A stretch of 39,667 nucleotides of DNA from Candidatus Omnitrophota bacterium (GTDB taxonomy: Bacteria; Omnitrophota; Gorgyraeia; Duberdicusellales; 4484-171). The stretch is from positions 1 through 39,667 of the forward strand of contig JAIPHC010000003.1 of NCBI GenBank assembly GCA_021735405.1, in the 5' to 3' direction. This document shows positions 1 through 39,667 of this stretch, one piece after another. Every line of letters starts with the position of its first letter. The first letter of the stretch is position 1. Made by a program: the position numbers and the translations under genes. The notes beneath the pieces are model-generated. The model was not told the origin of the DNA, did not search any database, and saw only the letters and a program-made list of their open reading frames with translations.

Positions 1-2
1 GG

Positions 3-1043
3 GATAAAGGCCCCGGTTTAGGGGAAAATACGATTGAGATTTCCGGCCCCACAGTTAATCCGGTTAAAAGGACTATACCAAAGAGGATGATTAGGACAAA
101 TATACCGATGATTGATGTTTTTAACTCTTTGGTTGTCTCTCAAAAGCTGCCTATATTTTCTATATCCGGAGAGCCTTATAATGAGTTATTAGCCAGAATC
201 GCTTTGCAAGCCGAGGCTGATATGATTATTTTAGGGGGGATTGGCTTAAAGCACGATCAATATTTATTTTTTAAAAATAAATTAGAAGAAGGCGGAGCTC
301 TTGCGCGTTCGGTATTTTTTGTCCATACTGCATCGGATCCTGTGGTTGAAGGGTTGATGATTCCGGATCTCTGCCTGGCGGTAGCAGAAAAGTTTGCGCT
401 CGAAAACAAAGATGTTTTAGTCTTACTTTCAGACATGACTAATTTTGCTGATGCTTTAAAAGAAATTGCGATTACTATGGAGCAAGTTCCTTCAAATAGA
501 GGTTATCCAGGCGATCTTTACAGCCAGTTAGCGAAAAGATATGAAAAAGCAGTTGAGTTTGAAGACGCGGGTTCAATCACTATTCTTTCGGTGACAACCA
601 TGCCCGGAGATGACGTGACTCATCCGGTTCCCGACAATACAGGCTATATTACAGAAGGCCAGTTTTATCTGCGCGGAGGCTCAATAGAGCCTTTTGGTTC
701 TCTCAGCCGCCTTAAGCAGCAGGTAAACGATAAGACAAGAAAAGACCACCGGGCGATTATGGACGGGATGATTCAGCTTTATGCTAAATACCGGGACACG
801 GAAGAAAAACGTTCTATGGGTTTTAGAATGAGTTCTTGGGACAGAAAACTTCTTAAATACGGAAAGCTTTTTGAAGCAGAGATGATGGATTTAGCCGTAA
901 ACATTCCTATTGAAAAAGCTTTAGACAAAGGATGGCAGATGCTCTCTGATTGTTTTGAACCCGAGGAAACTAATTTTAGAAGTGATTTAATAAAAGAGTT
1001 TTGGCCAGAACCACAGAAAAATATAGAAACACAGAAAATATGA
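3..1043 (+). CDS. atpB: V-type ATP synthase subunit B, 5'-truncated by window edge
   Basis: Frame 3 is open from the window start ([53 protein letters not shown]), continuous with the listed ORF; subunit B motifs such as [17 protein letters not shown]. Confidence 0.93.
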
Positions 1044-1072
1044 AAGATTTAATGCGATAAAAGCGTTGACAA

Positions 1073-1092
1073 CCTGCCTGCCGGCAGGCAGG
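1073..1092. repeat. 20-bp perfect palindrome
   Basis: CCTGCCTGCCGGCAGGCAGG between atpB and atpD. Confidence 0.9.
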
Positions 1093-1117
1093 CACTTTTG
1101 TTGCATAAGGAAGGATT

Positions 1118-1705
1118 ATGGGTAAGGTTAGGATAACCAAGCAAGAGCTAAGAAAACAAAAAGATTCCTTGGCAAGGTTTAGGCGCTATCTGCCTACCCT
1201 GCAGCTTAAAAAAAAGCAACTGCAGCAACAGATTGTAAAGGCCCACCAGCAAATCGATAGAGTATCCAAGGAAGAAGAGGATTTTAGAAACGAAGTTATT
1301 AACTGGGTGGATTTGTTTGCTCAGCAAAATCCAATCAGAGAAGTTTTAAGCCTGAAGGCTATAAAAACCCGGCGGGGGAATGTGGCCGGCGTTGATTTAC
1401 CTATATTTGATAGAGTTGATTTCGAACTAAAAAGCTACAGCCTGATGGAGACTCCTCTTTGGCTTGATTCCGGTATCGAAGCTGTTAAAAAGGTAATTAA
1501 CTATAAGGCAGAGTTGATTGTGCTGCATAGGCAACTGGATGCTTTAAAAGAAGAGCTGAGGATTACCAATCAAAGGGTTAATTTATTTGAAAAGGTTAAG
1601 ATTCCCGAATCAGAGGAAAATATTCGGATGATTCAAATTTATTTGGGGGAAAGAAGAACAGCCGCTGTGGTTAGAGGTAAAATCGCCAAAGCCAAAATCG
1701 GATAA
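1118..1705 (+). CDS. atpD: V-type ATP synthase subunit D
   Basis: KxALxxLKxxLxxxxxYLPxLxLKKxxL-like N-terminus and coiled coil; follows subunit B. Confidence 0.88.
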   Translation: MGKVRITKQELRKQKDSLARFRRYLPTLQLKKKQLQQQIVKAHQQIDRVSKEEEDFRNEVINWVDLFAQQNPIREVLSLKAIKTRRGNVAGVDLPIFDRVDFELKSYSLMETPLWLDSGIEAVKKVINYKAELIVLHRQLDALKEELRITNQRVNLFEKVKIPESEENIRMIQIYLGERRTAAVVRGKIAKAKIG

Positions 1706-1746
1706 AAGAAGGCTATGGTTTGATAAATAGTTGGCATTAATGTTCC

Positions 1747-1830
1747 GAGAGACGATGGATGAGGGACGAGAGGACGAAAATTTCGTCTATCGTCCTAGCG
1801 AAGTGGTCGTCTGTCGTCTATCGGATGAGG
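1747..1830. repeat. GACGATGGACGAGGGACGA / TCGTCTATCG imperfect palindromic repeat
   Basis: gagagacgatggatgagggacgagaggacgaaaatttcgtctatcgtcc; related copy at about 3607-3650. Confidence 0.7.
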
Positions 1831-1838
1831 GATAATAA

Positions 1839-3605
1839 ATGATCGTAAGGATGCGCAAGCTTACAATTTTAGTATCAAAGACAAGCGTTGATTCAGCTTT
1901 ACATGATCTGCGTGAGCTAGGGGTGTTTCATGTATCTCATTTAAGAAAACCCCACGCTGACTATATAGACACGGTAAGGAAAAGGTTGTCAAGATTAGAT
2001 AAAGTTTTGAATATAGTAGGGGAATCAAAAAAGCAAAAAAAACTTAGCAGAGAAGAGCTGATTTCTGCCTCCAAAGAAATTGTGGGTTTAGCTCAAGAAA
2101 AAAATAAACTCAAAGGCCGTCTGGCAGAATTAAACCAAAAAACCGCCTGGTTTAAGCAGTGGGGAGATGTTTCAAAAAAGGATTTGGAAAAACTGGCGGA
2201 TAAAAATATTTTCATTAAATTATATCGTTGCGGCGAAAAAGAATTCAAAAAGTTAAACCAGGATAAATTAGTTTACATTGTTGGGCGAAAAGGAGCTAAT
2301 TTACGCTTAATCCATATATCGACAAGCAAAGATGAAGAGCTAAAGTTTCAGCGGGTTGAAGTTCCTCAGGAGAGTTTGAGCTCACTTAATAAAGAAATTA
2401 ATTATATTCAACAGAGCAGAAAAGAAATCGAAGAAAAAATAAGTTCATTTTCAGTTTACCGGGATTGTTTTACCGGGTACAAGAAGAAACTGCTTAACAA
2501 GCTTGAGTTTATAAAAGTGAAATTTGGAATGGAAGGCAGCGAAGCTTTAGCCTGGCTCCAGGGGTTTTGCCCTCTTGATTCAGTAAAAAAAATAAAAAAA
2601 ACAGCCCAAAAAAATGGTTGGGCAATAGCAGTTGAGAAACCTGACAACCCAAGAGAAGTCCCCACTTTAATCAGAAATCCAAAGTGGGTCGAAATCATAA
2701 AACCCGTTTTTAATTTTATGGGCACTTTGCCCGGTTATAAGGAGTATGATATAAGTTTTTGGTTTTTATTATTTTTTAGTTTATTTTTTGCTATGTTAGT
2801 GGGAGACGCAGGATACGGGGTTATTTTTCTTGCAGCCACTTATTTGGCCAGAAGGAAATTCAAACAAGCTCCGGCTGCGCCCTTTTTTTTAATCTATACC
2901 TTAAGCTTTGCAACCGTTATTTGGGGCGCTTTATCGGGTAATTGGTTCGGGGTAGAAGCTGTTACTAAATTGCCTTTTTTTGATTTTTTAGTTATTGACC
3001 GAATTAACAGTTTTACAAAAACTAATCAAAATTTTATGATTTATTTTTGTTTTGTAATCGGGGTGGCGCATTTATCGATAGCCCATTTAATAAAAGCCTT
3101 TCGTTATTTGAACTCTTTTAAGGTTTTGGCGGAAATTGGCTGGGTTTGTATTTTGTGGACAGCTTTTTTTGTGGCCAGCCAATTACTTGTGGGCAAACCG
3201 GCTCCGAATTTTACCTCAGGATTAGGCATAGCCGGTATAACCGCTGTTATTTTGTTCTCTAACTTTCAAAAGAATGTTTTAAAGGGAGCCCTTTCGACTT
3301 TAGGGACTTTACCTTTAGACGTAATTAGCTCTTTTACCGATATTATTTCTTACCTGCGCCTTTTTGCTGTAGGTTACGCAACGCTTGCCGTTGCCACCGC
3401 TTTTAATACCATGGCAACAAGTACGGGCCTGGGGGGGCTTTTAGGCGGAATTGCGGCCGCAATAATTCTTTTTCTCGGGCATAGTTTAAATATTTTGTTG
3501 TGTTTAATGTCGGTTGTAGTTCATGGAATCAGATTGAATTTACTTGAATTTTCCGGGCAATTAGGAATGGAGTGGTCCGGTAAAGAATATAGGCCGTTCC
3601 GATAG
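1839..3605 (+). CDS. atpI: V-type ATP synthase subunit I (a-subunit)
   Basis: Long soluble N-terminal half, multi-TM C-terminal half, GDAGYG, DIISYLRLFAVG, and C-terminal GMEWSGKEYRPF signature. Confidence 0.92.
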   Translation: MIVRMRKLTILVSKTSVDSALHDLRELGVFHVSHLRKPHADYIDTVRKRLSRLDKVLNIVGESKKQKKLSREELISASKEIVGLAQEKNKLKGRLAELNQKTAWFKQWGDVSKKDLEKLADKNIFIKLYRCGEKEFKKLNQDKLVYIVGRKGANLRLIHISTSKDEELKFQRVEVPQESLSSLNKEINYIQQSRKEIEEKISSFSVYRDCFTGYKKKLLNKLEFIKVKFGMEGSEALAWLQGFCPLDSVKKIKKTAQKNGWAIAVEKPDNPREVPTLIRNPKWVEIIKPVFNFMGTLPGYKEYDISFWFLLFFSLFFAMLVGDAGYGVIFLAATYLARRKFKQAPAAPFFLIYTLSFATVIWGALSGNWFGVEAVTKLPFFDFLVIDRINSFTKTNQNFMIYFCFVIGVAHLSIAHLIKAFRYLNSFKVLAEIGWVCILWTAFFVASQLLVGKPAPNFTSGLGIAGITAVILFSNFQKNVLKGALSTLGTLPLDVISSFTDIISYLRLFAVGYATLAVATAFNTMATSTGLGGLLGGIAAAIILFLGHSLNILLCLMSVVVHGIRLNLLEFSGQLGMEWSGKEYRPFR

Positions 3606-3682
3606 GAACGAGGGACGATGGACGAGGGACGAATTTTCGTCTATCGGAAGAAAGATAAAACGTAATTTAAGAGGAGGTTGAA

Positions 3683-4129
3683 ATGATACAAGGTTTTGGT
3701 GATATGAGTTTATCTTTGGCGTTTGCCGCAGTAGGCTCGGCTTTAGGCACAGGTGTTGCCGGAATGGCTGCGGTAGGGGCTTGGAAAAAAGCTTTTTCGG
3801 AAAATAAAACAGCACCATTTACCTTACTTGCTTTTGTGGGGGCGCCTTTAACTCAAACTATTTATGCTTGGATATTACGGGATCAAATCATTGGCGCTAA
3901 TTTGCCCGCTACTACTGCCACTTATGTATTTCAGGCTGTACTTGGGCTGGCTGCGGGTATTGCGATGGGAGCTTCTGCCTACATGCAAGGCAAAGCGGCG
4001 GCAAGAGCCTGTGACGCTTTAGCAGAAACCGGTAAAGGCTTTGGCCAATATATAACAGTGCTGGGGATAATTGAAACGGTAGCTTTATTTGTAATGGTGT
4101 TTTGTATGATGGCGCTTCCTTCGGCCTAA
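3683..4129 (+). CDS. atpK: V-type ATP synthase subunit K (c-ring proteolipid, 4 TM)
   Basis: 148 aa hydrophobic duplicated hairpin, PLTQTIY in hairpin 1 and MQGKAAA...IIETVALF in hairpin 2. Confidence 0.93.
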   Translation: MIQGFGDMSLSLAFAAVGSALGTGVAGMAAVGAWKKAFSENKTAPFTLLAFVGAPLTQTIYAWILRDQIIGANLPATTATYVFQAVLGLAAGIAMGASAYMQGKAAARACDALAETGKGFGQYITVLGIIETVALFVMVFCMMALPSA

Positions 4130-4239
4130 TAGGGCGTGTCCGAGTAGGACGTTTACTAAAGCAGAGGCTTTAAGCCCTTAATTTTCGCTTTTTGAACGAA
4201 AAGGATTACGCAAAAATATAGAAAAGTGTTCTCGGTGTC

Positions 4240-4313
4240 ATTCTGAGGGAGAGTCAGCGACCGAAGAATCTCAAGCCATTGCGGAGATCCTTCGGCTTCG
4301 CCTCAGGATGACA
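4240..4313. repeat. GTCATTCTGAGG...CCTCAGGATGACA palindromic repeat
   Basis: Inverted arms with internal CGAAGAATCTC / GAGATCCTTCG; same family at 24717-24811. Confidence 0.8.
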
Positions 4314-4350
4314 CCTAATGTTTTAAAAATGACAACGTCTACTAAAAAGG

Positions 4351-4379
4351 TTGATTTTTTTACCAATTCTTGTTATTAT
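4351..4379 (+). promoter_or_regulatory. putative sigma70-type promoter for tRNA-Val
   Basis: TTGATT - 17 nt - TATTAT, 41 nt upstream of the mature tRNA 5' end. Confidence 0.5.
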
Positions 4380-4420
4380 TGCGGATATGGCACTTCGCTG
4401 AAAATAATTGCATTTTCAAT

Positions 4421-4495
4421 GGGCGGTTAGCTCAGTTGGTTTAGAGCGTCTCGTTTACACCGAGAGGGTCGTGGGTTCGAATCCTACACCGCCCA
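4421..4495 (+). tRNA. tRNA-Val (anticodon TAC)
   Basis: Cloverleaf: GGGCGGT/ACCGCCC acceptor, anticodon stem TCTCG-TTTACAC-CGAGA, T-loop GTGGGTTCGAATCCTAC; CCA not encoded. Confidence 0.95.
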
Positions 4496-4619
4496 TGTTT
4501 TTGTGTTTATTCATAAATGTTATTTGCAAAATTTATTTGCGGGCAGTGCAATAGAATATTCGGAACAAATAAGACAGTTTTGGCAAGCAAGCAGCTTCGG
4601 CTGCGCCGAAGATTTGTTG

Positions 4620-4637
4620 CGAATCCTACACCGCCCA
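4620..4637 (+). repeat. 18-bp exact duplicate of the tRNA-Val 3' end
   Basis: CGAATCCTACACCGCCCA at 4478-4495 and again at 4620-4637; second copy is followed by CCA. Confidence 0.85.
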
Positions 4638-4691
4638 CCACTTTTTTGGGAACAAAAAAGTGGTGAGGCTCGCCAATTTGAAAAATTGGCG
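4636..4691. repeat. two tandem hairpins
   Basis: CACCACTTTTTTG-GGAA-CAAAAAAGTGGTG (13-bp arms) then CGCCAATTT-GAA-AAATTGGCG (9-bp arms). Confidence 0.85.
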
Positions 4692-4843
4692 GCCCATAAT
4701 TCATAAAACATAAATTCGAAATTCTAATATTAAAATTCGAAACAAATCTAAATATCTAAATATTCCAATTTTCAAAACTGTTTTTTGTATTTTTGAATTT
4801 TTTTATTTCGGGTTTCGACATTCGAATTTCGGATTTTAATAAT

Positions 4844-6550
4844 ATGGATTTAAAAACTTTACGACATTCATGCTCTCATGTTTTAGCTTCAGCGGTTAAG
4901 AAGCTCTATCCGGAGGCGAAATTAGGCATAGGGCCTGCTATCGAAGAAGGGTTTTACTATGATTTTGATATTCCCGGAGGTTTAAGCGAAGAAGATTTGC
5001 CAAAAATTGAAGAGTTAATGGAAGAAGAGATAAAATCCGGGCTGCCCTTTGTCCAAAAAGACTTAAGCAAAGAAGAAGCTATAGATTTTTTTAAGAAAAA
5101 GGGTGAAATTTATAAGATAGAATTGATCAAAGATTTAGAAAAAGACCAAGTTTCAACTTTTCAACATAATGATTTTATAGATTTATGCAAAGGGCCTCAT
5201 TTAAAAGATACAGGGCCTTTAAAAAATTTTAAATTACTTTCGGTATCAGGGGCTTATTGGCGGGGAAGCCAAGAAAACGCCCAACTAAGCCGGGTCTATG
5301 GAACGGTTTTTACCGACAGGAAAAGCTTAAAGAAATATTTAAACCGGTTAGAAGAGGCAAAAAAAAGAGATCACCGCAAGTTAGGCAAGGAGTTGGGTTT
5401 ATTTGATATATACCCCGAACAAGCCGGTGCAGGATTAGTTTTTTATCTTCCCAGGGGCGCGATTTTAAGAAAAATCATCACCGATTGGGAAATAAACGAA
5501 CACTTGAAAAGAGGGTATCAAATGATAAATACGCCTCATATTATGGATAGAAATCTTTGGGAAAAAAGCGGCCACCTTAGCCATTACCAGGAGTATATGT
5601 ATCCGGTAAAAAAAGCCAAACAAGAGTTTGTCTTAAAGCCTATGAATTGCCCCGGGCATATTTTAGTCTATAAATCAAAGCTCCATAGTTTTAGAGACCT
5701 TCCCCTTAGGTTGTTTGAATTGGGGACGGTTTATCGTTTTGAAAAGAGCGGGGTTTTGCATGGTTTGCTTCGCTTGCGGGGTTTTACCCAAGATGACGCG
5801 CATATTTTTTGCAAAAAAGAAGATCTTTATTCAGAAATAGAAGGAGTGATTGATTTTGTTAAATCGACTATGGATAAATTCGGGTTTAAAGACTATAGCG
5901 CCGAATTAAGCACCCGGCCGGATAAGTTTATCGGAAAATTAAAAGATTGGCAGATGGCCGAAAAGATTTTAGAAGGGGTTTTAGGAGATAAAAAGCTTAA
6001 CTATAAACTTAATCCCGGCGACGGAGCTTTTTACGGCCCCAAGATAGATATTATTTTAAAAGACGCGATAGGAAGAAGCTGGCAATGCGCTACTATCCAG
6101 CTTGATTATAATATTCCTGAGAGGTTCGATTTAACCTACCGCTCCAAAGAAGATAAAGATGAAAGAGTGGTTATGATCCACCGGGTAGTTTTAGGAAGCT
6201 TGGAAAGGTTTATCGCAACACTGGTAGAGCATTTTGCGGGAGCTTTTCCGCTCTGGCTTGCTCCCATTCAAGTCAGCGTTTTAAATATAAATAAAGATGT
6301 GGCCGATTATGCGGATAAAATAAAAGAAAGGTTGTTAGAAGAAGGTTTTAGGGCTGAATCCGACCTAAGAGAAGAGACTTTGCAAAAGAAAATCAGGGAA
6401 AAAGAGGCTGAAAAAATACCTTATATGCTTATAGTCGGCCGGCGGGAAAAAGAGGCCGGGACGGTTTCGCTGCGCCAAAGGGGAATGAAAAAAATGGGAA
6501 CAAAAAAAATAGAAGAATTAATAACTTTTTTAAAAAAGGAGGCTAAATAG
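4844..6550 (+). CDS. thrS: threonyl-tRNA synthetase lacking the N-terminal TGS domain
   Basis: HSCSHVLA editing-domain motif, MNCPGHI, class II catalytic motifs; start moved from 4793 to ATG 4844 because upstream codons lie in an AT-rich repeat-like tract. Confidence 0.94.
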   Translation: MDLKTLRHSCSHVLASAVKKLYPEAKLGIGPAIEEGFYYDFDIPGGLSEEDLPKIEELMEEEIKSGLPFVQKDLSKEEAIDFFKKKGEIYKIELIKDLEKDQVSTFQHNDFIDLCKGPHLKDTGPLKNFKLLSVSGAYWRGSQENAQLSRVYGTVFTDRKSLKKYLNRLEEAKKRDHRKLGKELGLFDIYPEQAGAGLVFYLPRGAILRKIITDWEINEHLKRGYQMINTPHIMDRNLWEKSGHLSHYQEYMYPVKKAKQEFVLKPMNCPGHILVYKSKLHSFRDLPLRLFELGTVYRFEKSGVLHGLLRLRGFTQDDAHIFCKKEDLYSEIEGVIDFVKSTMDKFGFKDYSAELSTRPDKFIGKLKDWQMAEKILEGVLGDKKLNYKLNPGDGAFYGPKIDIILKDAIGRSWQCATIQLDYNIPERFDLTYRSKEDKDERVVMIHRVVLGSLERFIATLVEHFAGAFPLWLAPIQVSVLNINKDVADYADKIKERLLEEGFRAESDLREETLQKKIREKEAEKIPYMLIVGRREKEAGTVSLRQRGMKKMGTKKIEELITFLKKEAK

Positions 6551-7057
6551 GTGAAGAAAAGAGTAAGGGTAAATTTGAGAGTTGTTGCAGAAAGATTAAG
6601 ATTAATCAGCCCCGACGGAGAACAATTGGGAGTAGTGAGCCGTAAGGAGGCTTTAGATAAAGCAAGGGAGCATGGCCTTGATTTAGTCGAGATTGCTCCT
6701 TCTGCAAAACCGCCGGTTTGCCGGATAATGGATTTTACTAAGTATAAATACGAACAAAGCAAAAGAGAAAAAGAACTAAAAAAACATCAGAAGCAATCCC
6801 AGCTAAAAGAAGTGAGAATTACTCCGCGAACCGAAAAACATGATTATCAAGTTAAACTAAAAAGAATAGAAGGATTCCTTAAAAAGCGTCATAAAGTAAG
6901 GATAAGAATGTGGTATAAGGGCAGAGAAATTACTCATAAAGAAATCGGAAGAAGAATTGTAGATAATATTATAAAAGACACAGAATCTATTGCCCAAATA
7001 GATAAAGAGCCTGTAATGAGAGGAAAAACTATGATATTTACTTTGAGCCCGAAATAG
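6551..7057 (+). CDS. infC: translation initiation factor IF-3 (GTG start)
   Basis: LISPDGEQLGVVSRKEAL..., CRIMDFTKYKYEQSK; directly follows the thrS stop. Confidence 0.95.
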   Translation: MKKRVRVNLRVVAERLRLISPDGEQLGVVSRKEALDKAREHGLDLVEIAPSAKPPVCRIMDFTKYKYEQSKREKELKKHQKQSQLKEVRITPRTEKHDYQVKLKRIEGFLKKRHKVRIRMWYKGREITHKEIGRRIVDNIIKDTESIAQIDKEPVMRGKTMIFTLSPK

Positions 7058-7148
7058 CTATAATAGAACCACAGATAACCCAGAAAGCAGGTAATAGAAA
7101 GATTTACAGAAGACACAAAGAAAGAATAATAGATGAGGAGGAAGGGGT

Positions 7149-7349
7149 ATGCCGAAATTGAAAACAAAAAAAGCATTAGCGAAAAGAATCAAAATTACGA
7201 AAAAGAAAAAAGCTTTACGGTCAAAAGCCGGCAGAAGGCATTTGTTGAGCGGAAAGGGGCGGAAGAGAAAAAGAAATTTACGGAAAAAAGATAAAATGCC
7301 AAAAGAATTAAGTAAGCTGGTAAAGAGGGCTTTACCTTATTCTGTCTAA
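7149..7349 (+). CDS. rpmI: 50S ribosomal protein L35
   Basis: MPKLKTKKALAKRIKIT...; position between infC and rplT. Confidence 0.92.
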   Translation: MPKLKTKKALAKRIKITKKKKALRSKAGRRHLLSGKGRKRKRNLRKKDKMPKELSKLVKRALPYSV

Positions 7350-7360
7350 AAAATAATGAG

Positions 7361-7428
7361 ATACACACAGATAAGAACTACGAAATCTGTGTAAATCTGT
7401 ATTTATCTGTGTGAATCTGTGTCATAAA
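7361..7428. repeat. CACAGAT/ATCTGTG degenerate repeat tract
   Basis: tACACACAGATaa...ATCTGTGTaaATCTGTatttATCTGTGTgaATCTGTGT. Confidence 0.75.
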
Positions 7429-7439
7429 GGAGGTTTATT

Positions 7440-7784
7440 ATGAGAGCAAGAAGTCCTGTAGCTTCTCGAAAAAGAAAGAAAAAAGTATTAAAGCAAGCCA
7501 AAGGGTATTGGGGCCGGCGTTCTAAGAATTACCGCAGAGCCATTGAAACCCTAAGGCGGGCTTATGTTTATGCCTACAATCACCGGCGGCTTAAAAAAAG
7601 AGAGTTCCGTTCTTTATGGATTACCCGTCTCAATGCAGCCGCCAGAGAAAGAGGGACATCTTACCGGGAATTAATCAATAATTTGAAAAAGAACAATATA
7701 ATCCTTTCCCGCAATGTCTTAGCGTTGATTGCTTCGGAAAATCCAGAAGTGTTTGATAAAATTGTTGAAACAGTAAAAAATTAA
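7440..7784 (+). CDS. rplT: 50S ribosomal protein L20
   Basis: KQAKGYWGRRSKNYRRA, FRSLWITRLNAAARERG. Confidence 0.96.
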   Translation: MRARSPVASRKRKKKVLKQAKGYWGRRSKNYRRAIETLRRAYVYAYNHRRLKKREFRSLWITRLNAAARERGTSYRELINNLKKNNIILSRNVLALIASENPEVFDKIVETVKN

Positions 7785-7792
7785 AAAAAAGC

Positions 7793-8188
7793 ATGCGTTA
7801 TATAATTATTGTAGGATGCAGCCGGACCGGCCGGGTTCTAGCCAGAGAATTATCCAATACAGATAATGTGGTTATAATTGATAAAGACCTAAAAAAACTG
7901 GATTCTTTTAAAGAGGATTTTAACGGGAAAAAAATATGGGCGGACGCTTTAGACGTTAACACCCTTGAAAAAGCGGGGATAAAAGAAGCCGACGCTCTTT
8001 TTTTACTTACGGGAAATGATAACCTTAATTTAGTGGTAGGCAAGGTTGTTAAAAGAAAATACAAGATTAAAAAGATAATCTTGCAGGTAAATGATACTAT
8101 GAAAAAAAAGATATTCGGAGAAGAAGGCCTAACTGTAATCAATAAGACCTATCTTCTCGGCGAGGTGTTGAAGAAGTGTATATCGTAA
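7793..8188 (+). CDS. TrkA-N (RCK-N) only K+ channel regulatory subunit
   Basis: YIIIVGCSRTGRVLARELS Rossmann motif, 131 aa with no TrkA-C. Confidence 0.8.
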   Translation: MRYIIIVGCSRTGRVLARELSNTDNVVIIDKDLKKLDSFKEDFNGKKIWADALDVNTLEKAGIKEADALFLLTGNDNLNLVVGKVVKRKYKIKKIILQVNDTMKKKIFGEEGLTVINKTYLLGEVLKKCIS

Positions 8189-8841
8189 TTGCCGGGGCAG
8201 GCAGGTTAGGTTTAATTTTGGCAAAAAGGCTTACAGAAGATAAGCATCAGGTTTGCCTGATAGATAAAAGCCAAAGATTATGCGGTTTGCTGGCCAGAGA
8301 GCTGGATAAGGTGATGATTATTTGCGGAGACGCGACCTATCCCGAGATATTAAAAGAAGCCCAAATAGAAAAGGCCGATGTTTCGGTTGCAGCAACCTCA
8401 GCCGATGAAGATAATATAATCATTTCATATCTAGCTAAGGAATTGTTTGGAATAAGAAGAACAGTTTCCCGGGTAAACGACCCCAAGCATATACCTTTAT
8501 ATAAGTATATGAAAGTCGACAATCCCGTAGATTCAACTTCCATTATTGCAAGGGTTGTCGAAGAAGAAGCTTCTTTTTCCGATGTGATGAATCTTTTAAG
8601 CATTAAAAAGGGAAGGCTTTCTATAGTCCGGGTCGATATTCCGGAAAATTCTCCTGTCGCTAACAAATCCTTAAAAGACATTAAACTACCCGCTAATTCA
8701 GTTTTGATTTCTATATTGCGAGGGCCTGAAATTGTTATCCCTTCTGGCTCGACATCTATTTTGCCCGGAGATGAAATAATTGCAGCAACTTTAATCGACA
8801 GTGAGGCGGATTTGACGAAGTCTCTTATCGGTAAAGTATAA
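8176..8841 (+). CDS. trkA: TrkA-family K+ uptake regulator (RCK-N + RCK-C), GTG start
   Basis: YIVIAGAGRLGLILAKRL, GDAT, C-terminal PANSVLISILRGPEIVIPSGSTSILPGDEII. Confidence 0.88.
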   Translation: MYIVIAGAGRLGLILAKRLTEDKHQVCLIDKSQRLCGLLARELDKVMIICGDATYPEILKEAQIEKADVSVAATSADEDNIIISYLAKELFGIRRTVSRVNDPKHIPLYKYMKVDNPVDSTSIIARVVEEEASFSDVMNLLSIKKGRLSIVRVDIPENSPVANKSLKDIKLPANSVLISILRGPEIVIPSGSTSILPGDEIIAATLIDSEADLTKSLIGKV

Positions 8842-8842
8842 T

Positions 8843-8953
8843 ATGAAGCCATTTTTAGGTATTATTTTAGAGATTTGTTGTTGTTTGGCTATTATTTTAG
8901 CGGGGTATTTACTTGCGCTGGGGTTAAACTTCTTTTTTCCTTTTAGAATTTAA
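8843..8953 (+). CDS. uncalled 36-aa single-TM small protein between trkA and trkH
   Basis: ATG...TAA, MKPFLGIILEICCCLAIILAGYLLALGLNFFFPFRI; 1 nt after trkA stop, 2 nt before trkH ATG. Confidence 0.55.
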   Translation: MKPFLGIILEICCCLAIILAGYLLALGLNFFFPFRI

Positions 8954-8955
8954 TT

Positions 8956-10440
8956 ATGGTAATTTCTCCCACCAAAAAAGATCTGTCTACAATTTTAAAC
9001 CTCCTGGGAAGATTAATTTTAGGTTTAAGTTTTTTTATGTTGGTACCTCTTTTGGTGGCTGCGGCTATGGCTGAAAGTTCTCCTTTTTTTGATTTTGTTA
9101 TCGGAGCTTCTCTCAGCGGGGCTTTGGGGCTTATTTTGCTGATTTTTTTTCCGATTAGAAACGAAATTTCCTGGATACATACTTTTTTTACAGTCAGCCT
9201 TGGCTGGTTGTTTTTTTCGCTTCTGGGTGCTATTCCTCTTTTTTTATCAGGGCATTTCGGTTCCTTTTTAGATGCTTGTTTTGAGGCGATGAGCGGGTTT
9301 GCTACAACAGGTTTGATTTTAATTCAAGACCTGGATCATTTATCTTTTTCACATAATACCTGGCGCCACCTAACTATGTTTATCGGCGGCCAAGGAATAA
9401 TTTTGGCAAGCCTTTCGATATTAACTCAGGCTAAATCCGTTGCCGTAGGTTTTTATCTTGGCGAAGCAAGGCAGGAGAAAATTTTTCCTAATGTAATAGG
9501 AACCGCTCGTTTTATTTGGAAGGTCAGCTTTATTTTTTTAATTACAGGGGTTACGGCGTATTCTCTGATTCTAAGCAAAACCGGCCTACCTGTACTTAAA
9601 TCAGTTTTTCAGGCTTTTTGGCTCTTTTTTGCCGCTTTTGATACCGGAGGCTTTACTCCCTATAAACAAAGTATAGCTTACTACCATAGTTTCCAATTAG
9701 AAATAGCCACAATTGTTTTTATGATTCTAGGAGCTTTTAACTTTAATTTGCATTTCTGGCTCTGGCATAAAGACAAAAAAGAAATATTTAAAAATTTCGA
9801 GATTAAAACTTTTCTTTTTACTTTTTTTTCCCTGCTTTTACTAGTTTATCTGCCTTTTTTAGGTACCAATTTTACCGGATTGTTCAGGGGCGGTTTTTAT
9901 CAGCTTATATCGGCTCATACTGGCTGTGGTTTTACTAACTTAGAGGAAGGGGTTTTGATGGGGTTTCCTCTGCTTTCGATTCTAGCGGTAATTTTTGCGA
10001 TGATGATTGGCGGAGGGGTATGTTCTACTACCGGCGGGATTAAGTTGATGCGGATTGGAATTATTTTTAAAACTATTTTTGCCGAGATTAAACGCTGGAT
10101 TATGCCTCCCAACGCGGTTTTTAAGGAAAAATACCATCATTTAAATAATCTGCTTTTATCTAATAAGCGGATAAAAGATGCTTTTGTAATTTTTATTTTA
10201 TTTATTATTACCTATGTAGCCGGAGCCTTAATCGCTGTCGGTTTAGGTTATCCGGGGACAGCCGCTTTATTTGAATCGGTTTCTGCGACTGCAAACGTAG
10301 GCTTATCTAGCGGCATAACCAGCCCCGATATGCCAAATATTTTGAAAATAGTATATATAATTCAAATGTGGGTAGGCCGGCTGGAATTTATCGCGGTTTT
10401 TGTTACTTTAGGAGTGTTGTTATCATTCTTTAGAAAATAG
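8956..10440 (+). CDS. trkH: TrkH-family potassium uptake membrane subunit
   Basis: Four pore-loop-like segments: SGFATTGL, FDTGGFT, HTGCGFTN, SATANVGLSSG. Confidence 0.9.
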   Translation: MVISPTKKDLSTILNLLGRLILGLSFFMLVPLLVAAAMAESSPFFDFVIGASLSGALGLILLIFFPIRNEISWIHTFFTVSLGWLFFSLLGAIPLFLSGHFGSFLDACFEAMSGFATTGLILIQDLDHLSFSHNTWRHLTMFIGGQGIILASLSILTQAKSVAVGFYLGEARQEKIFPNVIGTARFIWKVSFIFLITGVTAYSLILSKTGLPVLKSVFQAFWLFFAAFDTGGFTPYKQSIAYYHSFQLEIATIVFMILGAFNFNLHFWLWHKDKKEIFKNFEIKTFLFTFFSLLLLVYLPFLGTNFTGLFRGGFYQLISAHTGCGFTNLEEGVLMGFPLLSILAVIFAMMIGGGVCSTTGGIKLMRIGIIFKTIFAEIKRWIMPPNAVFKEKYHHLNNLLLSNKRIKDAFVIFILFIITYVAGALIAVGLGYPGTAALFESVSATANVGLSSGITSPDMPNILKIVYIIQMWVGRLEFIAVFVTLGVLLSFFRK

Positions 10441-10448
10441 GGACACAG

Positions 10449-11006
10449 ATGAACACAGATAGCATACCAAAAACCAGTTTTTACAGATGCACACAGATTT
10501 TTAAAGGTAAAGGTCTGTTATCATTTTTTATTTTGACGCTAAGCTTTTTATTTTCTTTAACTGTTTACGCCGAAGCCCAAACTATAACTTTAAAATCTTT
10601 AATAAATAACCCGGGAAAATACGACGGGAAGATGGTTTCTTTTGAGGCGGAAGCGATTGGGGACCCGCTTGGCGGCAGAAAAGGAATATGGTTTAATGTC
10701 CAGTCAGGAAAATATAATATGGGAATTTTTGTAAAAAACAAGGATCTTATCAATCAAATCAGCCATTGGGGCAGTTATAAAGAAAGAGGAGATTTGATTA
10801 AGAGTGAAGGTATTTTTTATAAAAATTGCTCTGTTCACGGCGGCAGGGATTTGCATTTGGTTAGCCTTGAAATTGTAGAAAAAGGCGGAATAAGGGATCT
10901 TAAAGCAGCAGAGGGAAAAAAAAGGTTTGCTTTATTTAGTTTTGTAATTTTCTTGACATTAGGATGTATTTATCTTATAAAAATAAGATTATGGCAGCAG
11001 AAATAA
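10449..11006 (+). CDS. signal-peptide / C-terminal TM protein, probable OB-fold-like domain, unknown function
   Basis: Signal-like LLSFFILTLSFLFSLTVYAEA, then TITLKSLINNPGKYDGKMVSFEAEAIGDP, C-terminal TM helix. Confidence 0.6.
   Translation: MNTDSIPKTSFYRCTQIFKGKGLLSFFILTLSFLFSLTVYAEAQTITLKSLINNPGKYDGKMVSFEAEAIGDPLGGRKGIWFNVQSGKYNMGIFVKNKDLINQISHWGSYKERGDLIKSEGIFYKNCSVHGGRDLHLVSLEIVEKGGIRDLKAAEGKKRFALFSFVIFLTLGCIYLIKIRLWQQK
10953..10981 (+). promoter_or_regulatory. near-consensus sigma70-type promoter upstream of pheS
   Basis: TTGACA - 17 nt - TATAAA; expected TSS about 10988, pheS ATG at 10991. Confidence 0.6.
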
Positions 11007-12037
11007 AAACGATAAAAAGTAATTTTCAAAAAGATTTAGAGAACGCAGAAAGCAGAGAGTCTCTAAAGAAATTAAAGATAAAATATTTGGGGAGAAAATC
11101 TAAAATCTCTGAGCTTTTTTCTAATATTCCGAATTTACCCAAGCAAGAAAGAGGCTACTGGGGTAAAGAGTTGAATATTTTAAAGAATCAAATAAGTTCG
11201 GTTATCGAAGCAAGGCTGGCCGGAAAAAGCCAGAAGGAAGAAAAAATTGATCTAACCTATCCGGCCAGGCTGCCGGATCAAGGCTCTAACCATATTTTGA
11301 GCTCGGTTACAAACGATATTTGTTTGATATTTAAAGAGCTGGGTTTTAATATAATTTCCGGAAATGAAGTAGAAGATGAATGGCATAATTTTTCTGCTTT
11401 GAACATCCCTTTGGAACATCCTTCCCGTGATGCGTTTGATACTTTTTACCTGGATTTACCTGAAAAAAACCAAAAAAGCGGAAGCTGGCTGTTACGCAGC
11501 CATACTTCTCCTTCTCAAATTCGAATGATGCAAAAATTAAACCCCCCTTTAGCTGTAGTTTCTCCGGGCCGGGTCTACCGTCCTGATGTGGTGGATGCGA
11601 CTCATTCTTTTATGTTTTACCAAATAGAAGGTTTTGCGGTTGGGGAGAACTTAAGTTTTGCCGATTTAAAAGGGACTCTTCTTTATTTTGCCAAGCAATT
11701 TTTTTCTCAAGAAGTCCAGCTTCGTTTCCGGCCTCATTTCTTTCCCTTTACCGAACCTTCGGCGGAGGTGGATGTATCTTGTGTTATCTGCGCAGGCAGC
11801 CAGGCAGAAGGCGGAGGCAGATGCAGTGTATGTAAGGGTAAAGGTTGGCTTGAAATATTAGGATGCGGGATGATCCATCCCAACGTGCTTGAAGCTTGCG
11901 GGATAGACAGTAAAAAATACCAGGGTTTTGCTTTTGGAATGGGAGTAGATAGAATTGTTATGCAGAAATATCAGATAAACGATATTAGGCTTTTTTATGA
12001 AAATGATCTAAATTTTTTAAAACAATTCCCGATTTAA
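10991..12037 (+). CDS. pheS: phenylalanyl-tRNA synthetase alpha subunit
   Basis: RSHTSPSQIRMM, GRVYRPDVVDATHSFMFYQIEG, GFAFGMGVDRIVM; Cys4 cluster CVICAG...CSVCKGKGW. Confidence 0.95.
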   Translation: MAAEIKTIKSNFQKDLENAESRESLKKLKIKYLGRKSKISELFSNIPNLPKQERGYWGKELNILKNQISSVIEARLAGKSQKEEKIDLTYPARLPDQGSNHILSSVTNDICLIFKELGFNIISGNEVEDEWHNFSALNIPLEHPSRDAFDTFYLDLPEKNQKSGSWLLRSHTSPSQIRMMQKLNPPLAVVSPGRVYRPDVVDATHSFMFYQIEGFAVGENLSFADLKGTLLYFAKQFFSQEVQLRFRPHFFPFTEPSAEVDVSCVICAGSQAEGGGRCSVCKGKGWLEILGCGMIHPNVLEACGIDSKKYQGFAFGMGVDRIVMQKYQINDIRLFYENDLNFLKQFPI

Positions 12038-12041
12038 AAAT

Positions 12042-14045
12042 ATGAAATTTAGTTTAAATTTTTTAAAACAATTTGTCGAAATTAAAGTGTCAGCCAAAGA
12101 ATTGGCCGATAAGTTTACTTCGGCCGGTTTAGAAATCGAAAATTTAAAGAAAATATCAGAAGACTGGGTTTTTGATGCCGAAGTCACCACCAACAGGTAT
12201 GATTGGCTTTCTATTCTCGGGATTGCGCAGGAAGCAGCTGCTGTATTGGGTAAGAATATAAAAATAAATTATCCTAAAATAAAAATTAAACCCGGCCTCA
12301 CGGAAATAAGTATTTCAGCAGAAGATAAAAAAGACTGCCCTTATTATTTAGCCAGGGTAATAGAGGGCATTAAGGTGGCGCCTTCTCCGGATTGGTTAAA
12401 AAAGCTGGTTGTAAATTGCGGTATGGCTTCGGTAAATAATATTGTTGATATTACAAATTATTGTATGCTTAAATGGGGAAACCCCCTTCATGCTTTCGAT
12501 AAAGATAAAATTGAAGGGGATATTTGTATAAGGAGAGCAAAAGATAAAGAAGAGTTTGTAGGTATAGATCAAAAGAGGCGGGTTTTAAGCAAAGAAAATT
12601 TAATTATTGCCGATAGCAAAAAAACTATTGCATTAGCCGGAGTAATCGGCGCTAAGAATACAGAAGTAACTTCTTCAACTGAAAATATATTTTTAGAAGC
12701 GGCTAAATTTTCTCCGATTACCGTAAGGCGTTCACGCAGGCATCTAGGCCTTGATACCGAATCTTCTTACCGGTTCGAAAGAAGAGTGTCTGAGTTTTTT
12801 CTAGATTATGCGTCGCAAGAGGCGGCTGATTTGATTGAAGAATTAGCAAAAGGAAAATTTTCCGGATTTAAAAAGATAGGCAAAAAGACGGAAAAACAGC
12901 CAAAGGATATCACAATAGGATTGGCAAAAATGAAAAACTACCTGGGAACGGATTTTAAAATAAATAAAGTTAAGAAAATTTTAAAAACCCTTAATTTTAA
13001 AATTCAAAAATCAACAACAGATAAAATAAAAGTAAAACCAGCTTTATCCCGGTTTGATATCGAGAAAGAAGTTGATGTTTATGAAGAATTTGCAAGAATT
13101 TACGGTTATGGCCGGATTAAAGCAAAAATACCTTTTTTAAAAAAATCCCAAAAAGATTTTTCTCTTTTAGGCAGGGAGGAAAAATTTTGGGAATTTAAAA
13201 ATAAAATAAGGAGTTTTGTTTCTCTTTCCGGTTTTTCTGAAATTATCACCTATAGCATCGAAAGCAAAGAAGAACTTTCTTTATTTACAGAAGAGAGCGG
13301 ATTAGAACTAAAAAATCCTTTACGCCGGCAGGAAGACAGCCTAAGGCCGGTTTTATCTTTAGGGATGATAAAAGTTGTAAAACATAATTTAAACCGGGGC
13401 AAGTCTAACCTTAATATTTTTGAAATTGCAGATGTTTATCAAAAGAATAAAAACAGCCTTAAAGAAAAACCATTTTTATCTTTAGGTATAAGCGGAGAAA
13501 AAACAAGATTTTTTTTGTTAAAGGGGCAAGTTTTAGCAATTCTAAATTATTTGAATATAAAATCCGTTCAGTTTAAAGAATCCAAAAAGAAAAGTTTCAG
13601 CAATGCTTTGGAAGTTGTTGTCAAAGGCGAAGTTGTTGGTTTTTTGGGTAAAATTAATAAAAAAGAAAAAGAGAAATTTGGGCTAAAAGAAGATTTATTT
13701 ATATCCGAACTTGACTTAAGATTATTAGAAAAATATAAAAGGGATAAAAAATTTAAACCTTTTTCTAGATTTCCGGCTGTTTGGCGGGATATAAGTTTAG
13801 CCATAGAGGAAAAGATAAAGTTTAAAGAGGTTAGGAGAATAATAGAAAAAGAAGGGCAGTATTTAGCGGATTTAGCGGTTATTGATAGTTATCAGAGCCA
13901 AGAATTACCGCCAGGTTATTTTGCTTTTACTTTAAGAATTTTTTACCAGTCAAAACAGAAGACATTAAATTCTAACGAAGTGGATAGTTACCATAATAAT
14001 ATTAGAAAAAAATTGGATAAAAAAACAGGTATAATTTTAAGATAA
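12042..14045 (+). CDS. pheT: phenylalanyl-tRNA synthetase beta subunit, short form
   Basis: MKFSLNFLKQFVEI...; VNNIVDITNYCMLKWGNPLHAFD; C-terminal anticodon-binding fold; goes directly from GLEIENLKK to DAEVTTNRYDWLSILGIAQE. Confidence 0.93.
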   Translation: MKFSLNFLKQFVEIKVSAKELADKFTSAGLEIENLKKISEDWVFDAEVTTNRYDWLSILGIAQEAAAVLGKNIKINYPKIKIKPGLTEISISAEDKKDCPYYLARVIEGIKVAPSPDWLKKLVVNCGMASVNNIVDITNYCMLKWGNPLHAFDKDKIEGDICIRRAKDKEEFVGIDQKRRVLSKENLIIADSKKTIALAGVIGAKNTEVTSSTENIFLEAAKFSPITVRRSRRHLGLDTESSYRFERRVSEFFLDYASQEAADLIEELAKGKFSGFKKIGKKTEKQPKDITIGLAKMKNYLGTDFKINKVKKILKTLNFKIQKSTTDKIKVKPALSRFDIEKEVDVYEEFARIYGYGRIKAKIPFLKKSQKDFSLLGREEKFWEFKNKIRSFVSLSGFSEIITYSIESKEELSLFTEESGLELKNPLRRQEDSLRPVLSLGMIKVVKHNLNRGKSNLNIFEIADVYQKNKNSLKEKPFLSLGISGEKTRFFLLKGQVLAILNYLNIKSVQFKESKKKSFSNALEVVVKGEVVGFLGKINKKEKEKFGLKEDLFISELDLRLLEKYKRDKKFKPFSRFPAVWRDISLAIEEKIKFKEVRRIIEKEGQYLADLAVIDSYQSQELPPGYFAFTLRIFYQSKQKTLNSNEVDSYHNNIRKKLDKKTGIILR

Positions 14046-14065
14046 TTTTTATAAATGTTCTTTAC

Positions 14066-14094
14066 TTGAAAAGAAAAAATAAGCCTGTTATAAT
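14066..14094 (+). promoter_or_regulatory. sigma70-type promoter for the ncRNA
   Basis: TTGAAA - 17 nt - TATAAT, expected start about 14101. Confidence 0.65.
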
Positions 14095-14101
14095 TATAAT
14101 T

Positions 14102-14250
14102 ACCCTGCCTGTTGCGTTGGAGGTGTAAGCGCTACAGCCAACATCAGTCGTAAGGGAGCCAAATTTCTTAAACAAAAGTTTAGGATGCGGTGCCCACTTG
14201 TGTGAGAAGAGGACTGATAGCGTCGGCCTCGAACGGACTTATGGCGGGGT
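14102..14250 (+). ncRNA. structured non-coding RNA, possible 6S RNA (ssrS-like)
   Basis: No ORF; own promoter; ends close as ACCCTGCC (14102-14109) / GGCGGGGT (14243-14250); internal helices GTTGG/CCAAC, TGTA/TACA, ATCAGTC (14143-14149)/GACTGAT (14212-14218). Confidence 0.6.
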
Positions 14251-14266
14251 TTAAATTTATAAAAAA

Positions 14267-15238
14267 ATGATTAAACAACTATCTAATCCAAAATTAAAAC
14301 AACCAGTATTTATAGCCGCCTGGCCGGGCATGGGCGAAGTTGCTTACCGGAGCGCTTTGTTTTTAAAAGAAGCGATGAATTTCAAAGTATTCGCAAAGCT
14401 TGATATGGAAGATTTTTTTAAACCGGCCGCGGTGATAGTCGAAGATGGAATAACCGCAATCCCTAAACCGCCCACGGGTTTATTTTATTATTATAAAGGT
14501 AAGGAAGGACCGGATATAGTTCTTTTTTTGGGCCAGGCTCAGCCTCCTTTGGAACACGCAGAAGAGCTTTCTTTGACTGTAATTAAATTTATTAAAAAAT
14601 ATAAACCACGGTTAGTGGTTACTTTTGCCGCAAAACCGGAATCTGTTGACCATAAGCATAATTCTTCTCTCTGGCTGGCAGCTACCCATCCATCTGTTGC
14701 CAAAAAATTTGAAAAAACTGAAATTAAAATATTAAAAAAAGGCCAAATTAGCGGATTAAACGGTATTATTTTAGGCATGGCTAAACGTAAAGGGCTTAAG
14801 GGCGCTTGTCTTTTAGCCGAGATTCCCTTTTATACTGCACAAATCGAAAACCCTAAAGCTACGGCAGTTATCTTAGACTTGCTTGTTCATTTTTTCCGGA
14901 TAAAACTTGATATTTCTTCTATTTGGAAAAGGGCAAAATTTATCGAAAAAGAAATAGATAAACTTATTAGTTACCTAAAAGGAGATGCCAAACCGGAAGG
15001 CCCCACTCCTTTAAGCGAAGAAGATGTCAGAAGGATTAAAAAAGATTTAGCAGCTTATACCAAGGTGCCTCAATCGGTGAGAAATAATATCGAAAAACTT
15101 TTTAAAAAGGCAAAACGCGATATAGCCGCTGCTAGTGAATTGAAAAAAGAGCTTGATGATTGGAATGTCTATAAAGAATACGAAGACAGGTTTCTTGATC
15201 TTTTTCGCAACAAAGGCAATGATAAGGGAACTCATTAA
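14267..15238 (+). CDS. PAC2 family protein (proteasome-assembly-chaperone-like)
   Basis: WPGMGEVAYRSALFL, PPTGLFYY, GLNGIILGMAKRKGLKGACLLAEIPFY. Confidence 0.82.
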   Translation: MIKQLSNPKLKQPVFIAAWPGMGEVAYRSALFLKEAMNFKVFAKLDMEDFFKPAAVIVEDGITAIPKPPTGLFYYYKGKEGPDIVLFLGQAQPPLEHAEELSLTVIKFIKKYKPRLVVTFAAKPESVDHKHNSSLWLAATHPSVAKKFEKTEIKILKKGQISGLNGIILGMAKRKGLKGACLLAEIPFYTAQIENPKATAVILDLLVHFFRIKLDISSIWKRAKFIEKEIDKLISYLKGDAKPEGPTPLSEEDVRRIKKDLAAYTKVPQSVRNNIEKLFKKAKRDIAAASELKKELDDWNVYKEYEDRFLDLFRNKGNDKGTH

Positions 15239-15343
15239 CTCCTCGTCATTTTATTATTTTTCCAAAAGGTAAGTATGGCAAGAACTTCTAAACCGGGTGT
15301 TATGCAACAAAACAGGTTCAAACGGAAATGTTGCATAAGCTGA

Positions 15344-15426
15344 GCGAGGGTGGCGGAATGGCAGACGCGCTAGCTTGAGGGGCTAGTGGTAGAAATATCG
15401 TAGGGGTTCAAGTCCCCTCCCTCGCA
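15344..15426 (+). tRNA. tRNA-Leu (anticodon GAG)
   Basis: GCGAGGG/CCCTCGC acceptor, long variable arm, anticodon loop CTTGAGG, T-arm GGGGTTCAAGTCCCC. Confidence 0.94.
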
Positions 15427-15447
15427 TATTATTATATAAAGTATAAA

Positions 15448-15579
15448 GGGGACGTTTCCCTCGTTTATAACTTCTTGTTAGCCAATGGTTTATAAACTGG
15501 AATTTTCCGTTTATTTCCGGAAAACGTCGCTTTATAACTCCTTTATCTGCAGTAACTTATAACAGAGGGAAACGTCCCC
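15448..15579. repeat. 132-bp MITE-like element with 15-bp perfect terminal inverted repeats
   Basis: GGGGACGTTTCCCTC at 15448-15462, GAGGGAAACGTCCCC at 15565-15579. Confidence 0.75.
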
Positions 15580-15584
15580 TGAGG

Positions 15585-16514
15585 TTAGTCTTTGCGGCGG
15601 TCGAAAATATATTTACTTTCGGGAAACTTTTTGGCCAGGCCTTTTAATTCCGCGCCCCGTGAGCCTATTTGAGCCACGTGGCTGAAGTCTTTTTCTTCAT
15701 TAGTTATTATTCCTATTGAAATGGTAGGAAAGCCAAATTTTGAATGTTCTCCTTCTCTGGTTTTTGCCTCGATATAGCCTCTTTCTCTATCGGTTGTGTC
15801 AAAAAAATTAGGAGCAAAACTATCAAATTTAGAAATTATATCTTTTGAAATTATTTCCGCTTTTTCAATTGAAGTTATTATCACAAAGTCATCTCCGCCG
15901 ATATGGCCGATAAAGTCGCTAAATTGGCCTTTTTCTTGGACAGAGGCAGCAAGAATCCGGGAAGTTTCCTTGATAACTTCATCGCCTCTGCCAAAGCCAT
16001 AGTAGTCATTTAATACTTTAAAATTATCTATATCTATGTAGAGAACGGCAAATTTTTCATTAGTTTTTAATTTATTTTCCAATTCTTTATTTATAGAAAT
16101 ATTTCCCGGAAGCCGGGTCAGGGGATTGGCGTCAAGATTTAGGCTTGACCTTCTAATTAACATTCTGATTCTTGCGATTAATTCCTGAGGTAAAAAAGGT
16201 TTAGTCATATAGTCGTCGGCCCCGGATTCTAAACCTTTTACCTTATCTTCTACCTCGCCTTTGCCGGTAAGCATAAGAACGGGCAAATTCATAAGCAAAA
16301 CATTTTGTCTTATCTTCTTACAAATTTCGTCTCCGTTTATATCAGGAAGCATATAATCTAATATAAGCAAATCCGGAGTATTTTCTTTTAATTGGATAAA
16401 AGCCTGGCGGCCGGTGTCTGCCCGGAAAACCTCAAATTCACTTTCTAAGGTGGCTTCTATTAAATCCAAGATATCTGTATTATCGTCTACGACTAATATT
16501 TTTAATTTATTCAT
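15585..16514 (-). CDS. response regulator with GGDEF-family (GGDDF variant) output domain
   Basis: KILVVDDNTDILDLIEATL, LDYMLPD, TKPF; LYIDIDNFKVLNDYYGFGRGDEVI, GHIGGDDFVII. Confidence 0.9.
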   Translation of the reverse strand: MNKLKILVVDDNTDILDLIEATLESEFEVFRADTGRQAFIQLKENTPDLLILDYMLPDINGDEICKKIRQNVLLMNLPVLMLTGKGEVEDKVKGLESGADDYMTKPFLPQELIARIRMLIRRSSLNLDANPLTRLPGNISINKELENKLKTNEKFAVLYIDIDNFKVLNDYYGFGRGDEVIKETSRILAASVQEKGQFSDFIGHIGGDDFVIITSIEKAEIISKDIISKFDSFAPNFFDTTDRERGYIEAKTREGEHSKFGFPTISIGIITNEEKDFSHVAQIGSRGAELKGLAKKFPESKYIFDRRKD

Positions 16515-18003
16515 TTTTCTTTTTTTCCAAGGTGAAGAAAAAAGAGGTTCCTTTGCCCACTTCTGATTCAACCCAGATTTTTTCTTTATGGCTGTCGATT
16601 ATTCTTTTTACCAAAGAAAGCCCCAAGCCGCTTCCTTCAATCGCTTTCTTTTCCATGCTTTTTACCCGGTAAAATTCTTGAAATATTTTATCCAGGTCGT
16701 CTTGAGACATTCCAAATCCGGTATCAGCGATAGATATTATAGCTTTTTTGGCGTCATCTTTGCAACTAATTTTTATCTTTCCTGCCTCCGGCGTGAATTT
16801 GATAGCGTTATTAAGAATATTAATTAAAACCCTTTCAATTAAATTTTTATCCATATAAACAAAAAGCTTTTCCGGCGTATCTATTGTGATTTCTATATTT
16901 TGGGATTGACTTTGTGGTTCAAAGAAGCCTGCAACATTATTAATTAAAGGAACAATATCGCAAGGAATTATATTTATTTCTATTTTTCCCGATTCGATGC
17001 GAGAGATGTCTAAAAGAGTATTAACTATATCCATTAACTTATCAACATTTTTAACTACTTTCGCCAGCCTGTCTTTAGCTTTATCCGGCAGCTTACCAAA
17101 TTTTTCTTCGGCTAAAAGCGAAGAGAAGCCTTTAACCGAGGTAAGAGGCGTTCTTAGTTCGTGAGATACGCTGGAGATAAAATCCGATTTTGTTTTGCTG
17201 ATGGTTTCTACTTTTTGTAAACTTTTGGCGAGTTCTTTGGTCCGGGTTTTGATTTTATTTTCTAAATCTTCTTTGGTTTTATAAATTTGTTCAAAAAGGT
17301 CTATATTGCTTAAACATTTAGCTAAATACATACAGAGGATCAAAAAAGAATTTTTTGTAGTTTCTCTGATAAATTTAGAAGAAGCCAGCTCGGCTAAGAC
17401 AAAAATACTATAAATTTTATTTTCAGTTTTAATTGGGCAAATAAGTATATTTTTTGTGTTTAATTTGGATGAAAGGGTTTTGCATATTTCGGATTCAGGA
17501 GTTATTATATTTTTTTCTTTAAGGTAATTTTTATTTTTGAAAACAATATCGGAAACAGCTTTAACCTCTTCGGGCTTAAAACCGGTTTGGTATATTTGTT
17601 CTAAATCGGGAGAGCTTATAAGCAGACCTTTTTTAAAGCCAAATTTTTGGATGAGGTTGTTGTCTATTTTAAAAAAAAGCTCTTCGGCGCTAAGTAGATG
17701 GAGGCTGGAGGATATAAATTTTCTTAAAAGATTAAGTTTGTTAGCGCGGTCTTCTATTTCTTGCTGGTATATTTTAACATCCATATCGCTTTTTAAAATT
17801 ATTTTTGCCTGTTGGTCTAATCTTTCTAAAGAGCCATTTAGGTTAGAAATGGTTTCTTTTAGGTGGGAGATAATTTTTAGTTTTTTAACAATATAGAGGA
17901 AAATGATAATTATAGATAAAGTGAAAAATAAAGCGGTATTTAAAACAGTATCGACAGAAACATTTATGATTTCAGATATTAAGAAAAAGTTAATCCCAAA
18001 CAT
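16507..18003 (-). CDS. histidine kinase (TM - GAF-like - HisKA - HATPase_c)
   Basis: FISSVSHELRTPLTSVKGFSSLL, NILNNAIKFTP, DTGFGMS, GSGLGLSLVKRI. Confidence 0.93.
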   Translation of the reverse strand: MFGINFFLISEIINVSVDTVLNTALFFTLSIIIIFLYIVKKLKIISHLKETISNLNGSLERLDQQAKIILKSDMDVKIYQQEIEDRANKLNLLRKFISSSLHLLSAEELFFKIDNNLIQKFGFKKGLLISSPDLEQIYQTGFKPEEVKAVSDIVFKNKNYLKEKNIITPESEICKTLSSKLNTKNILICPIKTENKIYSIFVLAELASSKFIRETTKNSFLILCMYLAKCLSNIDLFEQIYKTKEDLENKIKTRTKELAKSLQKVETISKTKSDFISSVSHELRTPLTSVKGFSSLLAEEKFGKLPDKAKDRLAKVVKNVDKLMDIVNTLLDISRIESGKIEINIIPCDIVPLINNVAGFFEPQSQSQNIEITIDTPEKLFVYMDKNLIERVLINILNNAIKFTPEAGKIKISCKDDAKKAIISIADTGFGMSQDDLDKIFQEFYRVKSMEKKAIEGSGLGLSLVKRIIDSHKEKIWVESEVGKGTSFFFTLEKKKNE

Positions 18004-19117
18004 TTAATAACAACCCCCCGCTTTCTATATTGATATCTTGAGTCTCTGGGTCAGGGAAAAGATAATAATCGGAACAAATGCCAAATATTTCTTTTTTGGG
18101 AAAAATGGCCTCTTTTATATTTTCAATTTCTTTTACCGAATTCTGGCCCAAAATTTTTTTCCTGTTTAAGGAGTTAATTATAAAAACAGGGCCTTCTTCC
18201 GTATTTTTTTCTTTTCCCAGCCTGGCAATAAGGTGTTCTTTGGAATAGTGTTGCCTGAGAGTCGTTAAATTGCCCCTGGTTTTATTTCTTAAATTTCCTC
18301 TGAATAAAAAAGATCCATCTTCTAATATATCAACTATAGTTAGTAATCGGAAAGAATTTTTGCTTGATATCCCTAAGGGATAATAGGGGAAAAGGTGATT
18401 TTCGATAAAGCTGTTAAATTTCTCTTCAAAGTAATGCTTATAAATTTCTACAGCAGGTTTATTATTTATTTCATAAATTATTTGTTGCTTTGGATTGATT
18501 CGGGTTATGGTGAACGGTTTGCCGAAAACAACAAAATTTTGCAGGCGGAAAGTACTGGTAGCAATACCATCGAAAGTTAAGTTAACCAGCCCATTGCCCA
18601 CTCCTTTTTTGATGATAAAATCTTCCCGGGGCGAATACTTATGATGGTGGCCTGTTCCGGAAAAATTAATTAGTTTTCCGAGAGAAAAATTTAATCCTTC
18701 CAAAAAAGATAAAGAATTTACCTGAGGCGAGAGAAAGGATATAAGTTTTATGTCTTTTCTCTTAATTTTTTTAAAATATTTTTTTAAAATATATTCGATT
18801 TTTTCCGAATCTTGAGATCCGATAAATAAACTATTAATGTTTGTTTTTTCTTTGCAAATACAGCAGCCTATAATACCTTTTTCAATAAACGCGCCTTTAT
18901 AGATCAAAGAAGGGGCTTGGACTCCCAGTAAATTGGGGTTGTTTAAGGTGAGGTTAAAGATTCTCGACAATTCTTTAGGGTTGTAGTCGGGAGTAAAAAG
19001 GATAAAGATAAAAAAAGGCTTATTTCTAAATTTGGCTTTTATTTCTAAGGAAATTTGTTTTGCTGCTTCGCTTGCGTTTTTTTGGCTTAAATGGAGGGAG
19101 TATTGATTGTTTTTCAT
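17990..19117 (-). CDS. FIST-domain sensor protein
   Basis: FIST_N-like N-terminal half; FIST_C-like GLVNLTFDGIATSTFRLQNFVVFGKPFTITR...IIYEINNKPAVEIYKHYF. Confidence 0.75.
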   Translation of the reverse strand: MKNNQYSLHLSQKNASEAAKQISLEIKAKFRNKPFFIFILFTPDYNPKELSRIFNLTLNNPNLLGVQAPSLIYKGAFIEKGIIGCCICKEKTNINSLFIGSQDSEKIEYILKKYFKKIKRKDIKLISFLSPQVNSLSFLEGLNFSLGKLINFSGTGHHHKYSPREDFIIKKGVGNGLVNLTFDGIATSTFRLQNFVVFGKPFTITRINPKQQIIYEINNKPAVEIYKHYFEEKFNSFIENHLFPYYPLGISSKNSFRLLTIVDILEDGSFLFRGNLRNKTRGNLTTLRQHYSKEHLIARLGKEKNTEEGPVFIINSLNRKKILGQNSVKEIENIKEAIFPKKEIFGICSDYYLFPDPETQDINIESGGLLLNVWD

Positions 19118-19234
19118 AGATATTTTTTGCTTACCTGAATTTTATTTTGCTTAGATTTTAATAAACGGCAAAATATTCCACAGGATAAAGCTTATCATAA
19201 AGAAAAAAGGAAATCAATGCGTTAATCTATTAGA

Positions 19235-19263
19235 TTGACAAGCCAGATAAACTGTTTTATCAT
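19235..19263 (+). promoter_or_regulatory. promoter for the pilM operon
   Basis: TTGACA - 17 nt - TATCAT in the divergent FIST/pilM intergenic region. Confidence 0.6.
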
Positions 19264-19321
19264 ATTTGTATACCCAAATCTATCCCGTAAAAAAGGTTTA
19301 ACGCCAAAAAAGTAGCTAAAA

Positions 19322-20341
19322 ATGCTTCAAAAGACACAAAATAAAATTATTAAGTTTGTTAAAAAAAATTTGGTTAAAAAAAACAGCGAAACTTTTACCG
19401 CAGTTAATCTCGGCAATTATTTTACCAAGGGAATCGTAGTTAAAAAAGGCCAAATCGTTGATTATTTTATTGAAACCACAAAAGATTTTTCTGAAATTAT
19501 TGAAAAACTAAAGGTAGACAGAAAGACTTTTCCGAAAAAAATCAGAGCTTCCCTTAAAAGCCCAGCTTGTTTAGTGCGTTATTTTCCCTTTCCTAAAACA
19601 GACAGGAAAAAACTAAAGCAAGCTTTATACTATCAGCTGAATAAATTTATTCCTTATCCTCCCAAGGAAGTGTATTTTGATTATACAGTTTTAAAAGAAA
19701 TTGATTCTTCTCAGAATTATATATTATTAGCGGTAGCTAAAAAGGATTATATTGATTCAATTTTAGATTCTTTTAAGAAAAAAGGTATTTTAATTTCCGA
19801 AATTACTTTAGACAGTATTTCTCTGATTAATCTTTTTTTAGATAGATATCCGGAAAGTAAAAATCTAAATTGCTGTATTTTGGATATAGGGCATGGTTTT
19901 TCAACTATGAATATTTTGGAAAAAGGGGTTCCGTTTTTTAGCCGGGAAGCGAAATTTAGCGCAAAAGATATCGTAGAAATTATAACTCGAATAAAGAATT
20001 TATCGCAAAAAGAAGCGGGCAAGGTTTTGTTCGGCCTGGAGAAAAAAGATAGTTTATTTGCCCTTTTAGAAGAAAATATTTCAGATTGGTGTAAAGAAAT
20101 CAAGAATTCTTTTGATTTTTTTGAATTAAATAAAGGCAAAAATTTAGATAAATTATATTTAACCGGAGGTTTAGCTGCAATACCCGGTATTGCCGATATT
20201 TTTTCTGAAAATTTAGAAATGGATACAGAAATATTGCAGCCGGATAAAGCCGGCAGTTTAAATTTCAGTGATGATTTTCCCAGAAAAGAATATCAAGGCT
20301 ATAAGCATAATTTAGCAGTAAGTTCCGGCCTGGCTCTATAG
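19322..20341 (+). CDS. pilM: type IV pilus assembly protein PilM
   Basis: Actin-like fold motifs; LKQALYYQLNKFIPYPPKEVYFDYTVL; followed by PilN/PilO-like genes. Confidence 0.88.
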   Translation: MLQKTQNKIIKFVKKNLVKKNSETFTAVNLGNYFTKGIVVKKGQIVDYFIETTKDFSEIIEKLKVDRKTFPKKIRASLKSPACLVRYFPFPKTDRKKLKQALYYQLNKFIPYPPKEVYFDYTVLKEIDSSQNYILLAVAKKDYIDSILDSFKKKGILISEITLDSISLINLFLDRYPESKNLNCCILDIGHGFSTMNILEKGVPFFSREAKFSAKDIVEIITRIKNLSQKEAGKVLFGLEKKDSLFALLEENISDWCKEIKNSFDFFELNKGKNLDKLYLTGGLAAIPGIADIFSENLEMDTEILQPDKAGSLNFSDDFPRKEYQGYKHNLAVSSGLAL

Positions 20342-20345
20342 AAAA

Positions 20346-20915
20346 ATGAAAAAAATCGCAATAAATTTAAATCCTAAAAAACCAGATACTTTCAACCAAG
20401 GGCTGGAAAAAATTTTAGATTATACTCCTTTATTAGCGTTTTTGGTTATATTTTTTGCTTTGATAGCCGGCAGCGTAGGGGCATTTTCTTTAGTAAAGGC
20501 AAAAAAATACAATGGTTATCAAAATATATGGAAAAAGTGGGAGCCCAAAAACAACAAACTAACCAAGATTAAAGCTAACTTATCCGGTTTAAAAAAGGAG
20601 TCTCGCAAAGTAGAAAAAGCAATAACTCCTGCTTATACAGGCGTAAATTTATTAAATAGTTTTTTTTCTGCTTTACCGAAAAATATTTGGCTTAAAAACC
20701 TGCATTTTACCCAGAAGATGATTAATGTTGAAGGTTATATCGTAGAATGGGACAAAGACTCCTTGGCTTCTTTAGAAAATTTTATCGAAAGCTTAAAGGC
20801 TAATGAAAATTTTTTGCAGGAATTTAAAAGAATAGATATTAAGGATACCAAAAAAACAGATTTTAATGGGGTGGAAGTCACCCAATTTATTATAGAATGC
20901 AAAAAATTAAAATAG
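20346..20915 (+). CDS. pilN: PilN-like assembly protein
   Basis: Short cytoplasmic N-terminus INLNP, single TM, LLNSFFSALPKNIWLKNLHF. Confidence 0.78.
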   Translation: MKKIAINLNPKKPDTFNQGLEKILDYTPLLAFLVIFFALIAGSVGAFSLVKAKKYNGYQNIWKKWEPKNNKLTKIKANLSGLKKESRKVEKAITPAYTGVNLLNSFFSALPKNIWLKNLHFTQKMINVEGYIVEWDKDSLASLENFIESLKANENFLQEFKRIDIKDTKKTDFNGVEVTQFIIECKKLK

Positions 20916-21424
20916 ATAAGCAATTTATTGTTTTCATTGGTTTAGCCGTGGTGTTAGCAGCGGAACTGTTTATTTTTTTACCCTGGGGAATCGGCAGTAT
21001 TTCGAAAACAGGCAGGGCTGTCAAAAGGTTAAAGCAGAAAATCGAGACAACTAAAACCGAATGGCCTAAAAGGAAAGATTATTTAGCTAAGATAGATGAT
21101 TTAAAAAAAGAAATAGACAAAAATAAAAACAAAATAATAGCTTCCGGGCATGAATCCAAGTTAATTTCATTTATCTCAAAAAACAGCCAAAAGTATAACA
21201 TAAGAATTAAAGCAATTACACCTTTAGATTCCTATCCCGCGGAAGATAAAAAGTTTAACTATATTCCTTTTAGAATCGAAGCCGAAGGCGGCTTTCATGA
21301 CTTAGGTAATTTTTTAGCTTTTTTACAAAAAGATAATTATTTTTTTGAATTAAAAGAGCTAACCCTGGCCGGTTACAGGCCGAATAAAATCAATATTTTA
21401 TTATGTGGCCTAGAAGAAAAATAA
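20897..21424 (+). CDS. pilO: PilO-like assembly protein
   Basis: Single N-terminal TM, coiled coil, FRIEAEGGFHDLGNFLAFLQ. Confidence 0.78.
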   Translation: MQKIKIDKQFIVFIGLAVVLAAELFIFLPWGIGSISKTGRAVKRLKQKIETTKTEWPKRKDYLAKIDDLKKEIDKNKNKIIASGHESKLISFISKNSQKYNIRIKAITPLDSYPAEDKKFNYIPFRIEAEGGFHDLGNFLAFLQKDNYFFELKELTLAGYRPNKINILLCGLEEK

Positions 21425-21765
21425 TAAAGAGAAGTCTTTATTGCGCTGTTTTTTGTTTATTAAGCTCTTTATCTTTCGCCGATGATAAAGGGTATTTTTA
21501 TTCAAATAAAGAAAGAAACCCTTTTTATCCTTTAGTTGATTCTTACGGGAAAATTTTGATTCCTAAAAAAATCAATATTGCTAATATTTCTTTAGAAGGG
21601 ATAATTTATTCTAAAAAAAATCCGGTGGTAGCAATAAACGGAGAGATTTTAGAAGAAGGAGAACGTATCGGAGAATATACAATTGTAAAAATTGAAGAAA
21701 AAAAAGTCATTTTAAAAAAAGGCAATAAAAAATATAGTTTAAAGTTGGAGGTCGAAAATGATTAG
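21403..21765 (+). CDS. PilP/GspC-HR-like periplasmic protein
   Basis: Signal-like N-terminus, then ISLEGIIYSKKNPVVAINGEILEEGERIGEYTIVKIEEKKVILKKGNKKYSL. Confidence 0.65.
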   Translation: MWPRRKIIKRSLYCAVFCLLSSLSFADDKGYFYSNKERNPFYPLVDSYGKILIPKKINIANISLEGIIYSKKNPVVAINGEILEEGERIGEYTIVKIEEKKVILKKGNKKYSLKLEVEND

Positions 21766-23290
21766 GGGCTTAGGCAAGCTTGTAAAGTTATTTTTAATTT
21801 TTGGATTTTTTATGTTTTTTAGTTTTTCCTTAAGCCAGCCCGGGTTAGGCAAAATTTATGCCCAAAATTTTACCGAAAAACTTTCCCAAGGGCAGATAGA
21901 AGCTCTCAGGTTTAAGGATGCTAATATTAAAACCGTTATTCGTTCAATCGCTCAAAAGGCTTACCGGGATGGGGATAAGGTAAATATCGTTGCAAGCCCC
22001 GCTATTGAGGGAACCGTTACGGTAGATTTAGCCGATATCGATTGGCTTAACGCCCTGGAGGTGGTAATCAGGCCTTATGGTTATAGTTATGAGTGGATAG
22101 GGGAAAACACCATTGTTGTTGATACTACCGAAAAAATTACCGAGCGGGAAAAAAGAGATCAGGCTCGGCAGGAAGTTGAACGGCCTCAAACAGAAGTTTT
22201 TAATTTAAAATACATTGATGCCAATGACGCAAAGAAAGCTGTTGAGCCTTTGCTTTCACCGGTAGGCAGAGCTACGGTTTTAGAGATGACCGGCCAAGCC
22301 GGCTGGAAATTCGGCACAGATGTAACTAAAAGAGAAAGAACCGGTGAAAAAAGAGTGGCTAAAACAAAAGTTTTATTGATATCAGATGTTGCTAAGAGAT
22401 TGGCTGAGATAGAAGGTTTATTGAATTTAATAGATAAAAAACCAAAACAGGTTTTAATTAAAGCTCGAGTTATGGAAGTTAGTGAGGATTTGTTAGATGA
22501 TTTTGGTTTTCAATGGTTTACCGGAACCGACCCAGGCACAGAAATAGATATCGGTTCAGGTAAAGGGACAGGGTCTATAAAGCCTTTTGAACAGACCCCA
22601 TCTGTGTTTAATCCCGCCACAACGGCTCTTACACCTTCTTCTGGCCTGGAATTTGCTTTCAAAAAAATTACCGGCACTAATTTAGAGGCAGTCTTAAAAG
22701 CTGTAAAAGATGACGCCTATACTAATACTCTTTCAGCTCCGACAATTATGACTTTAGATAATCAGGAAGCATCAATTTTAGTGGGAGAAAAATATCCCAT
22801 CGTTAGCACAGAAGTCAGCACAGAGACTAATACCGTAACCGGAGGAGCCCTGGATTATTATCAAGATATAGGTATCCAGCTCAATGTTGTGCCCCAAATT
22901 TCAGGAGAGAACAAAGATTTCATAAATATGATTATTCATCCAGCTGTTACTTCATTAGGCGGAGAAGTAACTATTTCTTCAGCAGATGCTGATCTTGTTT
23001 CATACCCGAGGATAAATACCCGTGAAGCTGAAACACAGGTTTTAATGAAAGACGGTGAAACCATAGTTATTGGCGGATTGCTTAAAGATGTAAAATCAAA
23101 AGAAGAAATCGGGGTTCCTTTTTTAAGTAAGATACCAATTTTGGGCTGGTTTTTTAAGCGGCAAACAAAAGATACAGAAAAGATAGATTTATTGATATTT
23201 ATCACCGCTCATGTTATTGAGCCGGGTAAAATCAATTCTATAGAGTTGATTGAGTCTAGGAATGTTACCGACAAATTTAAAAAAGAATAA
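21758..23290 (+). CDS. pilQ: secretin (PilQ/GspD-type)
   Basis: STN-like FKDANIKTVIRSIAQKA; C-terminal VPQISGENKDFINMIIHPAV, IVIGGLLKDVKSKEEIGVPFLSKIPILGWFFK. Confidence 0.92.
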   Translation: MIRGLGKLVKLFLIFGFFMFFSFSLSQPGLGKIYAQNFTEKLSQGQIEALRFKDANIKTVIRSIAQKAYRDGDKVNIVASPAIEGTVTVDLADIDWLNALEVVIRPYGYSYEWIGENTIVVDTTEKITEREKRDQARQEVERPQTEVFNLKYIDANDAKKAVEPLLSPVGRATVLEMTGQAGWKFGTDVTKRERTGEKRVAKTKVLLISDVAKRLAEIEGLLNLIDKKPKQVLIKARVMEVSEDLLDDFGFQWFTGTDPGTEIDIGSGKGTGSIKPFEQTPSVFNPATTALTPSSGLEFAFKKITGTNLEAVLKAVKDDAYTNTLSAPTIMTLDNQEASILVGEKYPIVSTEVSTETNTVTGGALDYYQDIGIQLNVVPQISGENKDFINMIIHPAVTSLGGEVTISSADADLVSYPRINTREAETQVLMKDGETIVIGGLLKDVKSKEEIGVPFLSKIPILGWFFKRQTKDTEKIDLLIFITAHVIEPGKINSIELIESRNVTDKFKKE

Positions 23291-23308
23291 AAGAAAAAAT
23301 AATTATTC

Positions 23309-24115
23309 ATGAATAACTATCTGGCTGCTTACGGCCTCAAAACGATTCCTTTTAATATCACCTCCGATCCTGATTTTTTCTATCGAAGTTCAACTCATAA
23401 GGAAGTCTTATCTACTCTTATTTTTGGACTGCGGCAGAAAAAAGGTTTAATGGCAGTGATTGGTGAAGTGGGAACCGGGAAAACCACTCTTTGTAAAGTT
23501 TTTCTTAATCATTTACCTAAAGAAGTCAAAACCTCGGTGATTTTTAGTTCGCCTCAATTCAGCCAAACCCAACTGCTTAAAAATATCCTGGATGATTTTG
23601 GCCTTAAGCGGGAAAGGAAAAATCGTTTTGATTTAATAAAAAACCTGAATTCGTTTTTAATTGACACTTCTTTAAGCGGCGGCAACGCTTTATTGGTTAT
23701 CGATGAAGCGCAAAACTTAACTCCTAAACAGCTTGAACAAATACGGCTTTTATCTAATCTGGAAACTTCCCGCGAGAAATTATTACAGATTTTATTGGTT
23801 GGACAGCCAGAGTTGGAAGATAAACTAAACAATTTTAAGCTCAGGCAGATAAAACAAAGGATAGGCATAAAATGCAGGCTTTTGCCTTTACGAGAGGATG
23901 AAATAAAACAATATATTCAATACCGTATCGATAAAGCCGGGGTTTCTATTCTATCGATTGAACCAGAATGTTATAAAATTATTTATCAATTTTCTCAAGG
24001 AATACCAAGGCTGATAAATTTACTTTGTGAAAGAGTTTTACTTTTAGGTTTTGTCCAAGAAAAAAATCAAATTAATCCTTCGATGTTAAAGGTGTGCATC
24101 GAAGAACTGCAATGA
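23309..24115 (+). CDS. GspA/ExeA-type AAA ATPase
   Basis: YGLKTIPFNITSDPDFFYRS; Walker A GEVGTGKTTL; Walker B LLVIDEAQNL. Confidence 0.88.
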   Translation: MNNYLAAYGLKTIPFNITSDPDFFYRSSTHKEVLSTLIFGLRQKKGLMAVIGEVGTGKTTLCKVFLNHLPKEVKTSVIFSSPQFSQTQLLKNILDDFGLKRERKNRFDLIKNLNSFLIDTSLSGGNALLVIDEAQNLTPKQLEQIRLLSNLETSREKLLQILLVGQPELEDKLNNFKLRQIKQRIGIKCRLLPLREDEIKQYIQYRIDKAGVSILSIEPECYKIIYQFSQGIPRLINLLCERVLLLGFVQEKNQINPSMLKVCIEELQ

Positions 24116-24609
24116 GTATAATCTATGAAGCTTTAAAGAAAGCTGAAGGCAATTCTCCTGATTCTTTATCCGGCCAGGATAATCATCAAAGAAAATTCAA
24201 TCCTAAAAAAAATATCTTAATTATTTTAATTGTTGTATTCTCTGCGGCAGTTTTTATCCTATCTTATAATTTCTCTAAATTAAAACAAATTATTTTTTCT
24301 AGATTAGAGCCAGAGCAAAGCAGAACAACCGCTTCTCTAAAACAAGAAACTGAGCAGGCAAGGGAAGGCAGTCTATATAATGGTTTGAAAACAACAGCCG
24401 GAAAATCAGATTCAAAACAATCAGGATTTAGCCCCAGATTGGAAGGGATAATTTTTGATGAGAATGAACCCTTTGCGATTATCAATGGGAGGCGAGTTTA
24501 TCAAGGTGATGAAATAGGCGGTTTTATTGTGTCAAAAATAAAAACAGACAAGGTAGAGCTTCTTGACCCAGAAAGCGGGGAAACCAAAACTATTACAATT
24601 GATTTTTGA
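24112..24609 (+). CDS. GspB/ExeB-like protein with C-terminal HR-like domain
   Basis: MSIIYEALKKAE N-terminal motif, TM, C-terminal LEGIIFDENEPFAIINGRRVYQGDEIGGFIVSKIKTDKVEL; start moved to 24112. Confidence 0.68.
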   Translation: MSIIYEALKKAEGNSPDSLSGQDNHQRKFNPKKNILIILIVVFSAAVFILSYNFSKLKQIIFSRLEPEQSRTTASLKQETEQAREGSLYNGLKTTAGKSDSKQSGFSPRLEGIIFDENEPFAIINGRRVYQGDEIGGFIVSKIKTDKVELLDPESGETKTITIDF

Positions 24610-24648
24610 ATTAGTGCGATATTATTATAGCTGTGGAAAAAATTTAAT

Positions 24649-24811
24649 GTCATTGCGAGCGCAATGAGCACCTGCCTGCTGGCAGATAGGAAGCGACGAA
24701 GTAATCTCTCTATAGCGTCATCCTGAGCCCCCTTCGACTTCGCTCAGGGCAGGCTCCGGGCGAAGGATCTCATTCATCATAGAGATTCTTCGGTTTCGCC
24801 TCAGAATGACA
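24649..24811. repeat. composite nested palindromic repeat between convergent genes
   Basis: GTCATTGCGAGC..AAGCGACGAAGTAATCTC and GTCATCCTGAGC..CGAAGGATCTC..GAGATTCTTCGGTTTCGCCTCAGAATGACA units, with inner palindromes. Confidence 0.8.
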
Positions 24812-24836
24812 TTGAGGTTATTTCGGGCTTTGCCTT

Positions 24837-27221
24837 CTAACAGGGCTTACTTTTTTTAAATTTTAATAAAGTATGGATATACCAGCTGGCTGAGCCGGTA
24901 AGGTAGGAATAAAGGCCTTGCCCTTGGCTATTAAAATATTCAGGCAGTTGAGGATAAGTTGTGTTTGAACCAGATTTAGCCATTCCATAAAGAGAGTTAA
25001 TAACAGAATCTCCCTCTTTTCTAAAACCTCGTTTGTAAAGGGCATAAGAAAACATAATAATCATATGGCTAAAAAAAGCGCCATTTTCTTTATCCCCGTA
25101 GCTAAAGCCGAAAGCTCTTCCCAGCTCGGGATAGACAGAACCAAAATTTGTATTAAGCCGAAAGCTTTTGTTTTTATCTTTTAAATATTTATTGGCCGAC
25201 TGCCAGATTTTTTTAATTTGATCTCTGGTAGCTACTCCGCTCATTATTGCAAATACTTGCGGAGCAAGCATCATTTGTACCTTTGCTTTGTTTTTCCCGG
25301 CGCATTTTTTCCCGGCATTATCATAGTAGCCGTTAAAAAAACCTTTATTCAACCATTCTTTCTCCAGGAGCCAGCCGCTAAGATGTTTATATTTTTTTTC
25401 CAAATCAAAGATGACAGCGTCTACATTTACTTTGACTTTTTTACCAGAAATTTGTATTGTGCTTTCCAGATATTTTTTTAGTTGTTTTTGTTTTTCCCGG
25501 AAACTATTATAGTTAATCGGTTTATCTAAACTATCTAAAAGAAGTGTCAGCTCTTTTAGGATTTCGATCTTATTTTTTTTTCTTTTCAGTGTTTTCATCA
25601 GTTTAGTAATACCTTTTAAGTTATGAGCGTACATAAAGCTGAAAGTTACCGTTTCTCCGTAATTACTTGCCATATCTAAGGCGTCGTTCCAATCAGCGCT
25701 TTCTAATTTTATAATATTGTGGGAGCCGACGTTAAAAAATGATGTTAAGTTTTGGATAAGCAGATGTTCCAAGAGGCTACCTTTATAAATTTTGTTTTTA
25801 GTTGTACGTAAAATGAAATCTTTTTGATTGAAGCCATAATCAATTCTAGTTGATCGCATCAAGTGGGAATCTCGAAAATAAGGCAGTTGTTGGCTTAATA
25901 TATTTATATTTTTGCTTTGTTCTAAATAAGAATTTAAAGTCAAATAAGGCCAGATTCCATGGTCAGACCAAACCCGGCTTATTTTATTGCGGTCAGATAA
26001 AAAACTATTATCTTTTTTTATTATAGTAGCGTTTGAGCCGTCTAGGCGTATGCCGGAAAAAGAATTTATTATTAATTTTTTCGCTTCTTTTGGTTCATAA
26101 TGCAATAAAACTAAGGCATCCTGCCAAAGGTCCCGCCAGCCTCTGCCTCCTTTTCCATAGTCAAAATGGGGCAGAAACGAGCAGCCGAAAAGTTTACGCA
26201 AAGCAGGCTGTGCTTTCACCCACCTTAACCAGTTGTTATAATTTTTGTCTTTAAAATTAAATTCTATTTTTCCAAAAGCAGTCTGCCAATATTTTTTGGT
26301 TGCAATAAGTTCTTTTTTTACCTTTTTGTTAGTATCAATTTTAGAAAACAAATCAGTTATTTTATTGCGGCATGCTTTTTTTGCCCCCGATGCCAAGCCC
26401 AAGCCTATAATATAACTTGTTTGTTTTTCTTTTTTTAGTAATTTGCTGCCAAAATCGAAAGCAGCTATTATTTCTTTACCGTCAAAACTGTCTCTCTTTT
26501 TTTTGGCTGATTTTTTATTTTTATAAACCGCATCGGGTTTTAAGAGGCCTCCTTTTCCGCAGAAGTAATCTAAAACAGGGAATTGGCCTTTAATCTCAGA
26601 GCCTTTCCCCTTGGCTAGACAGAAATAGGTGGTTTTACCTAAGCTGTGGCCTTCTTCATTAAATAAAAGAGCCGGCCGGAGCAAGATGCCGTTTTTTGTT
26701 AAATCGATTCTATTTAAAAGGCTGCTTACGTGCCGATGGTCCCGCAGGGTCGTTTCGCTTCTCCCGTAAAGAGGTATAGCTGAATAGGCAGTTATGTTTA
26801 GATTTTTCTTTGATTTATTTTTTACCTTAATTTGCATAACTTCGATGTCAAGGTTGTAAGGGATAAAGTTTAATATTTCTACATCAACTAATTTTGTATA
26901 TTTGGTAATCTTATGATAGAAAAAACCAGCCTGGAGTTTATCGGGATAGGGGTCTGACAGCCGGATAATTTTTTCTTTTGTTGGGCTAACTTTAATTTTT
27001 ATAAAAAAATCCCTGCGAACTAAAGGATTATACTTTATATCTATCGCAGTTGCCGGCGGGGTAAGAAAGTAGTCTTTGTCTTTTTTGATGTCCCCGGCTA
27101 AATTGGGGCTAATTGAAGAAAGTAGACTTCCTGATTTATTTGTTAAGGGAAAGTAGTTGTTGTAGCGATGGGAATTTTCTACTACAAACTCTTCTCTGTT
27201 GCCGGTAAATTTATATATCAT
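24837..27221 (-). CDS. GH94-like (glycoside phosphorylase superfamily) protein
   Basis: GKGGRGWRDLWQDALVLL, ESADWNDALDMA, YPQLPEYFNSQGQGLYSYLTGSASWYIHTLL. Confidence 0.75.
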   Translation of the reverse strand: MIYKFTGNREEFVVENSHRYNNYFPLTNKSGSLLSSISPNLAGDIKKDKDYFLTPPATAIDIKYNPLVRRDFFIKIKVSPTKEKIIRLSDPYPDKLQAGFFYHKITKYTKLVDVEILNFIPYNLDIEVMQIKVKNKSKKNLNITAYSAIPLYGRSETTLRDHRHVSSLLNRIDLTKNGILLRPALLFNEEGHSLGKTTYFCLAKGKGSEIKGQFPVLDYFCGKGGLLKPDAVYKNKKSAKKKRDSFDGKEIIAAFDFGSKLLKKEKQTSYIIGLGLASGAKKACRNKITDLFSKIDTNKKVKKELIATKKYWQTAFGKIEFNFKDKNYNNWLRWVKAQPALRKLFGCSFLPHFDYGKGGRGWRDLWQDALVLLHYEPKEAKKLIINSFSGIRLDGSNATIIKKDNSFLSDRNKISRVWSDHGIWPYLTLNSYLEQSKNINILSQQLPYFRDSHLMRSTRIDYGFNQKDFILRTTKNKIYKGSLLEHLLIQNLTSFFNVGSHNIIKLESADWNDALDMASNYGETVTFSFMYAHNLKGITKLMKTLKRKKNKIEILKELTLLLDSLDKPINYNSFREKQKQLKKYLESTIQISGKKVKVNVDAVIFDLEKKYKHLSGWLLEKEWLNKGFFNGYYDNAGKKCAGKNKAKVQMMLAPQVFAIMSGVATRDQIKKIWQSANKYLKDKNKSFRLNTNFGSVYPELGRAFGFSYGDKENGAFFSHMIIMFSYALYKRGFRKEGDSVINSLYGMAKSGSNTTYPQLPEYFNSQGQGLYSYLTGSASWYIHTLLKFKKSKPC

Positions 27222-27367
27222 TGCTATCTATTCTATAATAAGAAGCTTGTTTAGCCAATTATTTTTTCCCCAATGTTGCCGAGTGGTTAATTTAGAATAG
27301 GGAGAATTTAATTTCATTTTGGAAGCCAACCTGATATAATTGTTTCTAATAAGGAGAAAGGCCGGGG

Positions 27368-29092
27368 ATGGCGAAATATAAAAATTTAGTAATTTCAGCA
27401 ATAATTTTACTTGGATTAGTATCTAATTTTTCAGGGTTTTCACAAGAATCTGGACAAGGCCCCCCTTCAACTTGCGCAGTCTATCTTACCGGCATTGGCT
27501 GTCACAATTGTGCCATAACCGACCCCTTAATACTTTCGAAATTGCTTTATGAATATGATGATCTTATAGTTATCGAATATGAGATTTTTAAAGCTGGTTC
27601 GAAAAACGAAAAAGTAAGCTCTCAATATTTTAAAAATTACCTGCCCGGCGAACAATTAGGAGTTCCTTTTTTTATTTTAACTAAAACAGCCAAAGCTTTA
27701 GGCAGTATAGAAGTTTCTAAAGCAGAAGAGTTGTTTAAGAAAAAAAAGGTAAACCGGTGCCCTTTGCCTTCAGGCCGGCTTAGGTCTTTTGATAATCTAA
27801 ATTTAAGCTCTTTGCCGGGTAAGGTAAAAATTTGGCATAAAAATAAAGTATTGATTTCGGATGAAGGCAGGTCTGATAATAATAGTTTAAAAAATCTGCT
27901 TACTTTATCTGATCCCAGTCCAATTTTAAAAGAGATAAAAGCAGAAACAATTGAGCCCAAAGAAGTTTTAATATCAGGAGGTAAAATTAAATTTAAAAAT
28001 GCAGTGAAAATAGAGGGCTGGATATTTCAATGGGGGCAAAAAGAAATAGTTAAGAGCAAAACTGCGCGCCAGCAAAATAAAAGCATGATTAAAATTAATT
28101 CTGAGCCGGAAACGAGGAAGGCCTACAGCGATTATCGTTTATTTTTAAAGGGAGAGGGTGGAGCCAAAAATTTCTATATCGGCATAGAAGCATTAATTAT
28201 ATTGATTCTGGTTTTATTGCTGTTTAGGAAAAAGATAAGTTCATTATTTTCTAAAAATAAACAAGAATTTAAGAATTCATTGGTAATAATTAGTTTACTG
28301 GCAGCGGTTGGTTTAATTTTTATTTTGGCAAAAAATATTCCCGCAGGATTTCTAAAAAATTTTAGCAGTCAAGTGCCATTGCCTGTTTTTACCTTTACTA
28401 TTGCTCTTGTTGATGGTTTTAATCCTTGCAACTTATTTGTTTTAACTTTATTGCTTGCGCTTTTGATTTCAGCTTCCGGCAGTAAAAAAAGAGTTTATTT
28501 GATAGGTTTTGTTTTTGTATTTGTTGTTTTTATTTTTTATTTCTTTTTTATGGCGGCTTGGCTTAATATATTCAAATATTTTAATCTTTTTGCTCCAATC
28601 CGGGCAGTTATCGGAAGCATTGCAATTTTAGCCGGGCTGATTAATTGTAAGGATTTCTTTTTCTTTAAAAAAGGAATTTCTTTAACTATCGGAGACAAAC
28701 AAAAGGGGAAGCTCACTAAAAAAATGAATAAAGTAAGAAAAATAGCCGAAAGAGGCTCTGTTCTCATGCTTATCTTATCTTCGGCAGGGCTGGCGGTTTT
28801 TAGTTCATTTGTTGAACTACCTTGCACCGCAGGCTTTCCGATGATATTTACCACTATTCTCGCCGGTGAAACTGTAAAAGCTACCAGCAGTTACTATTTG
28901 TGGATATTATTTTACAATTTAATTTATGTATTGCCTTTAGCTATAATAGTTGCGATATTTGGGTATACCTTCCAAGCCAAGAGGATTAGCCAAAGACAAA
29001 TTGAATTTATTAAATTAGTTGGAGGGGTTATTATGGTAGCTTTAGGTTTGATTCTTATAGTTAATCCTCAAATTCTGGGAATCGCCCTTTAA
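27368..29092 (+). CDS. thioredoxin-like (CHNC) domain fused to CcdA/DsbD-type membrane domain
   Basis: GIGCHNCAI after signal peptide; DGFNPCNLFVLTLLLALL and VELPCTAGFPMIF in the TM domain. Confidence 0.75.
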   Translation: MAKYKNLVISAIILLGLVSNFSGFSQESGQGPPSTCAVYLTGIGCHNCAITDPLILSKLLYEYDDLIVIEYEIFKAGSKNEKVSSQYFKNYLPGEQLGVPFFILTKTAKALGSIEVSKAEELFKKKKVNRCPLPSGRLRSFDNLNLSSLPGKVKIWHKNKVLISDEGRSDNNSLKNLLTLSDPSPILKEIKAETIEPKEVLISGGKIKFKNAVKIEGWIFQWGQKEIVKSKTARQQNKSMIKINSEPETRKAYSDYRLFLKGEGGAKNFYIGIEALIILILVLLLFRKKISSLFSKNKQEFKNSLVIISLLAAVGLIFILAKNIPAGFLKNFSSQVPLPVFTFTIALVDGFNPCNLFVLTLLLALLISASGSKKRVYLIGFVFVFVVFIFYFFFMAAWLNIFKYFNLFAPIRAVIGSIAILAGLINCKDFFFFKKGISLTIGDKQKGKLTKKMNKVRKIAERGSVLMLILSSAGLAVFSSFVELPCTAGFPMIFTTILAGETVKATSSYYLWILFYNLIYVLPLAIIVAIFGYTFQAKRISQRQIEFIKLVGGVIMVALGLILIVNPQILGIAL

Positions 29093-29119
29093 TAATTTTT
29101 ATTCAGAAACAGTTATTTT

Positions 29120-30382
29120 ATGAACTTACCATATTTATTATTTTCTGATAAAAAAGGTAAAATTTATTCACATCCTTATCTGAAAATGCTCGGAGGCTTA
29201 TTGGAAGAATTCCGTCTTCCTAAAAAAGGGGAGTTAATTCCAGCTCCTTCGGGTACGACCTTTTTTTATCTTCCTGGCAGTTATCCTTGCGGTTATAATC
29301 CGGAGAGCCAAAGATTTGAAAAAATAGAGAAATTCGAAGGCAAAAGAGTATATGCGGTTTCGTCTTTTTTGCCGCCTTCTTATCTGCGTTTATATAATCC
29401 GGCAGCATATTGGCAAAAAAAGAAAAGAAGGCTTCCGCTTTGGGCTTATACCGGTTGCGGGTTTTATGGCGGAAAAGTTATGGTAGCGGCTAGAAAAGTT
29501 GATAAAAGAATCAGGCAGGCTCCCGGGTTTTATGATAATGGGTTGGTTGAAAAACGAGCTAATTTTTTTATTAAAAAATTTCGGAAAAACCGCCTCTATA
29601 AACATCTTTTTAATTGTGCTTTAAATTATAATTGTCTGGCTGCAAAAAATCTTTTTATGCAGCGCTGGGAAGCTCCTTTGCCGGTAGCCAGATTTTGTAA
29701 TGCCCGCTGTCTTGGCTGTCTCAGCCTTCAGGATTCAAATTGCATTTCTTCCCATCAGAGGATTAATTTTAAACCTAAAGTTTCTGAAGTTGTTGAAGTA
29801 ATGATAAATCATCTAGAAAAAGCAAAAGAGCCCATTGTTAGTTTTGGCCAAGGCTGTGAAGGGGAGCCCTTGCTGGAAGCAAGTTTAATAGCCGAAAGCG
29901 TAAAAGAAGTAAAGAGCAGAGTTAAACGGGGGACGATTAATGTAAATACTAACGGCAGTTTTCCGGAAAAAATAAAAACGCTTTCCCGGGCCGGGGTTGA
30001 TTCTTTCAGGATAAGTTTAAACAGCCCCGAAGAGAGATTTTATAATATTTATTTCAAGCCAAAGAATTATAAATTTTTAGATGTTGTCGAATCAATTCGA
30101 ATTGCTAAAAAATACGGAAAATTTGTTGCTCTAAATTTATTTATTTTTCCCGGTTTTAGCGATTCAAGGCAGCAAATAGATAAGTTATTAAGTTTTTTGC
30201 GAAAAAATGATATAGACATGATTCAGTGGCGCAATTTAAATATTGATCCAAACTATTACATTCGTAAAATATCAGACAGCAGCTTAAAACCAGCGGGGGT
30301 GCCGGCTCTTCTGGGAGCGGTTAGAAGAAACTTTCCCGGAATAAAGACAGGTTATTTTAATCTACCCAAAGAAAGTTTTTAA
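29120..30382 (+). CDS. radical SAM protein
   Basis: CNARCLGC (CX3CX2C), SFGQGCEGEPLL, INVNTNGSFPEKIKTLSRAGVDSFRISLNS. Confidence 0.85.
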   Translation: MNLPYLLFSDKKGKIYSHPYLKMLGGLLEEFRLPKKGELIPAPSGTTFFYLPGSYPCGYNPESQRFEKIEKFEGKRVYAVSSFLPPSYLRLYNPAAYWQKKKRRLPLWAYTGCGFYGGKVMVAARKVDKRIRQAPGFYDNGLVEKRANFFIKKFRKNRLYKHLFNCALNYNCLAAKNLFMQRWEAPLPVARFCNARCLGCLSLQDSNCISSHQRINFKPKVSEVVEVMINHLEKAKEPIVSFGQGCEGEPLLEASLIAESVKEVKSRVKRGTINVNTNGSFPEKIKTLSRAGVDSFRISLNSPEERFYNIYFKPKNYKFLDVVESIRIAKKYGKFVALNLFIFPGFSDSRQQIDKLLSFLRKNDIDMIQWRNLNIDPNYYIRKISDSSLKPAGVPALLGAVRRNFPGIKTGYFNLPKESF

Positions 30383-30488
30383 AACTCAATTTTATATGGT
30401 ACAATCTATTTAAGAGATTACAGCGATTAGAAAAATGATTGTAATGATTCAATCATCGTAAAATAATTGCCGAAATCATGTTAAAAAG

Positions 30489-30707
30489 ATGATAAAACAA
30501 GTTGAATTAAATATCCCCACAACTTTTAAAAAAGAGCCTTTTTTTTATAATATAATTAAAAATTTTAAAGTTATCCCCAGTATTTTAGAAGCATCTTTTT
30601 CAACCGCGACCGGTTGGGCTATCGTTAGTTTCCAAGGCAGCAGCAAAGAATTAACGAGGTTGTTTGATTATTTAGAAAAAAAAGGCATAGAAGTCAAGTT
30701 TCGTTAA
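30489..30707 (+). CDS. stand-alone NIL-domain protein
   Basis: 72 aa: VELNIPTTFKKEPFFYNIIKNFKVIPSILEASFSTATGWAIVSFQGSSKELTRLFDYLEKKGIEVKF. Confidence 0.72.
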   Translation: MIKQVELNIPTTFKKEPFFYNIIKNFKVIPSILEASFSTATGWAIVSFQGSSKELTRLFDYLEKKGIEVKFR

Positions 30708-30726
30708 TCCTTCCCCAGGTTAAAAT

Positions 30727-31788
30727 ATGGAAAAAGTAATAGTTGCAATGAGTGGCGGGGTTGATTCTTCCGTTGCGGCTTTATTATTAAAGGAGGCTGG
30801 TTTTTTTGTTGCCGGAGTTACTATGTCTTTTGCTGATAAACACAGAGATAGCGAATCCAGGAATTTTGAAGAAAGAAATATAGAAGACGCTAAAAAAATA
30901 GCCGAACAATTAAAAATAAAACATTATGTTTGGGATTTTTCAAAAGAGCTGGAAAATCAAGTGGCAGCAAAATTTTTAAACGGGTATTTGGCCGGCAGAA
31001 CCCCTAACCCTTGCGTGGAGTGCAATAAATTTATAAAGTTCGGGTCTTTATTAAAAAAAACAAAAGAATTAGGTTTTGATTTTTTAGCAACCGGGCATTA
31101 TGCTAAAATTCAGAAAAATAAAAATTTATTTTTGTTAAAAAAACCTAAAGATAAAACTAAAGATCAGACATATTTTATCTATTCGATAAAAAAAGAAAAA
31201 TTGGCTGATATTTTATTTCCTTTATCTGACTATCAAAAAAAGCAAGTTCAAAATATCGCAAAAGAAAGACAATTATTTGTTTTTGAAAAAGATCAAAGCC
31301 AAGATCTGTGTTTTGTTTTAGAGAAAAAATATGTTGATTTTGTCAAGGCACAAAGGCAAAAAGAAAAGGCAGGTTTTATCGTAAACACAAAGGGAAAAAT
31401 TTTAGGAAAGCATAAAGGAGTATTCTTTTATACTGTGGGGCAAAGAAAAGGCTTAGGAATAAGCGCTAAACAGCCATTATATGTTTTGTCGATTGACGCA
31501 AAAAATAATAAGATTATTGTAGGTAAAAAAAACAAGTTGAAAAACAAGGGGCTTATTGCAGGCAGCCTGAATCTTTTGGCAGAGTCTTTTCCTAAAAAAG
31601 CAAAAGCAAAAATTCGGTATGCTCATAAGGAGGCTGATTGCAGTTTAGAAAATGATGGCAAAAGATTAAAGGTTGTTTTTTCGCGCAAACAGGAAGCAAT
31701 TACTCCGGGGCAATCCGTAGTGTTTTACGATAAGGATATTGTTTTAGGAGGGGGGATAATTGAGGAGGTTTTAGATGAAACTAGCTGA
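30727..31788 (+). CDS. mnmA: tRNA-specific 2-thiouridylase MnmA
   Basis: VAMSGGVDSSVAALLL, TPNPCVECNKFIKFG, TGHYAKI, DQTYFIY, DLCFV, GQRKGLGI. Confidence 0.95.
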   Translation: MEKVIVAMSGGVDSSVAALLLKEAGFFVAGVTMSFADKHRDSESRNFEERNIEDAKKIAEQLKIKHYVWDFSKELENQVAAKFLNGYLAGRTPNPCVECNKFIKFGSLLKKTKELGFDFLATGHYAKIQKNKNLFLLKKPKDKTKDQTYFIYSIKKEKLADILFPLSDYQKKQVQNIAKERQLFVFEKDQSQDLCFVLEKKYVDFVKAQRQKEKAGFIVNTKGKILGKHKGVFFYTVGQRKGLGISAKQPLYVLSIDAKNNKIIVGKKNKLKNKGLIAGSLNLLAESFPKKAKAKIRYAHKEADCSLENDGKRLKVVFSRKQEAITPGQSVVFYDKDIVLGGGIIEEVLDETS

Positions 31789-32680
31789 TAAAATTAAAAA
31801 GCTAAAGAAAGAAAAAAATGCTGTAATTTTAGTCCATAATTACCAGAATCCGGAAGTTCAGGAAATAGCGGATTTTACCGGCGATTCTTTAGGCTTAAGC
31901 AAAAAAGCAGCGGCTACGGATGCGGATATTATAATTTTTTGCGGAGTTTTTTTCATGGCTGAAACTGCTAAGATTCTCTCGCCGCAAAAAAAGGTAATTC
32001 TCCCTGATGAACAAGCCGGATGCCCCATGGCTGACATGATAACAGCAAAACAGCTGATAGAGTTAAAGAGAAAACATCCAAAAGCCAAGGTATTAACTTA
32101 TGTCAACAGCCCGGCTGAAGTAAAAGCCGAATCTGATTTTTGCTGTACTTCGGCAAATTCAATCAGTGTAGTTGAAAAAGCTTTTAGCGAAGATGATCAA
32201 ATTATATTTGTTCCCGATAAATTCCTGGGCCAGTATACCGCGGGTCAAACTAAGCGGGATTTTATATTCTGGCAAGGGTATTGCCCAGCTCATGCAAAAA
32301 TTAGCCCCGAGGATTTAAGAAAACAAAAAGAAATTCATCCTGATGCAAAAATCATTGTTCATCCTGAATGCCGGCCAGAAACTATAGCTTTAGCCGACAG
32401 AGCTCTTTCAACTTCAGGGATGATTAAATTTGCTAAAGAAACTACAGCAAAAAAGATAATTGTGGGAACAGAGCCGGGGATGATTTATCCTCTCAGAAAA
32501 TATGCACCGGATAAATGTTTTTATCCGGCTTCCAGCCAGGCTAATTGTCCGGATATGAAAAAGATTAATTTGGAAAAAGTCCTTAACGGGCTCGAAAATT
32601 TAAGTTATGAAATAAAAATAAAAGATGAAATAATTCATCAGGCAAAAAGAAGTATTCAGAGAATGTTGGATTTAAGTTAA
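31775..32680 (+). CDS. nadA: quinolinate synthase
   Basis: LVHNYQNPEVQEIADFTGDSLGLS, FCGVFFMAETAKIL, PDEQAGCPMADMI, GTEPGM. Confidence 0.95.
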   Translation: MKLADKIKKLKKEKNAVILVHNYQNPEVQEIADFTGDSLGLSKKAAATDADIIIFCGVFFMAETAKILSPQKKVILPDEQAGCPMADMITAKQLIELKRKHPKAKVLTYVNSPAEVKAESDFCCTSANSISVVEKAFSEDDQIIFVPDKFLGQYTAGQTKRDFIFWQGYCPAHAKISPEDLRKQKEIHPDAKIIVHPECRPETIALADRALSTSGMIKFAKETTAKKIIVGTEPGMIYPLRKYAPDKCFYPASSQANCPDMKKINLEKVLNGLENLSYEIKIKDEIIHQAKRSIQRMLDLS

Positions 32681-32691
32681 AAGCGCCTCAA

Positions 32692-32720
32692 TTGACACTT
32701 TTTTAGAGCTGTGATATAAA
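32692..32720 (+). promoter_or_regulatory. near-consensus sigma70-type promoter
   Basis: TTGACA - 17 nt - TATAAA, about 18 nt upstream of ATG 32738. Confidence 0.6.
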
Positions 32721-32737
32721 TTTTTTAAAGGTTGATT

Positions 32738-33730
32738 ATGAAAACAAAAGCAATAGCGTTATTATCCGGAGGCCTGGACAGTATCTTGGCCGCTCAACAG
32801 GTTAAGGAGGAAGGAGTTGAGGTGACAGCCTTGCATTTTAATAACCCTTTTTCTGTTTCTCCGGAGGGGCAAAAAAAAGAACTTCTTGGTAAAATATCAA
32901 ATCAATTAGGGCTGAAATTAAATAATGAAGCTTTAGGAAAGGATTATTTATCAATCATAAAAAAGCCTAAATTCGGTTATGGGAAGAATTTAAATCCTTG
33001 TATCGACTGCCGGATATATATGCTGAGGAAAACAAAACAATATATGAAAAGCTCAGGCGCGTCTTTTATAGTTACAGGAGAAGTCTTGGGGCAAAGGCCG
33101 ATGTCGCAGCATCACAAAGCTTTGTTTGATATCGAAAAAGAATCCGGCTTAAAGGAGATGATTTTACGGCCTCTTTCGGCAAAGTTATTTCCTGAAACAA
33201 TTCCTGAGAAAAAAGGATGGGTAGAAAGAAATAATTTATTAAGTATTTCGGGACGGAGCAGAAAAATTCAGCTTCAACTAGCAGATAAATATAAAATAAA
33301 AGATTATTTTTGGGCAGGAGGAGGGTGTTTATTGACTGATTCCAATTTTTGCCGCCGGCTTGAAGATATTATAAAAATAGATCAATTAAATTTAGCCAAC
33401 ATTGAACTTCTTAAAGTAGGAAGGCATTTTAGATTCGGTCCTTCTTTTAAGTTTATCGTAGGAAGGGATGAAAAAGAAAACCAAAAACTTGATTATTTAA
33501 AAAAGGAAAATGATTATTTGTTTAAACCGATAGATCAAGCTGGCCCTACTGGATTAGGAAGAGGAAAAATTAATGAATCAATTAAAGAATTATGCACTAA
33601 AATTATTACCAGATATAGCTCAGGAGATCAAGATTTTAAGATACGCATAACAAATGATAAAGAAAAAATTGATGAAGTTTATAAGGCTGAAATGCCCGAA
33701 AATAATAAATACAGATCATTTATAATTTAA
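32738..33730 (+). CDS. PP-loop ATPase, tRNA thiolation (ThiI/MnmA-like) family with C-terminal extension
   Basis: ALLSGGLDSILAA, NPCIDCRIYML, TGEVLGQRPMSQH, LRPLSAKLFPETIPE, GGGCLLTDSNFCRRL. Confidence 0.78.
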   Translation: MKTKAIALLSGGLDSILAAQQVKEEGVEVTALHFNNPFSVSPEGQKKELLGKISNQLGLKLNNEALGKDYLSIIKKPKFGYGKNLNPCIDCRIYMLRKTKQYMKSSGASFIVTGEVLGQRPMSQHHKALFDIEKESGLKEMILRPLSAKLFPETIPEKKGWVERNNLLSISGRSRKIQLQLADKYKIKDYFWAGGGCLLTDSNFCRRLEDIIKIDQLNLANIELLKVGRHFRFGPSFKFIVGRDEKENQKLDYLKKENDYLFKPIDQAGPTGLGRGKINESIKELCTKIITRYSSGDQDFKIRITNDKEKIDEVYKAEMPENNKYRSFII

Positions 33731-33735
33731 AATAG

Positions 33736-33845
33736 AGGTATTCGCTAAATAATTGTATTTAAGTATAAGGCACTTCGCCAAGGAATTTGGCTCAGTGCCA
33801 TTGAAAATATAGGTATTCGCTAAATAAAATCATTTTCAATGGAGG
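33736..33845 (+). promoter_or_regulatory. structured leader/repeat element upstream of metY
   Basis: 17-bp direct repeat AGGTATTCGCTAAATAA at 33736 and 33811; hairpin 33769-33799; 11-bp inverted repeat 33798-33808/33832-33842 reaching into the GGAGG ribosome-binding site. Confidence 0.6.
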
Positions 33846-33850
33846 TAAAA

Positions 33851-35143
33851 ATGAGTAAAATTGATAAAAAATTAAAACCGGAAAGCATTCTCCTTCATGG
33901 GGGTCAAGAGCCTGATCCGGTAACTGGCGCACGAGCTGTCCCGGTTTATCAGACTACTTCTTATAAATTTAAAGATTCAGACCATGCAGCGAAATTATTT
34001 GCTTTAAAAGAGCCTGGCAATATTTACACCCGGCTAATGAATCCAACAACGGATGTTTTTGAAAAAAGAGTGGCTGCTTTAGACGGCGGAGCGGGGGCCT
34101 TGGCTACGGCAAGCGGGATGTCGGCAATTACCTTATCCATTCTTAATATTGCTCAAGCTGGAGATGAGATAGTTTCTGCTGATAACCTTTATGGAGGTAC
34201 TTACACTCTTTTTCGCTACAGGCTTAAGCAATTGGGGATAAAGGTGAAGTTTGTCAATTCAGAGAATCCAGAAGCTTTTAGAAAAGCTATCACAAATAAA
34301 ACAAAAGCTGTGTATGTAGAATCAATTGGGAATCCTAAACTGGATGTGCCTGATATAGAAAAACTTTCCGGGATAGCCCACAAAAAAGGCATACCTTTGA
34401 TTATAGATAATACTGTTGCGCCTTATATTTTGTCTCCAATTAAGTTTGGCGCAGATATTGTGGTTTATTCGGCGACTAAATTTTTAGGAGGCCACGGCAC
34501 CTCAATTGGAGGGGTAATCGTTGATTCGGGAAAGTTTAACTGGGATAAGGGAAAATTTCCTTTAATCTCAGAACCTGACCCCAGTTATCAGGGAATTAAT
34601 TTTATTAAGGCGCTGAAACCCCGGGGTAATATCGCTTATATTGTTAAGGCGAGGCTATCGCTGCTTCGTGACCTAGGGCCTGCTTTATCGCCTTTTAATA
34701 GTTTTCTTTTTTTGCAAGGGTTAGAGACTTTACATCTTAGAATGCCAAGGCATTGTCAAAATGCTTTAGAAGTTGCTGAGTTTTTAAAGAATCATTCTAA
34801 GGTTGCCTGGGTGAGGTATCCTGGTTTGAATTCAGATTCACAAAATGAAAAGATAAACAAATATTTACCTAAGGGTAGAGGAGCTATCGTTGGTTTCGGG
34901 GTAAAGAAGGGAAAAGCCGCTGGTAAAAAATTTATAGATTCTTTAAAATTGATTTCACATCTTGCTAACATTGGAGACGCCAAAACCTTAGCGATTCATC
35001 CGGCTACCACTACTCATCAACAGCTAACTAAAGAAGAACAAAAAACAACCGGAGTAAGCCAAGATTATATTCGGATTTCGGTTGGCATCGAAAACATAGA
35101 TGATATCATTTCTGATATCGATCAAGCTTTAAATCATGTTTAG
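33851..35143 (+). CDS. metY: O-acetylhomoserine sulfhydrylase
   Basis: PLP Cys/Met enzyme: [55 protein letters not shown] at 33841-33845 supports start 33851. Confidence 0.92.
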
Positions 35144-35194
35144 AAAGAGCCAAGATACAAATTACAATAATTAAATTTTAATAACCAAATAAAA

Positions 35195-36121
35195 ATGCAT
35201 AAAATTTATCAAAGTATTACAGAAACTATAAGAAAAACCCCGCTGGTTAAGATAAATAGATTAACTAAAGATTTAGATGTAGAAGTCTTAGCAAAAATAG
35301 AGTCCTTTAATCCTTTATCCAGTATTAAAGATAGAATTGGAACGGCAATGATTGAAAAAGCTGAAGCCGAAGGTAAGCTCAATAAAAATTCAGTAGTTAT
35401 TGAACCAACAAGTGGAAATACCGGCATTGCTTTGGCTTTTGTTTGTGCCGCAAAAGGTTATAGGTTAATTTTAACTATACCGGATACAATGAGTATTGAA
35501 CGCAGGCAGCTGTTGCGGCATTTTGGCGCAGAGATAATATTAACAGAAGGAAGCAAAGGAATGGAAGGCGCAGTTGCTGAAGCTGAAAGGTTAGCCGGAA
35601 ATACACCAGATAGTTTTATGCCTCAGCAGTTTCAAAATTCTGCTAATTGGCAAACTCATTATAAGACTACCGGCCCGGAAATTTGGCAGGATACAAGGGG
35701 CAAAGTAGATATTTTTATTGCCGGGGTTGGAACAGGTGGTACAATTACCGGTGTGGGTAAATTTTTAAAAGAACAAAAAGATTCAATTAAGATTATTGCT
35801 TTAGAACCTAGCGCTTCAGCGGTTTTATCCGGAGGCAAATCCGGCCCGCATAAGATTCAAGGAATTGGAGCAGGGTTTATTCCAGAAATTTTAGATCAAG
35901 GTTTAATCGACGAGATAATGAAAGTCTCTGACCAAAATAGTGGCGAATTTGCTAAAAAATTGGCAAAAAAAGAAGGGATATTTGCGGGTATTTCCAGCGG
36001 AGCGGCTATTTGGGCTGCGGTTGAGGTGGCAAAAAGGCAAGAATCAAAAGGTAAAACTATTGTCACAGTTTTACCGGACACCGGAGAAAGATACTTATCA
36101 GTTTGGTCCATATTTAAGTAA
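35195..36121 (+). CDS. cysK: cysteine synthase A (O-acetylserine sulfhydrylase)
   Basis: [45 protein letters not shown]. Confidence 0.95.
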
Positions 36122-36127
36122 AAATAT

Positions 36128-36178
36128 TATCACACCGCGTAGGTGTGATAAAGAGAATTCCCACCTACGCGGTGGGAA
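36128..36178 (+). promoter_or_regulatory. two-state RNA leader / nested inverted repeats upstream of metX
   Basis: Hairpin A TATCACACC-GCGTA-GGTGTGATA; hairpin B TTCCCACC-TACGC-GGTGGGAA; 13-bp long-range pairing CACCGCGTAGGTG/CACCTACGCGGTG. Confidence 0.7.
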
Positions 36179-36188
36179 GAGGTTGATT

Positions 36189-37325
36189 ATGAAAGATAAA
36201 GGAATCGGAATAGTCGAGACAAAATATTTTACTTTTGCTGAACCTGGGCAGGAGTTAGTTTTGGCTTCCGGCCAAAGATTAGGCCCGATAACTTTAGCAT
36301 ATGAAACCTATGGCAGGCTAAATAAGAAAAAGGATAATGCAATTTTGATTTTGCATGCTTTATCCGGTGATGCTCACGCTGCAGGATTTAATCAAGGCGA
36401 TAAAAAACCAGGCTGGTGGGATAATATGATTGGCCCCGGCAGAGCCTTTAATACCGATAAATATTTTATAGTTTGTTCAAATGTGCTAGGCGGCTGCAAA
36501 GGTTCAACCGGGCCCTCTTCGATTAATCCAAAAACAGATAAGCCCTATGGATTAGACTTTCCGATAATTACAATTTCGGATATGGTTAATGCTCAAAAGA
36601 AACTAATGGATTATCTGGGCATTAAAAAACTATTATCGGTAACCGGAGGATCAATGGGAGGGATGCAGACTTTACAATGGTTTAAGTCATATCCGTGGTT
36701 TCTTAGTTCGGCAATTCCGATTGCAACTGCTCTTAAGCATTCGCCTCAGCAGATTGCTTTTGATGAAGTTGGGCGGCAGGCAATTATGGCTGATCCTGAT
36801 TGGCAGAAAGGAGATTATTATAATAAGGTTAAACCGGAACGGGGATTGGCGGTAGCCAGGATGATGGGCCATATTACTTATATGAGTGATGTTTCGATGG
36901 AAAAAAAGTTTTCGCGGAGGATGAAAAATAAAAATTATAGCTATACTTTTAAAACGGATTTTGAAGTTGAAGGGTATCTGCAATACAAAGGGGATAGTTT
37001 TGTGAAAAGATTTGATCCCAATTCATACCTTTATATAACCAAAGCGATGGATTATTTTGATTTATCGGGGAAAAAATTGGTAGCCGGAGCAGATGGAAAC
37101 GAAACTCGTTTTATGGTAATTGGATTTAAGTCTGACTGGCTTTATCCTCTATATCAATCAAGAGAAATTGTTAATCAACTTAAATACCGGCGGGTAGGAG
37201 TAACTTATTGCGAAATTCCTTCTACCTATGGCCATGATGCATTTTTGCTTGAAGTAGATGAGCAGACTCATCTAATCAAACATTTTTTATCAAGCGTATA
37301 CCGGAATGAAAAAGATGGAAAGTAA
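36189..37325 (+). CDS. metX: homoserine O-acetyltransferase
   Basis: [49 protein letters not shown]; true start 36189, not 35940. Confidence 0.94.
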
Positions 37326-37902
37326 ACGTATAGATTATAGAATTATTTATCAAATCATAAAACCAAACAGCCGTGTTTTGGATTTAGGTTGTGGTGATGG
37401 AGAATTGCTTTCTTTTCTGGTTAAAGAAAAAAAAGTCAAAGCTCAGGGTATTGAGTTAAATGAAGCTGCGATTTATAAATGTGTAGAAAAGGGCTTAAGT
37501 GTCTTCCACGGTAATATCGAAACCGGTTTATCGGGATATCCGGACAATGCTTTTGATTATGTAATTTTAAATCAGAGCATGCAGGAAGTTAAAAATCCAG
37601 AGCGAGTATTGGAGGAATCTTTAAGAATTGGCAAAAAAGTTATTGTTGGTTTTCCTAATTTTGCCTATTTTACCGCCCGGGTAAGAATTTTTTTTAAAGG
37701 ACAAGTTCCCATTACTTCTTCACTGCCCTATCAGTGGTACAGTACACCGAATTTACATTTTTTAAGTATTAGTGATTTTGATAATTTTTGTAAAAGAAAA
37801 AAAATAAAGGTCCTCAGCAAGTATCATCTATGGAAAAATTACTTAATAAAATTATGTCCTAACCTGTGTGCTTTAAATGCAATATATTTAATCAAAAAAT
37901 AA
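37315..37902 (+). CDS. metW: methionine biosynthesis protein MetW
   Basis: [49 protein letters not shown]; next to metX; start 37306 also possible. Confidence 0.92.
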
Positions 37903-37913
37903 AAGGAGTTACC

Positions 37914-38690
37914 ATGTTAAATGAAGCTGTGGTTTCAGAAGCTATAATTGATTCTTATCAAAAAAAATTAAAAGGCAATTTAACAGTCGATGCAGCTATT
38001 GCTGGAGCGGGACCCGCCGGTCTTATTTGCGCTTATTGTTTAGCCAAGGCGGGGGTAAAGGTAGTTTTGTTTGAAAAAAAACTTTCTATTGGCGGCGGCA
38101 TGTGGGCTGGCGGGATGATGTTTAATGAAATAGTTATTCAGAAATCGGCTAAAAAAATTCTTGATGAAATTGGAGTTAGCGCAAAATTATATAAAAAAAA
38201 TTATTATTTAGCTGATGCAGTTCAAACCGTTTGTTCTTTAGGGTATTTGGCGACAAAGGCGAAAGCAACTATATTAAATGGCATTTATGCAGAGGATATA
38301 ATGGTTAAAAAGGGAAAGGTTTGCGGCCTGGTAATTAATTGGGCGGCAGCTGATGTTGCTAAATTGCATGTGGATCCATTGACCATTGAGGCAAAAGTTG
38401 TAATCGATGCCACCGGCCATCCTACAGAAGTGACAAAGGTGGCAGAAGCTAAAAGCGGTCTGCAGTTAAAGACAAAAACAAAAAAAGTTTTAGGTGAAAA
38501 ATCGATGTGGGCTGAAAAAGCGGAAAATACTGTTGTCAAAAATACCAAAGAAGTTTGTCCTGGTTTGTTTGTGGCCGGGATGGCGGCAAATGCTGTTTTT
38601 GGTTCTCCCCGAATGGGCCCAATTTTTGGCGGGATGCTTTTATCAGGCAAGAAGGCGGCTGGATTGATTATAAAGAAGCTAGGAAAATAA
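37914..38690 (+). CDS. thi4: thiazole synthase Thi4 family, catalytic (sulfide-using) His type
   Basis: AGAGPAGLICAYCLAKAG, GGGMWAGGMMFNEIVI, KLHVDPLTIEA, RMGPIFGGMLLSGKKAA. Confidence 0.9.
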   Translation: MLNEAVVSEAIIDSYQKKLKGNLTVDAAIAGAGPAGLICAYCLAKAGVKVVLFEKKLSIGGGMWAGGMMFNEIVIQKSAKKILDEIGVSAKLYKKNYYLADAVQTVCSLGYLATKAKATILNGIYAEDIMVKKGKVCGLVINWAAADVAKLHVDPLTIEAKVVIDATGHPTEVTKVAEAKSGLQLKTKTKKVLGEKSMWAEKAENTVVKNTKEVCPGLFVAGMAANAVFGSPRMGPIFGGMLLSGKKAAGLIIKKLGK

Positions 38691-38696
38691 GTATTT

Positions 38697-39667
38697 ATGC
38701 CAAAAAGGAATAAAGGCCTAGATTATAAAATATTTAAAGAATTAAAGGAAAATAAAGATTATCTTTCCGGACAAGAGCTAGCCAATAAGTTTAAAATATC
38801 CCGCCAGGGCCTTTGGAAACATATAAAAAATTTAAATGATTGCGGCTACAAGATAGAAGCAATCCCCCGCCGGGGCTATAAACTAAAATATTCTCCCGAT
38901 AAGCCTTATCCTTGGGAAATAAAATATAAATTAGGCACAAAATTTATCGGCTGCAATGTTTACTTTAGGCAAAGGGTAGATTCTACTCAGGATTTTATTT
39001 GGCAACTAGGTCAATCCGGAGCTCCGGAAGGCACAATTGTTATCGCCGAAAGTCAAAAAAAGGGAAAAGGCAGGATGGGCAGGAGCTGGTTTTCCCCAAA
39101 AGGAGGATTATATTTATCTTGCTTGTTTAGGCCAAAAAAAATCTTGTTAAAAAATATTTCCCAAATTTCCTTAGTTATGGCTCTTGCCTGTATTCAAGCT
39201 ATTGAAAAAGAAACCGGGGTCAAATTGAGCCTAAAATGGCCAAACGATATTTTTTTTGATAAGAAAAAAATAGGAGGAATTCTTTGCCAAATCAATGCCG
39301 AGGCCGACAAAATTAATTTTGTAGCCGTAGGTTTAGGGATAAATATCAATACGAAAAAATTACCCAAAGAAACAACTTCTCTCTTTTTAGAAAGAAAAAA
39401 TAAATTTTCTTTAGTAATAATTACCAAAAAAATTATTGAAAAAATGGAACAGCGCTATCTAGAATTTGAATCTGGCGAAGGCAAAAAGTTACTTGCGCAG
39501 TGGCAAGAGCGTTGCTTTTTATGGGGAAACCGCTTGCGAGTAAAAGTTTTAGATAAAACAATCGAAGGTGAAGCTGCCGGAATTGATCAAGAAGGATATT
39601 TGTTGGTCCGCAGAGATAACGGGCTTACCGAAAAAATATCGAGTGGAGATGTGACTAAAGTAATGTA
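38697..39667 (+). CDS. birA: bifunctional biotin ligase/repressor BirA, 3' end at window edge (not in ORF track)
   Basis: HTH SGQELANKFKISRQGLWKHI; catalytic QKKGKGRMGRSWFSPKGGLYLSC, LKWPNDIFFDKKKIGGILCQ; GLGININ; frame open to TKVM-TA at edge. Confidence 0.93.
   Translation, partial: MPKRNKGLDYKIFKELKENKDYLSGQELANKFKISRQGLWKHIKNLNDCGYKIEAIPRRGYKLKYSPDKPYPWEIKYKLGTKFIGCNVYFRQRVDSTQDFIWQLGQSGAPEGTIVIAESQKKGKGRMGRSWFSPKGGLYLSCLFRPKKILLKNISQISLVMALACIQAIEKETGVKLSLKWPNDIFFDKKKIGGILCQINAEADKINFVAVGLGININTKKLPKETTSLFLERKNKFSLVIITKKIIEKMEQRYLEFESGEGKKLLAQWQERCFLWGNRLRVKVLDKTIEGEAAGIDQEGYLLVRRDNGLTEKISSGDVTKVM

Follow-up and report, generated by a model that had tools for sequence, protein, structure and literature searches.

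6S RNA forms a complex with the housekeeping RNA polymerase holoenzyme, and the complex comes apart when a short product RNA is transcribed from the 6S bubble (PMC8876501, PMC12005410). Conservation of GG at product-RNA positions 4 and 5 is reported to extend beyond lactic acid bacteria. In the 6S RNAs of B. subtilis and A. aeolicus, a central bubble collapse helix joins the 3' strand of the P2 stem and the distal 5' strand of the bubble. In lactic acid bacteria, 6S RNA is known to have the gene rarA as a neighbor (PMC8414754), and in B. subtilis rarA is found close to 6S-1. No mention of 6S RNA together with Omnitrophota was found in the literature searched.

The DNA analyzed here, referred to as the window, is a stretch of 39,667 nucleotides from a Candidatus Omnitrophota bacterium. 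The first-pass annotation of the window had proposed a structured RNA, encoded by a stand-alone gene with a strong promoter of its own, that looked like 6S RNA in size and end-closing but might be new. The best explanation, which we hold with near certainty for the proposal as a whole, is that the locus is the 6S RNA (ssrS) gene of this bacterium. The genes and signals considered are as follows.

12042 to 14045, + strand: pheT (TIGR00472, 572.6 bits), the conserved upstream neighbor
14066 to 14094, + strand: sigma-70 promoter with an extended -10 (TG), from its consensus match and its counterparts in 28 of 30 homologues
14099 to 14254, + strand: 6S RNA (ssrS) gene (RF00013, 42.7 bits; own covariance model R1, 152.4 bits)
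14267 to 15238, + strand: gene for a PAC2-domain protein (TIGR00162/TIGR00161, below their cut-offs), starting 16 bases past the closing stem of the RNA

Identity of the RNA

The sole match in a scan of positions 14050-14290 against 4227 Rfam families, at an E-value threshold of 10, was RF00013 (6S/SsrS RNA). The match spans 14099-14254 (+) and positions 1-187 of the 187 in the model, with E = 1.1e-7 and a score of 42.7 bits, which is 3.7 bits below the RF00013 gathering score of 46.4. A scan with cmscan against RF00013 had been proposed as a check on the family; it gave a full-length match and no other family, although the score stayed under the cut-off. The window copy falls short because its apical arm is shorter than that of the Rfam model (156 bases versus 187 model positions) and its sequence has drifted. 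At gathering scores, Rfam returned two tRNAs and nothing else in the whole window. A fast whole-genome search of the same genome with RF00013 did not find the window copy, which represents a loss in the first look because the direct scan and our own model both recover it. The same fast search did recover a copy with 97% identity in a relative.

The relatives remove the doubt that a score under the cut-off leaves, because some pass the cut-off and others are matched by our own model. The RNA was present in 27 of 58 relatives in a DNA search. RF00013 matched in 20 of 37 family genomes, 5 of them with scores over the gathering score (best, 56.6 bits), and in 191 of 285 phylum genomes, 175 of them over it (up to 111.7 bits). 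The RNA is therefore common in the phylum, and the window's branch is a diverged part of the phylum's 6S RNA. A covariance model (R1) built from 30 homologues found one copy in the window's genome and matched in 33 of the 37 family genomes. The 30 model sequences match R1 by construction, and thus the gain from this model is the genomes outside those 30. R1 gave no match in the other four family genomes (G011, G019, G021, and G030), which may reflect assembly gaps or further drift.

Like 6S RNA, the window RNA aligns over the whole RF00013 model, with a closing stem, P2 stem, central bubble, and apical arm, and it has its own sigma-70 promoter and a predicted purine-first product RNA with GG at positions 4 and 5. 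Judged by homology, this is a genuine, diverged 6S RNA, a known kind of RNA rather than a new one. The description of a 6S-like RNA gene is supported by the RF00013 match, the relatives, covariation, and our own model, and the conserved promoter suggests that the gene may be transcribed on its own. The suggestion that the RNA might be new is not supported.

The promoter TTGAAA-17-TATAAT, identified in the first-pass annotation, matches the sigma-70 consensus at 11 of 12 positions and has TG before the -10 element. By itself such a site is not beyond chance (1 found versus 1.5 expected). However, 28 of the 30 homologues carry, in the corresponding stretch, a site that agrees with TTGAAA/TATAAT at 10 or more of the 12 positions, compared with 6.5% of shuffles, and nearly all of these promoters have the 17-base spacer and the TG. 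These comparisons indicate that the promoter of the 6S RNA gene is conserved among homologues. The transcript is predicted to run from about 14101 to 14252.

Conserved fold

The strand folds with an energy of -62.1 kcal/mol, compared with -43.8 +/- 4.15 kcal/mol for shuffles (z = -4.41). The elements of the fold are listed below; percentages of paired cells are from an alignment of 30 homologues.

14102 to 14109, + strand: closing stem, 5' strand, pairing with 14243-14250 (97.1% of cells paired, three pairs changed on both sides)
14130 to 14139, + strand: P2 stem by the central bubble, 5' strand, pairing with 14211-14222 (90.9% of cells paired, six pairs changed on both sides)
14140 to 14153, + strand: central bubble, 5' strand (template side), from the RF00013 alignment
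14154 to 14195, + strand: apical arm GGG-A-GCC...GGT-G-CCC with terminal hairpin (inner helix with 99.4% of cells paired, three pairs changed on both sides)
14196 to 14210, + strand: central bubble, 3' strand, unpaired in the RF00013 consensus
14211 to 14222, + strand: P2 stem, 3' strand, from covariation
14243 to 14250, + strand: closing stem, 3' strand, followed by a T run in most relatives and here (14251-14267) merely by TTTAAATTT
14143 to 14218, + strand: possible central bubble collapse helix ATCAGTC/GACTGAT, from a fold with the template blocked and expected only after product-RNA synthesis

In the alignment, 89.0% of the cells of the 6S fold were paired, and 25 pairs had changed on both sides, compared with 11.8 +/- 1.8 in shuffles; none of 500 shuffles reached 25. 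The covariation score was 0.248 versus 0.168 +/- 0.008 for shuffles. When partners were slid by one to three columns, paired cells dropped to 35-49%, a control that leans towards the 6S fold, which was itself drawn up from the RF00013 alignment together with the predicted fold of the window copy. The shuffle control is free of that lean and ignores relatedness among the homologues. With this strong covariation support, the conserved fold is assigned as the canonical 6S rod with a central bubble, closing stem, and apical arm. The end-to-end closing helix noted at first reading is exact, with ACCCTGCC pairing with GGCGGGGT, one of the pairs being T-G.

The two inner helices proposed at the same time fared differently. 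The complementary sequences are there, both for the 5' hairpin (14116-14120/14138-14142 plus 14124-14127/14133-14136) and for the 7-bp helix of ATCAGTC (14143-14149) with GACTGAT (14212-14218). However, neither is part of the minimum-energy fold, and among the 30 homologues 57.3% of their cells were paired compared with 57.4% for shuffled columns, with no excess covariation. The two helices were therefore rejected as conserved ground-state structure.

Predicted action on RNA polymerase

The predicted product RNA, GUUGGCUGUAGCG, starts opposite C14142 and runs towards 14130, a start placed by the RF00013 alignment and known start sites (PMC8414754, PMC8876501). Its first bases, GUUGGCUG, begin with GUU, like the product RNA of B. 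subtilis 6S-1 (GUUCGGUCAAAACUA, PMC12005410). As in known product RNAs, the first base is a purine and GG stands at positions 4 and 5, the latter shared by 21 of 30 homologues. A pyrimidine occupies the inferred template position in 27 of 30 homologues and A in the remaining 3, and so the start may shift by one base.

In the proposed mechanism, the sigma-70 promoter of the gene would yield a roughly 150-nt RNA whose fold, a long rod interrupted by a central bubble, mimics an open promoter; the fold is assigned by homology and covariation and the action from the family. As growth slows, the RNA is predicted to bind the housekeeping RNA polymerase holoenzyme. When nucleotides are back, the enzyme would use the 5' bubble strand as template, from C14142, for the short product RNA GUUGGCUGUAGCG. 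This synthesis would open the P2 stem, and the RNA would refold, here perhaps by pairing ATCAGTC with GACTGAT, and release the enzyme. The genome encodes an RpoD homologue as housekeeping sigma factor. A second sigma-70 family protein is present as a 272-amino-acid open frame (G000:C34:6575-7276) with 270 bits to RpoD_Cterm, under the cut-off.

Because ATCAGTC/GACTGAT sits where the collapse helix forms in B. subtilis and A. aeolicus, it may be the released form here. When the product-RNA template strand (14125-14142) was blocked in folding, and only then, ATCAGTC was predicted to pair with GACTGAT, which resembles the Bacillus type in joining the distal 5' bubble strand to the 3' strand of P2. 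Unlike the Bacillus type, the helix is strong only in the window and its nearest relative, and blocked folds contained at least four such pairs in 4 of 30 homologues. Neither duplex energies compared with shuffles nor the blocked folds of the 30 homologues revealed a collapse helix kept across the Omnitrophota family. This refolding step is proposed for the present species and is not a feature of the family.

Gene neighborhood

The RNA lies in a 221-base gap between pheST (pheS, 10964-12037; pheT, 12042-14045) and the PAC2-domain gene, all on the same strand. Across the phylum, the gene order pheT-6S-rarA is common. pheT adjoins the RNA in 21 of 30 family loci (some loci are truncated at contig ends) and in 25 of the 30 phylum loci sampled; rarA is the downstream gene at 20 of the 30 family loci, and a RarA match was obtained at 26 of the 30 phylum loci. 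Omnitrophota at large thus resemble lactic acid bacteria in having rarA next to 6S RNA, but in lactic acid bacteria rarA is upstream and uspA downstream (PMC8414754), whereas in Omnitrophota pheT is upstream and rarA downstream. In the window's genus, rarA is absent from the 6S locus; it is on another contig in 2 of 5 genomes, and none was seen in the 3 others, which are drafts. With rarA off the locus, the PAC2-domain gene comes next after 6S. PAC2 is 3' of rarA in several family genomes and directly behind the 6S RNA in the window and three other family genomes. Close named relatives of the PAC2-domain protein are from Candidatus Omnitrophota metagenome-assembled genomes. PAC2 as conserved 6S context was rejected, and the link to PAC2 drawn in the first-pass annotation is incidental; the conserved neighbors are pheT upstream and rarA downstream.

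This context also bears on two other explanations. The RNA could belong to a new structured family other than 6S that precedes PAC2 genes and perhaps regulates them in cis, in keeping with an RF00013 score just below the cut-off and with the short distance, 16 bases, from the closing stem to the PAC2 start codon in this genome. We regard this as highly improbable: the 6S match is full length and homologues exceed the cut-off, the 6S fold has covariation support, the RNA has its own promoter, and the next gene in most family genomes is rarA, not PAC2. For the family as a whole, the homologues over the cut-off, the covariation, and the rarA context refute a new non-6S family. We give practically no credence to the RNA being a leader or attenuator for the gene that follows, or the 3' end of the pheST transcript, as its position on the same strand between pheT and PAC2, at spacings of about 55 and 16 bases, might suggest. 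A conserved promoter lies inside the pheT-6S gap, the downstream gene varies between genomes while the RNA stays, and the RNA matches 6S in RF00013.

In the window the T run after the closing stem is weak; the RNA may thus terminate poorly, and transcription may continue into PAC2. It is conceivable, if rather doubtful, that the 6S RNA and PAC2 genes form one transcription unit in this genus, with PAC2 output following 6S promoter activity; the 16-base gap, the weak T run, and the absence of rarA from the locus are the reasons for considering this. In E. coli, ygfA follows ssrS, and the proposed 6S-PAC2 unit would resemble this ssrS-ygfA arrangement.

Divergent 6S branch and additional copies

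In much of one Omnitrophota family, 6S RNA escapes the standard Rfam cut-off; these findings add this divergent branch, together with a gene order, pheT-6S-rarA, by which such copies can be found. The current view of how 6S RNA works is left unchanged.

With model R1, two 6S RNA copies were observed in seven family genomes (G015, G027, G017, G026, G028, G031, and G034). Tandem 6S genes have been reported in the Bacillus cereus group (PMC7726162), and the paired copies in two of these genomes, G015 (C29:79854-80009 and 80389-80516) and G027 (C57:24213-24369 and 24801-24957), resemble them, lying on the same strand a few hundred bases apart.
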